Both the position numbers and the translations under genes were made by a program. A stretch of 64,000 nucleotides of DNA, from NCBI RefSeq assembly GCF_031453675.1, contig NZ_JAVIZX010000001.1, forward strand, positions 682,001-746,000, written 5' to 3'. This stretch comes from Paracidovorax wautersii (GTDB taxonomy: Bacteria > Pseudomonadota > Gammaproteobacteria > Burkholderiales > Burkholderiaceae_C). The notes beneath the pieces were generated by a model, which worked only from the letters and a program-made list of their open reading frames with translations, ran no database searches and was not told the origin of the DNA. Positions 1-64,000 of this stretch are shown here, one piece after another; position 1 is the first letter of the stretch, and the number at the start of each line of letters is the position of its first letter.

Positions 1-461
1 GACAGCAGGCGCACGAACGGCTTGGTGGCAATGGCCAGCCAGTTGATCGGGCGGGCCACCAGGCGGGCCAGGGTCTCGGGATAGCTCTGGCCCAGACGCT
101 TGGGCACCAGCTCGCCGACGACGATCGAGAAGTAGGTGATCAGCACCACCACCAGACCGGTGGACAGGTAGCCGGCGTATCGGGTTTCCACGCCCACGCC
201 GATGAGCCATTCGCTCAGGGGCTGCGCCAGCGCGGCCTCGCCCACGATACCGTTGAGCACGCCGATCGACGTGATGCCGATCTGGATGGTGGACAGGAAG
301 CGGGTGGGGTCCTCCCCCAGCTTGACGGCTGCGACGGCGCCGCTATCGCCCTCATCGATCAGCTTCTGCAACCGCGTTTTGCGGGCGGAGACCAGAGCCA
401 GCTCCGACATGGCGAACACGCCATTGAGCAGGATGAGGGCGAACAGTATTGCTATTTCCAT
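1..461 (-). CDS. CNNM/HlyC-CorC family membrane protein (partial)
   Basis: Membrane protein of the CNNM (DUF21) family, often annotated hemolysin-like or CorC-type, implicated in divalent-cation efflux; substrate unknown here. Only the N-terminal 153 or so residues are in the window; the gene runs off the left edge. The protein begins MEIAILFALILLNGVFAMSE, a first membrane helix typical of the family, followed by SARKTRLQ, a further hydrophobic segment around GITSIGVLNGIVG, and the family-typical IVVGELVPKRLG motif. The CBS and C-terminal domains expected in full-length members lie outside. Family assignment is good, physiological role is inference. Confidence 0.8.
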   Translation of the reverse strand, partial: MEIAILFALILLNGVFAMSELALVSARKTRLQKLIDEGDSGAVAAVKLGEDPTRFLSTIQIGITSIGVLNGIVGEAALAQPLSEWLIGVGVETRYAGYLSTGLVVVLITYFSIVVGELVPKRLGQSYPETLARLVARPINWLAIATKPFVRLL

Positions 462-621
462 AAAGGGGAAGCCCTGGGTGCTTCCTCGGGTGTGAACAAG
501 CCTCTGATTGTAAGAAGTCACAGCCCGCGCAGGGTTTTACCCCTGCCGGGCCGTCAGGCGGGCGCCAGCCTGGGGGCCCCGCCGCCGGTTTCATCGCAGG
601 GGGAGAATATGACCAAAACGA

Positions 622-661
622 CCTCCAGCGCTTATCCATCAAGCGCAAGCAGCTATCAAAA
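622..661 (+). repeat. Intergenic CGCTT-loop-AAGCG repeat, copy 1
   Basis: A 40-bp intergenic sequence with core CGCTTATCCATCAAGCG (5-bp stem CGCTT/AAGCG) followed by CAAGCAGCTAT. Copies recur at about 4971, 11247, 12919, 24082, 30408, 36904 and 40695, all in the same orientation. It lies in the 253-base gap downstream of ispH, which otherwise holds nothing I recognise. Confidence 0.85.
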
Positions 662-714
662 TCATTGCAAGCGGCACCGCGCCGGGCGCTGCGGCAGGGC
701 CCGCGCGCAGGCCG

Positions 715-1710
715 TCAGTGGGCGGCAGGGCCGGTTTCGGGGGTGCGCTGCGTGATCTCCAGCCCCGTGGCCGCGTCGATCTTCAGGCCCTTGGGCAGCG
801 GGAATTTGATGGTTTCCTCGATGCCGTCCATCTTGCGCACCGACACGGCGCCCAGCGCCTTGATGCGGTCGATCACCTGGCGCACCAGGATCTCGGGCGC
901 CGAGGCGCCGGCGGTCAGCCCCACGCGGGCCACGCCCTCGAACCAGACGGACTGCAGTTCCTCCGCACTGTCGACCATGTAGGCCGAGGTGCCCAGGCGT
1001 TCGGCCAGCTCGCGCAGGCGGTTGCTGTTGGAGCTGGTGGGGCTGCCCACCACGATCACCAGGTCCACCTGCGGGCTCATGATCTTGATGGCGTCCTGCC
1101 GGTTCTGCGTGGCGTAGCAGATGTCCTGCTGCTTGGGCTCGCGCACCCGCGGAAAGCGGGCACGCACGGCGGCGGTGATCTCGGCCGCATCGTCCACGCT
1201 CAGCGTGGTCTGCGTGACCACGGCCAGCTTCTCGGTCTGGCCGGGCTGCACGCGGGCCACGTCGGCCACGTCTTCCACCAGGTGGATGCCGTAGTCCAGC
1301 TGGCCCATCGTGCCCTCGACCTCGGGGTGGCCCTTGTGGCCGATCATGATGAACTCGTAGCCTTCCTTGGCGAGCTTGGCCACCTCGACGTGCACCTTGG
1401 TGACCAGCGGACAGGTCGCGTCGAAGATGGAAAAGCCCCGCGCCCGGGCCTCTTCCTGCACGGCCTTGCTCACGCCGTGAGCGCTGAAGACGAGCGTGGC
1501 GCCGGGCGGCACGTCGGACAGCTCTTCGATGAAGATCGCGCCCTTGGCCTTGAGGTCGTTCACCACGTAGGTGTTGTGCACGATCTCATGGCGCACGTAG
1601 ATGGGCGCCCCGAACTTCTGCAGCGCGCGCTCCACGATCTCGATGGCGCGGTCCACGCCGGCGCAGAAGCCGCGCGGCTCGGCGAGGATGATTTCCTGGG
1701 GGGTGTTCAT
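715..1710 (-). CDS. ispH: 4-hydroxy-3-methylbut-2-enyl diphosphate reductase
   Basis: Last enzyme of the MEP isoprenoid pathway. It is a [4Fe-4S] enzyme that reduces HMBPP to IPP and DMAPP in the cytosol. The 331-residue protein has the three cluster cysteines in their family contexts: [19 protein letters not shown] (C16), [15 protein letters not shown] and [14 protein letters not shown], plus the substrate motifs [23 protein letters not shown] and [12 protein letters not shown]. Length is normal for the family. It starts only 4 bases after the stop of the FKBP-type isomerase gene, so the two are very likely co-transcribed; the same fkpB-ispH pairing is known in other proteobacteria. Confidence 0.97.
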
Positions 1711-1714
1711 GCGC

Positions 1715-2194
1715 TCACAGCACCCCGATGAGCTGCACCTCGAAGGTGACCGGCACGCCGGACAGCGGGTGGTTGAAGTCGAACTTCACCGCGCCGTCCT
1801 CGCGCACCTCCAGCACCACGCCGGCGTACTGCCCCGTGCCGTCGGGCGTGGGGAACTGCACCACATCGCCCAGCGTGTACTGCTCGTCCGGGTCGCCCAG
1901 CTCGTTCAGCAGCTTGCGCGCCACCCATTGCTGCATGTCGGGGTTGCGGTCGCCGAAGGCCTCGCCGGCCGGCAGCGTGAACGTGGTGCGCGTGCCTTCG
2001 GCCAGGCCGAGCAGGCACTGCTCCATGGCCGGCGAGAGCTCCCCTGCGCCCAGCGACAGCGTCGCCGGCTTGTCGCCGAAGGTGTTGATCACGTCGCCCG
2101 CCGGACCGGCCAGGCGGTAGTGCAGCGTGAGGAAGGAACCGGGCTGCACGGTCGGGACGTCAGCGGCGGCGGAAACGGGGGAGGAAGAAGTCAT
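1715..2194 (-). CDS. fkpB: FKBP-type peptidyl-prolyl cis-trans isomerase (SlpA/FkpB-like)
   Basis: Small cytosolic proline isomerase and chaperone of the SlpA/FkpB type. The 159-residue protein starts [19 protein letters not shown]. It contains the split FKBP domain signatures [19 protein letters not shown] near residue 22 and [20 protein letters not shown], then the inserted flap region and a C-terminal [18 protein letters not shown], which is the typical SlpA ending. An open frame continues far upstream on this strand but overlaps radC antisense, so the ATG at 2194 is preferred. It is directly followed by ispH, and its 5' end faces the divergent radC across about 90 bases that should hold both promoters. 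Confidence 0.92.
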
Positions 2195-2281
2195 GGGGCT
2201 CTCGATAAACTGCCCCCATTGTAAAAAACCGGGGTAACCCCCTTGGGCGTGGGCCCGGGCGGCGGCGCAGCCCCTGCCGCC

Positions 2282-2995
2282 ATGTCGCTCAAGAACCTGC
2301 CTGCCGATGCGCAGCCGCGCGAGAAACTCCTGGCCCGGGGCGCCTCGGCGCTGACCGACGGCGAGCTGTTGGCCCTCCTGCTGCGCACCGGCATCGTGGG
2401 CAAGGGCGTGCTGCAGATGGCGCAGGAACTGCTTGACCCGCCTCAAGCCGACCGCGCCACGGGGCGTGTGACCGGCGGCTTCGGCGGCATTGCCGGCCTG
2501 CTGCACGCCAGCGCCGACGACCTGAAACGCATCAAGGGCCTGGGCCCCGCCAAGCGCGCCGAACTGGTGGCCGTGCTGGAGCTGGCGCGCCGCGCCCTGG
2601 CGCAGCAGCTGCGCGAGCGCGAGGTGTTCAGCTCCCCCGGCGCCGTGAAGGAGTACCTGCAGCTGCACCTGGCCGCCAAGGGACACGAAGTCTTCGCCGT
2701 GCTGTTCCTGGACAGCCAGAACCGGCTGGTGGCGATGGAGGAACTGTTCCGCGGCACGCTCACGCAAACGTCGGTGTACCCCCGCGAAGTGGTGCTCCGC
2801 GCCCTGCACCACGGCGCCGCCGCCGTCGTGCTGGCCCACAACCACCCCAGCGGCAGCGTCCAGCCCAGCCGCGCCGACGAGGCGCTGACGAAGACGCTCA
2901 AGACCACGCTGGCCCTGGTGGACGTGCGCGTGCTCGACCATGTAATCGTGGCGCCCGGTGCGGCGCTGTCCATGGCCGAAGAGGGGCTGGTGTAG
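2282..2995 (+). CDS. radC: RadC family protein (JAB/MPN metalloprotease-like)
   Basis: RadC/DUF2466 family; historically linked to DNA repair, but the true activity is unsettled. The 237-residue protein begins [20 protein letters not shown]. It has an N-terminal helix-hairpin-helix region ([15 protein letters not shown]) and a C-terminal JAB domain with the metal-site motif [15 protein letters not shown] and the downstream Asp in VLDHVIV. An alternative ATG 39 bases upstream would add a Gly/Pro/Ala-rich stretch not typical of the family, so the internal ATG is preferred. It is divergent from fkpB. Confidence 0.93.
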
Positions 2996-3020
2996 GCAGC
3001 CTGCGAAGACCTTGCACTCC

Positions 3021-4190
3021 ATGGCCTGGAACCCATCACGTTTTCGCGCCGCGTTGCCGGCCCTGCTGGCGGCCGTGCTGGCCGCTGGCTGCGCGTCCCC
3101 TGGAGCCCCACCGGCCCCCACCGCCCCGCCCGGCCTGCGCCTGATCGGCACCGCCGCCATCCCACCCGGCACCGACGTGCTGGGCACCCCCTTCGGCGGC
3201 ATCTCGGGCATCGATTACGACCCGGCCACCGGCCGCTGGCTGCTCATCAGCGACGACCGCTCCGCGCTGCAGCCGGCGCGCGTCTACACGGCGCAGCTGC
3301 ACTACACGGCCCACGGGCTCGATACGCCGGTGCTCACCGGCACGTACACGCTGCGGCATGCCAACGGGCGGCCCTATCCCTCGCCCCGCCGCCCCGAGGC
3401 GGGCATGGACGTGCCCGATGCCGAGGCCGTGCGCTGGCTGCCCGGCAGCGGCGGGCACTTCCTGTGGACCAGCGAGGGCGATTTCGCGCGCGGTTTCGGC
3501 CCGCAGCTGCGCGAGAATCGGCTGGGCGGCAGCGCCGTTCGCGACCTGCCCCTGCCCGACAGCTTCCAGCCCGATCCGGCGCACCGCCGCGGCCCGCGCG
3601 CCAACACCACGCTGGAAGGCCTGGCCTTCGCGCCCGATGGCCGCACCGCCTGGCTGGGCATGGAGATGGCGTGGCGGCAGGATGGCCCCGTGCCCACGCC
3701 GGGCGCGCCCGGCGGGCCGCTGCGCATCACGGCACTGGACGTGGCGACCGGCCGGCCGCTGCGCCAGATCGCCTACGTGCCGGACGCCGTGCACCACGCC
3801 CGGCGCATCCCCTGGGGGCCGCAGCTGAACGGCGTGAGCGAGATCCTGGACGACGGCCCGCACCACCTGCTGGTGCTGGAGCGCAGCTACAGCGCAGGCG
3901 CCGGTTTCGGCGCGCGCCTGTACCGCATCGACACCCGTACCGGCACGGACACCCAGGCGCTACCCGCCCTGGCGCCCGGCAACCATGTGCCGGTATCCAA
4001 GACGCTGGTAGCCGACCTCGCCACGCTGGGCGCGGGCGCGCTCGACAACCTGGAAGGCATGGCCTGGGGCCCGCCGCTGGCCGGCGGGGGGCGGGTGATC
4101 GTGTTCGTCAGTGACGACAACTTCAACCCCGCGCAGACCACGCAGTTCATCGCAGTGGAGTACCCGCCCGGCGGCGCCGAGGGCCGCTGA
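3021..4190 (+). CDS. Esterase-like/phytase-like lipoprotein
   Basis: Predicted exported lipoprotein of the 'esterase-like activity of phytase' family (phytase-like beta-propeller). The 389-residue product begins MAWNPSRFRAALPALLAAV and has a lipobox LAAGC, so it is probably membrane-anchored in the periplasm. The mature part shows family repeats such as GGISGIDYDPATGRWLLISD, PDAEAVRW, NTTLEGLAFAPDGRTAWLGM, LNGVSEI, LVLERSYSAGAGFGARLY and LDNLEGMAWGP. Substrate cannot be told from sequence. It starts 25 bases after radC. An upstream in-frame ATG inside radC is rejected because it would destroy the signal peptide. Confidence 0.85.
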   Translation: MAWNPSRFRAALPALLAAVLAAGCASPGAPPAPTAPPGLRLIGTAAIPPGTDVLGTPFGGISGIDYDPATGRWLLISDDRSALQPARVYTAQLHYTAHGLDTPVLTGTYTLRHANGRPYPSPRRPEAGMDVPDAEAVRWLPGSGGHFLWTSEGDFARGFGPQLRENRLGGSAVRDLPLPDSFQPDPAHRRGPRANTTLEGLAFAPDGRTAWLGMEMAWRQDGPVPTPGAPGGPLRITALDVATGRPLRQIAYVPDAVHHARRIPWGPQLNGVSEILDDGPHHLLVLERSYSAGAGFGARLYRIDTRTGTDTQALPALAPGNHVPVSKTLVADLATLGAGALDNLEGMAWGPPLAGGGRVIVFVSDDNFNPAQTTQFIAVEYPPGGAEGR

Positions 4191-4260
4191 GCGCCAAGCC
4201 GGGCGCGCCCCGGCCGCAGCGCCGGGAAGGGGTTTGCTTTTCAGGTACAACCGGCGTTCC

Positions 4261-4923
4261 ATGACCGTCAAAGTCCGTTCGCTGCAGGATCTGCAGCCGC
4301 TGCGCAAGGCCCTGGCCGACGCCGCCGCGCGTGAGGCCGAGCGCCTGCGCGAGCGGCAGGAGGCGGCGCGCCGCGCGCGCGCCGAGCGCATGCTGTTCCA
4401 GGACGCGGTCGGGCCCGTGCAGGCGCTGCGCGGCACGCAGGAGCGGCGCTGGCACGCGCCCGAGCCCCCCGAGCCGCTGCCCGTGCAGCGCGCACTGGAC
4501 GAGGAACGCGTGCTGCTCGAATCCATCAGCGACGAGTTCGATGTGGCCACCTTGCTGGACGTGGACGACCAGCTGAGCTTTCGGCGCCCCGGCATCGGCG
4601 TGGATGTGACGCGCCGGCTGCGTGCCGGGCAGTGGAGCATCCAGCGCCAGCTCGATCTGCACGGCCTGCGCACCGACGAGGCGCGCGAGGCGCTGGGCGC
4701 CTTCATCCGCCTGGCGCACCGCACTGGGCTGCGCTGCGTGCGCGTCGTGCATGGCAAGGGCCTGGGCTCGCCGGGCAGGACGCCGGTGCTCAAGAGCCGT
4801 GTGCAGCGCTGGCTGGTGCAGAAGCAGGAGGTGCTCGCCTTCGTGCAGGCCCGCCCGGCCGAAGGCGGAGCCGGTGCTCTGGTGGTGCTGCTGCAGCCCG
4901 GCCGCCGGCGCACCGGCGGCTGA
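4261..4923 (+). CDS. Smr domain protein
   Basis: A 220-residue protein with a C-terminal Smr domain, a fold found in nucleases and in the C-terminus of MutS2. The key motif RQLDLHGLRTDEAREAL sits near residue 131, followed by RVVHGKGLGSPG and a final VVLL strand. The N-terminal half is a charged, probably coiled region (AAREAERLRERQEAARRARA), as in YfcN/SmrB-like proteins. YfcN/SmrB of E. coli acts on mRNA at collided ribosomes; whether this paralog does so is inference. The ATG at 4261 gives the family's usual MTVKVRSLQDLQ start. Confidence 0.88.
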   Translation: MTVKVRSLQDLQPLRKALADAAAREAERLRERQEAARRARAERMLFQDAVGPVQALRGTQERRWHAPEPPEPLPVQRALDEERVLLESISDEFDVATLLDVDDQLSFRRPGIGVDVTRRLRAGQWSIQRQLDLHGLRTDEAREALGAFIRLAHRTGLRCVRVVHGKGLGSPGRTPVLKSRVQRWLVQKQEVLAFVQARPAEGGAGALVVLLQPGRRRTGG

Positions 4924-4970
4924 AGGCTTGCTGGCGCCCCCCGCACTTGGCGCCCGAAAATTCACAGCGA

Positions 4971-5030
4971 AAACAGGCTGTAGCGCCCGTCCATCAAGCG
5001 CAATAAGCTACTTTATTAATAGCAAAAATA
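4971..5030 (+). repeat. Intergenic repeat, copy 2 (divergent)
   Basis: A diverged copy of the same-orientation intergenic repeat: the core TCCATCAAGCGCAATAAGCTA is followed by a second palindromic part, TATTAATAGC. It lies between the convergent Smr and nucleotidase genes. The 351-base gap 4924-5274 holds this and the terminal-inverted-repeat element that starts at 5111. Confidence 0.65.
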
Positions 5031-5110
5031 CGCTGGAGCGCATGGGCGCCCACGCGCCGGCCGCAGGCGCGGGCGCTGCTCGGGGCAGCCGCCGCACGCC
5101 GCCCGGGAAC

Positions 5111-5278
5111 CTAGGGAACCTCTGCACGAATCACCGCGCCGTGTGCATCTGCGGCCTCGGGCAGTCTGCGGCGTTGCAAAGACTCGCAATAGCCACGCTA
5201 TTGCTGCGTTTTGCGCCTTGCATCCCCTCCCGATCCGCAGCGCCCACTTGTCGCTCGATTCGTGCAGCGGTTCCCTAG
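5111..5278. repeat. Terminal-inverted-repeat element A (MITE-like)
   Basis: A 168-bp element bounded by 22-bp inverted repeats at 5111-5132 and 5257-5278 that match at 21 of 22 positions and end in CTAG. Inside is a hairpin, CAATAGC (5187-5193) and GCTATTG (5197-5203) with loop CAC. It is flanked by the blocks TCTGCGGCGTTGC (5165-5177) and GCGCCTTGCATCCC (5213-5226). The same two blocks and hairpin, with changed stem bases, recur in element B at 8120-8393. No coding capacity. The right end overlaps the stop codon of the neighbouring nucleotidase gene. Confidence 0.75.
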
Positions 5279-7362
5279 CGCGACAGGTCGACCGCGTACT
5301 TCGAGGTGCCCTTGCCCGAGCCGTCGTCTGCCGCCACCAGCGCGATGTTGGCCAGGCCCGCCGCCTGCGCCACCGTGAGCGCGCCCGGGCCGGAGCTGAA
5401 CACCACCGGGCCGGCCGTGGCCACCCGCGTGAAGCGCCAGCTCTTGGCCGCCCCGTTGGCGGCGCGGGTGACGGACGGGTTCTTGCGGATGTAGTCGATC
5501 ACCACGTCGCGGTTGGCATCGGGCGACGCCCAGATGGTGGCCGAGCCGTCCAGCTTGTCGATGAAGCTCTTGCCGCTGGTGGCGCGGTAGTTGTTGGTGG
5601 CGATCACGAACTCCTGCGCCGGGTTGATGGCCGCGCCCAGATAGGTGAGGTTCTTGATGCGGCTGCCCTGCGGCTGCGTCACATCGATCTCGTACTGCAC
5701 ATCGGCGCTGGTGAACATGTCGAAGTTGTAGCCCGGGAAGGTGCTGATGAGCGCCTGCTCGGCCGTCCTGGCCGGGTCGATCCGGTTGAAGCGCCGGGCC
5801 GCGGCTTCGAGCCAGTTCTTGATGTCGGCGCCGTTCACCTTCACCGCATACACCGTGTTGGGATAGAGGTACAGGTCGGCCGCGTTGTTGATCGCCAGCG
5901 GGCCCACGGCCACGTCGGTGTAGTCGGCCGCGCCCTGGAAGCCCGACTTGAACGGCGCGCTCACCGACAGCACCGGCAGGCTGGCGTACTGCGGCAGGTT
6001 GGCCTGGAGGTATGCCGCCACGTAGGCCTGCTGGGCCTGGTTCACGATCTGGATGGCGCCCGGATCGCCCACGTCGGCGAACAGCGTGCTCATGCGGAAG
6101 TCGGTGCTGCCGATGGGCGTCTTCACGTAGGCAATGGCGGCCTGGTGCTGCGGCTCCACCAGCGGGGCGACGGTGGGGTCGGCGTCCACGAAGGTGGCGG
6201 CGCCGGCCGCGTTCTTGCCCTGGATGTTGCGCAGTTCCGATCGGGTGGCAGCCTTGTCCACGCTCCAGGCCTTGCCGTCCCACTTCAGCGCCATGCGGAC
6301 CACGCCCAGCGCCTTGCCCCACGAGCTGGCCATGACGGCGGGCACGCCGTTGATGGTGCCGGCCTGGTTGTCCACGCCTGCCTGTGCGTAGGCGGGCGTG
6401 GCGGCCGTGTCGGGGAACACGCTGTGCTGGTGGCCCATCACCATGGCGTCGATGCCCGGCACCTGGGACAGGTACAGGCCGGGGTTCTCCATGGTGGGCG
6501 AATAGGCCGAGGCATCGAGCCCGCCGTGCAGCAGCGCGACGACGATGTCGGCGCCCTTGGCGCGCAGCTCGGGCACGTACTTCCGGGCGGATTCGACCGC
6601 GCCTTCGGTGGTGATCTTGCCTTCGAGGTAGCGCTTGTCCCAGTTCAGGATGCCGGGCGTGGTGAAGCCGATCACGCCGATCTTGATGGGCAGCTTCACG
6701 TCCTTGCCGTCGGCGCCCTTGGCGGCCAGCGTGCGCTCGAGCACCACATACGGCTGCACCAGCGGCTGGCCCGTCTTGCGGCTGTAGACGTTGGCCAGCG
6801 CCACGGGATAGCCGTTGCCGGCGCACTTGAGCGCGGCATCGACGCCGTCCACCTGCAGCCCGCCGCCCAGCACCTGGTTGAGGAAGGGCAGGCCGTAATT
6901 GAACTCGTGGTTGCCCAGCGTGCCGGCGTCGAAGCCCAACGCGCCCATGGCCTTGTACATCGACAGCTGCTGCGCGCAGGCGATGGGCTTCACCACCGCC
7001 TCGTAGTCGGCCAGCGCCGTGCCCTGGATGGTGTCGCCGTTGTCCACCAGCAGGGTGTTGGCGAACTCGCTGCGCGCCTGGCGCACCAGCGTGGCCGTGC
7101 GCTCGAAGCCGTAGGTCTTGTCCTCGGCCAGCTTGAAGTAGTCGTAGCTGCGCACATTGAAGTGCAGGTCGGTGGTTTCCAGCACCGCGAGCGTGGCCGT
7201 GGCGGCCTGCGGTTGCGGCGTCGGCGGCGTGCCGCCACCGGCCGTGCTGTCGCCATCGTCGCTGCCGCCGCAGGCCGCCAGGACGGCGGCACCGATCAGG
7301 GCGGCGCAGGCCGCGCGGCGCGGGAGAAAGATTGTGGTGTGAAAGGAGTCGTGCAGACGCAT
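5275..7362 (-). CDS. cpdB: 2',3'-cyclic-nucleotide 2'-phosphodiesterase/3'-nucleotidase (CpdB-like lipoprotein)
   Basis: Exported enzyme that frees phosphate from 2',3'-cyclic and 3'-nucleotides. The 695-residue protein has a lipoprotein signal ending in VLAACGG. An N-terminal calcineurin-like metallophosphatase domain has ETTDLHFNVRSYDYFKL, VDNGDTIQG, GNHEFNYG, VALLHGG and MGHQHSVF, all metal ligands present. A C-terminal 5'-nucleotidase domain carries ATNNYRATSGKSF. The DYFKL stretch after the first motif points to CpdB rather than UshA. The start is chosen at MRLHDSFH; a second ATG lies 12 bases upstream. The promoter region carries five Pho-box-like units, which fits phosphate scavenging. 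The stop codon lies inside an inverted-repeat element. Confidence 0.88.
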   Translation of the reverse strand: MRLHDSFHTTIFLPRRAACAALIGAAVLAACGGSDDGDSTAGGGTPPTPQPQAATATLAVLETTDLHFNVRSYDYFKLAEDKTYGFERTATLVRQARSEFANTLLVDNGDTIQGTALADYEAVVKPIACAQQLSMYKAMGALGFDAGTLGNHEFNYGLPFLNQVLGGGLQVDGVDAALKCAGNGYPVALANVYSRKTGQPLVQPYVVLERTLAAKGADGKDVKLPIKIGVIGFTTPGILNWDKRYLEGKITTEGAVESARKYVPELRAKGADIVVALLHGGLDASAYSPTMENPGLYLSQVPGIDAMVMGHQHSVFPDTAATPAYAQAGVDNQAGTINGVPAVMASSWGKALGVVRMALKWDGKAWSVDKAATRSELRNIQGKNAAGAATFVDADPTVAPLVEPQHQAAIAYVKTPIGSTDFRMSTLFADVGDPGAIQIVNQAQQAYVAAYLQANLPQYASLPVLSVSAPFKSGFQGAADYTDVAVGPLAINNAADLYLYPNTVYAVKVNGADIKNWLEAAARRFNRIDPARTAEQALISTFPGYNFDMFTSADVQYEIDVTQPQGSRIKNLTYLGAAINPAQEFVIATNNYRATSGKSFIDKLDGSATIWASPDANRDVVIDYIRKNPSVTRAANGAAKSWRFTRVATAGPVVFSSGPGALTVAQAAGLANIALVAADDGSGKGTSKYAVDLSR

Positions 7363-7405
7363 GCGGAAACCCATCCGATCAAGGAAAAGGGGCAGTGTCC
7401 CGGCG

Positions 7406-7460
7406 GGTGTTGACAGGCGTTTGACGGTCTGTTGACAGCCGCCTGACACGGCCGTGACGG
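7406..7460 (-). promoter_or_regulatory. Array of five 11-bp Pho-box-like units
   Basis: Five consecutive 11-mers with TGAC at the same offset on the plus strand: GGTGTTGACAG, GCGTTTGACGG, TCTGTTGACAG, CCGCCTGACAC, GGCCGTGACGG. On the minus strand these read CTGTCA or CCGTCA/GTGTCA every 11 bases, the spacing and core of PhoB boxes. The array ends 43 bases before the CpdB-like start, consistent with PhoB-activated transcription. It could also affect the divergent small gene at 7502. The periodicity is seen directly; PhoB binding is inferred. Confidence 0.72.
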
Positions 7461-7501
7461 CCAGGCGCCGCACGCTGCGGCCGCTATGATGTCGGCCCTC
7501 C

Positions 7502-7894
7502 ATGTCCGCCCCTTTGCTCCTGCTCCGCTGGCTCGTGCTGGCCCTGTGCTTCCACACGGTGGCCGGGGTGCCGCTGCACGAGGCACAGCACCTGCGCGAG
7601 GCCGCCACGGCAACGCTGGTGGTGGTGGTGGCCCATGCCGACGCGGATGCCGCCCCCCTGGGCACGCCGTCCACGGACCCGGAACAGAACCAGGATGCCG
7701 AGGCCCACGGCCTGTGCACTTGGTGCCACGCCTATGCCAGCCAGGACCAGGGCCTGCCGGCCCACGCTCTGCCGCTGGCCGCACGCGCCCCGCCGGTGCT
7801 GCGCGCCCTCACCGGCGCGGTGGCGGTCGCCCACCCGGGCCACTGGCGCTTTGCCGCGCGCGACCCGCCGGCGTACCGGGCGGCCCTCGGCTGA
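7502..7894 (+). CDS. Small secreted protein, DUF2946-like
   Basis: A 130-residue protein with an N-terminal signal or membrane segment (LLLLRWLVLALCFHTVAG), a His-rich region, a CTWCHAY motif near residue 72, and a C-terminal ARDPPAYR. Small proteins of the DUF2946 type have this plan and often sit upstream of TonB-dependent receptors, as here (receptor at 8526). A metal-related role is plausible from the CxxC and His residues but not shown. Start chosen at the ATG at 7502. Confidence 0.6.
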   Translation: MSAPLLLLRWLVLALCFHTVAGVPLHEAQHLREAATATLVVVVAHADADAAPLGTPSTDPEQNQDAEAHGLCTWCHAYASQDQGLPAHALPLAARAPPVLRALTGAVAVAHPGHWRFAARDPPAYRAALG

Positions 7895-7915
7895 ATGGGG
7901 CGGACCCGGCGCGGC

Positions 7916-7942
7916 GACGTGGCGTTCATTGAACGCCGCGTC
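7916..7942. other. Hairpin in the gap before the TonB receptor
   Basis: A 12-bp stem, GACGTGGCGTTC / GAACGCCGCGTC, with loop ATT and one position that would be G-U in RNA. No T-run follows, so it is not a standard intrinsic terminator. The 631-base gap 7895-8525 also contains four tandem CCGT units at 8065-8080 and inverted-repeat element B; no gene is seen in it. The function of the hairpin is unknown. Confidence 0.5.
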
Positions 7943-8119
7943 CCCGTGACGCAGCGCACGGTGCGGTAGACGCACCCCTGCCCGGAACACGGGCCCCCAT
8001 CCTGCCTCGCCAGGCCGGCGCCGCCCTGCCCCGCGTTCCCTGTGCGGCCTCGCAGCCTCTGCGCCCGTCCGTCCGTCCGTTCCCGAGCCGGGCCGGACCC
8101 GCGCTGCGCCGTGCAGGGC

Positions 8120-8393
8120 CTTAGAGCCTGTTCACGATCACAGGGGATCGCGTTGAAGCGCAATCGGGATGAGTGGATGCTGCGGATGCGCCGCATGGGC
8201 TCGTGCCCATGCAAGCAGCCGGGGCCTCCAATCGCCCGATTTCGCTCCAACCCTTCGGGCAGTGGCCTTTGCGGGCGGTCTGCGGCGTTGCGGCGCTGGT
8301 GGATAGCCGAGCTATCCACGGCGCACCGCGCCTTGCACCCCATCCCGCAAAGGCCGCTGCGCGACCCCAGGAAGATCGTCAACAGGCTCTTAG
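8120..8393. repeat. Terminal-inverted-repeat element B (MITE-like)
   Basis: A 274-bp element with 20-bp inverted ends: 8120-8139 (CTTAGAGCCTGTTCACGATC) and 8374-8393 (GATCGTCAACAGGCTCTTAG), 18 of 20 matching. Internal blocks TCTGCGGCGTTGC (8279-8291) and GCGCCTTGCACCC (8328-8340) match element A. The hairpin TGGATAGC (8300-8307) / GCTATCCA (8311-8318) replaces element A's stem with compensating base changes. It lies just upstream of the TonB receptor gene and may carry or insulate its promoter. Confidence 0.75.
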
Positions 8394-8525
8394 AACCCTC
8401 CTCTCGATCCAATTCGCCTGCAGGCGGGCACTCCGGCGGCGGCACGCTGCCGGGGCGGCACGCCTGCGCTTGCCCTCACGGCACGGGGCGCTGCGGCGCC
8501 CCGGCCTTCCGTTCTTTTGCCCACC

Positions 8526-10748
8526 ATGATCCACCACCCTGACCGGGCCCGCGCCAGTGCGCGCCCTGCTCTGCACCCCACCTTGCAGTCGCTCCTGCAT
8601 CCCCTGGCGCTGGCGGCGGCCGCGTTCTGCGCTGGCCCCGCCCTGGCGCAGGACGCCGCGCCGGCAGATGCGGCCGCCATCGCCATCCCCCCCGCCGAGC
8701 CGGCGGCCGAGATGGCCACCATCGACATCGTCGGCCGTACCGAGTCCGGCGCCTACCACGCGGCCGAGGCGGCAGGCGCCAAGTCCGATCTGCCGCTGCG
8801 CGAGCTGCCTCAATCGGTGCGCATCGTCACGCGCCAGGCCATCGATGACCTGGGCGCCACCAAGCTCGACGAGGTGCTCGACTACGTGGGCGGGGTCTCG
8901 CGCCAGAACAACTTCGGCGGGCTGTGGGACAACTTCGCCATCCGCGGCCTGCCGGGCAATGAGAACACCGGCACGGCCACGCTGCTCAACGGCTTTGCCT
9001 CCAGCCGCGGCTTCAACGCGCCGCGCGACCTGGCGAGCGTGGAGCGCATCGAATTCCTCAAGGGTCCGGCCGCCGCGCTCTACGGCAGCAGCGAACCCGG
9101 CGGCACGCTCAACATCGTCTCCAAGCGCCCGCAGTGGAAGAGCGCCACCGCCGTGGAAGGCTATGCCGGCAGCCACGGCCTGCGCCGCGGTGCGCTGGAC
9201 AGCACCGGCCCGCTGGGCGACCGCCTGGCCTACCGCCTGAACGTGGCCGTGGAAGACCGGGACAGCTTCCGCGACCACATCCAGGCCGAGCGGCGCGTGA
9301 TCGCTCCAGCCTTCACCTGGAAGCTGGGCCGCGACTCGCTGCTGGAATACACCGGCGAGTTCCTGCGCCACGCCACGCCGCTGGACCGGGGCGTGACCGC
9401 CGTCAACGGCCGCCTGGGCGCCGTCTCCACCAGCCGCTTCCTGGGCGAGCCCGCGGACGGCGACGTGACGGTGGACAACCAGACGCACCAGTGGGTGCTG
9501 AGCCATGAGTGGAACGCCGCCTGGCGCAGCCGGTTCGGGCTGTCGTACCGCGAGACCTCCGTGGAAGGCTATTCCACCGAGGCCACCGCGCTGCGCGCCG
9601 ACGGCCGCACGCTCACGCGCCAGCGGCGCTTTCGCGACTACACGTCCGACGACGTGGCGCTGCAGGCCGAACTGCAGGGCACGCTGGCCACCGGCGCCGT
9701 CGAGCACGAACTGCTGCTGGGCGTGGAGTCCTTCCGCTTCCACATGGATTCGCTGATGCTGCGCGCCAACCCGACTGCCGCCGCGCCCTATGCCATCGAC
9801 ATCCTCGCGCCGGTCTACGGCCAGGCCCAGCCCGTGCCCCAGCCCAACACCGACACCCGCGAACGCCAGCGCGCCACGGCCTTCTACGTGCAGGACGCGA
9901 TCAAGCTCGCGCCGCAGTGGCGCCTGCTGGCGGGCGTGCGCGTGGACCGCACCGACCAGTCGCTGGACAACCGGCGCACCGGCCGCACCGACCGCCAGAG
10001 CCCCACGGCCACCTCGCCCCGGCTGGGCGTGAGCTGGCTGCCCACGCCGCAGTGGACGGTGTATGCGAATGCCGGCCGCTCGTTCCGGCCCAACGCCGGA
10101 TCGGATGCCGCGCAGCGCGCCTTCGACCCCGAGCGCGGGCGCGCGCTGGAGCTGGGCGCCAAGTGGGAGAGCGCCGACCAGCGCATGGGTGCCACGGCCG
10201 CCCTGTTCGACATCCGCAAGCGCAACGTGCTCACGGCCGACCCAGCCAACAGCGGCTTCTCGGCCGCGGCCGGCGAGGTGCGCAGCCGCGGCGTGGAGCT
10301 GGACCTGGCCGGCCAGCTGTCGGCGCGCTGGCGCCTGAACGCCAGCCTGGTGGTGAACGACGTGGAGATCGCGCGGGACAACACGCTGGAGGTCGGCGGC
10401 CGCCTGCTGAACGTGCCGCGGGTGAACGGCAGCGTGCTGGCGATGTACGAGGACGCGCTGGCCGGCGGCCAGCGCTACGGCGTGGGTGCGGGCGCGACCT
10501 ACATGGGCCGCCGCCTGGGCCAGGCCCGCACGCAGGCCGAGGCCAATGCCGGCACGCCCGCCTTCGATCTGCCGGCCTACACCACCGCCAAGCTGGTCGC
10601 CTACTGGCGGCTCACGCCCGCGGTGCGCCTGACGCTGGACGTGGACAACGTCTTCGACCGTAGCTACTACACCAGTTCGGTCAGCAGCCTGTGGGTGGCG
10701 CCCGGCAGCGGCCGGGCGGTGACGGTGGGGCTGCAGGCGCGGTTCTGA
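8526..10748 (+). CDS. TonB-dependent siderophore receptor
   Basis: Outer-membrane, TonB-energised receptor for a ferric siderophore or similar ligand. The 740-residue protein has a signal peptide ending in GPALAQD and a TonB-box-like ATIDIVG. A plug domain shows LRELPQSVRIVTRQAI, IRGLPG, VERIEFLKGPAAALYG and GGTLNIVSKRPQ. A beta-barrel ends in a C-terminal aromatic (LQARF). There is no STN domain, so it is not a signalling receptor, unlike the one at 32538. The ATG at 8526 is preferred over a TTG nine bases upstream. It follows a small DUF2946-like gene. No Fur box was found nearby, though element B occupies the promoter region. Confidence 0.92.
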   Translation: MIHHPDRARASARPALHPTLQSLLHPLALAAAAFCAGPALAQDAAPADAAAIAIPPAEPAAEMATIDIVGRTESGAYHAAEAAGAKSDLPLRELPQSVRIVTRQAIDDLGATKLDEVLDYVGGVSRQNNFGGLWDNFAIRGLPGNENTGTATLLNGFASSRGFNAPRDLASVERIEFLKGPAAALYGSSEPGGTLNIVSKRPQWKSATAVEGYAGSHGLRRGALDSTGPLGDRLAYRLNVAVEDRDSFRDHIQAERRVIAPAFTWKLGRDSLLEYTGEFLRHATPLDRGVTAVNGRLGAVSTSRFLGEPADGDVTVDNQTHQWVLSHEWNAAWRSRFGLSYRETSVEGYSTEATALRADGRTLTRQRRFRDYTSDDVALQAELQGTLATGAVEHELLLGVESFRFHMDSLMLRANPTAAAPYAIDILAPVYGQAQPVPQPNTDTRERQRATAFYVQDAIKLAPQWRLLAGVRVDRTDQSLDNRRTGRTDRQSPTATSPRLGVSWLPTPQWTVYANAGRSFRPNAGSDAAQRAFDPERGRALELGAKWESADQRMGATAALFDIRKRNVLTADPANSGFSAAAGEVRSRGVELDLAGQLSARWRLNASLVVNDVEIARDNTLEVGGRLLNVPRVNGSVLAMYEDALAGGQRYGVGAGATYMGRRLGQARTQAEANAGTPAFDLPAYTTAKLVAYWRLTPAVRLTLDVDNVFDRSYYTSSVSSLWVAPGSGRAVTVGLQARF

Positions 10749-10796
10749 ACGCAAGGGCCGGCGCGGCGCGGCAGCGCCGGCCCGCGCGGCCGGCGC

Positions 10797-11219
10797 TCAG
10801 CCGCCGCGGTTGCGCATCCAGTCTGCCGTACCCATGAAGCTCTCGGCCAGGCGCGTGCGCAGCGCCTCGGGCACGCCGGTCTCGCCCATGGCCTGGTCCA
10901 TGCACGCCACCCACTCGTCGCGCTCCTTGATGCCGATCGAGAACGGCAGGTGCCGCGCGCGCAGGCGCGGGTGGCCGAAGCGGCTCTGGTAGTGGTCCGG
11001 CCCGCCCAGCCAGCCGCACAGGAACCAGAAGAGCTTGTCGCGGGCCTCGTCCAGCGTGGAGCCGTGCGCGGCGCGCAGCGCGGCGTAGGCGGGCTCCAGG
11101 TCCATCAGGTCGTAGAAACGGTCCACCAGGGCGCGCACCCGGGGTTCGCCGCCGATCCATTCGAACGGCGTAGCGGCGGCGGGGCGGGCGGAAGAGGGGC
11201 TGTCGTCGTCAACGGGCAT
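10797..11219 (-). CDS. Group II truncated hemoglobin
   Basis: Small heme protein of the trHbO (group II) type, thought to bind O2 or NO. The 140-residue sequence contains the segment RFGHPRLRARHLPFSI, in which the second His (about H90) is the expected proximal heme ligand, and DEWVACM with the Trp (about W103) at the G8 position characteristic of group II. FYDLMD and FLCGWLGGP also fit. The N-terminus carries about 18 extra residues before the globin fold. It is followed, after one intergenic repeat copy, by nothing that suggests its partner. Confidence 0.92.
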   Translation of the reverse strand: MPVDDDSPSSARPAAATPFEWIGGEPRVRALVDRFYDLMDLEPAYAALRAAHGSTLDEARDKLFWFLCGWLGGPDHYQSRFGHPRLRARHLPFSIGIKERDEWVACMDQAMGETGVPEALRTRLAESFMGTADWMRNRGG

Positions 11220-11246
11220 GGCGGTGCGGAAATTGGAATGAAATGT

Positions 11247-11287
11247 GCCTGCAGCGCTTATCCATCAAGCGCAAGCAGCTATCAAAA
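11247..11287 (+). repeat. Intergenic repeat, copy 3
   Basis: Near-perfect copy of the same-orientation repeat (CAGCGCTTATCCATCAAGCG core, then CAAGCAGCTATCAAAA). It lies between the 3' end of the C13 peptidase gene and the start of the hemoglobin gene, both on the minus strand. Confidence 0.9.
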
Positions 11288-11305
11288 GATGAGCAAACCA
11301 TCGGA

Positions 11306-12844
11306 TCAGCGGACCGGTGCCGCGTCCAGCCGGGCGGCCAGCGCATCCAGCACGGGCGCGATGGCAGGGCCTACGCGGATCTGCGGGTTGGAAAAGCCGT
11401 CGTCCTTGCCGGCGTCGATCTCGCGCTGGCGGATCAGCGGCACGGCGCGGGCGAAGGCCTGGGTGAACGAGTGCGTCTGGCGCAGCTGCTCGTCGAACAC
11501 CGCGCGGCCGAAGAAGGTCAGCTCCGACAGGCGGCCGCAGCCGTACGAGGTGTGCGTGGCGTCCGCCGCCGTCATCACCAGCGTGGCCTCGGTGGCCAGC
11601 GGCTCGATCCAGCCGCCTGAATAGCAGGCCGACACGGCGACCACCCGGTGGCGGATGCCGGCCTGGTCGAGCAGCCGGCGCAGCAGTTCGGGAGTGACGG
11701 GCTCCACCTCCAGCGGCCAGTGGTCGGCGGCCAGCCGGTGGTCCTGCCCGCCGTGCGAGGTGAGGTAGACCACCAGCACGTCGTGCGCGCGGTCCATGCG
11801 GGCGCCCAGGGCGGCCACGGCGCGCTCCAGGTTGCGCGGTGTGGCCCAGACGTGCGTGGCCGCGGTGTCGGCATGGTTGAGCAGCTGGAGCACGCGCCCG
11901 CGCGCGCCGAAACGCTCTTCCAGCAGCTCGCGCACCATCGTGCTTTCGCGGCGGAACACGTTCTCGCCGGCGAAGGGGGCGAACACCAGGCCGTACACAT
12001 CCACCACGCCATCGCGCTGCGGCACCAGGGCCTGCACCTGCCGCTCCCACAGCGCCTGCTGCGCCTCGAAGACCTCTTGCGACAGGCGCAGCGGCTCGGG
12101 CTCGAGCTCGGGGGCAGTGTCTGCATCGGGCTCGGCGTCGCCTTCGGCCCACACCGGGGCCTCCGGCGCTGCCTCGGTCCAGGACGGGCCGGGGTAGGTC
12201 CACAGTCCGGCGCCCGTCAGCACCACGGTCGCCAGCGTGAACAGGGCCAGTCGCGTGCGGGTGACGAAGAACGCCGCGCTCATGCGCAGCACAGCCACCA
12301 GGCCCAGCAGCACCAGGGCGAGCATGGCGCCGTCCAGCGCGCTCGGCCCCGGCCAGGCACCGGGATAGCGTACGGCCCACACCTGCAGCGCGCTCGACAG
12401 CAACAGCACTGGCAGCGGCGCCCACGAGGAGAGCGCGAACCAGGCCGCCAAGCGCCCGCCGCCACCGGCCGGCCCCGTGCCGCGCGGCAGGGCGCACCAG
12501 GCGCACCACAGCAAAGCCAGGCTGATCCACCAGGGCGCCAGCCAGGCGGCGGGCTCGAACTGCGCGGGCCCGGGCACGGTGAAGCGTTCGGCCGCCAACA
12601 GCGCCGCGGCCGGCAGCGCCACCAGCACCAGCAGCTGCCACGGGCCGGGGGCGGCATCGCCCGTGCGGGGGCGGAGGAAGGCTGCGCCCCGCAGGCCCTC
12701 CGCCATCCAGCGCCACAGCGGCAGCCGGCACGCGGGCTGCGGACCGGAAGATCCGGAAGGTGCGGGTGCAGTTGGCGGCACGGGCGGGGCCGGCGGCGTG
12801 CCGGCGTGGGCGGGGGGCAGGCCGGAGGCCGGGGAATCAGACAT
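11306..12844 (-). CDS. Membrane-anchored C13 (legumain-like) family peptidase
   Basis: A 512-residue protein with a Pro/Ala-rich N-terminus and several hydrophobic segments in its first half (for example [33 protein letters not shown] and LALFTLATVVLTGAGLWT). A soluble C-terminal domain of the C13 cysteine-peptidase clan carries the catalytic pair, His in VVYLTSHGGQDH (about H364) and Cys in VVAVSACYSGGWIE (about C407). C13 enzymes include legumain and GPI transamidase; bacterial members are poorly characterised. The peptidase domain probably faces the periplasm, which is inference. The start is taken at MSDSP; another ATG lies 12 bases upstream. Confidence 0.82.
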   Translation of the reverse strand: MSDSPASGLPPAHAGTPPAPPVPPTAPAPSGSSGPQPACRLPLWRWMAEGLRGAAFLRPRTGDAAPGPWQLLVLVALPAAALLAAERFTVPGPAQFEPAAWLAPWWISLALLWCAWCALPRGTGPAGGGGRLAAWFALSSWAPLPVLLLSSALQVWAVRYPGAWPGPSALDGAMLALVLLGLVAVLRMSAAFFVTRTRLALFTLATVVLTGAGLWTYPGPSWTEAAPEAPVWAEGDAEPDADTAPELEPEPLRLSQEVFEAQQALWERQVQALVPQRDGVVDVYGLVFAPFAGENVFRRESTMVRELLEERFGARGRVLQLLNHADTAATHVWATPRNLERAVAALGARMDRAHDVLVVYLTSHGGQDHRLAADHWPLEVEPVTPELLRRLLDQAGIRHRVVAVSACYSGGWIEPLATEATLVMTAADATHTSYGCGRLSELTFFGRAVFDEQLRQTHSFTQAFARAVPLIRQREIDAGKDDGFSNPQIRVGPAIAPVLDALAARLDAAPVR

Positions 12845-12918
12845 GGCGGGAATCATGCCACCGCCCGGGGCGTGCGCTGCCCCACGGCGCGGGAAGCAGC
12901 CACACCGGCGATCAGCAT

Positions 12919-12975
12919 GAAAATGGCCCGCAGCGCTTTCTACACAAGCGCAATCAGCTATTCAATCAATAGCAT
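12919..12975 (+). repeat. Intergenic repeat, copy 4
   Basis: Diverged copy: GCAGCGCTTTCTACACAAGCG, then CAATCAGCTATTCAATCAATAGCA, showing both the CGCTT/AAGCG stem and the second GCTATT/AATAGC stem. It sits between the peptidase start and the permease 3' end. Confidence 0.8.
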
Positions 12976-13026
12976 TCCGCGATGCAGCGGACGGGGCGTG
13001 GGGCACGCCGCACGCACCCCACCGGC

Positions 13027-15546
13027 TCAGTCGGCCGCGCGCCGCAGCGTGTCCACCACCGGGCGGCGCAGCACCTCGCGCAGGCCCCACCAGCCCGCAG
13101 CCAGGGCCAGCACGGCGCCGGCCAGCGCACCGGCCAGCGGCACCCAGGGCGTGGCCGTCCAGGCGAAGTCGAACACGTAGCGCGCCAGCGCCCAGCCCAC
13201 GGCCACCGCGACGAAGCTCGCCAGGAAGCCGGCCAGCAGGCCCACGCCGGCCAGCTCCGCGCGCTGCACTTGGCGCAGCAGCCGCGCCTGGGCGCCCACG
13301 GCGCGCATGATGGCGAACTCGCGCGCCCGCTCCTCGCGCGTGGCCGTCACCGCGGCGAACAGCACCACCAGCCCGGCGGCCAGCGTGAAGCCGAAGAGGA
13401 ACTCCACCGCGCGGATCACCTGGCCCAGCACGCCCTGCACCTGGGCCAGCGTGGCGCTCATGTCCACGTTGGTGATGTTGGGGAATTCGCGCACCAGGGC
13501 GTTGTCGAAGCCAGGAGTGCTGGGCGCACGGTAGGCCGCCAGATACGTCGCAGGCAAGTCGGCCAGCTGGTCCACCGTGTACATGACGAAGAAGTTGGCG
13601 CGCAGCGAGCCCCAGTCCACCTTGCGCAGGCTGGTGATGCGCGCCTCGCTCGGAATGCCGCCGATGTCGAAGCGCAGCGTGTCGCCGAGCTTCAGGCCCA
13701 GCGTCTCGGCGATGCCCTCCTCCACGCTGACTTCGCCCGCGGCGCCGGGCGTCCAGGTGCCCGCCGTGATCTGGTTGTGCCCGGGCGCCTGCGCGGCGTT
13801 GGAGAGGTTGAACTCGCGGTCCACCAGGCGCTTGGCGCGGTCCTCGGTGTAGTCGTCCATGCCCACGTCGCGCCCGTTGATGGCCACCAGCCGGCCGCGG
13901 ATCATGGGGTACCAGTCGTAGCGCGACACGCCGGCGCCGCGCAGCGTCTGCTGGAAGGCGTCGGCCTGCTCGGGCATCACGTTGATGACGAAGCGGTTGG
14001 GCGCGTCGGGCGGCGTGGCCTTCTGCCAGCTGCCGATGAGGTCGGTGCGCAGCAGCACCAGCAGCACCAGGGCCAGCAGGCCCACGGCCAGGCTGCTCAC
14101 CTGCACCACCGCATACACCGGCCGGGCGGAGATCTGCCGCGTGGCCAACACCAGCCAGCGCGGGGCCGTGGCCTCGTTCACGCTCCGGCGCAGCAGCTTC
14201 ACGGCCAGCCAGGCCAGGCCGGCGAACAGCAGTACCGCGCCGGCGAAGCCGCCCACGGCGATCAGGCCCAGCTTCAGGTCGCTGCTCACCGCCAGCAGCA
14301 GCGCGGCGAAGCCCGCCACCCCCACGCCCAGCACCAGCGCGGAGGCCGGCTTGAGGCCGCCCAGGTCGCGCCGGATCACGCGCAGCGGCGGCACCTGGGC
14401 CAGCTGCAGGACCGGCGGCAGGCCGAAGGCGAACATCAGCGTGAGCCCCATGCCCAGGCCGAAGGCCACGGGCCACGGACCGGGCGCGGGCAGCGCCGTT
14501 TCCACCAGCCCCGCCAGCAGCGCCACGAAGGCGAAGTGCACGGCAAAGCCCAGCAGCACGCCCAGCGCGCTGGCGAACAGGCCCACCAGGCCGAACTCCA
14601 CGACGTACCCGCCCGCGATGGTGCGCTGGCTCTGCCCCAGCACGCGCAGCAGGGCCGCGCCGTCCAGGTGCTGGCTGGCGAAGCCACGCGCCGCCAGCGC
14701 CACGGCCACGGCGGACAGCAGGGCCGCCAGCAGCGCCACCAGGTTGAGGAATTTCTGCGCCCGGTCCAGCGTCTGGCGCATCTCGGGCCGGCCGGTGTCC
14801 AGCGACTCCAGCCGCACGCCGTGCACCTCGGGGCGCTTGAGGGTCTCGGCGGCCCAGTCGCTGAACTGCTGCACCGCCCGGGTCTCGCCCGCCACGGCGA
14901 AGCGGTAGGTCAGGCGGCTGGCGGGCTGCACCAGGCCGGTGGCCGGCAGGTCGGCCGCGTTCACCATGACGCGCGGCGCAAAGCTCATGAACCCGGCGCC
15001 GCGGTCGGGCTCCAGGGTGATGATGCGGGCGATGCGCAGCTGCGCGTCCCCCAGCAGCAGCGGGTCGCCCATCGCCAGGCCCAGCGCCTCCAGCAGGGGC
15101 GCGTCCACCCACGCCTCGCCGCGCGCCGGGATCTCGTCCGTGGCTTGGCCGGCCGCGCCCGGCGCCGGGGCCACCTGCAGGCGGCCCCGCAGCGGGTAGC
15201 CGGCCTCCACGCTCTTGAGGGCCACCAGCCGGCTGGCCCCGCCCTGCGCATCGTCCGCCCGGCCCATGGTGGGAAAGCCCAGCGTGGTCACGCTGCGCAG
15301 GCCCAGGGCGCGGGCGCGCTCGGTGAATGCAGCCGGGGTCGGGTTGTCGCTCACCACCACGGCATCGCCGCCCAGCAGCTGCAGCGCATCGCGCTCCAGC
15401 CCGCGCTGCAGGCGGTCGGCGAAGAAGCCCACCGAAGTGAGCGCCGCCACCGCCAGCGTGACGGCGACGATCAGCAGGCGCAGTTCGCCCGCGCGCAGGT
15501 CGCGCCACAGGGTCCGCCAGCCCAGGGACAGGACGTGTTTCAGCAT
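13027..15546 (-). CDS. FtsX/MacB-type ABC transporter permease (YbbP-like)
   Basis: An 839-residue inner-membrane permease with two FtsX modules. It starts MLKHVLSLGWRTLWRDLRAG with a first helix (LLIVAVTLAVAALTSVGFFA), a large periplasmic region, a middle helix set around residue 255-480 and a final set near the C-terminus (LFGFTLAAGLVVLFAAVTA; GVGLLAGFLASFVAVAVGWA). This plan matches YbbP-type permeases, which normally work with a YbbA-type ATPase, often with the TesA esterase. No ATPase gene is adjacent in this window, so its partner must be elsewhere. Substrate unknown; lipoprotein or lipid handling is the family guess. Confidence 0.85.
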   Translation of the reverse strand: MLKHVLSLGWRTLWRDLRAGELRLLIVAVTLAVAALTSVGFFADRLQRGLERDALQLLGGDAVVVSDNPTPAAFTERARALGLRSVTTLGFPTMGRADDAQGGASRLVALKSVEAGYPLRGRLQVAPAPGAAGQATDEIPARGEAWVDAPLLEALGLAMGDPLLLGDAQLRIARIITLEPDRGAGFMSFAPRVMVNAADLPATGLVQPASRLTYRFAVAGETRAVQQFSDWAAETLKRPEVHGVRLESLDTGRPEMRQTLDRAQKFLNLVALLAALLSAVAVALAARGFASQHLDGAALLRVLGQSQRTIAGGYVVEFGLVGLFASALGVLLGFAVHFAFVALLAGLVETALPAPGPWPVAFGLGMGLTLMFAFGLPPVLQLAQVPPLRVIRRDLGGLKPASALVLGVGVAGFAALLLAVSSDLKLGLIAVGGFAGAVLLFAGLAWLAVKLLRRSVNEATAPRWLVLATRQISARPVYAVVQVSSLAVGLLALVLLVLLRTDLIGSWQKATPPDAPNRFVINVMPEQADAFQQTLRGAGVSRYDWYPMIRGRLVAINGRDVGMDDYTEDRAKRLVDREFNLSNAAQAPGHNQITAGTWTPGAAGEVSVEEGIAETLGLKLGDTLRFDIGGIPSEARITSLRKVDWGSLRANFFVMYTVDQLADLPATYLAAYRAPSTPGFDNALVREFPNITNVDMSATLAQVQGVLGQVIRAVEFLFGFTLAAGLVVLFAAVTATREERAREFAIMRAVGAQARLLRQVQRAELAGVGLLAGFLASFVAVAVGWALARYVFDFAWTATPWVPLAGALAGAVLALAAGWWGLREVLRRPVVDTLRRAAD

Positions 15547-15654
15547 GGTGGATGCACTCCTCGCGGCAACATCGAAAGCAACTTGGGGTCGATCAAAGAA
15601 AAGAGGCAGCAACGGGAACGGCGCACACGGGCGTGGCCGCCGCTTCCGGCCCGC

Positions 15655-16536
15655 TCAGACATAGCGCACGGCGGCAGGCGGGCGGCACATGCCCCACAGC
15701 TGCATGCCGGCCTCGCGGGCCAGCTGCAGCGCCAGCCCCGTGGGCGCGGAGATGGTGGCCAGCGCCGGCACGCCCAGGCGCGCGCATTTGCGCACCAGCT
15801 CGTAGCTGGTGCGGCTGGTCATGACGACGAAGCCCGGTTCCTCCAGCCGGCCGGCCAGCGCCAGGCGTCCGAGCAGTTTGTCGAGGGCGTTGTGGCGGCC
15901 CACGTCTTCGAGCACGTCGGTGAGCTGCCCGTCGGGCGTCGCCCAGCCGGCGGCATGCAGGGAGCCTGCCTGGGCATTGAGCACCTGCAGCGGCCCCAGT
16001 GCGGTGAACGCGCGGGCCAGCGTCTCCACATCCAGCCCGGCCACCCAGGGCGGCACCGGCACCGTCTCGGGATGCAGGTCCAGCGCCTGCAGGCTGTCGA
16101 TGCCGCAGACGCCGCAGCCCGTGCGGCCCGCCAGGGCGCGCCGGTGCTCCTTGAGCCGGGCGAACTGGCGCGGCGCGATCTCCATGTGCACCGAGCAGCT
16201 CACGTCGGGCGTGCCTTCGCCATGGGTGAAGACTTCCAGGTCGCGGCAGTCCGCCGGGTCGACGACGATGCCTTCGCTGAGGGCGAAGCCCACGGCGAAA
16301 GCCTCCAGATCCTGCGGCGTGGCCATCATGACGGCATGCGAGATGTCGTTGAACACCAGCGCCACCGGCACCTCGGCGGCCACCGTGCGCTGCTGCGGCG
16401 CCGACGTGGCAGCGCCCGGCGCATCCTGCGGCGGCAGGCGCCAGGCCGCCACGGGCACCTCCCGCAGGGGCGCCGGCGTGCCATCGGCACCGGATGTGAC
16501 GGGGGCCGCACACGCGGCTGAGGACGACTCTTGCAT
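15655..16536 (-). CDS. fdhD: Formate dehydrogenase accessory sulfurtransferase FdhD
   Basis: Delivers sulfur to the molybdenum/bis-MGD cofactor of formate dehydrogenase. The 293-residue protein (start MQESSSAACAAPV; another ATG 12 bases upstream) has the catalytic cysteine motif GRTGCGVCGIDSL and the family motifs VALVFNDISHAVMMATPQD, FAVGFALSEGIV, EDVGRHNALDKLLG and SRTSYELVRKCA. It is transcribed away from the formate dehydrogenase operon that begins at 16889, and the roughly 350-base divergent region should hold promoters for both. FdhD is needed for the enzyme encoded next door, so the placement is functional. Confidence 0.96.
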   Translation of the reverse strand: MQESSSAACAAPVTSGADGTPAPLREVPVAAWRLPPQDAPGAATSAPQQRTVAAEVPVALVFNDISHAVMMATPQDLEAFAVGFALSEGIVVDPADCRDLEVFTHGEGTPDVSCSVHMEIAPRQFARLKEHRRALAGRTGCGVCGIDSLQALDLHPETVPVPPWVAGLDVETLARAFTALGPLQVLNAQAGSLHAAGWATPDGQLTDVLEDVGRHNALDKLLGRLALAGRLEEPGFVVMTSRTSYELVRKCARLGVPALATISAPTGLALQLAREAGMQLWGMCRPPAAVRYV

Positions 16537-16591
16537 GGCCCGTACCATAACAGCCCGCCCCTGTCATGACGCAGCGCACACCTCGGGTTTG

Positions 16592-16620
16592 TTGAGGAAA
16601 TTCGCCCCCGCGCGTAATAA
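16592..16620 (+). promoter_or_regulatory. Candidate promoter for the formate dehydrogenase operon
   Basis: TTGAGG (16592-16597), a 17-base spacer, then TAATAA (16615-16620) on the plus strand, a reasonable match to sigma70 elements. It would leave about a 260-base leader before the fdhA-type start at 16889. No gene or clear riboswitch is seen in that leader. Confidence 0.4.
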
Positions 16621-16888
16621 TGGCCGCGTCGTACAGGAGCCACGATGTCGCGCGCATCCAGCCACTCGCATCCCGGCAGCTTCCCGCTGTTGCGGACACC
16701 GCCTTGCCGGCCGGCCGCCCCCGCTTCCCATCGTTTCGCTTCTTCGTCTTCGAACCTGTTTCGGGCCAGCATCGCGCGTGCGCGTCGGTCTCGTGTGACA
16801 GGCGTTGCCCGCTTGCGGGCCATGCTCGGTTGCCACCTGGAATCCACCCGATGAAACACCCCCTCTCCCCGGGGCAGGAGGACATGTC

Positions 16889-19800
16889 ATGGACATGAAC
16901 CGCCGCCACTTCTTCCGCGTCAGCGGCGCCGGCCTGGTCGGCTCCAGTCTCGTCGCGATGGGCTTCTCGCCCGCCACGGCCCTGGCCGACGTGCGCCAGT
17001 ACAAGCTGGCGCAGACCACGGTCACGCGCCAGACCTGCACCTACTGCTCGGTCGGCTGCGGCATCCTCATGTACTCGCTGGGCGACGGCGCCAAGAACGC
17101 CAAGCTGTCGGTCATGCACGTCGAGGGCGATCCGGACCATCCGGTGAACCGCGGCACGCTGTGCCCTAAGGGCGCCAGCCTGCTGGACATCGTGCACAGC
17201 CCCAACCGCCTGCTGTACCCCGAGTACCGCGCGCCGGGCTCCAACGAGTGGAAGCGCATGTCCTGGGACGATGCGCTCACCCGCATCGCCAAGCACCTGA
17301 AGGACGACCGCGACGCCCACTTCGTCGAGAAGGCGGAAGACGGCACGACGGTCAACCGCTGGCTCACCACCGGCATGCTGGCCGCCTCGGCCGCCAGCAG
17401 CGAAGCCGGATACATCACCCACAAAGTGGCCCGCTCCTGGGGCCTGCTGGCATTCGACAACCAAGCCCGTGTTTGACACGGCCCGACGGTGGCAGGTCTT
17501 GCCCCGACGTTTGGCCGTGGAGCGATGACGAACCATTGGGTCGACATCAAGAACGCGGATGTGATTTTGGTCATGGGCGGCAATGCCGCCGAGGCGCACC
17601 CGTGCGGCTTCAAGTGGGTGACCGAGGCGAAGGCGCACAACAAGGCGTACTTCATGGTGGTGGACCCGCGCTTCAACCGCTCGGCATCGGTGGCGGATTT
17701 CTACGCCCCCATCCGGTCGGGCAGCGACATCGCCTTCCTGGGCGGGGTGATCAACTACCTGCTCTCGAACGACAAGATCCACCACGAGTACGTGAAGAAC
17801 TACACGGACTTCTCGTTCATCGTGCGCAGCGACTTCGACTTCGTCGACGGCATCTTCTCGGGCTACAACCAGGAAAAGCGCACCTACGAGAAGGCCAGCT
17901 GGGACTATGAGCTGGGGGCCGACGGGTTCGTCAAGACCGACCCCACGCTGCAGGACCCGCGCTGCGTGTACCAGCTGATGAAGAAGCACTACGCGCGCTA
18001 CACGCCCGAGAAGGTGGAGAGCGTCTGCGGAACGCCTAGGGCCAAGTTCCTGCACATCTGCGAGAAGATGGCATCGACGGCCGTGCCCGGCCGCGCCATG
18101 ACCATCCTGTACGCGCTGGGCTGGACGCAGCACTCCATCGGCGCGCAGATCCTGCGCACCGGCGCCATGGTGCAGCTGCTGCTGGGCAATATCGGCGTGG
18201 CGGGCGGCGGCATGAATGCGCTGCGCGGCCACTCCAACATCCAGGGCCTGACGGACCTGGGCCTGCTGTCTTCGAGCCTGCCCGGCTACCTGACCCTGCC
18301 CTCCCAGGTGGAGCAGGACTACGGCAAGTACATCGAGGCCCGCACCCAGAAGCCGATGCGCGCCGGCCAGATGAGCTACTGGCAGAACTACTCCAAGTTC
18401 CACGTGAGCCTGATGAAGGCCTGGTGGGGCCCTGCTGCCACGGCCGAGAACAACTGGGCCTACGACTACCTGCCCAAGCTCGACAAGCAGTACGACATGC
18501 TGCAGATCTTCGAGATGATGAACGAGGGCAAGGTCAACGGCTACCTGGCGCAGGGCTTCAACCCGCTGGCGGCGCTGTCCAACAAGGATCGCGTGCGCAG
18601 CGGCCTCGCCAAGCTCAAGTTCCTGGTCATCATGGACCCGCTGGCCACGGAGACCTCGGAGTTCTGGAAGAACCACGGCGAGTACAACGACGTGGACGCC
18701 TCCCAGATCCAGACCGAGGTGTTCCGCCTGCCCACGACCTGCTTCGCCGAGGAAGAAGGCTCGGTGGTCAGCTCCTCGCGCGTGCTGCAGTGGCACTGGA
18801 AGGCTGCCGAGCCCCCCGGCGAGGCGCACACCGACATCCACATCATGTCGGAGCTGCACATGCGCCTGAAGGCGCTCTACCAGAAGGACGGCGGCAAGTT
18901 CCCCGACCCCATCGTCAACCTCTGGTGGCCCTACGCCCAGCCGCACGAACCCACGGCCGCGGAAGTGGCCAAGGAATACAACGGCCGCGCGCTGGTGGAC
19001 CTGGTCGACCCCAAAGACCCGACCAAGGTGCTGCGCAAGGCCGGCGAGCAGGTTTCCGGTTTCGGCGAGCTGCGCGACGACGGCACCACGATCAGCGGCT
19101 GCTGGATCTACGCGGGCGCGTGGACGCAGGCCGGCAACCAGATGGGCCGGCGCGACAACTCCGACCCGACCGGCATCGGCAACACGCTGAACTGGGCCTG
19201 GGCCTGGCCGGCCAACCGCCGCATTCTGTACAACCGTGCGTCGTGCGATCCGAGCGGCAAGCCGTTCAACCCGAAGCGCAAGGTGGTCAGCTGGAACGGC
19301 AGCGCCTGGGGCGGGGCCGACGTGCCCGACTTCGGCGCCAACCTGGCGCCCGAAACCGGTGCCGGCCCGTTCATCATGAACCCCGAGGGCGTGGCCCGTT
19401 TCTTCGCCCGTAAGGGTCTGAACGAAGGCCCGTTCCCCGAGCACTACGAGCCGTTCGACACGCCGCTGGGCTACAACCCCATGCACCCGAACAACAAGCA
19501 GGCCACCAGCAGTCCGGCGGCCCGCGTGTTCCCGGCCATCTGGGATACGTTCGGCGCAGCCAAGGACTTCCCGCACGTCGGCACCACGTACCGGCTGACC
19601 GAGCACTTCCATTACTGGACCAAGCACGCGCTGCTGAACGCCATCACCCAGCCCGAGCAGTTCGTCGAGATCGGCGAGGCGCTGGCGCAGGAAGTGGGCG
19701 TGAAGTCGGGCGAGCGGGTGAAGGTGAGCTCCAAGCGCGGCTACATCAAGGCCGTGGCCATGGTCACCAAGCGCATCAAGCCGATGCAGATCGAAGGCAA

Positions 19801-19954
19801 GACGGTGCATCACGTCGGCATTCCGATCCACTGGGGATTCAAGGGTCTGACCAAGCCGGGCTTCCTGGCCAACACGCTGACGCCTTTCGTGGGCGACGGC
19901 AACACCAACACCCCTGAGTTCAAGACCTTCCTGGTCAAGGTGGAAAAGGTCTGA
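16889..19954 (+). CDS. fdnG: Formate dehydrogenase alpha subunit, selenocysteine-containing (FdnG/FdoG type)
   Basis: Catalytic subunit of a respiratory, periplasm-facing formate dehydrogenase (formate to CO2) with Mo/W-bis-MGD and one [4Fe-4S] cluster. The protein is 1021 residues if the in-frame TGA at 17474-17476 is read as selenocysteine (residue 196, as in E. coli FdnG). It has a twin-arginine signal ([15 protein letters not shown]), a cluster motif [14 protein letters not shown] with a later TLCPKG, and [21 protein letters not shown] around the active site. The frame stays open on both sides of the TGA and both halves match the family. An AGGAGG at 16876-16881 supports the start. A standard gene caller would split it in two. 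It is followed by the beta and gamma subunit genes. Confidence 0.95.
17474..17520 (+). promoter_or_regulatory. SECIS element for UGA selenocysteine decoding
   Basis: Directly after the TGA, CACGGCC (17477-17483) pairs with GGCCGTG (17513-17519). Above an internal loop, GG pairs with CC around a bulged T (17490), and GGCA (17491-17494) pairs with TGCC (17500-17503) under the loop GGTCT. The bulged U and the GGUC-type apical loop are the features SelB recognises in the E. coli fdhF SECIS. SelB is encoded at 24162. Confidence 0.9.
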
Positions 19955-19964
19955 GGAGCCGCCC

Positions 19965-20915
19965 ATGTCATCACTGCAATCACTCGACATCAAGCGCCGC
20001 TCCGCCACCACCACGCCGTCGCCCAGCATCCGCGAGGCGCACGGCGGGGGCGAGGTCGCCAAGCTCATCGACGTCTCCAAGTGCATCGGCTGCAAGGCCT
20101 GCCAGACGGCGTGCATGGAGTGGAACGACCTGCGCGACAACGTGGGCACGGCCGCGGCCGGCGTCTACGACAACCCCACCGACCTCACCGAGCACTCGTG
20201 GACCGTGATGCGGTTCACCGAGTACGAGAACGAGGCCACGGGCAACCTGGAATGGCTGATCCGCAAGGACGGCTGCATGCACTGCGAGGACCCGGGCTGC
20301 CTGAAGGCCTGCCCCTCGCCCGGAGCCATCGTGCAGTACGCCAACGGCATCGTGGACTTCCAGGAAGAGCATTGCGTGGGCTGCGGCTACTGCGTGACGG
20401 GCTGCCCGTTCAACGTGCCGCGCATCTCCAAGAAGGACCACAAGGCCTACAAGTGCACGCTGTGCTCCGACCGCGTGGCGGTGGGCCAGGAGCCCGCCTG
20501 CGTGAAGACCTGCCCCACCGGCGCCATCATGTTCGGCACCAAGAAGGCGATGAAGGACCAGGCCGCCGAGCGCATCGAGGACCTGAAGGAACGCGGCTTC
20601 GAGAAGGCCGGCCTCTACGACCCGGCCGGCGTAGGCGGCACGCACGTCATGTACGTGCTGCACCACGGCGACCAGCCGTCGCTGTACCACGGCCTGCCCA
20701 ACGAGCCGAAGATCAGCCCGATGGTCAGCCTGTGGAAGGGCGTCTCCAAGCCGCTGGCCATGGCGGCGCTGGGCGTGGCCGCCGTGGGCAGCCTGTTCCA
20801 CTACATCACCAAGGGCCCCAACGACGTCTCCAAGGACCTGGAAGACGAGATGGAGCGCAAGGATGAGGAAGCCGAGGCGCGGGCCCGCGCTGCCACCCAG
20901 GAGGACCGGCCATGA
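19965..20915 (+). CDS. fdnH: Formate dehydrogenase iron-sulfur (beta) subunit
   Basis: Electron-transfer subunit that carries electrons from the alpha subunit to the membrane cytochrome. The 316-residue protein has four [4Fe-4S] binding groups: [45 protein letters not shown] and [22 protein letters not shown] single C-terminal membrane anchor ([18 protein letters not shown]) is followed by an acidic tail. It starts 10 bases after the alpha subunit, with a GAGGAG ribosome site, and overlaps the gamma gene by 4 bases (ATGA). Usual family length. Confidence 0.96.
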
Positions 20916-21538
20916 GACGCAACCCCCGCGACCTGCAGCGCTACACGGCCTCCGAACGCGCCAACCACTGGATCGTAGGCATCTGCTTCATCCTGCTGGC
21001 GCTGTCGGGCCTGGCGTTCTTCCACCCGGCCTTCTTCCCGCTGACCGCCCTGTTCGGCGGCGGGCCGTGGACGCGCATCCTGCACCCGTACATCGGCGTG
21101 GTGATGGCGCTGTTCTTCATCCTGATGGCGCTGCGCTTCTGGCGGCTGAACGTGATCGAGCGGCGCGACATCGAGTGGCTGAAGAACGTCGACAAGATGG
21201 TGGACGGCAACGACCACCACATGCCCGAGCAGGGCAAATACAACGGCGGCCAGAAGGTGCTGTTCTGGGGCCTGGTGGTCGGCATGGCCGTCATCCTGGT
21301 CACGGGCGTGCTGATGTGGCGGGCCTGGTGGGCGCCGCCCATCACGGTGATCCGCGTGGCCTCGGTGCTGCATGCCGTGGCGGCGGTGTGGATGATCGGC
21401 CTGATCATCCTGCACGTGTACGCCGCCATCTGGACGCGCGGCACCATCCGCGCCATGCTCTACGGCACCGTGACCCGCGCCTGGGCCAAGCAGCACCACC
21501 GCGGCTGGTACCGCAAGGTCACTGGAGATGACAGTTAA
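20912..21538 (+). CDS. fdnI: Formate dehydrogenase cytochrome b556 (gamma) subunit
   Basis: Di-heme membrane subunit that passes electrons to quinone. The 208-residue protein has four hydrophobic segments ([67 protein letters not shown]). Candidate heme ligands are His in ERANHWIVG, in LHPYIGVV, in SVLHAVAAV and in LHVYAAI. It is translationally coupled to the beta gene through ATGA. A 116-base gap with a strong hairpin separates it from fdhE. Confidence 0.94.
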
Positions 21539-21598
21539 CCCCCTGAGTACCCCGCAACGAAGCACGCTTTGGTGAAAAACTGATACGCTGCTTTTGCC

Positions 21599-21640
21599 CT
21601 GCCGCCGGCGCAGTCGCTGCCCCGGCGGCAGTTCTCTTTC
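21599..21640 (+). terminator. Hairpin with T-rich tail between fdnI and fdhE
   Basis: A perfect 10-bp stem, CTGCCGCCGG (21599-21608) and CCGGCGGCAG (21622-21631), is followed by TTCTCTTTC. This resembles an intrinsic terminator or attenuator that would lower expression of fdhE and the sel genes relative to the structural subunits. The T-tract is interrupted, so read-through is likely. Confidence 0.5.
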
Positions 21641-21654
21641 TGGAGTTCCGTTCC

Positions 21655-22629
21655 GTGCAAACACGCATTCTTCAACCGGGTGAAATCGAGACGCTGGACC
21701 GCACCAGCCCCATCCGCGTGCGCCTGCCGCAGCCAGCCAGCCTGTTCGCCGACCGCGCCGCGCGGCTGCTGCAGCGGGCCGAGGGCAATCCCATCGGCGA
21801 CTACCTGCGCTTCGTGGCGCAGCTGGTGAAGGCCCAGCAGCAGGCCGCGGCCGCGGTGCAGACCGCCCCGCCCGACGCCGCCGCCATCGCCCAGGCGCAG
21901 GAACACTCCATGCCCCTGCTGCCGGCCGCCAGCCATGTCGACCCGGCCTGGCACGGCGTGCTCGACGGCATCCTGGCCGCGGTGCGCGAGAGCCCTGCCG
22001 TGCCCGAGGCGCTGGCCCCGGTGCTCGCCACGCTGCAGGCCCAGTCCGCCGCCGAGCGCGACACGCTGGCGCGCCGCGTGCTGGTGGGCCTGGTCAGCGA
22101 GCCCGAGGAACTGGCCGCCGCGCCGCTGGTCATGGCCGCGCTGCAGGTGGTGTTCGCCGACCGCGCCAGCCGCCTGAGCCTGGCCGACATTCCCTACACC
22201 GACCCGGCCACCGTCTGCCCCGTGTGCGGCACAGCGCCCGTGGCCAGCGTGCTGCGCATCGGCGGGCGCGAGGCCGGCCTGCGCTACCTGCACTGCGGCA
22301 CCTGCTGCACCGAATGGCACATGGTGCGCGTGAAGTGCACGCACTGCGAGTCCACCAAGGGCGTGCGCTACCAGGGCCTGCAGAGCGAAGGCAGCGACCA
22401 GAAGGACGAAGTGGTGCTGGCCGAGACCTGCGACGCCTGCCACACCTACCGCAAGATCGCCAACCAGGAGAAGGACCCGCACGCCGAGCCCCTGGCCGAC
22501 GACCTGGCCACGCTGCTGCTCGATCTGCTGATGGGCGAGACCGACTTCGCCCGCGCCAGCACCAACCCTTTCCTGCCCCTGGCCGACGTGGACGCCACGC
22601 CGCCGGCCGCGGACGGCACTGCGGCATGA
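21655..22629 (+). CDS. fdhE: Formate dehydrogenase accessory protein FdhE
   Basis: Maturation factor for respiratory formate dehydrogenases; it binds iron through conserved cysteines and interacts with the catalytic subunit. The 324-residue protein has the four expected Cys pairs: [38 protein letters not shown] and [10 protein letters not shown]. The start is GTG at 21655, preceded by GGAG at 21642-21645; no better ATG exists. It overlaps selA by 4 bases (ATGA), so translation is coupled and the accessory and selenium genes form one operon. Confidence 0.95.
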
Positions 22630-24059
22630 GCGCCGCCGCGCCGGCCCAGCCGCTGCGCCTTCCCGCCGTGGACCGGGTGCTGTCGGCGCCTGCATTCCGC
22701 GCCCTGGCCGTCGACTACGGCACCCGCCTGACCACCGACACCCTGCGCGGCGTGATGGATGCCCTGCGGCCCGCCGTGGTGGCGGGCCAGGCCACGGCAG
22801 AGCAGATCGAACCCGCGGCGCTGGCCGCCCAGGTGCGCGCACAGCTCGACGCCCGTTTCGCCCCGCGCCTGAAGGCCGTGTTCAACCTCACCGGCACGGT
22901 GCTGCACACCAACCTGGGCCGCGCGCTGCTGCCCGACGCGGCCGTGCAGGCCGTGGTGCAGGCGCTGACCACGCCGGCCAATCTTGAATTCGACCTGGCC
23001 ACCGGCGGCCGCGGCGACCGCGACGACCTGGTGAACGACCTGCTGCGCGAGCTGACGGGCGCCGAGGCCGCTACGGTGGTCAACAACAACGCCGCGGCCG
23101 TGCTGCTCACGCTGAACGCACTGGCCGCGCGCAAGGAAGTGATCGTCTCGCGCGGCGAGCTGGTTGAGATCGGCGGCGCCTTCCGCATCCCGGACATCAT
23201 GGCCCGTGCCGGCGCCAAGCTGGTCGAGGTGGGCACCACCAACCGCACGCACGCCAAGGACTATGCCGAGGCCATCACCGAGCGCACCGCCCTGGTGATG
23301 AAGGTGCATTGCAGCAACTACGCGGTGACCGGCTTCACCAAGAGCGTGGGCGAGGCCGAGGTGGCACAGATCGCCCACGCGCGCGGCGTGCCGCTGGTGG
23401 TCGATCTGGGCAGCGGCACCCTGGTGGACCTGTCGCAATGGGGCCTGCCGCATGAGGCCACCGTGCGCGAGACCATCGCGGCCGGTGCCGACCTGGTCAC
23501 CTTCAGCGGCGACAAGCTGCTGGGCGGCCCGCAGGCCGGGCTCATCGTGGGCCGCAAGGACCTGATCGCCAAGATCAAGAAGAACCCGCTCAAGCGCGCG
23601 CTGCGCGTGGGCAAGCTCACGCTGGCCGCGCTGGAGCCGGTGCTGCGCCTGTACCTGCGGCCCGAGCAACTGCCCGAGCAGCTGACCACGCTGCGCCTCT
23701 TCACCCGCCCGCAGGCCGACATGCGCGCCCAGGCCGATGCGCTGACCGCCCCGCTGCAGGCCGCCGTGGGCACGGGCTACACCGTGCATGCCGATGCCGT
23801 GTTCAGCCAGATCGGCAGCGGCGCCCTGCCCGTGGAGACGCTGCCCAGCTACGGCCTGGCGATCCGCCCGGTGAATGTCAAGCGCGCCGGCCGCGCACTG
23901 GGCCACCTCGAAGCCGCCCTGCGCGCCCTGCCCCGCCCCGTGATCGGCCACATCGCCAACGACACCCTGTGGCTGGACCTGCGCTGCCTGGAGGCGCGCG
24001 ACGTGCCGGCCTTCACCGCCCAGCTGCCGCTGCTGGCCGAGGCGCTGGCGCAGGAATGA
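22626..24059 (+). CDS. selA: L-seryl-tRNA(Sec) selenium transferase
   Basis: PLP enzyme that converts seryl-tRNA(Sec) to selenocysteinyl-tRNA(Sec) using selenophosphate. The 477-residue protein starts [19 protein letters not shown]. It shows [63 protein letters not shown] and the PLP-lysine motif [14 protein letters not shown] (K297). Usual family length. The ATG overlaps the fdhE stop. It is followed by a repeat copy and selB. Confidence 0.97.
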
Positions 24060-24081
24060 TGATCCCTGTTGAACATCAAGT

Positions 24082-24130
24082 AAAAACAGGCTCCATCGCT
24101 TATCCATCAAGCGCAAGCAGCTATCAATTT
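24082..24130 (+). repeat. Intergenic repeat, copy 5
   Basis: Copy of the same-orientation repeat (TCGCTTATCCATCAAGCG, CAAGCAGCTAT) inserted between selA and selB, that is, inside what is otherwise one operon. Confidence 0.9.
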
Positions 24131-24161
24131 TGAAAATGACGCAGCCGCAGGACTCCCGCCC

Positions 24162-26174
24162 ATGATCATCGGCACCGCCGGCCATATCGACCACGGCAAG
24201 ACCTCGCTGGTGCGCGCGCTCACCGGCGTGGAGACCGACCGCCTGCCCGAGGAAAAGCGCCGCGGCATCTCCATCGAGCTGGGCTACGCCTACCTGCATG
24301 TGCCCAGCAGCGAGGCCCCGGACGCCAGCGGCCCCCACCACCGCGCGGCCCTGTCGCTGGGCTTCGTGGACGTGCCCGGACACGAGCGCCTGCTGCACAC
24401 CATGCTGGCGGGCGCCACCGGCATCGCCCACGCCTTGCTGGTGGTGGCCGCCGACGACGGCGTGATGCCGCAGACCCGCGAGCATCTGGCCGTGGTCGCG
24501 CTGCTCGGCGTGGCCCAGGGCACCGTCGCCATCACCAAGATCGACCGGCTGGACGCCAACACCCGCGCCGACCGGCTGCGCGCCGTACGCGCCGAAGTGG
24601 CGGCGCTGCTGGCGCCGACGCGGCTGGCGGGCGCGCCCGTGTTCCACGTCTCCGCCACCACCGGCGAAGGCATCGGCCCGCTGCGCGACCACCTGCTGGA
24701 GGTGGCCGCCCGCATGGACTCGGCACCCGCCGTGGGTGGCGCCGGCTCCACCACCGACGCCCCGCCCGCCTTCCGCCTGGCCGTGGACCGCGCCTTCACC
24801 CTGGCCGGCGTGGGCACCGTCGTCACCGGCACGGTCGCCAGCGGCAGCGCCCGCGTGGGCGACGAGCTGCAGATCGCCCCCGGTGGCCGCAGCGTGCGGC
24901 TGCGCGGCATCCACGCGCAGAACCAGCCGGCCGAGGTGGCCGCCGCCGGCCAGCGCTGCGCCCTGGCGCTGCACGGCGTGGCCAAGGACGAGGTGGGCCG
25001 CGGCGACTGGGTCTGCGCACCCGCCATCGGCCTGGCCACCACCCGCATCGACGTGGAATGCACGCTCTGGCCGGACGAGCCCAAGGCCCTGCGCTCCGGC
25101 ACGCCCGTGCACGTGCACCTCGCTACCTCCGACGTAATGGGCAGCATCGCCCTGCTGCAGGGCGACACCCTGGCGCCCGGCGCCACGGCGCTGGCCCAGC
25201 TGGTGCTGCACGGCACCGTGGCCGCCTGGCACGGCGACCGCGGCGTGCTGCGTGATGCCTCGGCCACGCGCACGCTGGGCGGCATCCGCGTGCTCGACCC
25301 GCACGCGCCGCAGCGCTGGCGCCGCACCCCCGAGCGGCTGGCCCTGCTGGCCGCCCAGGCGCTGCCCGCTCGCGCAGACCGCATCGCCGCCCTGCTGGCC
25401 CAGGCCCCGCTGGGCCTGGACCTGGCCGCCACCGCCCGCGCCGAGGGCCTGGCCCGGCCGGACGACCTGCCCCTGCCGCCCGGCGCCGTGCCCATCGTCG
25501 GTGCCGGTGCCGGTGCCGGCCTCGTCGCCATCGCCCCGGCCGCGCTGGCCGCCCTGCAGGCGCAGGCCGTGGAGAAGCTGCGCGCCTTCCACGCCAGCAC
25601 GCCGGAAGAGATCGGCCCCGACACCCGCCGCATCAAGCGCCTGGCCGCCCCGCGCGCCAGCGACGCGCTGTGGCAGCACGCCATCGACAGCCTGGTGGCG
25701 CAGGGCGCCATCGCGCGCAGCCACCACTGGCTGCATTTGCCGGACCACGCGGCCCGCATGAACGCGGCGGAAGAGCAGCTCGCGCAGCGCCTGATGCCCG
25801 CCCTGGCCGAAGGCGCGTTCGACCCGCCCTGGGTGCGCACCCTCGCCAAGGATCTGAACGTGGCTGAGGCCGTGGTGCGCCAGACCCTGGCCAGCATGGC
25901 GCGCCGGGGCATGGTCTTCCAGGTGGTGAAAGACCTGTACTATCCCGTCACCACGGTCGAGCAGCTGGCCGCCATCGCCCGCCGATGCATCGCGCAGGAG
26001 GGCAGCGGCACCGAACAGGGCCTGCAGGCCGCCAGCTTCCGCGACGCCACCGGCCTGGGCCGCAAACGCGCCATCCAGCTGCTGGAGTTCTTCGACCGCG
26101 TGGGCTTCACCCGCCGCGTGAAGGACGCGCACCTGCTGCGCCCCGGCACGCCGCTGTTCGGCGACCGCGGCTGA
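24162..26174 (+). CDS. selB: Selenocysteine-specific translation elongation factor SelB
   Basis: GTPase that brings Sec-tRNA to UGA codons marked by a SECIS hairpin. The 670-residue protein has the G1 motif [16 protein letters not shown] at residues 5-20 and the EF-Tu-like [13 protein letters not shown] (G2), [14 protein letters not shown] (G3) and ITKIDRL (G4). It then has two beta-barrel domains and the C-terminal winged-helix repeats that bind SECIS RNA (ending [22 protein letters not shown]). Length fits bacterial SelB. Its own target is the TGA of the formate dehydrogenase gene about 6.7 kb upstream. Confidence 0.97.
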
Positions 26175-26256
26175 TGCGGTGCGCGGTGGGTTGAGCGTTG
26201 GATGGATCGATTGATTAGATGAAGAGATGCTTTCGGCTGCAACGGCCGGAAGCCAT

Positions 26257-26351
26257 GGAAGGGAAGCGCTCCCGGTGGGGCGCCCGGGCTTCAAACCCGG
26301 TGGACTGCGCCACGCGTGGTCGGTGGGTTCGACTCCCTCTCCCTTCCGCCC
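26257..26351 (+). tRNA. selC: tRNA-Sec (anticodon TCA)
   Basis: An 8-bp acceptor stem, GGAAGGGA (26257-26264) with TCCCTTCC, is longer than normal as expected for tRNA-Sec. The anticodon stem CCGGG/CCCGG encloses the loop CTTCAAA with TCA at 26291-26293. A long variable arm (about 26301-26320) and the T-loop GGTTCGACTCC follow. The discriminator is G at 26348; CCA is not exactly encoded (CCC follows), so it is presumably added. It closely resembles E. coli selC and lies between selB and selD. Confidence 0.95.
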
Positions 26352-26372
26352 CACCGAGGCACAAAGGCGTTT

Positions 26373-27191
26373 ATGACTCTAGATCCTTGGTCGGCAAATC
26401 CCGTTTGGCAAAATTTTTCCTCACTTGTTCGGGAAGCACATTCAGCCGAAGTTGCCCCCACAACAATGGAGCGCTCTCATCACCTGACGGCGGCCCTTTA
26501 CTTTGGGATAGCAACCCTTGAAGCCTTCCTGAACCGTGTCATGCGAGCACATCTTGCTGCATCTAAAAGCGAACACGTGATTCTTGAAGTTCTACGTAAA
26601 GGACGATTCCTCGCCAAGCTGGATAAGTGGCCTCTAGAAATCATCGGAATCCGCCCTGCATTCCCTCAGCAGCAGAGAGATTTAATTGGACTATGCAACG
26701 ATGTCCGGGGGAATCTAACGCACCCTAAAACGCTTGGTTATGACATTTATAAGCAGCTGCTCACAGTTCGCCCCGACGAGCTTGTTGATGCCGTAGCGAC
26801 CTATATCGTTACGTTTCACGCAGCACAGCGAACACGTTTTCCTTATTGGATTTTTGGCTGGAACTACCTTAATCCCAGTCCCAGAACGCATGAGATATTT
26901 CTCATACATGATCAACAATTTAGTTTCTCACTACGCGCCTTAGGCTTTGATGTCCCTGCTTCCGACGCCATTCGCTCTGAAGCGTGGAGAGATCTGTACC
27001 TTAAGTCGTTGGAGGGCTACATAGCAATCAAGAATGCGCTTGACAAAACGTCGGGCTGTGAGCCAAAGGCTATTCCGTTCCCGCATCAGCCAACACTATG
27101 TCGTCGCTGGTGGATGGCAGAACATCACAGAAGCTGCGGCCATGTAAGTAAAGAATCGATTGCAGCTGCAAAGCGACTGGACAATATGTAA
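26373..27191 (+). CDS. Uncharacterised protein with HEPN-like signature, low GC
   Basis: A 272-residue protein I do not recognise as a named family. Residues about 33-60 (MERSHHLTAALYFGIATLEA and FLNRVMRAH) look like the first helices of a HEPN domain, and CNDVRGNLTHP has an R-x4-H motif (R112, H117), the catalytic signature of HEPN RNases. The C-terminus is Cys/His/Trp-rich (CRRWWMAEHHRSCGH). Base composition is close to even, far below its neighbours, with many A/T-ending codons, suggesting recent acquisition. It starts 22 bases after the selenocysteine tRNA, a typical integration spot, but no flanking direct repeat was found. Existence as a gene is likely; the HEPN assignment is inference. 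Confidence 0.7.
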   Translation: MTLDPWSANPVWQNFSSLVREAHSAEVAPTTMERSHHLTAALYFGIATLEAFLNRVMRAHLAASKSEHVILEVLRKGRFLAKLDKWPLEIIGIRPAFPQQQRDLIGLCNDVRGNLTHPKTLGYDIYKQLLTVRPDELVDAVATYIVTFHAAQRTRFPYWIFGWNYLNPSPRTHEIFLIHDQQFSFSLRALGFDVPASDAIRSEAWRDLYLKSLEGYIAIKNALDKTSGCEPKAIPFPHQPTLCRRWWMAEHHRSCGHVSKESIAAAKRLDNM

Positions 27192-27225
27192 TTCATTACC
27201 TATTCAGGACCGCTGTGTCGCGTTC

Positions 27226-28317
27226 TTATGGCTTACTCGCGAGCAGATGTGCGGGCCCCGCCTCCACTCGCCCCACTACCGCAGCCTCCCCAAACCCTTC
27301 CCGCTCAAACACTCCGAGCACGTCTCCCACTGACTCAGGCGCACACGCCACCAACAGCCCGCCCGATGTCTGCGGATCGGTGATCAAGCTCTGCGTTACC
27401 GCCGGTAGCCCTTCCGCCAGCACCACGTCCTTGCCATAGCCCGCCCAGTTGCGCCCGCTGGCGCCGGTGATGAAACCCGCCTCCGCCAGCTCCAACACCC
27501 CCGGCAGCAGCGGCACCCGGCTCCAATCGATATGCACCGTCACGCCCGCGCCGCGGGCCATTTCCAGGCCGTGGCCGGCCAGGCCGAAGCCCGTCACGTC
27601 GGTGATGGCGTGTACGCCGGGCAGTGCGGCCAGCAGCGGGCCAGGGGTGTTCAGGCGCGTCGTGCTGGCGATCATGGCGCGGTAGTGGGCGTCGCTCAGC
27701 TGCTCTTTCTTGAGTGCGGCGCTGTACACCCCCACGCCCAGCGGTTTGCCCAGCACCAGCACGTCGCCGGGCTGTGCGCCGGCGTTGCGGCGCACGCGGT
27801 CGGGGTGCACCAGGCCCATGGCGACCAGGCCGTAGATGGGTTCCACCGAGTCGATGGTGTGGCCGCCCGCGATGGGAATGCCCGCCGCGCGGCACACATC
27901 CTGCCCGCCCCGCACGATGGCGCCGATCACGTCCAGCGGTAGCTGGTTCACCGGCATGGCGACCAGGGCCAGCGCCATGATGGGTTGGCCGCCCATGGCG
28001 TACACATCGCTGAGCGCGTTGGTGGCGGCGATGCGGCCGAACTCGTACGGGTCATCCACGATGGGCATGAAGAAGTCGGTGGTGGCCACCAGCGCCTGCG
28101 TGTCGTTCAGGCGGTAGACGGCGGCGTCGTCGGCGGTTTCGATGCCGACCATCAGCTCGGGCGGCACGAAGCTTGCGGCGCCGCTGGACTTCAATATCTC
28201 CGACAGCACGCCCGGCGCGATCTTGCAGCCGCAGCCGCCGCCGTGCGACAGCGAGGTGAGGCGGGGGCCACCCGTCGGGGAAGAGGCTTGCGTCGGTGCG
28301 GCAGCGGCAGCGTTCAT
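27226..28317 (-). CDS. selD: Selenide, water dikinase (selenophosphate synthetase)
   Basis: Makes selenophosphate, the selenium donor for SelA, from selenide and ATP. The 363-residue protein has the N-terminal active-site loop SHGGGCGCKIAPG (Cys29 and Lys32, equivalent to C17 and K20 of E. coli). It is a Cys form, so it does not itself need selenocysteine. Further motifs are ETADDAAVYRLND, ATTDFFMPIVDDPYEFGRIA, NALSDVYAMGG and AGGHTIDSVEPIYG. It is transcribed toward selB/selC, with the low-GC gene between. It shares a divergent region with the Tat-signal gene at 28535. Confidence 0.97.
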   Translation of the reverse strand: MNAAAAAPTQASSPTGGPRLTSLSHGGGCGCKIAPGVLSEILKSSGAASFVPPELMVGIETADDAAVYRLNDTQALVATTDFFMPIVDDPYEFGRIAATNALSDVYAMGGQPIMALALVAMPVNQLPLDVIGAIVRGGQDVCRAAGIPIAGGHTIDSVEPIYGLVAMGLVHPDRVRRNAGAQPGDVLVLGKPLGVGVYSAALKKEQLSDAHYRAMIASTTRLNTPGPLLAALPGVHAITDVTGFGLAGHGLEMARGAGVTVHIDWSRVPLLPGVLELAEAGFITGASGRNWAGYGKDVVLAEGLPAVTQSLITDPQTSGGLLVACAPESVGDVLGVFEREGFGEAAVVGRVEAGPAHLLASKP

Positions 28318-28534
28318 GGCAAAGAGGCTCGGGGCAATCGGGGGCCGTCAGTGTGCAACACCCCCGGCAGGGCCGCGCGCCATCCCCGCACCTGCGGTCG
28401 AGTTTTGTGCGCCGCACACCGGTTTGGCGGGCAAAAGTGGGATCATGCTGCGCCTGCTGCCTCACTGCGCCCTGCGCGCAGCCGATCAACACCCGGCCCC
28501 AGAACGATGACGACCACCCACAAGGAGTGCCCCC

Positions 28535-29653
28535 ATGCAACGCCGCCACTTCCTCCAGTTCTCCGCCGCCACGCCCTTCGCCGGCGCCCTGGCACTGCCC
28601 GGCCTGGCCAGCGCCGCCGCGGCTACCGGCCCATCGGCCAGCGCCTGGCGCACCTATGACGTGACTACGCAGATCGACCTGGCCGAGCGCACCGCGCAGG
28701 GCCGCGTGTGGGTGCCGCTGCCGGCGCGCCAGTTGGGCGCGGGCCACAGCGTGCACCAGCGCGTGCTGGAGACGCGCTTCGAGGCCCCCGGCGCCCAGCG
28801 CGCCGAGATCGTCACCGGCACGGGCGGGGCCCAAATGCTGGCCGTGCAGTGGGCTGACCCTAGCGCACCGCAGCAGGTCAAGCTGGTGAACCGCGTGGCC
28901 CTGCGCGACCGCGCCGCCGACCTGGGTGCCACCACGCCCGTGCGCGCCGCCAGCGCTGCCGAACTGCGCCCCTGGCTGCAGCCCAGCACGCTCAAGCCCA
29001 CCGACGGTGTGGTCGGCGAGACGGCCCGCAAGATCGTGGCCGACGCCGGCGCGCAGACCGATATAGAGAAGGGAAAGGCCATCTACGACTGGATCGTGGC
29101 CAACTGCCAGCGCGTGGGCAGCGTGCGCGGCTGCGGCACGGGCGATGCGGCCTATGTGCTGACCAGCGGCAACCTGGGCGGCAAGTGCGCCGACCTGAAC
29201 GGCCTGTTCGTGGCCCTGGCGCGCGCCAGCGGCGTGCCGGCACGCGATGTGTACGGCGTGCGCGTGGACGATTCGGCCCACGGCTACAAGAGCCTGGGCA
29301 AGAGCGGCGACATCAGCCGCGCCCAGCACTGCCGCGCCGAGTTCTACGCGCAAGGCTACGGCTGGGTGCCGGTGGACCCGGCGGACGTGCGCAAGGTGAT
29401 GCTGGAAGAAGCGCCCGGCGGCCTGCCTAAGACGGACGCCCGCGTGCGCGCCGCCAACGCCATGCTCTTCGGCGCCTGGGAGATGAACTGGATGGGCTAC
29501 AACAGCGCCGAAGACGTGCGCCTGCCCGGCGCGCAGCAGGCGGCGGCCCCGCTCGCCTTCCTGATGTATCCCCACGGCGAGACCGCCCAGGGCCGGCTGG
29601 ACAGCCTGGACCCGGCCACCTTCCGCTACACCATCCAATCCACCCGGGTGTGA
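28535..29653 (+). CDS. Transglutaminase-like protein with Tat signal
   Basis: Exported protein of the transglutaminase-like superfamily (cysteine protease/amidase fold). The 372-residue product begins MQRRHFLQFSAATPFAGALA, a twin-arginine signal. The core has the catalytic Cys in GNLGGKCADLNGLFVALARA, His in AQHCRAEFYAQ and Asp in WVPVDPADVRK. It is preceded by AAGGAG at a good distance. Bacterial proteins of this type are mostly uncharacterised, so a periplasmic role in peptide processing is only a guess. It is followed at once by a GC-rich repeat element and a TlpA-type gene. Confidence 0.88.
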   Translation: MQRRHFLQFSAATPFAGALALPGLASAAAATGPSASAWRTYDVTTQIDLAERTAQGRVWVPLPARQLGAGHSVHQRVLETRFEAPGAQRAEIVTGTGGAQMLAVQWADPSAPQQVKLVNRVALRDRAADLGATTPVRAASAAELRPWLQPSTLKPTDGVVGETARKIVADAGAQTDIEKGKAIYDWIVANCQRVGSVRGCGTGDAAYVLTSGNLGGKCADLNGLFVALARASGVPARDVYGVRVDDSAHGYKSLGKSGDISRAQHCRAEFYAQGYGWVPVDPADVRKVMLEEAPGGLPKTDARVRAANAMLFGAWEMNWMGYNSAEDVRLPGAQQAAAPLAFLMYPHGETAQGRLDSLDPATFRYTIQSTRV

Positions 29654-29656
29654 TCC

Positions 29657-29750
29657 TCCCCCTGAGGCGCTGCGCGCCTTCCCCCTCTCTCTTCGCGCTA
29701 CGCGCTGCGGGAGGGGGACGCAGCCACCGCGGCGGGGCGGCCCTTGCGGG
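29657..29750 (+). repeat. GC-rich 3'-end element, copy 1
   Basis: Begins 4 bases after the transglutaminase-like stop: CCCCCTGAGGCGCTGCGCGC, then a C/T run, GAGGGGGACGCAGCC and GGGGCGGCCCTTGC. It contains nested stems (GGCGC/GCGCC and CCCCCTC/GAGGGGG). An inverted copy lies at 46805-46904, again starting right after a stop codon. The position suggests a terminator or mRNA 3'-end element that has spread. Confidence 0.7.
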
Positions 29751-29816
29751 GCTGCCCGCGCCTGGGCCGCACCCGCTTCAAACGATGCGCACAGTGCTTT
29801 GCGCCCTAGAAGTCCG

Positions 29817-30401
29817 GTGAAACCATTGCACCGTAGGACCGACCTGCGGCGCCGCCACGCCCTCGCGCTGGCGCTGGGCGCTGCCTTGAGCGGCATGGCC
29901 GGCGCGCGCCAAGCGGGGGCGGTCACGGCGGCAGGGCCAGGCCCGGATGCGGGCGACACCGCACTGCAGCCCTGGCAGCCTGCGCAGGCGCCCGCGCTGC
30001 AGGCCACCGATCTGGCCACGGGCCAGCGCCGCAGCCTGGCCGATTTCGCCGGCCGCCCGCTGCTGGTGAACGTGTGGGCCACGTGGTGCGGTCCCTGCCG
30101 CGTGGAGATGCCCGGCCTGAACGCGCTGGCCGAGCGGCTGGGGCCTGAGGGCCTGCAGTTCGTGGCGCTCAACCATGGCGAGATGCCGGAGCGCGTGCAG
30201 CGCTTTCTGGCCGAGGTGCCCGTGCGCGGCACCGTCCTGCTGGACCGCAGCCAACTGCTGCTCAAGGCCTGGAGCGGCGGCCTGTCGCTGCCGGCCACCT
30301 TTCTCTTCGACGCGCAGGGCCGGCCGCGGCTGTGGGCGCAGGGCGAACGGGACTGGAGCCATCCGGACCTGGTGCGGGCCGTGCGTTCGGCGCTGACTTG
30401 A
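29817..30401 (+). CDS. TlpA-type thioredoxin-domain protein
   Basis: Periplasmic thiol-disulfide protein of the TlpA/ResA kind. About 194 residues from the GTG at 29817 (the start is uncertain; TTG at 29799 is also possible, and no ATG is suitable). An arginine-rich n-region (DLRRRHALALALGAALSGMA) gives a Tat- or Sec-type signal. The active site is NVWATWCGPCRVEMPGLN, and the cis-Pro region is LSLPATFLFDAQG. Typical roles are cytochrome c maturation or rescue of oxidised cysteines. No partner gene is adjacent. Confidence 0.85.
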   Translation: MKPLHRRTDLRRRHALALALGAALSGMAGARQAGAVTAAGPGPDAGDTALQPWQPAQAPALQATDLATGQRRSLADFAGRPLLVNVWATWCGPCRVEMPGLNALAERLGPEGLQFVALNHGEMPERVQRFLAEVPVRGTVLLDRSQLLLKAWSGGLSLPATFLFDAQGRPRLWAQGERDWSHPDLVRAVRSALT

Positions 30402-30407
30402 TTGCAA

Positions 30408-30467
30408 GCCAAATCGGCCTCTAGCGCTTATTCAGCAAGCGCATGCAGCTATTATTTAAATAGCATC
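30408..30467 (+). repeat. Intergenic repeat, copy 6
   Basis: CAAATCGGCCTCTAGCGCTT, ATTCAGC, AAGCG, then GCAGCTATTATTTAAATAGC, with both stems (CGCTT/AAGCG and GCTATT/AATAGC). It lies between the convergent TlpA and PepSY genes. Confidence 0.85.
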
Positions 30468-30583
30468 TTGGTTAGTAAATGGGCTGCAGGGCGCCCCTTT
30501 ACACAGGCGTTCTGCATCACGGCATCAGCGCTGCGGAGGCCGCGCCCGCTGCACGACTCTTTAGGGCCCCGATCACCGGCCCC

Positions 30584-32203
30584 TCACCGCTTGCGCGCCG
30601 GCACACCCGCTGCTGCGGCAGCCTGCAGGCGCCGTGCGGCGACGGCAGCGACTACGCCCAGCGCCAGCAGCAGGCCATCCACGCCCCACACGGCGGCCGG
30701 CGTGTGGGCGATGGTGGCCGCGCCATAGGCCCCCGTCGTCCAAGCGTTGAGCGCCACGCAGGCCGGTGCCAGCACGGCGATGGCGCGGGCCTGGTCCCGC
30801 CAGGCCCGCGCACCGCGCAGATCCGTGTGCAGCAGCCCCGCGTGCAGCAGGCTGCCCAGCCAAACTGCACAGAACGCGGCGACCTCCAGCGCACCCCGGT
30901 CCAGCGCCAGGCCGGCGACGTTGACGGACGCATGGGCCGGCAGCAGGCGGTTGGCGGCCAGGTAGGCCAGCGTGGCCACGACCAGGCCGGCGGTGCCGGC
31001 CACGCTCAGCGCCGCCACCACGCGCCCGCCGGCATGCGGCGGCGTGCGGGCGCGGCGCGTGGCCAGCCAGTAGACCTGGCCGGTGGCGATCATCACGCAG
31101 CCGCACAGGCCCAGGCCGAAGTACAGCCAGCGCAGCAGCGCGTGCTCGAACTGCACGAAATGCAGGCCCGACAGAAAGCGCTGCACGCCCATGGCGGGCG
31201 CGGCCTCGAAGCGCTGCAGCAGCCGGCCGGTGCCGGCGTCGAAGTAGAGCTGACCGAGGTTCATCGACACCTCGCGCGCGTACGAGCGGCGGAACTCGAC
31301 ATAGCTGTCCGCGCGGCCTGGCTTCCACACGCGCACGAAGTACGGCTCCGCACCGCCGCCCCACACTTGGCGCGCCTGCGCTGCCATGGCGTCGAGCGAG
31401 GCCAGCGGCGCTGCCGCTGCGGGCGCCGCGCCGCCAGTTCCTGCAACGCCCGCGCCTGCGTCGCCCTGCCCGCGCGGCGGCCGGTAGCGCCCGTAGCCGT
31501 CGGCCTGCACAGCGGCCCGGGCCTGCGCGCCGGTGCCGTACACGCCCACATGCGCCTGAGGAAAGTAGATGGCCCAGAAGATCACCAGCCCCGACAGGGT
31601 GATGGCGAAGTGGAACGGCAGCGCCGCCACGCCCGTGAGGTTGTGCAGGTCCAGGCTGCTGCGCGGCAGCCGCTTGCGCGGGCGGAAGGTGAAGAAGTCG
31701 GCCAGCAGCTTGCGGTGGATGACCACGCCGCTCACCAGCAGCACCAGCATGCCCATGCCGGCGATGCCCACCAGCCACTTGCCCACGCCGTTCCAGTCGA
31801 TGTGCAGGCCGTAGTGGAACGGGAAGAAGAAGCCGCTGGCGCCCCAGGTGCCCGCATCGGGGAGCACAGCCAGCGTGGCCGGGTCTAAGTGGCGCTGCTC
31901 GCGTGCGCCCTCGCGGGTCTGCCACGACAGGCGCAGCACGGGCGTGCGCGCGGTGGGCCAATCGATGCGCCACTGCCGGGCGCCCTCCGGCACGTGGGCC
32001 TGCGCCAGCGGCACCAGCGCGTCGAGCCGGGGCGGGGCCTGCGGCGCGGCCAGGCGCGTGGCGGGCATCATCCAGCGGTCGAGCTCGCGATCGAACACGC
32101 TGAGCGTGCCCATCCAGAAGATGGCGAACAGCAGCACGCCCAGCACGATGCCGGCCCAGGTGTGCACGCCGCCCAGGCGCTGGCGGTAGCCCGCGCCGCT
32201 CAT
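30584..32203 (-). CDS. PepSY-associated TM protein (PiuB-like)
   Basis: Inner-membrane protein of the PepSY-TM family, common in siderophore operons and suggested to act in iron reduction or release (family knowledge, not shown here). The 539-residue protein starts MSGAGYRQRLGGVHTWAG, with a first helix (IVLGVLLFAIFWMGTLSVFD), further helices (GKWLVGIAGMGMLVLLVSGVV; FHFAITLSGLVIFWAIYF) and a C-terminal set. It overlaps the upstream DUF3649-like gene by 4 bases, so it belongs to the TonB receptor operon to its right. Confidence 0.88.
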   Translation of the reverse strand: MSGAGYRQRLGGVHTWAGIVLGVLLFAIFWMGTLSVFDRELDRWMMPATRLAAPQAPPRLDALVPLAQAHVPEGARQWRIDWPTARTPVLRLSWQTREGAREQRHLDPATLAVLPDAGTWGASGFFFPFHYGLHIDWNGVGKWLVGIAGMGMLVLLVSGVVIHRKLLADFFTFRPRKRLPRSSLDLHNLTGVAALPFHFAITLSGLVIFWAIYFPQAHVGVYGTGAQARAAVQADGYGRYRPPRGQGDAGAGVAGTGGAAPAAAAPLASLDAMAAQARQVWGGGAEPYFVRVWKPGRADSYVEFRRSYAREVSMNLGQLYFDAGTGRLLQRFEAAPAMGVQRFLSGLHFVQFEHALLRWLYFGLGLCGCVMIATGQVYWLATRRARTPPHAGGRVVAALSVAGTAGLVVATLAYLAANRLLPAHASVNVAGLALDRGALEVAAFCAVWLGSLLHAGLLHTDLRGARAWRDQARAIAVLAPACVALNAWTTGAYGAATIAHTPAAVWGVDGLLLALGVVAAVAARRLQAAAAAGVPARKR

Positions 32204-32484
32204 GCCGCCGGCCCCAGCCGGGCGCACCACGCCAGCAGCGCGCACGCGCCGGCCAGGCCGCCCAACACGGCGGCCAGCCGGCGCAGGCTAGGGCAGGCCA
32301 GCGCCCACATCAGCAGAACCAGATAGGCGGGAAAGCCCAGCATGCCGGCCGTCACCACCGCCTCGGACCGCGCCATGCCGGCCCGCGCCAGCAGCGCGGC
32401 GCCGCCCATGACGGCCAGCGCGGTAACGGCGTAGCCGCCCGCGATGGCGACCAGCGCGCGCACGGCGGCCATCGCCCGGGCCAT
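32200..32484 (-). CDS. Small membrane protein, DUF3649-like
   Basis: A 94-residue hydrophobic protein (MARAMAAVRALVAIAGGYAV...) with three predicted helices: VAIAGGYAVTALAVMGGAAL, AVVTAGMLGFPAYLVLLMWA and LAAVLGGLAGACALLAW. Short DUF3649-type proteins occur between a TonB receptor and a PepSY protein in iron-uptake operons, the same order as here. It is coupled to the PepSY gene through an ATGA overlap. The family label is by context and size; function unknown. Confidence 0.68.
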   Translation of the reverse strand: MARAMAAVRALVAIAGGYAVTALAVMGGAALLARAGMARSEAVVTAGMLGFPAYLVLLMWALACPSLRRLAAVLGGLAGACALLAWCARLGPAA

Positions 32485-32537
32485 CGCCACGGAGCGGTGT
32501 CCTGCCGCCGCCTTCGCCACGCCCTGCCCTCTGCGCG

Positions 32538-34946
32538 TCAGAAGTCGAGCGAGTAGCCCAGCGTGAGCGTGCGGCCCCGCCCGGCGAAGTAGCGCAGCGG
32601 CTCCACCAGCGCGCTCTGCGAGTAGTAGGTGATGTAGTTGCGGTTGAACAGGTTGGCGACGGCCAGGCGCAGCGTGCCCTTCTTGTCGGCCAGCTTGTAG
32701 TTCATGCTGGCGTCCACCAGCGTGTAGCCGGTGAACTTCTTGGCCGGGTCGTCGAAGGTCTTGCTGAAGGCGTGCTGCACCTGCACGAAGGACGACAGCT
32801 GCCCGGTCCACTGCGCCGTCCACGAGGCCAGCAGCCGGTCGGGCGAGACATTCAGGCCGTCGAGCCGTGCGTCCAGCGTGCCGTTGTCATCGCTGTCGTA
32901 GCGGCCCTTGGTGTGCACGTAAGACAGCTTGCCCTTGTGGGCGCGGTTGAAGCGGTAGCCCAGGCTGGTGTCCACGCCGTCGATGCGGTTCTTCTCGCGC
33001 GCCAGCATGAAGGCGTCGTTCACGCGGATCACGCGGCTGCCGTAGTCGGACGACGAGCGGAACCAGCTCGCCTCGGCCTCCCAGGGGCCGCGCTTGAAGC
33101 GCGCGCCCAGCTCCACGCTCTTGGTCACGATGGGGCTCAGGCTCTGCATGTCGTCCACATCCTGGCCGGGCGTGTTGATGGCGCGCAGCACGCGGCCCAC
33201 GTCGGGCATGCCGAAGCCTTCGGAGTAGCTGGCGAAGAGGTTCCAGTCCTTGGTGGGCTCGAAGACCACGCCGGCGTTGTAGAGCGTCTCGTTGAAGTCC
33301 AGCTTGCCGCCCTGCACGGCCACGCGGTTGTAGCGGGCCAGGGTGCGGTAGGAGTCGATGCGCAGGTCCGCAGACTCGCGGCGCACGCCGCCGTGCAGCG
33401 TCCATTTCTCGAACGGCTTGTACTCGCCCTGCACGAACAGCGACAGGTTGCGGTACTCGGACTCGGGCACATAGGTGCGGCCCGTGCCGTACAGGTCCTG
33501 CTTGCCCTTGTCCACCAGTGTGTCGAAGCCGGTGGTGAGCTTGAGCCGGTTGTCCAGCAGGTCGGCCTTGGTCAGCGTGACCTTGCTGCCCAGCTTCTTG
33601 GAGACGGCGCGCGACTGGTCGTACAGCCGGCCCACCGGCGCAATAGTGGCGTCCTGGAAGGTGGCCGAGTTGTCGGCACCGAACAGCCCCTCGAAATCCT
33701 GGTGGAACACCATGGCGGACAGCTCCATGCCGGCCAGGTCGTAGTGGTTGTAGCTGATGCTGGAGGTCCACACATCGTTCCACGGCGGCGTGCCCTCGGG
33801 CGTGCCGCGTACGGACGTGGTGGGCAGGCCCGTGGCGCGGTTGCCGGCCACGGCGAGGTAGTTGGCCTCGGACTTGATCTTGTAGCGGTTCAGCGAGAAC
33901 TGCAGGCGCTGGTTGTCGTCCAGCCACCAGCCGATCTTGCCCAGCACGTCGTAGCTGCGCGAATCCATCAGGTCGCCCTGCGTGTTGTCCGCGCCGATGG
34001 AGCGGCCCTTGGCGTCGCGGTACAGGCCCTGGTCTTCGGCCGCGATGGCGAAGAGGTAGTCCAGGCGGTCCTGCCGGCCGCTGGCGCGGTAGGTGGTCTT
34101 GTAGCCCATCACGTCACCGCCGATGTCGGACGTGGGCATGGTGGCCTGCACGTCCACGTGCTGGTTGAAGGCGCCGTTCTCGGGCCGCTTGGTGATCAGG
34201 TTGATGGTGCCGCCCGTGGCGCCCAGACCGTTGACGGCGTTGGCGCCCTGCACCACCTCGATGCGTTCGACCATGGAGAAGTCGATGGTGTGCGCCTCGC
34301 GCCCCGTCGGGCGGATGGGGTTGGACTGCGGCACGCCGTCGATCAGGATCAGCGGGGTGCGGCCGCGCAGCGTCTCGCCGCTGCCGTTCATCTTGCCGCG
34401 GCTGGGGGTGTACGACGGAATCAGGTTGCTGAGCACATCGGACGAGTTGGTGGACAGGGCCAGTTGGCGGTCGATGTCGGCCTTGCCGATGATCTGCACC
34501 GTCTGCGGGGCCTTCTCGGCCTCGATGTTGGAGCGGGACGCCTGGACGACGACCGTCTCCAGGGCCTCGCCCTCCGCGGGCAAGGACGCGGCATCGGAGG
34601 CGGCCACCACGGCTGCGGCCTCCGGCGCCGCTGCTGCGGCCGCAGCAGGGGCCGGGCGTGCCGCGGGTGCCGCGGCGGGCACGGCCGGCGCGAGCAAGTA
34701 GCCCGCTTCGGTCTTCTGGATGGAATAGCCCGTGCCCTGCAGCAGGCGGGCGAAGCCTTCGTCCACGCCGTAGCGGCCGTCCAGGCCCTGCGTGCGCAGG
34801 CCGGCCACGCGCTGCGGGTCCACCACCAGCGCCACGCCCGCCTGCTGGGCGAAGCGGTTGAGGGCCGGCGCCAGCGGCCCGGCCGGGATGCTGAACGCCT
34901 GCGCATTCACCGCGCCGGGTGCCTGGGCATGCGCGCCGCCCGCCAT
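32538..34946 (-). CDS. TonB-dependent siderophore receptor with STN signalling domain
   Basis: FecA/FpvA-type outer-membrane receptor. From the ATG at 34946 it is 802 residues: an STN domain (FSIPAGPLAPALNRFAQQAG ... GLDGRYGVDEGFARLLQGTG) that talks to FecR, an Ala/Pro linker, a plug (KAPQTVQIIGKADIDRQL; VERIEVVQGANAVNGLGATG) and a barrel ending YSLDF. The start is odd. The residues before 34946 in this frame read LALSLSLALAAMAGGAHAQA, a clear signal peptide, but no ATG, GTG or TTG precedes it before the stop at about 35060. The ATG at 35025, with a good AAGGA, is one base out of frame. Either a one-base surplus (frameshift) or a rare CTG start is implied. Operon partners are fecI and fecR upstream, DUF3649-like and PepSY genes downstream. 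Confidence 0.88.
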   Translation of the reverse strand: MAGGAHAQAPGAVNAQAFSIPAGPLAPALNRFAQQAGVALVVDPQRVAGLRTQGLDGRYGVDEGFARLLQGTGYSIQKTEAGYLLAPAVPAAAPAARPAPAAAAAAAPEAAAVVAASDAASLPAEGEALETVVVQASRSNIEAEKAPQTVQIIGKADIDRQLALSTNSSDVLSNLIPSYTPSRGKMNGSGETLRGRTPLILIDGVPQSNPIRPTGREAHTIDFSMVERIEVVQGANAVNGLGATGGTINLITKRPENGAFNQHVDVQATMPTSDIGGDVMGYKTTYRASGRQDRLDYLFAIAAEDQGLYRDAKGRSIGADNTQGDLMDSRSYDVLGKIGWWLDDNQRLQFSLNRYKIKSEANYLAVAGNRATGLPTTSVRGTPEGTPPWNDVWTSSISYNHYDLAGMELSAMVFHQDFEGLFGADNSATFQDATIAPVGRLYDQSRAVSKKLGSKVTLTKADLLDNRLKLTTGFDTLVDKGKQDLYGTGRTYVPESEYRNLSLFVQGEYKPFEKWTLHGGVRRESADLRIDSYRTLARYNRVAVQGGKLDFNETLYNAGVVFEPTKDWNLFASYSEGFGMPDVGRVLRAINTPGQDVDDMQSLSPIVTKSVELGARFKRGPWEAEASWFRSSSDYGSRVIRVNDAFMLAREKNRIDGVDTSLGYRFNRAHKGKLSYVHTKGRYDSDDNGTLDARLDGLNVSPDRLLASWTAQWTGQLSSFVQVQHAFSKTFDDPAKKFTGYTLVDASMNYKLADKKGTLRLAVANLFNRNYITYYSQSALVEPLRYFAGRGRTLTLGYSLDF

Positions 34947-35025
34947 GGCGGCAAGGGCCAGAGACAGGGAGAGCGCCAGGGGAGACAGGCAGCCGCGGCG
35001 GGCTGAAACGCTTTGCGTCGCGCAT

Positions 35026-35125
35026 GGGAGGAGGTCCTTTTCCGTTTTCCGTTGAGTTCAACCGCCTTGACGGATGGCGAACGGAAAAGTGGAACCAGCC
35101 GCTAAAAATTTTTCTGGAGGACCGG
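35026..35125 (-). promoter_or_regulatory. fecR-receptor gap, candidate ECF promoter
   Basis: The 100 bases between the fecR stop and the ATG at 35025 contain an A/T palindrome, AAAAATTTTT (35104-35113), in otherwise GC-rich DNA, two CGGAAAA units and an AAGGA ribosome site. Receptor genes in Fec-type systems normally have their own promoter for the FecI sigma factor here. I cannot assign its -35 and -10 elements with confidence. Confidence 0.3.
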
Positions 35126-36166
35126 TCAGGACGCCGGCTGCAGGTCCACCCAGACCCAGCGCGACGCCACGGATCGCAGGCGCAGCTGCGGAAAGTTCTG
35201 CTGCAGCAGGCGCAGCGCCTGCGCCGTGTCGTCTAGCGGCAGCACGCCCGAGACGCGGATGGCGGCCAGCGCCGCGCGGTCGAACTGCAGCGGCCCGGGG
35301 TGGTGCGGCGCCAGGCGGTCCAGCACCTCCGGCAGCGGCCGGTCGTGCACCACCAGCTGGTGCCGCTGCCAGCCCTGCTCCACGCCCTCCGGGTCCATGT
35401 CCTCCACCGCGCCGATGCCCTCGGCGCCGACATGCACGCGCTGGCCGGCCTGCACGACCACGGGCTTGCGCACCGCGGCGGCGCCATTGCCGTCATCGGG
35501 GGCCTGCACCGCCACGCGCGACTCCAGCATCTCCAGCGTCAGGCCGCCGTCATCGTAGGTGACGGCAAAGCGCGTGCCCAGGGCGCGGATGCGGCCGAGC
35601 GGCGTCTGCACGTAGAAGGGGCGCGTGGCGTCCTTGGCCACATCGACCAGCAGGCTGCCGCGCACCAGCTCGACCACGCGCTCGCGCTCGTCCGCGCGCC
35701 AGTGGATGGCGGCCACGCCGCTCAGGGTGAGCTGGGATCCGTCGCTCAGCGTGTGGCGGCGCCACTCGCCGGCGCTGCTGCGCACGTCGGCCCACAGGTG
35801 CGCGGGCGGGTGGCTGTGCAGCGCCAGCCACGAGGGCACGGCCAGCAGCGCCACCAGAGCCACGGCACCGGCGGCACGGCCCAGGGCCCGGCGCCGGCGG
35901 CTCTGGGCGCCCGGCTGCACCGCGTTCAGCGCCGCCCGGGCGGCCTGCGCATCGGCAGCGCCGGGGCCGGCGGCCTGCCGTACGCGGCCGATGAAGGCCT
36001 CCAGCCGGGCCGCGGCTTCCGCATGCTGCGGGCTTTGCGCGCGCCAGGCCGCAAAGCCGCGCTGCGCCCGGGCGCGCTCGTCCGCGTCGTCGCTGTCGAG
36101 CCCCACGATCCAGCCGGCGGCCTGCTCGGCCAGATCGGCCGGCGGTGCGTCGTCCCAGGCCCGCAC
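35126..36166 (-). CDS. fecR: FecR family transmembrane sigma regulator
   Basis: Anti-sigma/sensor protein that relays receptor occupancy to the FecI sigma factor. The 346-residue protein starts with GTG at 36166 (MRAWDDAPPADLAEQ), 5 bases after the sigma gene stop. It has an N-terminal cytoplasmic DUF4880 domain (EQAAGWIVGLDSDDADERAR) and one membrane helix at about 96-116 (GRAAGAVALVALLAVPSWLA). A periplasmic FecR domain (RRHTLSDGSQLTLSGVAAIH; PLGRIRALGTRFAV) and a C-terminal STN-like part that should contact the receptor follow. The gene order fecI-fecR-receptor is the classic one. Confidence 0.92.
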   Translation of the reverse strand: MRAWDDAPPADLAEQAAGWIVGLDSDDADERARAQRGFAAWRAQSPQHAEAAARLEAFIGRVRQAAGPGAADAQAARAALNAVQPGAQSRRRRALGRAAGAVALVALLAVPSWLALHSHPPAHLWADVRSSAGEWRRHTLSDGSQLTLSGVAAIHWRADERERVVELVRGSLLVDVAKDATRPFYVQTPLGRIRALGTRFAVTYDDGGLTLEMLESRVAVQAPDDGNGAAAVRKPVVVQAGQRVHVGAEGIGAVEDMDPEGVEQGWQRHQLVVHDRPLPEVLDRLAPHHPGPLQFDRAALAAIRVSGVLPLDDTAQALRLLQQNFPQLRLRSVASRWVWVDLQPAS

Positions 36167-36171
36167 CGCCG

Positions 36172-36702
36172 TCAGCCCTGCAGAACGCGCTGGCAATGGG
36201 CCAGCGCCTGGATGAGGTACTTCTGCACCATCTTGGTGGACACGCCCAGTTCGGCAGCCGCCACCGCGTGGGTGTGGCCTTCCAGGTAGCACAGCAGGAA
36301 GGCCTGGCGTGCCTTGGGCGCCAGCCCGTCGAGCGCGGCCTCGATCTGCAGCAGCGCCTCGACGGTCTGCGCCACCTCCTCGGCCGACGGTGCGGCGTCG
36401 AAGGTGGCCGCGGACGCGGCGGCTAATTCCTCCAGGTAGGTCTTTTCGATCAGGCGGCGGCGGGCCTCGTCGATCAGCAGCCGCTTGGCCGTGGTGACCA
36501 GGTAGGCGCGCGGCTCGCGCACGCCCAGCAGCGCGTCGCGCGAGCCGAGGATGCGCACGAAGGTGTCCTGCGCCACGTCGGCCGCATGGTGGCCGCAGCC
36601 GAGCCGGCGCCGCAGCCAGCCAAACAGCCATCCGTGATGTTCGCCATACAGCGCCTGCATTTGCAGCCGGTGCTGCTGCGCGGCCGCGTCCACCGCTGAC
36701 AT
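36172..36702 (-). CDS. fecI: ECF sigma factor, FecI family
   Basis: Extracytoplasmic-function sigma factor for iron-uptake surface signalling. The 176-residue protein has region 2 (LFGWLRRRLGCGHHAADVAQ, DTFVRILGSRD, EPRAYLVTTAKRLLIDEARR) and region 4 (LDGLAPKARQAFLLCYLEGH and a VAAAELGVSTKMVQKYLIQA helix-turn-helix). The ATG at 36702 has GGAGG at 36707-36711; a GTG 6 bases upstream is less likely. A Fur-box-like palindrome lies 38 bases upstream, so it is probably iron-repressed. Confidence 0.93.
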   Translation of the reverse strand: MSAVDAAAQQHRLQMQALYGEHHGWLFGWLRRRLGCGHHAADVAQDTFVRILGSRDALLGVREPRAYLVTTAKRLLIDEARRRLIEKTYLEELAAASAATFDAAPSAEEVAQTVEALLQIEAALDGLAPKARQAFLLCYLEGHTHAVAAAELGVSTKMVQKYLIQALAHCQRVLQG

Positions 36703-36739
36703 TGCCACCTCCAGTCCGCTCGCGGACCGCCATTGCGTT

Positions 36740-36754
36740 TGAGAATCCTTCTCA
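36740..36754 (-). promoter_or_regulatory. Fur-box-like palindrome upstream of fecI
   Basis: TGAGAATCCTTCTCA is a perfect inverted repeat (TGAGAA/TTCTCA), within TTTGAGAATCCTTCTCATCT, close to the GATAAT-type half-sites of Fur boxes. Its position 38 bases before the fecI start fits Fur repression. The rest of the 314-base gap to the AroE-like gene holds repeat copy 7 and nothing else recognised. Confidence 0.65.
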
Positions 36755-36903
36755 TCTTACCGCACGTCGCCTTCGCACCCGCCGGCGCCTGTGCGGAAAG
36801 CGCGGGCCTGGGACTGGCAGGCGCTGCAGACGGCTGGTACCCGGCGGGCGGCAGAGCGGCCCCCTCTGCGGCAAGCGGTCCGCAGAAAGCGGATTCAAGG
36901 CAC

Positions 36904-36960
36904 TTCGGCCTCCATCGCTTACCTAGCAAGCGCATGTAGCTATTAATTAAATAGCATTCA
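36904..36960 (+). repeat. Intergenic repeat, copy 7
   Basis: TTCGGCCTCCATCGCTTACC, TAGC, AAGCG, then TAGCTATTAATTAAATAGCA, with both stems. It lies just after the 3' end of the AroE-like gene. Confidence 0.85.
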
Positions 36961-37016
36961 CAATCGCGCTGCCGAAGGGGGATGGGCGTGGGCGGTTGCC
37001 AGGTGGCCCTCCGCGG

Positions 37017-37841
37017 CTACCCGCCCCGCGAGAAGGCCGAAGCCCGCGCCACCTGGTCCGCCGTGGGCCGCACGCCGGTGTACAGGGCGAACTGCTCGGC
37101 CGCCTGCAGCGCGATTACCTCCGCGCCGGTAAGGACTGGGCGGCCCTGGCGGCGGGCTTCGGCGATCAGCGGCGTCTCGGCCGGCAGGGCCACCACGTCG
37201 AACACCCAGGTCGCGCCCGCCACCTGCGCGGGCGTGAAGGCCAGCGCCTGGGCCTGGGCACCGCCCGCCATGCCGAGGGGCGTGGCGTTGACCAGCACAT
37301 CGGCCGCGATGTCGCCCTGCGCATCGCCCTGCCAGGCGTAGCCGTGGGCGGCGGCCAGCGCCCGGCCGGCCACCGCGTTGCGGGCCACCACCGTGCCCTG
37401 GCGCAGGCCGGCATCGACCAGCGCGGCCAGCACCGCACGCGCCATGCCGCCGCTGCCGCGCACGGCCACCCGCAGGCCGGGCGGCACGCCGTGCTGCGCC
37501 AGCAAGGCCCGCACGGCGAGGTAGTCGGTGTTGTAGGCCACCAGGCGGCCGCCCTCGTTCACCAGCGTGTTCACCGACTGCAGCCGCGCGGCCGACGGGT
37601 CCAGCGCGTCGGCCAGCGGGATCACCGCCTCCTTGAAGGGCATGGAGATGGCACAGCCGCGCACGCCCAGGGCGCGCACGCCGGCGATCGCCGCCGACAG
37701 GTCGGTGGTGGTGAACGCCTTGTAGACGTAGTCCAGCCCCAGTTCCTCGTACAGGAAGTTGTGGAAGCGCGTGCCGATGCTGCTGGGCCGCGCGGCCAGG
37801 GACATGCACAGCTGCGTGTCCTTCGTCAGGCGCAGCGTCAT
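37017..37841 (-). CDS. Shikimate 5-dehydrogenase-like protein
   Basis: AroE/YdiB-type NAD(P)-dependent oxidoreductase, 274 residues. It shows the substrate-domain Lys in AISMPFKEAVIPLADAL, VNTLVNEGGRLVAYNTDYLA, the nucleotide motif RGSGGMARAVLAALVDAG, and VNATPLGMAGG. The N-terminal shikimate-binding Ser pair region reads ARPSSIGTRFHN, which differs from the usual SLSPxMHN. This may therefore be a paralog with another substrate rather than the housekeeping AroE. It overlaps the fruA stop by 4 bases (ATGA), which makes it part of the fructose PTS operon, an unusual partner. Confidence 0.85.
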   Translation of the reverse strand: MTLRLTKDTQLCMSLAARPSSIGTRFHNFLYEELGLDYVYKAFTTTDLSAAIAGVRALGVRGCAISMPFKEAVIPLADALDPSAARLQSVNTLVNEGGRLVAYNTDYLAVRALLAQHGVPPGLRVAVRGSGGMARAVLAALVDAGLRQGTVVARNAVAGRALAAAHGYAWQGDAQGDIAADVLVNATPLGMAGGAQAQALAFTPAQVAGATWVFDVVALPAETPLIAEARRQGRPVLTGAEVIALQAAEQFALYTGVRPTADQVARASAFSRGG

Positions 37842-39655
37842 GCCGCGGGCCCTGTGGCTGCCGCCGCCGCTGCCGGCGGCAGCCGCCGCTTGAGCACGCC
37901 CAGCGCCAGCCCCGTCACCACGGACCCGGCCACGATGGCGGCGGCATACAGCAGCACGTGGTTGACGGCGTTGGGAATGGCCAGCACGAAGATGCCGCCA
38001 TGCGGCGCCTGCAGGCCGATGTTCCATGCCATCGACAGGCCGCCGGCCACGGCCGAGCCCAGCACGCAGGCCGGAATGACGCGCAGCGGATCGCGCGCCA
38101 CGAAGGGAATGGCGCCCTCGGTGATGAAGGCCAGGCCCAGCACGGCCGACGCCTTGGACGCCTCGCGCTCCTCGGCCGTGAAGCGGCTCTTGAACAGCCA
38201 GCACGCCAGGGCGATGCCCAGCGGCGGCGTCATGCCGGCCGCCATGGCCGCGGCCATGGGGTTGGCCACGCCGCTGGCAATCAGCGTGGTGGAGAACACG
38301 TAGGCCGCCTTGTTCACCGGCCCGCCCATGTCGAAGGCCATCATGGCGCCCAGGATGATGCCCAGCAGCACGGCGCTGCCGGTCTGCAGGCCCTTGAGCC
38401 AGTCGGTCAGCGCGCCCATCACGGCGGCCATGGGCGCGCCGATCACCATCATCATCAGCACGCCGACGATGGCCGCGCCCAGCAGCGGCAGGATCAGCAC
38501 GGGCTTGAGCCCGTCGAGCCCGCGCGGCAGGCGGATCCACCGGTTCAGCCAGTGCACGGAATACCCGGCGATGAACCCCGCCGCGATGGCGCCCAGAAAG
38601 CCCGCCCCCACGGTGCCGGCCAGCAGCCCGCCGATCATGCCGGGCGCAATGCCGGGCCGGTCGGCGATGGAATAGGCGATGTAGCCCGCCAGCGCCGGCA
38701 GCATGAGCGCGAAGCCCGCCTTGGCCCCCACCTGGAACAGCACCCAGCCCAGCGTGCCCTTGTGCGCGTCGTCGTACACGTAGATGCCGCCCAGCGCGAA
38801 CGCCAGCGCGATCAGCAGGCCGCCCGCCACCACGAAGGGCAGCATGAACGACACGCCGGTCATCAGGTGCTTGTAGGCGCCCGCGGATTCACGCGGGGCC
38901 GCCGCGCCGGGCGCCGTACCGCTGCCCGCCTGCGCCGCTGCCGGTGCGGCCGGGCCGCCCCACACCGCGGCCTGCGCGCGCGCCTGGGCGAACACCGCCG
39001 CCGCATCGTGGATGGCGGCCTTGGTGCCGGTGGCGTACAGGCGCTTGCCGGCGAAGCGGTCGCGGTTGACCTGGGTGTCCGCCGCGATCACCACCAGGTC
39101 AGCCGCCGCGATGTCGGCCGCGGTGAGGGTGTTCTGCGCGCCGACGGAACCCTGCGTCTCCACCTTGATGCGGTGGCCCAGGGCCTGCGCGCCCTGCTCC
39201 AGCGCCTCGGCGGCCATGAAGGTGTGGGCCACGCCCGTGGGGCAGGAGGTGATGGCGACGATGTTCAACGGGCCGGCCGGGGTCTGCGCCGCCGCGGCAG
39301 AAGGCGCCGCTGCGGCAGGCAGGGCAGCGCCCGCAGCGCCGGTGCTCCGGGCCAGCGCCTCGCGCACCACGCGGGCGGCATCGGCCAGCACGGCCTGGGG
39401 CGTGGCCTCGTGCACAGGCGCGGCCAGTTGGCCCAGCAGTTCCTGCCGGTCCACGGGCATGTCGGCCGCCACGATGACGGCGGCGGCGCCAGCAAGCTCA
39501 GCATCGCTGAACGCGCCCTGCGTGCCCAGGCTGCTGTGCACGCTGAGCGCCAGCCGGTGGCCGGCGTTTTCCGCCGCGGCGCGCAGCGCCTCGGCCACCA
39601 TGAAGCTGTGGGCCGGGCCGGCCTGGCTCGCGGCGATGGCAATGAGTTGGGCCAT
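37838..39655 (-). CDS. fruA: PTS fructose transporter EIIBC component
   Basis: Membrane permease that takes up fructose and releases fructose 1-phosphate. The 605-residue protein has a degenerate N-terminal IIB' module (IAIAASQAGPAHSFMVAEAL, with Ala in place of the phospho-Cys). A functional EIIB follows (ITSCPTGVAHTFMAAEALEQ, phospho-Cys present), then an Ala-rich linker and the EIIC membrane domain (MTGVSFMLPFVVAGGLLIAL; PVNKAAYVFSTTLI; GMTPPLGIALACWLFK). E. coli FruA shares the IIB'-IIB-IIC plan. The operon order is fruB, fruK, fruA. Confidence 0.95.
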   Translation of the reverse strand: MAQLIAIAASQAGPAHSFMVAEALRAAAENAGHRLALSVHSSLGTQGAFSDAELAGAAAVIVAADMPVDRQELLGQLAAPVHEATPQAVLADAARVVREALARSTGAAGAALPAAAAPSAAAAQTPAGPLNIVAITSCPTGVAHTFMAAEALEQGAQALGHRIKVETQGSVGAQNTLTAADIAAADLVVIAADTQVNRDRFAGKRLYATGTKAAIHDAAAVFAQARAQAAVWGGPAAPAAAQAGSGTAPGAAAPRESAGAYKHLMTGVSFMLPFVVAGGLLIALAFALGGIYVYDDAHKGTLGWVLFQVGAKAGFALMLPALAGYIAYSIADRPGIAPGMIGGLLAGTVGAGFLGAIAAGFIAGYSVHWLNRWIRLPRGLDGLKPVLILPLLGAAIVGVLMMMVIGAPMAAVMGALTDWLKGLQTGSAVLLGIILGAMMAFDMGGPVNKAAYVFSTTLIASGVANPMAAAMAAGMTPPLGIALACWLFKSRFTAEEREASKASAVLGLAFITEGAIPFVARDPLRVIPACVLGSAVAGGLSMAWNIGLQAPHGGIFVLAIPNAVNHVLLYAAAIVAGSVVTGLALGVLKRRLPPAAAAAATGPAA

Positions 39656-39673
39656 GGTGGGGGTCTCCTGCGT

Positions 39674-40660
39674 TCAGATCGGCTGCGCCGAGATGGCCGC
39701 GGCCAGGGCGTCCACCTCGCGGCGGGGCGGCAGGCCGGGCGCGATGCGCTGGATGCGCGCAGCCGCGCAGGCCATGCCGAAGAGGGCGGCGCCGGGCATG
39801 GGCTGCCCTTGCGACAGCGCAGCCAGCGTGCCGGCCACCAGCGCGTCGCCCGCGCCCACGGTGGTGGCCACGGGCACGCGCGGCGCGGCGGCATGCCAGC
39901 AGTGCGCAGCCGTGGCGATGACGGCGCCCTCGCCGCCCAGCGACACGGCCATCTGCCCCACGCCGAAGTCCTGGCACAGCCCGCGCGCGGCGGCGGCCAC
40001 CTCGGCCCGCGTCGGCAGCCCGTGGCCGGCCAGCTCTTCCAGTTCGGCCTGGTTGGGTTTGATGAAGGCGACCGGCACCACCGCGCCGCGGGCCGGATCG
40101 GCCAGCACGCGCAGCAGGTCCCGCAGCACGGCGCCGCCGGTGTCGATGGCGATGTGCGCGCCCTGCGCATGCAGGGCGCGGGCGATGCGCTCCCACACGC
40201 CGGCATCGGCACCGGGGGGCAGGCTGCCGGCCAGCTCGCACCAGTCGCCGGGCTGCACGCGCTCGGCCAGCAGGGCGAGCAGCCCGGCCTCGGCGTGGGC
40301 CAGCGCATCGGGCGCCAGCGACAGGCCCGGCAGGTTGATGTCGGTGGAGTCGCCGCGCGACGCGTCGGCGATCTTGATGTTGGTGCGGGTGGCGCCGGGC
40401 AGGCGCAGCATGGCGTCGTCGATGCCGCGGGCCGCGAAGGCGTCGACGAACACACCGTCGTTGTCCGCGCCCAGCCAGCCGGTGGCGGTGACGGACCGGC
40501 CCAGCGCGGCCAGCACGGCCGCCACGCCCACGCCCTTGCCGCCGGCCTCGCGCTGGTCGCCCTGGGCGCGGTGGACGGCGCCGGGCACCAGCGCGGCCAC
40601 GCGCACGGTGTGGTCGATGGCGGGGTTGAGCGTGATGGTGAAGAGGCGCGGATCAGCCAT
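39674..40660 (-). CDS. fruK: 1-phosphofructokinase
   Basis: Phosphorylates fructose 1-phosphate to fructose 1,6-bisphosphate. The 328-residue PfkB-family protein has ITLNPAIDHTVRV at the N-terminus, GGKGVGVAAVLAALG, IKPNQAELEEL and the catalytic TTVGAGDALVAGTLAAL (Asp base). It lies between fruB and fruA on the same strand, 18 bases before fruA. Repeat copy 8 separates it from fruB. Confidence 0.95.
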   Translation of the reverse strand: MADPRLFTITLNPAIDHTVRVAALVPGAVHRAQGDQREAGGKGVGVAAVLAALGRSVTATGWLGADNDGVFVDAFAARGIDDAMLRLPGATRTNIKIADASRGDSTDINLPGLSLAPDALAHAEAGLLALLAERVQPGDWCELAGSLPPGADAGVWERIARALHAQGAHIAIDTGGAVLRDLLRVLADPARGAVVPVAFIKPNQAELEELAGHGLPTRAEVAAAARGLCQDFGVGQMAVSLGGEGAVIATAAHCWHAAAPRVPVATTVGAGDALVAGTLAALSQGQPMPGAALFGMACAAARIQRIAPGLPPRREVDALAAAISAQPI

Positions 40661-40694
40661 GGCGGGCTCCTGCGGCGGACCCGGCCCGACTCTT

Positions 40695-40756
40695 CAAGCC
40701 AAATCGGCCTCCAGCGCTTATTCCATCAGCGCAAGCAGCTATTGATTGCATAGCAT
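40695..40756 (+). repeat. Intergenic repeat, copy 8
   Basis: CAAATCGGCCTCCAGCGCTT, ATTCCATC, AGCG, then CAAGCAGCTATTGATTGCATAGCA. It is inserted between fruB and fruK inside the fructose operon. Confidence 0.88.
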
Positions 40757-40778
40757 CATCCTTTCGATGGCGCAGGGT

Positions 40779-43346
<2,568 letters not shown>

Positions 43347-43365
43347 GGCAATGTCTCCTGCGAAA

Positions 43366-43383
43366 TTTGGTATCGATTCCAAA
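43366..43383. promoter_or_regulatory. LacI-family operator 1 (fruB side)
   Basis: TTTGGTATCGATTCCAAA, a near-perfect palindrome centred on ATCGAT, lies 20 bases upstream of the fruB start. An inverted copy of its core is at 43538-43550, beside the divergent regulator gene. It is the likely binding site of the LacI-type FruR encoded at 43606. Confidence 0.8.
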
Positions 43384-43536
43384 ATGGGATTATGGGCTGC
43401 TCCTCTGGCTGCCAGCAAGCACTCTCGACGGCCCCACGCCTGAAAACCAAGGGAAAACACTGATCCGAAGGGTCTCTGCGCAGCCGTGGAGGACCCGAAT
43501 GAACGCCTTGGTTCACCCGCGCTTTCCAACCTTGTG

Positions 43537-43553
43537 AGGAATCGATACCATTT
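43537..43553. promoter_or_regulatory. LacI-family operator 2 (fruR side)
   Basis: AGGAATCGATACCATTT; the 13-base core GGAATCGATACCA is the exact reverse complement of the core at 43368-43380. It sits about 53 bases before the GTG start of the regulator, suggesting autoregulation and possibly looping with operator 1, 170 bases away. Confidence 0.75.
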
Positions 43554-43605
43554 CAGACGGTTCGTATTCCTTCTTTCGTCCCCACCCTTCTCAGGAGCCA
43601 TCCGC

Positions 43606-44625
43606 GTGGCCAGCATCAAGGACGTGGCGCAACGCGCCGGCGTATCCACCACCACCGTCTCGCGCGTGCTCAGCACGCCCGGGGCCGTGCGCGCGCCGCT
43701 GCGCGAGCAGGTGGAGCGCGCCATCGCCGAACTGGCCTACCGCCCCAACCTGGCGGCACGCCGCCTGCGCCAGCGCCGTGCCTCGCTGGTGGGCTTGATC
43801 GTTTCGGACATCCGCAGCGCTTTCTTCACCGACGTGGGCCGCGCCGTGGAAGACGTGGCCTACCGCCACGGGCTGCGGCTCATCCTGTGCAACAGCGACG
43901 AAGACCCGGCCAAGGAGCAGTCGTACCTGGAACTGATGGCCGACGAGCAGGCCAGTGGCGTGATCCTGTCGCCCACCATGGCCGGCCTCAAGCAGCTGCG
44001 CCCGCAGGCCTGGCCCTTCCCCCTGGTGCTGGTGGACCGGGCGCTGGACACCACGCGCGCCGACCGCGTGGTGCTGGACAACCACGCCGCCGCCCGCCGC
44101 GCCACCGAGCATCTGCTGGACAACGGCTACCGCCGCATCGCCCTGCTGGCGGGCACCCACAGCACCACCGGGCAGCAGCGCCACGCCGGCTATGCAGAGG
44201 CCCTGGCCGCCCGCAGCCTGGCGCCGCAGCCGGTGTGGATGGACCCGACGCGCGAGGCCGGCGAACACGCCACGGCCCAGCTGCTGTCCGGCCCCGACCG
44301 GCCCGATGCGCTACTGGCCACCAACGGCCTGCTGCTGCTGGGCGCCCTGCAGGCCGTGCAGGCCGCCGGCCTGCGCCCGCCGCACGACATTGGCATCGCG
44401 GGCTTCGACAACAACGACTGGACTTCGTTGCCTGCGCTGGATGTCACCACGGTGGCGCAGCCCACCTACGACATCGGCCGCACGGCGGCGGAGCTGCTGC
44501 TGCAGCGCATGCAGGACCCGGCGCGGCCGGTGCGGCAGGTGGTGCTGGAAGGGGCGCTGGTGGTGCGGGGGTCCAGCGCGGGGCGCATTGCGGGGACCGT
44601 CAGACCCTGGCCACGAGGTCCGTGA
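43606..44625 (+). CDS. fruR: LacI-family transcriptional regulator (FruR-like)
   Basis: DNA-binding repressor expected to control the divergent fru operon. The 339-residue protein starts with GTG at 43606 (preceded by AGGAG at 43593-43597), giving MASIKDVAQRAGVSTTTVSR, the LacI helix-turn-helix. The hinge is YRPNLAARRLRQRRASLVGL, and a periplasmic-binding-protein-like effector domain follows (VLDNHAAARRATEHLLDNGY, GIAGFDNNDWTSLPALDVTT). The effector is probably a fructose phosphate (inference). Its 3' end overlaps the convergent LysE gene by 26 bases. Confidence 0.92.
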   Translation: MASIKDVAQRAGVSTTTVSRVLSTPGAVRAPLREQVERAIAELAYRPNLAARRLRQRRASLVGLIVSDIRSAFFTDVGRAVEDVAYRHGLRLILCNSDEDPAKEQSYLELMADEQASGVILSPTMAGLKQLRPQAWPFPLVLVDRALDTTRADRVVLDNHAAARRATEHLLDNGYRRIALLAGTHSTTGQQRHAGYAEALAARSLAPQPVWMDPTREAGEHATAQLLSGPDRPDALLATNGLLLLGALQAVQAAGLRPPHDIGIAGFDNNDWTSLPALDVTTVAQPTYDIGRTAAELLLQRMQDPARPVRQVVLEGALVVRGSSAGRIAGTVRPWPRGP

Positions 44626-45226
44626 GCAGCCAAAGCGCCATCCCCAGCATCGCCATCGCTGTCACCGCATCCACCATGCGCCAGCTCCTGGACGAGATCA
44701 GCCAGTGGCTGGCACCTCTTGCCAGAGCCACCCACGCAGTGAACCAGACGATGGACGCAAGAAAAGCGCCGGCAGAGAACGTCAGGCTGGCCGTGGCGGG
44801 AAGCGCCGCCCCCACCGAGCCCAGAATGACCATGGTGTCGAGCCACGAGGCAGGATTGCCAAGCGACATGGCCAGAAGACGACGTATCCACCTTCGGTCG
44901 CAGGGTTGTGCCGCAGGCGCCAGCGCGTCGGCAGACCCCAGGGCAGCAGCGCGCGCCGCTTGCAGGGCATGACCCGTGAGCAATGCCACTCCAGCAGCCT
45001 GCAAGAGCACCTGGAGAGCCGGGAAGGTTTCCAGCGCGGCAGAGACGCCCAGGACGCCCACCGCAATCAGGACCAGGTCGCTACCGCTGCTGATGGCGAC
45101 GAGCGTCGCGCGAGAACGGCCCAAAAGGGCTTCACGAAAAACGAGAACGTCTTTAGGACCGGGACAGATGAAGAGGCCCAGGGCAAGCAAGAAGCCTTGC
45201 ATGGCGGCAGCAGAGAGGTCGAGCAT
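44600..45226 (-). CDS. LysE family amino-acid exporter
   Basis: Inner-membrane exporter of the LysE/RhtB superfamily, 208 residues. It has the N-terminal signature LFICPGPKDVLVFREALLGR (usually S/C-PGP-x-D/N) and about six hydrophobic segments (LVLIAVGVLGVSAAL, VLLQAAGVALLTGHAL, ASIVWFTAWVALARG, VTAMAMLGMALWLLTDL). GNPASWLDTMV is the second conserved motif. Substrate cannot be told. The last 26 bases overlap the end of fruR on the other strand. The 107-base gap to purT holds nothing evident. Confidence 0.88.
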   Translation of the reverse strand: MLDLSAAAMQGFLLALGLFICPGPKDVLVFREALLGRSRATLVAISSGSDLVLIAVGVLGVSAALETFPALQVLLQAAGVALLTGHALQAARAAALGSADALAPAAQPCDRRWIRRLLAMSLGNPASWLDTMVILGSVGAALPATASLTFSAGAFLASIVWFTAWVALARGASHWLISSRSWRMVDAVTAMAMLGMALWLLTDLVARV

Positions 45227-45333
45227 GTCGGAAGAACCGACAACCTCTCAAGCTGGACCGGTGGGTCAAAGAATGCCCAGGATTTTATCTGTGGCCCGGC
45301 TCATGCGGCAGGGCCTGCGGCTCAGCGGCCCGG

Positions 45334-46575
45334 TCAAGCCACCCGCGGCTTCACCTTCCCCGCCGCCAGCTTGGCATTGGCACGCGCGGTGTCTACATCG
45401 GCAGCCCGCGCCACGGCCACGCCCATGCGCCGCTTGGTGAAGCTCTCCGGCTTGCCGAAGAGGCGCAGATCGGTGCCGGGCACGGCCAGGGCTTCATCGA
45501 CGCCGTCGAAGGCGATGCCTTGCGCATCCACGCCGCCGTAGATCACGGCGCTGGCGCCGGGGTTGCGCAGGCTGGGGTCCACCGGCAGGCCCAGGATGGC
45601 GCGGGCGTGCAGTTCGAATTCGCTCTGGTGCTGGGTGGCCAGGGTGACCAGGCCGGTGTCGTGCGGGCGCGGGCTGACCTCGCTGAACCAGACCTCGTCG
45701 CCCTTCACGAACAGCTCCACGCCGAACAGGCCCAGGCCCGAGGGCTGGCCGTCCAGGCCGCGGCCCAGATCGTCGGTCACGGCCTTGGCGATGTCCTTGG
45801 CGCGCTGCAGCGCCAGCGATGGCATGGGCTGGGGCTGCCAGCTTTCCACGTAGTCGCCGCTGACCTGCTTGTGGCCGATGGGTTCGCAGAAGGATGTCTG
45901 GATGCTGCCGTCGGCGGCTTTGGCGCGCACGGTGAGCAGGGTGATCTCGTATTCGAAGTCGATGAAGCCTTCGACGATGACGCGGCCATGGCTCACGCGG
46001 CCGCCGGCCATGGCGTAGTCCCAGGCCTTTTGCACGTCGGGCGGGCCGTCGAGCTTGCTCTGGCCCTTGCCGGAGCTGCTCATCACAGGCTTGACCACGC
46101 AGGGGAAGCCGATGGCGGGCTGGCCGTCGGTGCCGTCGATGGCAGCCTGCAGTTCCTCCACCGAATCGCAGAAGCGGTAGGGGCTGGTGGGCAGGCCCAG
46201 CGTTTCAGCGGCCAGGCGGCGGATGCCTTCACGGTCCATGGTGAGGCGCGCGGCGCGGGCCGTGGGAATGACGCGCACGGTGCCGGCGGCTTCCAGCTCT
46301 TCGAGCATGGGGGTGGCAATGGCCTCGATCTCCGGCACGACCAGGTGCGGACGCTCGGCTTCGACCAGGCCCTTGAGCTGCGCCGGATCGCTCATGGTGA
46401 TGGTGCGCGCATGGTGCGCCACCTGCTGGCCGGGCGCGTTCTCGTACCGATCCACGGCAATCGTTTCGACACCCAGGCGCTGCAGGGCGATGAGGACTTC
46501 CTTGCCCAGTTCACCGCTGCCGAGCAGCATCACTTTGGTGGCGGAGGGCGAGAGGGGGGTGCCGAGGGTGGTCAT
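45334..46575 (-). CDS. purT: Formate-dependent phosphoribosylglycinamide formyltransferase
   Basis: Purine synthesis enzyme that makes FGAR from GAR, formate and ATP (folate-independent route). The 413-residue ATP-grasp protein starts [20 protein letters not shown] and has [66 protein letters not shown] and [17 protein letters not shown]. Slightly longer than E. coli PurT at the N-terminus. Its use of formate may connect to the formate enzymes earlier in the window, but that link is only suggestive. A hairpin lies in its leader. Confidence 0.96.
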
Positions 46576-46609
46576 GGGCAGATCAGGGCAGAAAGTTGGA
46601 GGGAGGGAG

Positions 46610-46629
46610 AGCGCCCAGTGGTGGGCGCT
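46610..46629 (-). other. Hairpin in the purT leader
   Basis: Perfect 8-bp stem AGCGCCCA / TGGGCGCT with a 4-base loop, 35 bases upstream of the purT start. No T-run. It could influence translation or be a protein site; no PurR box is evident. The 334-base gap 46576-46909 otherwise contains the GC-rich 3'-end element, copy 2. Confidence 0.45.
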
Positions 46630-46804
46630 ACACAGCCCGCGATGATAGAGCGACTGCGCTCCGCGGGGCACTGTCATCCATGGCGTTACTGCCGTCCGCG
46701 CCGCACGAGCGCGGTAAGGCTCCCTGCGCAGAACTCTAAGGGCTACGCTTCAAGCCAAGACCCGCGGCCTCCACCACTGGCACGGCCCAAGACCAGCAGC
46801 AGCC

Positions 46805-46904
46805 GAGCAAGGGCCGCCCCGCAGCGAGGGCTGCGTCCCCCTGCCCGCCGTGCGCAGCAAGGCGAGAGCGGGGGGAAGGCGCGCAGCGCCTCAGGGGGGT
46901 GTGC
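46805..46904 (-). repeat. GC-rich 3'-end element, copy 2 (inverted)
   Basis: On the minus strand it reads ACCCCCCTGAGGCGCTGCGC, then a C/T run, GCAGGGGGACGCAGCC and GGGGCGGCCCTTGC, matching the element at 29657-29750. It starts 5 bases after the cyanase stop, in the direction of cynS transcription, the same arrangement as copy 1. A terminator-like role is possible. Confidence 0.7.
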
Positions 46905-46909
46905 CGATG

Positions 46910-47353
46910 TCAATACTGCTTGTACGGCAGGAACTTCCCCGACAGCACCACGTTCACCCGGTCGCCCTTGGGATCGGCCTCGCGCTGGATGTCCATGCTG
47001 AAGTCGATGGCGCTCATGATGCCGTCGCCGAACTCTTCATGGATCAGCTCCTTGATGGTGGTTCCGTACACGCTCACCACCTCGTACCAGCGGTAGATCA
47101 GCGGATCGGTGGGCACGGGCGTGGGCAGGGAGCCCTTGTAGGGCACGACCTGCAGCCACTTCTGCTCTTCGGCCGTGAGCCCGAAGATCTTGCCGACGAT
47201 CTTGGCTTGTGCGGGCGTGGCCGTCATCTGGCCCAGGCACAGGGCCGTCGTCCACTCCTTGGACTGGCCCACCTTCTTGGCGATGTCGGCCCATTGCAGG
47301 CCCTTGGACACTTTGGTGCTGATGATTTTTTCGGTCACTTCGAGACGGTTCAT
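46910..47353 (-). CDS. cynS: Cyanate hydratase (cyanase)
   Basis: Converts cyanate and bicarbonate to ammonia and CO2. The 147-residue protein (normal is about 156) has a helix-turn-helix-like N-terminus (GLQWADIAKKVGQSKEWTTA) and the C-terminal catalytic half. The active-site residues are Arg88 and Glu91 in YRWYEVVSVYGTT and Ser114 in GDGIMSAIDFSMD, equivalent to R96, E99 and S122 of E. coli. It is last in an operon with a nitrate/cyanate-type ABC transporter, separated from the ATPase gene by an 81-base gap with a long purine tract. Confidence 0.96.
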   Translation of the reverse strand: MNRLEVTEKIISTKVSKGLQWADIAKKVGQSKEWTTALCLGQMTATPAQAKIVGKIFGLTAEEQKWLQVVPYKGSLPTPVPTDPLIYRWYEVVSVYGTTIKELIHEEFGDGIMSAIDFSMDIQREADPKGDRVNVVLSGKFLPYKQY

Positions 47354-47434
47354 GGCTTGTGCCTCCGGTGGTGTGGAAAGAAGAGAAAGAGGAAGAGGAA
47401 GAAGAAGGAAAAAGGAAGAGCGCGGGCGAGCCGC

Positions 47435-48316
47435 TCAGTGCGCGTGGGCCCGCGTGACGAGGAAGTCGACGATGTGGTTGCGCAGCGCGTAGTAGCCGTC
47501 CAGGTGGTGCAGCCCGCTGCGGGTGCGGCTGCGGGGCAGCGGGTTGGCGACGACCTCGGCGATGCCGCCGGGCACATAGCTGGCGGGCGTGTCGCTGCCG
47601 TTGCGCATGAGCAGGATGCGGTCGGCCAGCAGGATGGCCTCGTCCACGTCGTGGGTGATCATGAAGACGGTCTGCTGCGTCTCGCGCACGATGCCCATCA
47701 GCTCGTCCTGGATGGTTCCGCGCGTGAGCGCGTCCAGGGCGCCAAAAGGCTCGTCCAGCAGCAGCATCTTGGGCTGGATGGAGAACGCCCGGGCAATGCC
47801 CACGCGCTGCTTCATGCCGCCAGACAGCTGCGACGGTTTCTTGTCGATGGCCGGCAGCAGGCCCACCATGGCGACGAACTTCTCCACGTGCGCCTTCACC
47901 TGTGCGGCCGTCCAGTCGGGCCAGCGCGACTTGACGGCGAAGGCGATGTTCTGGCGCACCGTGAGCCACGGCATGAGGGCGTGGCTCTGGAACACCACGC
48001 CGCGCTCCAGGCCCGGGCCGTCCACCTCGCGCCCGTCCATGAAGACGTGGCCCGCCGTGGCGCTGTCCAGGCCGGCCAGCACGTTCAGGATGGTGGTCTT
48101 GCCGCAGCCCGAGTGGCCGATGATGCAGACGAACTCGCCACGCGCGATCTCGAACGACACGTCGGCGAACACCGGCCGCGTGGGCGCGTAGGCCTTGCCG
48201 AGGCGCTCGATCTGCAGAAAGCGCGGAGCTGAGGATGCTGCCGCGTTTGCTGCTGTTGCGGCGGTGGCCACGCCGGGCTGGGCGGCTGCAGGGGCCATGG
48301 CGTTCTCATTCCACAT
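47435..48316 (-). CDS. ABC transporter ATP-binding protein, nitrate/cyanate type
   Basis: ATPase subunit (NrtD/CynD type) of the uptake system that ends with cyanase. The 293-residue protein has Walker A GHSGCGKTTILN, Q-loop FQSHALMPWLTV, signature QLSGGMKQRVGIARAF, Walker B MLLLDEPFGALDAL and H-loop MITHDVDEAI. An Ala-rich N-terminal extension of about 30 residues precedes the domain. The ATG at 48316 overlaps the permease stop by 11 bases; an ATG at 48298 is an alternative. Substrate cyanate is inferred from cynS. Confidence 0.92.
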   Translation of the reverse strand: MWNENAMAPAAAQPGVATAATAANAAASSAPRFLQIERLGKAYAPTRPVFADVSFEIARGEFVCIIGHSGCGKTTILNVLAGLDSATAGHVFMDGREVDGPGLERGVVFQSHALMPWLTVRQNIAFAVKSRWPDWTAAQVKAHVEKFVAMVGLLPAIDKKPSQLSGGMKQRVGIARAFSIQPKMLLLDEPFGALDALTRGTIQDELMGIVRETQQTVFMITHDVDEAILLADRILLMRNGSDTPASYVPGGIAEVVANPLPRSRTRSGLHHLDGYYALRNHIVDFLVTRAHAH

Positions 48317-49181
48317 AGGTCACCGCCTTCTGCAGGCCGGCGAAGGCCAGGTCGAGCAGCATGCCCACCACGCCGATCACCACGATGGCGAAGATCACGT
48401 TGGAGAGCGACAGGTTGTTCCACTCGTTCCACACGAAGTAGCCGATGCCGGTGCCGCCCACCAGCATCTCGGCGGCCACGATCACCAGCCAGGCAATGCC
48501 CATGCTGATGCGCATGCCCGTGAGGATGGTGGGCGCGGCGGCGGGCAGGATCACCAGGAAGGCCTTGCGCAGGGGCGAGACCTCCAGCGTGCGCGCCACG
48601 TTGAGCCATTCGCGCTTGACGGACGCCACGCCGAAGGCGGTGTTCAGCAGCATGGGCCAGACCGAGCAGATGAAGATCACGAAGATGCCCGAGATGGACG
48701 AATCCTTGATCGTGTAGAGCGCCAGCGGCATCCACGCCAGCGGGCTGATGGGCTTGAGCACCTGGATGAAGGGCGCGAAGGCGCGGTCGAGCAGCGGGCT
48801 CATGCCGATCACGAAGCCCAGCGGCACCGCCACCAGGCAGGCCAGCGCGAAGCCCAGCCCCACGCGCGCCAGCGAATGGCCGAGCTGGATCAGAAAGCCC
48901 TTGTCATTAGGCCCGTTGTCGTACAGCGGATCGGCCAGGTGCTTCCAGGCCGTGGCCCCGAACTGCGCGGGCGTGGGAAAGCCGCTGGCGGACGCACCGC
49001 CCCCGCTGCCGCCCGGGTCCTTGCCCAGCATCTTCTGGTATTCGATTTCCTCGGCGGTCAGGCTTGCCGCAGGGCTGCCGGCACCGGCTGTGTGCTGCGT
49101 GGCCGCCGCCCACAGGCCCAGCAGCGCCAGCAGCAGAAAGGCCGACACCAGGGCCGCCTTGATGGAGAGCGAGGCGCGCAT
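48306..49181 (-). CDS. ABC transporter permease, nitrate/cyanate type
   Basis: NrtB/CynB-like inner-membrane permease, 291 residues. A signal-anchor helix (ALVSAFLLLALLGLWAAA) is followed by a periplasmic stretch and the permease core (HSLARVGLGFALACLVAVPL; PISPLAWMPLALY; GMRISMGIAWLVIVAAEMLVGG; VIFAIVVIGVVGMLLDLAF). The EAA-type loop is RTLEVSPLRKAFLVILPAAAP. It starts 3 bases after the substrate-binding protein stop. Confidence 0.92.
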   Translation of the reverse strand: MRASLSIKAALVSAFLLLALLGLWAAATQHTAGAGSPAASLTAEEIEYQKMLGKDPGGSGGGASASGFPTPAQFGATAWKHLADPLYDNGPNDKGFLIQLGHSLARVGLGFALACLVAVPLGFVIGMSPLLDRAFAPFIQVLKPISPLAWMPLALYTIKDSSISGIFVIFICSVWPMLLNTAFGVASVKREWLNVARTLEVSPLRKAFLVILPAAAPTILTGMRISMGIAWLVIVAAEMLVGGTGIGYFVWNEWNNLSLSNVIFAIVVIGVVGMLLDLAFAGLQKAVTYVE

Positions 49182-49184
49182 GGC

Positions 49185-50585
49185 TCAGCCCTGCCGGCGA
49201 ATGGGAAAGCCCTGCAGGTAGGCTTCCGGCTGGGCGGGGTCGAACGTCTTGCCCATGATGGTGAAGGGTGGGTACGCGCCGTCGGGCACCTTCTGGCCCA
49301 GCTCCTTCATGTGCTTCTTCGCGTCGGTCAGCAGGAACACCTTCTCGGCGATCTGCTTGTAGTTCACGTCGCCCTTGAGGTAGCCCCAGCGCTTCATCTG
49401 CGTGAGCATCCACACCGCCATGCTCTGCCACGGGATGGGGTCGAAGTCGGCGCGGTCGGGCACGTTCTGGATCTTGCCCAGGCCATCGGCGAATTTGCCC
49501 GTCAGCACCTGCGTGAGCACCGTTTCGGGTTGGTTGAGGTACTGGGAAGGTGCGATGACCTTGGCGATCAGCTCGCGGTTCTCCGCCTTGCGCGCCATAG
49601 CTGCCGCGGTGAGGACGGCACGGTAGAGCGCGGCAAAGGTCTGCGGGTTCTTCTGGATGAATTCGGTGCTGGTGCCGAAGGCGCAGCACGGGTGGCCGCT
49701 CCACAGGTCCTTGGTGAGCAGGTGCAGGAAGCCGATCTCCTCGTACACCGCGCGCTGGTTGAACGGGTCGGGGCCGAGGTAGCCGTCGATGTTGCCGGCC
49801 CGCAGGTTGGCCACCATCTCGGGCGGCGGCACCACGCGGATCTGGATGTCGGTGTCGGGGTTCAGGCCGTGCTCCGCCACGTAGTAGCGCAGCAGGAAGT
49901 TGTGCATGCTGTACTCGAACGGCACCGCGAACTTGAAGCCCTTCCACAGCTTGGGATCGCGCTTGTCCTTGTGCTTGTTCGCCAGGGTGATGGCCTGGCC
50001 GTTGGTGTTCTGGATGGTCGCCACATTCATGGGCACGGCGTTGGAGCCGGCGCCCAACGAGATCGCCAGCGGCATGGGGCTCAGGAAGTGCGTGGCGTCG
50101 TACTCCTTGTTGAGCATCTTGTCGCGGATGAGCGCCCAGCCGGCGGTCTTCACCACCTCCACGTTCAGCCCTTGCTGCTTGTAGAAGCCCAGGGGGTGGG
50201 CCATGATCAGCGGCGTGGCGCAGGTGATCGGGATGAAGCCGATCTTGAGATCCTTCTTCTCGATGGCGCCCTTCTCTTGCGCCATGGCCTGCAGGCTGGC
50301 CACGGGCAGCACGCTGCCGATGGCGGCCATGGCCGTGCCCTTGCCCACGGCGCGCAGGAAGCGGCGGCGCACCGCGTCGTGCGGAAAGAGCGCCTTGACC
50401 AGCGTGGCCTCGATGAACTCCTGGCTGTAGGCCTCGAAATCGGCGGTAAGGCTGCGCTCGCGCAGCGTGGCGGTGGCCTGCGCCGCCGCTTCGGCCTGGT
50501 GATCGGCCACGCTGTGGTCGCGGCCGCAGGAGCAGCGCATCATCAGCGGGCGATCGGCGTCGTAGGGCGAGAAGTAGTCGGACAT
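49185..50585 (-). CDS. ABC transporter substrate-binding protein, NrtA/CmpA family
   Basis: Solute receptor for nitrate, bicarbonate or (here probably) cyanate, 466 residues. It has a roughly 70-residue N-terminal extension with CSCGRDHS (C18, C20), then a twin-arginine-like export motif, AVRRRFLRAVGKGTAMAAIG (residues 71-90), and a cleavage-like LQAMAQ. The extension before the signal is unusual for an exported protein. The binding domain shows DLKIGFIPITCATPLIMAHP, GWALIRDKMLNKEYDATHFL and GPDPFNQRAVYEEIGF. GGAGGTG supports the ATG at 50585. It is the first gene of the operon, downstream of a two-component system. Confidence 0.9.
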   Translation of the reverse strand: MSDYFSPYDADRPLMMRCSCGRDHSVADHQAEAAAQATATLRERSLTADFEAYSQEFIEATLVKALFPHDAVRRRFLRAVGKGTAMAAIGSVLPVASLQAMAQEKGAIEKKDLKIGFIPITCATPLIMAHPLGFYKQQGLNVEVVKTAGWALIRDKMLNKEYDATHFLSPMPLAISLGAGSNAVPMNVATIQNTNGQAITLANKHKDKRDPKLWKGFKFAVPFEYSMHNFLLRYYVAEHGLNPDTDIQIRVVPPPEMVANLRAGNIDGYLGPDPFNQRAVYEEIGFLHLLTKDLWSGHPCCAFGTSTEFIQKNPQTFAALYRAVLTAAAMARKAENRELIAKVIAPSQYLNQPETVLTQVLTGKFADGLGKIQNVPDRADFDPIPWQSMAVWMLTQMKRWGYLKGDVNYKQIAEKVFLLTDAKKHMKELGQKVPDGAYPPFTIMGKTFDPAQPEAYLQGFPIRRQG

Positions 50586-50684
50586 GGGGCACCTCCGTGA
50601 AGACTGAAGACGATGCCGGCCTTCTCGCAAGCGGCGGGCCAGAACGCGCCCTGCCGGCCCCGGTGCAGCGATTTCATGCCCCCA

Positions 50685-50713
50685 AGCCCTACGGCCCGTA
50701 GTGCCAGCCCTAC
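50685..50713 (-). promoter_or_regulatory. Repeated sites upstream of the cyanate operon
   Basis: AGCCCTAC occurs at 50685-50692 and again at 50706-50713, exactly 21 bases (two helical turns) apart. The first overlaps a 13-base palindrome, CTACGGCCCGTAG (50689-50701). It lies between the NarL-type response regulator and the transporter operon and is a candidate binding site for that regulator. Confidence 0.4.
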
Positions 50714-50739
50714 ACGCTTTGCCGCCGATCCGCCGTGGA

Positions 50740-51432
50740 TCAGCCGCCGGCGGCCTGCTGCGCCAGCAGGGCCAGTTCCACATCGTTGCGCGCGCCGGTC
50801 TTTTCCAGGATGCGGGCGCGGTAGGTGCTCACCGTGTTGGACGCCAGCCGCAATTGCGCACCGATTTCGCCCACGCTGTGCCCTGCGGTGAGAAGGCGAA
50901 AGACCTGGTACTCCCGGTGCGACAAGGCCTCCACCCCCGCCGCCCGGCCCCCGGCCGACCGCACCGCGCTGGTGCGGCCCACGGCGCCGGCCAGCGCCTG
51001 GGCTGCCGCATCCGACAGGTAGCAGCCGCCACCCGCCACCTTGCGCACCGCGGCCACCATGTCGTCCGGGTCGGCGCTCTTGTGCAGGTAGCCGGCCGCG
51101 CCCATCTGCAGGCAGCGTGCGGCGTACTGGCGTTCGGGGTAGGTGCTGAGCATCAGCACGGGCAGGTCGGGCCAGCGGCGGCGCAGGGTCTGCAGCACCT
51201 CCAGGCCGTCCAGTCCGGGCATGGCGATGTCCAGCAGCACCAGGTCCAGCCCAGTACGGCCGGCCAGCGCCTGCACGCGATCGAGCACGTCGTCCCCTTG
51301 CGTGGCCTCGGCGGCGATGAGGATCTCGGGCGCGCCGTTGGCCGGGTCGCACAGCACCTGGCGCAGCCCCTCGCGCACGATGCGGTGGTCATCGCACAGC
51401 AGCAGGCGGATGGGCGCGGCGCCCCCGGTCAT
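50740..51432 (-). CDS. NarL/LuxR-family response regulator
   Basis: Two-component DNA-binding regulator, 230 residues. The receiver domain has acidic residues in LLLCDDHRIVREGL, the phospho-Asp in DLVLLDIAMPGLDG (D68), and a Lys in GYLHKSADPDDM. The C-terminal LuxR helix-turn-helix has LSHREYQVFRLLTAGHSVGE and LASNTVSTYRARILEKTGA. The ATG overlaps the kinase stop by 4 bases. Being just upstream of, and parallel to, the cyanate transporter operon, it may control it (inference). Confidence 0.92.
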   Translation of the reverse strand: MTGGAAPIRLLLCDDHRIVREGLRQVLCDPANGAPEILIAAEATQGDDVLDRVQALAGRTGLDLVLLDIAMPGLDGLEVLQTLRRRWPDLPVLMLSTYPERQYAARCLQMGAAGYLHKSADPDDMVAAVRKVAGGGCYLSDAAAQALAGAVGRTSAVRSAGGRAAGVEALSHREYQVFRLLTAGHSVGEIGAQLRLASNTVSTYRARILEKTGARNDVELALLAQQAAGG

Positions 51433-52691
51433 GCCGGCGCCCCGCGCCGTGGTGCGGCAACCGCCCAAGGCACCTCCAGCAGCAGGCAGGTGCCCGCGCC
51501 GGGTGCGCTGGTGATGTGCAGCTGCCCGCCGAGTTGCCGCGCGCGCTCGCGCATGCCCATCACGCCGTAGGACGTGGGCGCCTCCAGCGCCTGACGCTCC
51601 ACGCCTACGCCGTCGTCCTGTACACGCAGCTGCAGATGCCCCCCGCGCACCGCGATGTCCACCGCCACGGCGCCGGCGCGCGCGTGTCGGCCGATGTTGC
51701 TCAGGATCTCCTGGAAGATGCGGAACACCGCCGTGGCGTCGTCGTCGGGGAGGCCCCCGCCCGACCCGGGCACGGCGCAACGCCAGTCCAGCGCCATCTC
51801 GGCCGCCTGCGCAAACTCCTGGGCCTGCCATTCCAGCGCGGCCCACAGGCCCTGGTGGTCCAGGATGCTGGGGCGCAGGTCGGTGATGATGCGGCCCACG
51901 TTGTCCACGGCGGTCTCGATCGACCGGCTCATGTTCTGGCACTTGCAGCGCATCTGCGAGCGCATGGCGTCCGCGTCGCTGGCACTGCGCTGGGCCTGCT
52001 CGCCCAGCCGCTTGTGCAGCCAGTTCACGTCCATCTTCAGGGCCACCAGCAGGCTGCCCAGTTCGTCGTGCACCTCGCGCGCGATACGGGTGCGCTCTTC
52101 TTCGCGCACCCGTTCGGAATAGGCGGACAGCTCCCGCAGCTGCTGCAGCGCCTGCGACAGGGCCTGCGTGCGCTCGGCCACGCGCAGTTCCAGCCCGTCG
52201 TGGGCGCGCTGCAGTTCCTCGGCCGCGTGGCGGCGGGCCGTGATGTCCACGAAGGCGATCACCGCGCCCTGCACCGCCCCGTCCTCCACGATGGGGTGGC
52301 TGGAGTACTCCACCGCGAAGCTGCTGCCGTCCTGGCGCCAGAACACCTCGTTGTCCAGCCGGCAGGGCATGCCGCGGCGGAAGGCGTTGAAGATCGGGCA
52401 GTCCGCCTCGGCATAGTGGGCGCCGTCGGCATGGGAATGGTGCGTGAGCGCATGCATGTTGCGGCCCAGCACGGCCGGCGGTGCGCTGCCGATCATGCGC
52501 GCCGCGGCCTGGTTGATGAACATGCAGTTGCCGGCCAGGTCGATGCCGAACACGCCTTCATCGGTGGAATCGAGCAGCAGGCGCAGGCGGTGCTCCCAGG
52601 GGGTGTGCCCCGGGCCCGGCCATGCCACGTCCTGTGTCGTCTCCATGGCGACCAGGCAAGCAATGGGCATGCCCGGCACTGCCGATACCAT
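51429..52691 (-). CDS. PAS-domain sensor histidine kinase (HisKA_3 type)
   Basis: Cytoplasmic kinase of the NarX/UhpB-like class, 420 residues with no membrane helix. Two PAS-like parts cover about residues 35-155 (DSTDEGVFGIDLAGNCMFIN; VFWRQDGSSFAVEYSSHPIV). The dimerisation/phosphoacceptor motif is EEERTRIAREVHDELGSLL (H208). The ATPase has FRIFQEILSNIGRHARA, VQDDGVGV and YGVMGMRERARQLGG. A Cys-containing segment near the PAS (EADCPIFNAFRRGMPC) could be sensory. AAGGA at a good distance supports the ATG at 52691. The cognate regulator follows with overlap. Confidence 0.92.
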   Translation of the reverse strand: MVSAVPGMPIACLVAMETTQDVAWPGPGHTPWEHRLRLLLDSTDEGVFGIDLAGNCMFINQAAARMIGSAPPAVLGRNMHALTHHSHADGAHYAEADCPIFNAFRRGMPCRLDNEVFWRQDGSSFAVEYSSHPIVEDGAVQGAVIAFVDITARRHAAEELQRAHDGLELRVAERTQALSQALQQLRELSAYSERVREEERTRIAREVHDELGSLLVALKMDVNWLHKRLGEQAQRSASDADAMRSQMRCKCQNMSRSIETAVDNVGRIITDLRPSILDHQGLWAALEWQAQEFAQAAEMALDWRCAVPGSGGGLPDDDATAVFRIFQEILSNIGRHARAGAVAVDIAVRGGHLQLRVQDDGVGVERQALEAPTSYGVMGMRERARQLGGQLHITSAPGAGTCLLLEVPWAVAAPRRGAPA

Positions 52692-52738
52692 CAGGGCATC
52701 CTTTTTCCTGACTTACCTTCGAAACAGAGGCATTCGAT

Positions 52739-53587
52739 ATGACGATCAGCACAGTGGGCATCATCGGCGCGGGCACCATGGGCAACGGCATCGCGCAGGC
52801 GTGCGCGGTTTCCGGCATCGACGTAGTGATGGTGGACATCTCCGACGCTGCGGTGCAGAAGGGCCTGGCCACCGTGGCCGGCAGCCTGGACCGGCTCATC
52901 AAGAAGGAAAAATGCACCGAGGCGGACAAGGCCGCCGCCCTGGCCCGCATCAAGACCTCGACGAACTACGACGACCTGAAGGCCGCGCAGCTCGTCATCG
53001 AGGCCGCCACCGAAAACCACGACCTGAAGGTCAAGATCCTCAAACAGGTCGATGCGCTCGTGGGACCCGAGGTGCTCATCGCCTCCAACACCTCGTCCAT
53101 CTCCATCACCCAGCTGGCCGCCGTCACGTCCCGCCCGGACAAGTTCATCGGCATGCACTTCTTCAACCCGGTTCCGATGATGGCGCTGGTGGAGATCATC
53201 CGCGGCCTGCAGACCAGCGATGCCACGCACGACACGGTCAAGGCGCTGTCCGAGAAGCTCGGCAAGAGCCCCATCACCGTGAAGAACGCGCCGGGCTTCG
53301 TGGTCAACCGCATCCTGGTGCCGATGATCAACGAGGCCTTCTTCGTGCTGGCCGAAGGGCTGGCTACGGCCGAGGACATCGACGCCGGCATGAAGCTGGG
53401 CTGCAACCAGCCCATCGGCCCGCTGGCGCTGGCCGACATGATCGGCCTGGACGTGTGCCTGGCCGTGATGAACGTGTACCTGGAAGAGTTCGGCGACAGC
53501 AAGTACCGCCCCTGCCCGCTGCTCAAGGAATACGTGGCCGCCGGCCGCCTGGGCCGCAAGACGGGCCGCGGCGTGTACGCCTACTGA
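52739..53587 (+). CDS. 3-hydroxybutyryl-CoA dehydrogenase
   Basis: NAD-dependent dehydrogenase interconverting acetoacetyl-CoA and 3-hydroxybutyryl-CoA (PaaH/Hbd family). The 282-residue protein has the Rossmann motif VGIIGAGTMGNGIAQACAVS, a catalytic His in KFIGMHFFNPVPMMALVEII, the downstream Glu/Asn region (KNAPGFVVNRILVPMINEAF) and GPLALADMIGLDV. Divergent from the histidine kinase across 47 bases; convergent with and directly abutting the IclR gene. No operon partner, so it is probably a general butyrate/PHB or fatty-acid enzyme. Confidence 0.94.
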   Translation: MTISTVGIIGAGTMGNGIAQACAVSGIDVVMVDISDAAVQKGLATVAGSLDRLIKKEKCTEADKAAALARIKTSTNYDDLKAAQLVIEAATENHDLKVKILKQVDALVGPEVLIASNTSSISITQLAAVTSRPDKFIGMHFFNPVPMMALVEIIRGLQTSDATHDTVKALSEKLGKSPITVKNAPGFVVNRILVPMINEAFFVLAEGLATAEDIDAGMKLGCNQPIGPLALADMIGLDVCLAVMNVYLEEFGDSKYRPCPLLKEYVAAGRLGRKTGRGVYAY

Positions 53588-54382
53588 TCAGGCTGGCAGG
53601 GCGCGCTCCGAAACGGCCGCGCCGATGCGCGCGGCACACGCCTGCATGGCGCCCACCACGGTCTGCAGCCGCGCCTCCGGCAGGCGCGAGGAGATCGTGG
53701 TGACCGCGATGCCGGCCACGGTCTTGCCGGCGGGCGTGCGCACGGGCACCGCGACGGCGCGCGTACCCCGCACCACGCCGTTGGCGGCATAGGCATAGCC
53801 CTGCACCCGTGCCTGAGCGCCGCGCTCCAGGATCTCGGCCGCCTGCAGCCGCAGGCCACGCAGCCGGCCGGCATTGCGCTCCATGATCTGCACCGCCTCC
53901 GGGTAGTCGAGCGCGGCCAGCAGCACCACCCCGCTGACCCCGACACCCAGCAGCCGGCGCGCCCCCACCTCGATCGACAGCACCTTGATCGGGTAGCTGC
54001 CGAGCGCACGGTCCAGGCACACGGAGTCATCGCCGTTGCGGATGGTCAGGAAGCAGGTGTCACCCAGCTCCTCGCTCAGGGCGCGCAGGTAAGGCGCGGC
54101 CAGCGACCGGAGGGGCAGGCCGGCGGGCCGGGCCAGCCCCATCAGCGAAACCTCCCGCCCGATCCGATAGCGGCGCGTGGCCGCGTCGTGCTCCACGGCG
54201 CCCTCGCCCACCAGTGCCCGCAGGATGCGGTGGGCGGTGGGGCGGTTCAGGCCGGTGGCGCCGGCCACATCGGTGAGCCGCACCCCATGCTCCTGCCCCG
54301 CCGCCACGATGCGCAGCACGGCCACCGCGCGGCGGATGCTCTGCGCGCCGTCACGGCGGTCGTGCGGGGCAGCCGCCGGCAT
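53588..54382 (-). CDS. IclR-family transcriptional regulator
   Basis: Regulator with an N-terminal winged helix (QSIRRAVAVLRIVAAGQEHG; LTDVAGATGLNRPTAHRILR) and a C-terminal effector domain (PYLRALSEELGDTCFLTIRN; GVGVSGVVLLAAL; GIAVTTISSRLP), 264 residues. It starts inside the stop of the flavin reductase gene (ATGA overlap) and is the likely regulator of the catabolic cluster that runs divergently from 55246. A palindrome at 55125 may be its operator. Confidence 0.93.
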   Translation of the reverse strand: MPAAAPHDRRDGAQSIRRAVAVLRIVAAGQEHGVRLTDVAGATGLNRPTAHRILRALVGEGAVEHDAATRRYRIGREVSLMGLARPAGLPLRSLAAPYLRALSEELGDTCFLTIRNGDDSVCLDRALGSYPIKVLSIEVGARRLLGVGVSGVVLLAALDYPEAVQIMERNAGRLRGLRLQAAEILERGAQARVQGYAYAANGVVRGTRAVAVPVRTPAGKTVAGIAVTTISSRLPEARLQTVVGAMQACAARIGAAVSERALPA

Positions 54383-55026
54383 CAGGCCCCGCCGCCCACC
54401 ACGGTCTTGGCCGTCTGAGCCATGCCGCGCAAGGTGATGATCTCGCCGAGCGTGGCGTAGTTGGGCCCGCCGATGCGGCACACCGGGTCCAGCGCGCGCG
54501 TGTCGATCTTGCCCGCCTGCAGCAGGTCGCTGCGGACATGGAAAGCCAGCACCTCGCCCACGAAGAACTCCGCCCCGGTGAGTCCGAAGGGAATGACGCG
54601 CTCGAGCCGGCATTCCATCGACACCGGTGCATCGGCCAGCCGCGGCACGGCGATGTGGCCGCTCGGCACCGTGGCCAGGCCCAGCAGTTCGGCCTCGCTC
54701 ACGTCCGGCGCATGCTCGGCGCTGCTCTCATGGATGGCATGCAGTTGCCCGCCATGCCCGATGTTCACCACGTATTCCCCACGTTCGTGGATGTGCGCGC
54801 CCGTGTCCTTGAGGCGCCCGGCCTTGCGGCCGATGTTCACCCCCAGCAGCGGCGGCTTGTTGGACACGAAGGTGAAGCACGAGAACGGCGCCAGGTTGAC
54901 GACGCCCTGCGCCGACAGGGTCGTGATCCAGGCGATGGGCCGCGGCACGACGATGCCGCTCATCAGGCGATAGGTGGCCTCCGGATCGAGGGAGTCCGCG
55001 GCAAGGGTCGTGTGCGAAGGGGTCAT
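54382..55026 (-). CDS. Flavin reductase-like domain protein
   Basis: FMN-binding protein of the flavin reductase/DIM6-NTAB family, 214 residues. It shows YRLMSGIVVPRPIAWITTLS, NLAPFSCFTFVSNKPPLLGV, KDTGAHIHERGEYVVNI and FFVGEVLAFHV. Members supply reduced flavin to monooxygenases or act alone on small substrates. No monooxygenase gene is seen in the window. It is co-transcribed with the IclR gene and divergent from the Bug-protein gene. Confidence 0.85.
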   Translation of the reverse strand: MTPSHTTLAADSLDPEATYRLMSGIVVPRPIAWITTLSAQGVVNLAPFSCFTFVSNKPPLLGVNIGRKAGRLKDTGAHIHERGEYVVNIGHGGQLHAIHESSAEHAPDVSEAELLGLATVPSGHIAVPRLADAPVSMECRLERVIPFGLTGAEFFVGEVLAFHVRSDLLQAGKIDTRALDPVCRIGGPNYATLGEIITLRGMAQTAKTVVGGGA

Positions 55027-55124
55027 GGTGCGTACGGCAGGTTCGGTCCGCCCTCGAAAACGGGCGCTGGCCGCCATTGTGCAAATCGCGGGCGCGGCCA
55101 GGCCATGCCGAAGCACCCAATCGT

Positions 55125-55186
55125 TCCACCATGTGGACGTTTTGGCGATACCGGCATTGTTGCGAGCGGGGTGCGCGGCCTACGAT
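55125..55186 (+). promoter_or_regulatory. Operator palindrome and promoter of the catabolic operon
   Basis: A 13-base perfect palindrome, TCCACCATGTGGA (55125-55137), lies 19 bases upstream of a promoter-like TTGTTG (55157-55162), 18-base spacer, TACGAT (55181-55186). The Bug-protein gene begins 60 bases further. The layout suits IclR-type activation or repression of the divergent pair. Confidence 0.45.
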
Positions 55187-55245
55187 GCATTCACAACGAG
55201 ACCAGGGCGGCCGCACCGCGGCACAGCCCCCAACGGAGACATCGC

Positions 55246-56226
55246 ATGCACCGAAGATCCATCCTGCGCGCAGGCCTGCTCGCCTGCACCCTGGCCGCCC
55301 CGCTGGCCCACGCCCAGCCGCCGGGCAGCTGGCCCGACAAGCCCGTCAAGCTGGTCTTGCCCTACCCACCAGGGGGCAACGTGGACGGGGCCGCCCGCAT
55401 CATCAGCGAGCAGCTGCAGCAACGCCTGGGCCAGCCCTTCGTGGTGGACAACCGCCCCGGTGCCGGCGGGCTCATCGCGGGCGAGGCGGTCGCCAAGGCC
55501 GAACCCGATGGCTACACCTTCTTCATGGGCGCCAATGGTCCGGTGCTGTTCTCGCCGCTGATCTTCAAGCGCAACGTCTACGACTGGAAGAAGGACTTCG
55601 TGCCGGTCAGCTCCGTGTCGTTCACGCCGCTGCTGCTGCAGGTGCATCCCAAGGTGCGCTTTCGCACGCTGGGCGAGCTGCTCGAGGCCGCCAAGGTCAA
55701 GGGCAACGACGTGATCATGGCCTCGCCGGGCGCCGGCACCACCAACCACCTGGTGAGCGAATACCTGCAGCGCGAAAGCGGCGCCCGCTGGACCACCGCG
55801 CACTACAAGGGCAACGCGCCCGCCACTACCGATCTGCTGGGCGGGCAGGTGCAGTTCAACTTCGACCAGCTGTCGGTCGCACTGCCCTTCGTGCAGGCAG
55901 GCCGCACCCGCGTGCTGGCCGTGACCTCGCCGCAGCGCCTGCCCCAGTTGCCCGACGTGCCCACGCTCGCCGAGTCGGGCTTTCCCCGCTTCAGCGCCGA
56001 GACCTTCACCGGCCTGCTCGCGCCCAAGGGCACCTCGCCGCAGATCGTGCAGCGGCTGTCCGCCACGCTGCAGCAGATCCTGGCCGACAAGGCCGTGCAG
56101 GAGCGCTTCCGCGCGCTCGGCTCGGAGGCCCGCGCCAGCACGCCCCAGCAATTCACCCAGTACCTGACCCAGGAAGACCAGCGATGGACACCGATCATCC
56201 AGCAAGCGCAGATCACGGCCGACTGA
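55246..56226 (+). CDS. Bug family solute-binding protein (TctC-like)
   Basis: Periplasmic receptor of the Bug/tripartite tricarboxylate type that binds carboxylates, 326 residues. The signal peptide is MHRRSILRAGLLACTLAAPL, ending AHAQ. Family motifs are WPDKPVKLVLPYPPGGNVDG, FVVDNRPGAGGLIAGEAVAK and DVPTLAESGFPRFSAETFTG. GGAG seven bases upstream supports the ATG. No TctA/TctB membrane genes are adjacent; such orphan Bug genes are common in this group. The ligand is presumably the substrate of the downstream enzymes. Confidence 0.92.
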   Translation: MHRRSILRAGLLACTLAAPLAHAQPPGSWPDKPVKLVLPYPPGGNVDGAARIISEQLQQRLGQPFVVDNRPGAGGLIAGEAVAKAEPDGYTFFMGANGPVLFSPLIFKRNVYDWKKDFVPVSSVSFTPLLLQVHPKVRFRTLGELLEAAKVKGNDVIMASPGAGTTNHLVSEYLQRESGARWTTAHYKGNAPATTDLLGGQVQFNFDQLSVALPFVQAGRTRVLAVTSPQRLPQLPDVPTLAESGFPRFSAETFTGLLAPKGTSPQIVQRLSATLQQILADKAVQERFRALGSEARASTPQQFTQYLTQEDQRWTPIIQQAQITAD

Positions 56227-56624
56227 GCCGGCAGGCCCCGGCCGCGCGTACCAGCATCCACATCGGCGACTTCAGCCACAAGAACCCCATTCCGGCCGCG
56301 TGCCGCGTCGGCCCGCTGCTGGAGAGCGGCAGCGTGCTGGGCACCGACCCGGCCACGGGGGAGATTGCGCCCACCATCGAAGCGCAATGCCGCTTCATGC
56401 TGGACAACGTGCGCCGCATCGTCGAGGCGGCCGGCGGCAGCACGGCGGACATCGCCAAGCTGACCGTCTGGATGAAGGACCGCAGCCAGCGCCCGGCGCT
56501 GAACGCCCCGTGGCTGGCGATGTTCCCCGACCCGGCCTCGCGCCCGGCGCGCCACGCCATCCACGCGCCCGAACTCGACATGGGCAAGCTCATCGAGTGC
56601 AGCTTCACCGCCTATATCGCCTGA
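56184..56624 (+). CDS. RidA family protein
   Basis: RidA/YjgF-family enamine/imine deaminase-like protein, 146 residues. Visible motifs are CRVGPLLESGSVLGTDPATG, TIEAQCRFMLDNVRRIVEAA, DIAKLTVWMKDRSQRPALNA and CSFTAYIA at the end, where family members have a conserved E(C/A). The usual active-site Arg in the RPARHAI region is present. The ATG at 56184 (AGGA before it) overlaps the Bug gene by 43 bases; a later start is possible, but none is better. Catabolic RidA homologs often remove reactive imines or hydrolyse aminoacrylate-like intermediates. Confidence 0.85.
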   Translation: MDTDHPASADHGRLSRQAPAARTSIHIGDFSHKNPIPAACRVGPLLESGSVLGTDPATGEIAPTIEAQCRFMLDNVRRIVEAAGGSTADIAKLTVWMKDRSQRPALNAPWLAMFPDPASRPARHAIHAPELDMGKLIECSFTAYIA

Positions 56625-56661
56625 GCCCCCACACCCCGCGCCAACGCCCCCAAGACGCCCC

Positions 56662-57552
56662 ATGCCCGACTACCTGCCCTTCGATCCGCAGCCCCGCGCG
56701 CCGGTGCCGCTGCCGCCCCCGCTGGCCTGCGACAGCCAGTTCCATGTGTTCGGTCCGCCCGCGCAGTACCCCGTGCGCGCCGGCGCTGCCTACGAGATGC
56801 CCTCCGCCACCTGGCAGGTGGCCCAGCGCCTGCATGCCACCCTGGGCATCACCCGGGGCGTGATCGTCCAGGCCACCACCTATGGCGCCGACCATGCGGT
56901 GGTGCTGGACGCCCTGGCCGCGCTCAATGCGGGCGGCGGGCCCAGCCGCTACCGGGGCTGTGCCAACGCGGCGGTGCTGCTGGATCGGGACGACGCCTAC
57001 CTGCAGCGGCTGCACGAGGCCGGTGTGCGCGGCGCGCGGTTCACGCGCGGCGGCCTGGGCATCTCGTTCACGCCGGCGCAGATGGAGCGCGCCCTGGCAC
57101 GGGTCGAGGAACTGGGCTGGTACGTGAAGGTGCAGCCCGAGCCCACCGGCATCGCCGAGCAGATGCAGCCCTTCGAGCACCTGCAGGTCCCCGTGGTGAT
57201 GGACCACATGGGGCGCATCGACCCGTCGCGCGGCGACGCCGACCCCAGCCTGGCCTGCGTGCTGCGCCTGCTGGAGCGCGGCAATGTGTGGGTGATGCTG
57301 TCGCTGTCGGAAAAGCTGTCCCGCCAGGGCTTCCCGTGGGACGACGTGGTGCCGCTCGCCCAGCGGCTCATCGCCGCCGCGCCGGAGCGCTGCATCTGGG
57401 GCAGCGACTGGCCCCACCCCGTGTCGGTCAGGCAGCCGCCGAACGAAGGCGATCTGCTGGAACTGCTGTACCGCTTCACGCCCGACGCCGCCACGCGCGA
57501 GCGCGTCCTCGTCACCAACCCTGCCCGCCTGTTCGGGTTCGACACCGACTGA
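56662..57552 (+). CDS. Amidohydrolase family protein (PDC hydrolase-like)
   Basis: TIM-barrel metal-dependent hydrolase of the amidohydrolase 2 group (related to 2-pyrone-4,6-dicarboxylate hydrolase and sugar lactonases), 296 residues. The N-terminal motif CDSQFHVFGP takes the place of the usual D-x-H-x-H. Further motifs are GVIVQATTYGADHAVVLDAL, VPVVMDHMGRIDP, the metal-site IWGSDWPHPV and RVLVTNPARLFGF. Substrate is likely a lactone or cyclic intermediate. It sits in the operon between RidA and FAH genes. Confidence 0.88.
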   Translation: MPDYLPFDPQPRAPVPLPPPLACDSQFHVFGPPAQYPVRAGAAYEMPSATWQVAQRLHATLGITRGVIVQATTYGADHAVVLDALAALNAGGGPSRYRGCANAAVLLDRDDAYLQRLHEAGVRGARFTRGGLGISFTPAQMERALARVEELGWYVKVQPEPTGIAEQMQPFEHLQVPVVMDHMGRIDPSRGDADPSLACVLRLLERGNVWVMLSLSEKLSRQGFPWDDVVPLAQRLIAAAPERCIWGSDWPHPVSVRQPPNEGDLLELLYRFTPDAATRERVLVTNPARLFGFDTD

Positions 57553-57555
57553 CCC

Positions 57556-58440
57556 ATGAAACTGCTGAGCTATACCTACCAAGGCCGCCCGGGTTGGGGC
57601 GCCGTGGCACCGTCGCCCGACGGGCGATCCACCCATGTCGTGGACCTCGGCGCCCGGCTGCCCTATGGCAGCGTGATGGCGCTGCTGGCCGGGGGCGAAG
57701 AAGCCATGGCCCGGGCCCGCGCCGCGCTCGGCGAGGCCACGCAGCCCGACCACGCGCTCGACGCGCTGGTGCTGGACCTGCCCGTACCGCAGCCGCGCAA
57801 GATCCTGTGCATCGGCGTCAACTACGCCCACCGCAACGCCGAGTACAAGGACGGCAGCGACCTGCCGCGCTACCCAAGCATCTTCATGCGCGTGCCCGGC
57901 TCCTTCGTCGGCCATGGCAGCGCCCTGCTGCAGCCGCACGAGTCGCAGCAGCTCGACTACGAAGGCGAGATCGCCATCATCATCGGCCGGGGCGGGCGCC
58001 GCATTCCGCAGGCCGACGCACTGGAACACATCGCCGGCGTGACCTGTGCCAACGAGGGCACGGTGCGCGACTGGGTGCACCACGCCAAGTTCAACGTCAC
58101 GCAGGGCAAGAACTTCCAGGCGTCGGGCGCCATGGGTCCGTGGCTGGTGACGGCGGACGAATTTCCTCAGGGCTACGGCGGCCTGCGCGTGCAGACCCGC
58201 GTGAACGGCGAGACGCGGCAGGACGACACCACGGCCCGCCTGATGTTCGACTTCGCCTACCTGATCCACTACTGCTCGACCTTCACCGCGCTGGAGCCTG
58301 GCGACGTCATCGTGACCGGCACGCCCACCGGCGCAGGCATCCGCTTCGACCCGCCGCGCTTTCTGCGCCCGGGCGACGTGGTCGAGGTGGAAGTGAGCGG
58401 CGTGGGCACGCTGCGCAATGCCGTGGAGGCCGAAGCATGA
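57556..58440 (+). CDS. Fumarylacetoacetate hydrolase family protein
   Basis: FAH-fold hydrolase/isomerase/decarboxylase, 294 residues. Key parts are [37 protein letters not shown], the metal-binding [51 protein letters not shown] and [20 protein letters not shown]. Family members open or decarboxylate meta-cleavage products (HpaG-like). It overlaps the hydratase gene by 4 bases (ATGA). Confidence 0.9.
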
Positions 58441-59270
58441 GCGCGCCCGCCGCCCCCTTCGCCTTGACGCCGCAGCAGATCGATGCCGCGGCCGCCCAGC
58501 TGGATGCCGCCGAGCGCACGCGTGTGCCCTGCCGCCAGCTTTCCGCGCAGTACCCCGCCATGGGCATCGACGACGCGTATGCGGTACAGGCGGCTTGGAT
58601 GCAGCTCAAGCGCGGCCAGGGCCGGCGCGTGCTGGGCCACAAGATCGGCCTGACCTCCAAGGCCATGCAGCGCGCGGTGCGCATTGCCGAGCCCGACTTC
58701 GGCACGCTGCTGGACGACATGTTCCACCGCGACGGCGCGGTCATTCCCACCGACCGCTTCCTGCAGCTGCGCATCGAGGCGGAGCTGGCCTTCGTGCTCG
58801 GCAAGCCGCTCTCGGGCCCCGACTGCACGCTGTTCCAGGTGCTGGACGCCACGGCCTACATCACGCCGGCGCTGGAGATCCTGGACGCCCGCATCCAGCG
58901 CGTGGACCCGGACACCGGCGCCACGCGCACGGTGGTGGACACCATCTCCGACAACGCCGCCAACGCCGCGCTGGTGCTGGGCGGCCGCCCCTTCAAGCCC
59001 GACCTGCTGGACGTGGACCTGCGGCGCATCGGCGCCATCGTCAGCAAGAACGGCGAGGTCGAGGAGACGGGCCTGGCCGCCGGGGTGCTCAACCACCCGG
59101 CCTACGGCGTCGCGTGGCTCGCCAACCGGCTGCACCGCCAGGGCGTGGCGCTGCAGGCCGGCGAGGTGGTGCTGGCGGGCTCGTTCATCCGCCCGATCGA
59201 GGTGGCGCGGGGCGACACCGTCGTGGCAGACTACGGCGAGTTCGGCACCGTGTCCTGCCACTTCGGCTGA
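58437..59270 (+). CDS. 2-oxo-hepta-3-ene-1,7-dioate hydratase-like protein
   Basis: Hydratase of the HpaH/MhpD family that adds water to 2-oxo-alkenoates in lower meta-cleavage pathways. The 277-residue protein has [90 protein letters not shown] and [16 protein letters not shown]. The high similarity of motifs to HpaH makes this the firmest clue that the cluster degrades a C7-type diacid. It is coupled to the FAH gene upstream and followed by an HpaI-type aldolase. Confidence 0.9.
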
Positions 59271-59338
59271 GCCGCAGCGGCCCAAGCGCGGCCCGGCCTA
59301 CCCGCCCGCCCATCGATCGCCCTCCTGCCTTCGCCTCC

Positions 59339-60142
59339 ATGCCCACACCCAACCGCTTCAAACGCGCCCTCGCCGCCGGCCAGCCCCAGATCGGCCTGTG
59401 GTCCACGCTGGCATCGCCCTACGTCACCGAAATGCTCGCGGGGTCGGGTTTCGACTGGATGCTGCTCGACACCGAACACACGCCCAGCGACGTGCCGCTG
59501 ATGCTGCAGCAACTGCAGGCGCTGGATGCCGAGCCCGCGCGCCACACCGCCGCCGTGGTGCGCCCGGCGTGGAACGACCCCGTGCTCATCAAGCGCTACC
59601 TGGACATCGGCGCGCAGACGCTGCTGCTGCCCTTCGTGCAGAACGCCGACGAGGCCCGCGCCGCCGTCGCCGCCACGCGCTACGCACCGCAAGGCGCCCG
59701 CGGCATGGGCGGATCGGTGCGCGCGTCGCGCTTCGGCCGCGACACCGCCTATGCACACGGGGCCGCGCAGGAGCTGTGCGTGCTGGTGCAGGTGGAGACG
59801 GCCGAGGCGCTGACCCACATCGAGGCGATCGCGGCCGTGCCGGGCGTGGACGGCATCTTCATCGGACCCGCCGACCTGGCGGCCAGCATGGGCCACGCGG
59901 GCCAGTCCGGCCACCCGGAAGTGCGCGCCGCCATTGCGGAGGCGATCACGCGCATCCGCGCCGCAGGCCGGGCGCCGGGCATCCTGGTGACGGACGAGGC
60001 CTGGGCGCGGGAATGCCTCGACCAGGGCGCCCTGTTCGTGGCCGTGGGCATCGACATGCTGCTGCTGCGCCAGGCGGCGGACGCCCTGGCAGCACGCTTG
60101 CGCCCCGGAGCAGTCGCGCCCGCGGTGGCCTCGCGGTACTGA
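59339..60142 (+). CDS. HpcH/HpaI-type aldolase
   Basis: Class II metal-dependent aldolase that cleaves 4-hydroxy-2-oxo acids to pyruvate (or oxalacetate) and an aldehyde, 267 residues. Motifs: [98 protein letters not shown] and [16 protein letters not shown]. The final product of the hydratase is its expected substrate. It is last in the operon, followed by a terminator-like hairpin pair. Confidence 0.93.
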
Positions 60143-60223
60143 GCCTGGGTGCGGCGCCAGCGCCGTAGCGAAGGTACCGCAGGCCGTCAATATTCATAGC
60201 ATGGTGCGCTCTCCCTTAGGGCA

Positions 60224-60284
60224 CTTCAAAGCTATTTGGCTTTGAAGCCCTTGTGGATCAAGCGCAGTGCGCTACTTTTTTTTT
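60224..60284 (+). terminator. Terminator-like double hairpin after the aldolase gene
   Basis: First stem CTTCAAAGC / GCTTTGAAG (9 bp, loop TATTTG), second AGCGC / GCGCT (loop AGT, 60261-60273), then nine T residues at 60276-60284. The second part resembles a ninth, degenerate copy of the same-orientation intergenic repeat (GGATCAAGCGCAGTGCGCTA). It would end the catabolic operon. Confidence 0.55.
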
Positions 60285-60429
60285 GGAGCACCTCCACCCA
60301 GCGCTAAGGCCCACCGTCGCTGCCGGCTGCGGGGGGACGGAGAGCCACGGTATCCGAGTGACAGGGCACGGGTAGCGGCACAGGCAGCGGCAGCAACATT
60401 GCCCGTGCCTGATCGCTGGCCTCCAGCCG

Positions 60430-60738
60430 CTAGTCGCGGCCGTACTTCGACTCCCACTGCGCATCGCGGGTGCAGAGAAATACGATGCCTTCGATGAAAG
60501 CCACGCACGAAGGAATGAAGGTCCAGACGAAGAGCAGGTAGAACAGCCCCCACCACTGACCCAGGTAGAAGCGGTGGATGCCAAGCCCTCCGAGAAAGAG
60601 CGCCAGCAGGCTTGCAACCAGCTTGCTCTTGCCCGGCGCTGCCGCCGGAGCGCGCTGCTCGGCACCGCAGTGCGGGCAGGCCCGCGCGCTGCTGTGGATC
60701 TCTTTGCCGCAACCCCGGCAAAACACCATTCCCTGCAT
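60430..60738 (-). CDS. Zinc-ribbon TM2-domain membrane protein
   Basis: A 102-residue protein: an N-terminal zinc ribbon (MVFCRGCGKEIHSSARACPHCG, quoted in part as CRGCGKEIHSSARACPHC), then a TM2 domain with two helices (LVASLLALFLGGLGIHRFYL, GQWWGLFYLLFVWTFIPSCV) and the characteristic GGLGIHRFYLGQ. The start is set at MQGMVFCRG; ATGs 27 bases upstream and 9 bases downstream are possible. It is last of four neighbouring genes that share the ribbon. TM2 proteins are widespread, and their role is largely unknown. Confidence 0.85.
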   Translation of the reverse strand: MQGMVFCRGCGKEIHSSARACPHCGAEQRAPAAAPGKSKLVASLLALFLGGLGIHRFYLGQWWGLFYLLFVWTFIPSCVAFIEGIVFLCTRDAQWESKYGRD

Positions 60739-60774
60739 ATCTCTTCTCTTTCTGAAGCTGTGCAACAGCTCCGT

Positions 60775-61164
60775 TCAATGGACGGAGGCGCCCAGCGCCC
60801 CCAGCAGCCCGATGGCGCCCAGGACGATCCCGGCGATCGACATGCCCCGTCCCCGGGTCTGTGTGGCGACGCCCGAAATGCCGAGCACCAGCGCCACGCC
60901 GGACAGGAACAGCAGGCCCCGGACGGTGTCGGCGTCCCACGCGGTGTCGTCCAGCATGGCAAGCGCGGCGACGACGCCGCACACCAGCGCCGGTACGGGC
61001 AGCCACAGCGTTCCGCCCGGCTCCGAGGCTCCCGGTGCATGGTCTCGGCGCGCGACGGCCGCGCCCTGCGCGGCCCCGCAGTGCGGGCAGGTCGCGGCGG
61101 TTTCGTGCAGTTCCCGTCCGCAGCCCCTGCAGAACACCATGGCCTTTCGTTCCGCGCCTTGCAT
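60775..61164 (-). CDS. Zinc-ribbon membrane protein (paralog 2)
   Basis: A 129-residue protein with the same ribbon (FCRGCGRELHETAATCPHCG), a short linker and three hydrophobic segments (LPVPALVCGVVAALAM, GLLFLSGVALVLGISGVATQ, MSIAGIVLGAIGLLGALGA). The repeated small-residue helices resemble DUF4190-like membrane domains; no function is known. It starts 1 base after the stop of the gene upstream (61166), so co-transcription and coupling are likely. Confidence 0.8.
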   Translation of the reverse strand: MQGAERKAMVFCRGCGRELHETAATCPHCGAAQGAAVARRDHAPGASEPGGTLWLPVPALVCGVVAALAMLDDTAWDADTVRGLLFLSGVALVLGISGVATQTRGRGMSIAGIVLGAIGLLGALGASVH

Positions 61165-61165
61165 G

Positions 61166-62347
61166 TCAGCTGCCCTCCCAAGCGGTGCGGAAGGCCACCG
61201 TGTCTCCCGGTGCGACCACGCTGCCGGGCGCAGGAGCGATCCGGTACGGGCATCCGTAGCCCGGAAAGTCGGCGTCGTCCGGGCCGTGGACGGCCGCAGG
61301 CGCCGGGGTGAGCCCGACCTGCCGCAGCAGATCCGCATAACCCCGGTCGCAGTCGTCACGCGGCCTGGGTACGGCCACACCGTTTCTGCCTGTGGCAAGG
61401 GCAGCGCCCTCGCCCTGCGAGGGCAAGGAAACCAGCAGGCCGCCGGAGAATTCGGTGGGCGCCCCCTCCTTGCGCACGATGAGCCGCTGGGCATCCGTCT
61501 GCACCGCCACGGCTTCGGAACACCCATCGACCACGGCAGTGCTCGCGACGCGCTCCTCTCGCAGGTCGTAGCTGAACGCATAGGTGGTCGCGGGGCAGGA
61601 TTGGCCGTATTCACCCGTCGAGACGACCAACAGGACGAGACTGTCGCCATACCGATAGGCGGCGTTCACATGGACATAGCCCGTCAGGCCCACGTCCGGC
61701 ACCACCGACTCCATCAGGTTGACGGCCCCCCGCGCGGTAGCGCGCTCGATCGCCACGCCCCCCAGTTCCCCGCGGTGACGCAGCTGCAGCAAGCCGCCGA
61801 TGCCGTCTGCGGAGACCTCCAGGGGAACATAGGGCGTGACTGCGGCGCCAGCCGGTGGGGTCGCGCTGGATACCCCTTCGGCGGAAGGCGCCGCAGGCTC
61901 CTCGAAAAGGCGCTTGGACCAGACCTCTGCGTCCGCATCGTTGCCGCGGGACTGGAGGACATAGCCCACCGCGATCGCAGCGCCCACGGCCAGCACGATG
62001 CCCAGAACCGCCACACCCCAGAGAGACCACTGCTTCTGCACGCGGTTGAAGTGCTCCACGCTCTCCCATTCGCGGTTGCGCCAGGCCCACTCGCGGCCCT
62101 TGACCCCGAGCACGACCGCGACGATGAAGCCCACCCAGGGAATCAGCGCCAGCAGACCGATCCAGGTGCGGTTACCGATGGCCCACACCCAGCTGAGGAG
62201 AAACGCGCCCCACGACCACCCTGCCACCCCGGGCGGCAAAGAGGCGTCTTCGCGCTTCACGTAGCGCTGCGGCGCTCCGCAGTGCGGGCAGGCCTGCGCG
62301 CCCACTTCCAGGGGTTTGCCGCAACCCCGACAAAATTGATGCCTCAT
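61166..62347 (-). CDS. Zinc-ribbon membrane protein with extracytoplasmic domain (paralog 3)
   Basis: A 393-residue protein: ribbon FCRGCGKPLEVGAQACPHCG, hydrophobic segments around 50-90 (WGAFLLSWVWAIGNRTWIGL; LIPWVGFIVAVVLGV) and near 115 (LWGVAVLGIVLAVGAAIAVG). A large, probably external part of about 250 residues follows, with four Cys (CPATTYAF, DGCSEAV, DDCDRGY, GCPYRI). Its last 65 residues are PASTA-like in pattern (LLRQVGLTPAP ... PAPGSVVAPGDTVAF). I do not recognise the external domain. It heads the three intact tandem genes; the broken fourth lies 16 bases upstream. Confidence 0.75.
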   Translation of the reverse strand: MRHQFCRGCGKPLEVGAQACPHCGAPQRYVKREDASLPPGVAGWSWGAFLLSWVWAIGNRTWIGLLALIPWVGFIVAVVLGVKGREWAWRNREWESVEHFNRVQKQWSLWGVAVLGIVLAVGAAIAVGYVLQSRGNDADAEVWSKRLFEEPAAPSAEGVSSATPPAGAAVTPYVPLEVSADGIGGLLQLRHRGELGGVAIERATARGAVNLMESVVPDVGLTGYVHVNAAYRYGDSLVLLVVSTGEYGQSCPATTYAFSYDLREERVASTAVVDGCSEAVAVQTDAQRLIVRKEGAPTEFSGGLLVSLPSQGEGAALATGRNGVAVPRPRDDCDRGYADLLRQVGLTPAPAAVHGPDDADFPGYGCPYRIAPAPGSVVAPGDTVAFRTAWEGS

Positions 62348-62363
62348 CGTCGGTACTCCTGCC

Positions 62364-62834
62364 TCAGGCCAGCGTGCCGAGCAACGCGGCGGCGAAGCAC
62401 ACCACCCAGACGATGAAATAGGCCGGGGGCTGGTGCCCCAGCAGCGCAGCTCGCTTGAAGAGGTAGACCGGAACCAGGAATGCAGAGCCCAGGCGCTGGG
62501 TATCGACACCAGCCTTCGCCAAGCGCTTTTCATCGGTGACGCACAGCCCAATGTTCAGCAGCAGCGGGACCCAGAAGTAGCGCCCGCTGCCCAGCGCCGT
62601 CTCCGCCGCGTAGGCGGTGGCATGCAAGGCATGGGCAAGGACCCATGCCAACGCCTTGCCGATCAGCGGCGCGAAAGCCAGTGTCCAAACCACTGCATCC
62701 CCATGTGCCGCAGCCTTTGCTCCGGCCGAGCCCGGTCGTCCGTCCTCGTGGCCCTGGAACGCCCCGCAGTGCGGGCACGCGCTCGCGCTGTCATGGATTT
62801 ACTTGCCGCACCCGCGGCAAAACACCATCGCCAT
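62364..62834 (-). pseudogene. Zinc-ribbon membrane protein gene with stop codon in the ribbon (paralog 4)
   Basis: From the ATG at 62834 the frame reads MAMVFCRGCGK, then TAA (62801-62799), then IHDSASACPHCGAFQGHEDG and a membrane part (LLNIGLCVTDEKRLAKAGV; PAYFIVWVVCFAAALLGTLA). The first paralog has Glu (KEIHSSARACPHCG) where this gene has TAA, so one base change (GAA to TAA) explains it. UAA is not a selenocysteine codon. A shortened 109-residue protein without the ribbon could still start from GTG at 62693. It is either a recent pseudogene, a truncated functional gene, or a sequence error. Confidence 0.65.
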
Positions 62835-63038
62835 TTCCCACCTCCCTCTTGTTGTGAAACCTTCGCCCTTCGGTGCAACACACCCGTACCACTGCGGCAC
62901 CGAGCCCAGCGCCATGGCCTACAGGCAGCTTCGCCGCCCGCCTGCCGCCCGATGCCGCACTGCGTTCAGGATGCGCAGGCAGCCACGCACTCAGGGATGT
63001 CGCCCTGAATTCATCCGAAAAGGGACATTTTTTGTCAA

Positions 63039-63057
63039 CTGTAATGGATTTTTACAG
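63039..63057. promoter_or_regulatory. Operator-like palindrome upstream of the HTH gene
   Basis: CTGTAA (63039-63044), 7 bases, TTACAG (63052-63057): a perfect inverted repeat just after a TTGTCA (63032-63037) that could be a -35 element. It lies 28 bases before the small HTH gene and suggests autoregulation. The 250-base gap 62835-63084 shows nothing else. Confidence 0.5.
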
Positions 63058-63084
63058 CGAGTTCCGTTGCCCACTCCGACGCCT

Positions 63085-63498
63085 ATGAACGAAAAGCAGG
63101 AGTTCAGCCAACGGTTGCGGTCCGCCATGGAGGCCCAGCGACTGGCCCCGAGCGCGGCCGTGCTGGAACGCGAATTCAATTTGCGCTGGTCAGGCAACCC
63201 CATCCGCCGCCAAGCCGCGTGGAAGTGGCTCAACGGCGAGGCCATTCCCACGCAGGACAAGCTCCAGGAGCTGTCGCGCTGGCTGAAGGTGGAGCCGCAT
63301 CAGCTGCGCTTCGGCGATCAAGTGCTGAGACACCTGCGGGTCGAACAGAAACGCTGGGACGAAGGCGTCGGCTATGTGGAGCGCGAGACCTTCGACGCCT
63401 TCCTGCAATTGCCTGCGCCGCAGCGCAAGCTGATCCGCGAGGTCATCCTGACCTTTGCCCAAGTGCACCGTAACGCGGACGGCAAGGACGAGTCCTAG
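63085..63498 (+). CDS. Small HTH (Xre/Cro-type) DNA-binding protein
   Basis: A 137-residue protein whose N-terminal half is a Cro/CI-like helix-turn-helix ([57 protein letters not shown]). The C-terminal half is helical and unrecognised ([40 protein letters not shown]). The start is the ATG at 63085; upstream extension is unlikely because the region contains the operator-like palindrome. It is divergent from the zinc-ribbon gene cluster, so it might regulate it, but that is inference. Confidence 0.82.
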
Positions 63499-63606
63499 GG
63501 CTCGCACCTTTGCGCACGCGCGCCAAGCCAGCGCCCCCTTTGCCCGCGGCGGCACGACCAGAGACGCCATCCGCATCGTCCCGCGTCTTCCACCGGGCAT
63601 CCATCA

Positions 63607-63633
63607 AATTGCACGCAATTCAATTTTGCGCAA
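63607..63633. promoter_or_regulatory. Palindromes upstream of the OhrR-type gene
   Basis: AATTGCACGCAATT (63607-63620; arms AATTGC/GCAATT) and a second palindrome, TTGCGCAA (63626-63633), in an A/T-rich stretch 12 bases before the regulator start. Such TTGC-nn-GCAA palindromes fit an autoregulated MarR/OhrR operator. Confidence 0.6.
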
Positions 63634-63644
63634 TAATTCACCCC

Positions 63645-64000
63645 ATGCCCCGCACCAGCGCCCTGTCCGCCACATCCAGTCCCGCCGCCCTGCTGCTGGA
63701 CAACCAGGTCTGCTTTGCACTGTATTCGGCGTCGCTGGCCATGACCAAGCTCTACAAGCCGCTGCTGGACGGCATCGGGCTGACGTATCCGCAGTACGTG
63801 GTGATGCTGGCCCTGTGGGAGCGCGACGGCACGACCGTGTCCGAACTGGGCGGCCGCCTGTTCCTCGACTCCGGCACGCTCACGCCGCTGCTCAAGCGGC
63901 TGGAGTCGGCCGGCCTGCTGGCACGCCTGCGCGACGCGGAGGACGAGCGCCGCGTGCGCATCACGCTCACCACCGCCGGCCGCGCGCTGCGCAGCCAGGC
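63645..64000 (+). CDS. ohrR: MarR-family regulator, OhrR-like (partial)
   Basis: Redox-sensing repressor of organic hydroperoxide resistance; about 118 N-terminal residues are present, and the gene runs off the right edge. The sequence [20 protein letters not shown] holds the peroxidatic Cys context of OhrR. The winged helix follows ([56 protein letters not shown]). OhrR normally pairs with an ohr peroxidase gene, which would lie outside the window. Confidence 0.9.

Follow-up and report, generated by a model that had tools for sequence, protein, structure and literature searches.

The closest described counterpart of the locus reported here is formate dehydrogenase-N of E. coli (FdnGHI; PDB 1kqf), which is encoded by a three-subunit fdnG-fdnH-fdnI operon and whose alpha subunit carries selenocysteine (Sec) at residue 196, with a SECIS element of the SECIS_3 type. 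The Paracidovorax wautersii locus is like it in operon structure, along the whole length of the alpha subunit, in the position of Sec and in the type of SECIS. In known SelB proteins the SECIS RNA is bound by the C-terminal winged-helix part. The selA-selB-selC genes adjoin the gene for the only selenoprotein in Alpha-, Beta- and some Gammaproteobacteria (Zhang et al. 2006, PMC1794560), and the Sec trait has been both lost and transferred (Romero et al. 2005, PMC1273633). Within the 64,000-nucleotide stretch of DNA that we analysed (the window), fdnG is almost certainly a selenoprotein gene in which the UGA at 17474 is decoded as Sec196 by the SECIS, SelB, selC, SelA and SelD, to give a periplasm-facing formate dehydrogenase-N that delivers electrons to quinone. 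We found no evidence against a Sec formate dehydrogenase.

The fdnG frame (16889-19954, forward strand) contains only two in-frame stops, the TGA at 17474-17476 and the terminal TGA at 19952-19954, and reading through the internal one gives a product of 1021 residues. A likely ribosome-binding site, AGGAGG, can be read directly at 16876-16881 (+), 7 bases upstream of the ATG at 16889. Third-position GC is 0.933 before the TGA and 0.935 after it, so the two halves are coding in one frame. A plain list of open reading frames splits the gene into 16805-17476 and 17489-19954. The sequence-only reading, which had taken the frame to be open across the TGA and had warned that an automatic caller would report two broken genes, was thus right on both counts, the second as regards the plain list; modern annotation pipelines often cope with the Sec formate dehydrogenase family.

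That reading had also assigned both halves to the FdnG family and placed the TGA at residue 196, as in E. coli FdnG, and had suggested an alignment with FdnG proteins; the searches and the alignment agree with it. Against TIGR01553, the model for formate dehydrogenase-N alpha, the read-through protein reaches 1468.5 bits over residues 3-1020, where the cut-off is 814.2, and it matches E. coli FdnG (1kqf_A) end to end, with residues 1-1020 aligned at 1551 bits. Position 196 falls opposite the residue printed X in 1kqf_A, which puts Sec in the position of the molybdenum ligand, with histidine as the next residue (U196 H197). A formate dehydrogenase-N operon should also encode a beta and a gamma subunit, and the genes for both are present above cut-off: fdnH (19965-20915, +), the iron-sulfur beta subunit gene (TIGR01582, 463.7 bits), and fdnI (20912-21538, +), which encodes the cytochrome b gamma subunit (TIGR01583, 191.6 bits). 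The N-terminus of FdnG is probably a twin-arginine export signal, like that of E. coli FdnG.

A SECIS hairpin with a bulged U and a GGUC-type loop had been proposed to follow the TGA directly, and both a covariance model and a fold recover it. Rfam SECIS_3 (RF01989; gathering score of 63 used as the cut-off) matches 17471-17529 (+) over all 59 positions with a score of 84.4 bits and an E-value of 1.3e-18 for the window. Folding the bases 3' of the TGA, as had been suggested, gives a free energy of -26.7 kcal/mol, where shuffled sequences average -19.2 (z -2.6); the bulged U lies at 17490 and the apical GGUCU loop at 17495-17499. About 90 loci from close relatives supplied 30 distinct SECIS sequences for comparison; the loop G26-U27-C28-U29, the bulged U20 and the stem base G18-G19/C34-C35 are invariant in all of them, and 94.6% of cells pair under the Rfam structure, compared with 51.7% at most for slid pairings. 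Changes on both sides occur in four pairs, three of them from a single sequence (L093), and this covariation is supportive only, because the bases of the hairpin also encode a conserved stretch of protein.

FdnG homologues of at least 68% identity are present in 10 of 61 genomes (this one and nine others), each interrupted by exactly one TGA. Over all the loci fetched, the aligned codon is TGA in 93 matches and cysteine in 14 distant paralogues, whose identity around the site is about 50% at most. The 93 include the window itself, several times over as overlapping copies, and L013, a distant homologue that has TGA. A Cys or a disrupted frame at this position in related strains had been named as the observation that would speak against a selenoprotein; among the loci fetched there was no close FdnG homologue of either kind, and every close one had the TGA in frame. 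The distribution of Sec and Cys codons across these homologues is that expected of a selenocysteine site. The order fdnG-fdnH-fdnI-fdhE-selA-selB-selC is kept in most of the gene-bearing loci with sufficient flanks (27 loci inspected). The distant homologue L013 (G041:C15; TGA at 847) is a formate dehydrogenase homologue of about 38-41% identity with a TGA at the Sec position; the other homologues seen at that distance have Cys.

The cluster runs fdhD (-), fdnG-fdnH-fdnI-fdhE-selA-selB-selC (+), selD (-), and each of its protein genes scores above its curated cut-off. The divergent fdhD (15655-16548) encodes the sulfurtransferase for formate dehydrogenase maturation (TIGR00129, 169.6 bits; cut-off 140.9) and fdhE (21655-22629) a formate dehydrogenase accessory protein (TIGR01562, 257.6 bits). 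They are accompanied by selA (22626-24059, with a predicted ATG start at 22626) for L-seryl-tRNA(Sec) selenium transferase (TIGR00474, 599.4 bits; PF03841), by selB (24162-26174) for the Sec-specific elongation factor, whose C-terminal part carries SelB winged-helix domains (TIGR00475, 447 bits; PF09106, PF09107, PF21214, PF25461), by selC (26256-26350), a tRNA-Sec with anticodon UCA (ARAGORN; RF01852, 73.5 bits, cut-off 47), and by selD (27226-28317) for selenophosphate synthetase (NF002098, 527.5 bits; TIGR00476, 434.4 bits). Thus selA, selB, selC and selD all lie within the window, and these neighbours, which the sequence-only reading did not mention, are the strongest support for Sec at the TGA. 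SECIS_3 occurs once in this genome, in fdnG; neither a second gene of the SECIS_3 type nor a SelW-type (Rdx) gene, a possible further selenoprotein, was found there, so on these searches the genome may have no selenoprotein other than FdnG. The other formate-dehydrogenase-like frames of the genome have no internal stops.

These components would work together as the established biochemistry of the family predicts. SelD would supply the selenophosphate with which SelA forms Sec-tRNA(Sec) on the selC tRNA. SelB would bind the hairpin just 3' of the UGA at 17474 through its winged-helix end and bring the charged tRNA to the ribosome, where the UGA would be read as selenocysteine 196, a putative molybdenum ligand. 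The product would be the catalytic subunit of a Tat-exported, membrane-bound formate dehydrogenase-N facing the periplasm, and quinone would receive the electrons of formate by way of FdnH and FdnI.

Between selC and selD there is an AT-rich ORF (26376-27191, 271 amino acids) with a GC content of about 50% in surroundings of about 72%; it has no match in Pfam, in PADLOC or among plasmids, and none in 100 related genomes. It has the look of foreign DNA inserted recently downstream of a tRNA gene. The 3' end of selC, whose duplication would point to site-specific integration, is not repeated in the window at lengths of 12 bases or more. At about 29657-29782 there is an intergenic sequence of ~125 bases with dozens of copies in this and related genomes at roughly 75-91% identity, and it is a member of a dispersed intergenic repeat family. 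A gene for a peptidase C13 (caspase-like) domain protein (11309-12856, -) adjoins a truncated-globin gene (10797-11219).

The module is patchily distributed: of 251 genomes in the family, 59 score above the cut-off for SECIS_3. All 16 congeners tested lack fdnG, and none has a tRNA-Sec over the Rfam cut-off; they gave only weak cross-matches below it, and as such matches also arise in control genomes we take tRNA-Sec to be absent from the congeners. The cluster occupies a slot beside an FtsX-type permease gene (window 13027-15612), and this gene also borders the Sec module in two other genera (L147, L148). In four congeners (L143, L144, L145, L146) what comes after the FtsX-type gene is fdhD with an oxidoreductase that is only distantly related, and there is no selC; in the two examined closely, the oxidoreductase is a YdeP-like protein of the FdhF family (L143) or a Cys-type FDH3 accompanied by its beta subunit (L146). 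Both loss with replacement and an exchange of modules fit the contents of the slot in the congeners. We suggest, tentatively, that Sec-type modules with full decoding machinery, Cys-type FDH3 modules and YdeP-like modules might swap at this slot within the genus, UGA-Sec decoding coming and going as a cassette at a fixed locus. The absence from congeners, together with the conserved flanks in other genera, makes this a small but clean case in which to study how Sec decoding is gained and lost.

Were the TGA a real stop, produced by a nonsense mutation or a sequencing error, fdnG would be a pseudogene, as its division in the plain ORF list might imply; but the identical TGA is found without exception in close homologues from many genera, SECIS_3 is intact and the 1021 codons contain no other lesion. 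The conservation of TGA and SECIS refutes this explanation, which we consider vanishingly improbable. The UGA might instead be read as another amino acid by a suppressor tRNA (Trp or Cys, for example) or be passed by low-level, unspecific read-through. Cys is indeed a functional alternative in distant paralogues, and we found nothing else in favour of such decoding. The only tRNA gene in the window is that for tRNA-Sec, close to selA, selB and selD, and since UGA also terminates fdnG it is not generally recoded; we give this possibility next to no credence.

An operon that is intact in sequence might also be silent or non-functional in this strain, as a recent acquisition or a relic, and its absence from the 16 congeners and the AT-rich ORF between selC and selD count in favour of this. 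Against it, the reading frames and selC are all intact and the codon-position bias of GC-rich coding genes is maintained throughout, and we regard a silent operon as very unlikely. A selenoprotein decoded at the UGA by the adjoining sel genes is the reading that we adopt.

The main import of this finding is for annotation: fdnG should be called as one selenoprotein gene. The locus differs from that of E. coli in having fdhE, selA, selB and selC directly downstream of the structural genes, with fdhD and selD flanking the cluster; in E. coli the same accessory and decoding genes are dispersed. It has the clustered genes of the selA-selB-selC operon with fdhA that has been described in Alpha-, Beta- and Gammaproteobacteria/Pseudomonadales (PMC1794560), again with a formate dehydrogenase as the neighbouring selenoprotein, and it shows no material difference from that arrangement apart from the additional AT-rich ORF between selC and selD. 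Because the locus fits the published arrangement in every respect tested, the finding is confirmed and ordinary: fdnG is a textbook selenoprotein gene in an operon arrangement already known in kind, and the locus is a further example of the self-contained Sec module that has been described.
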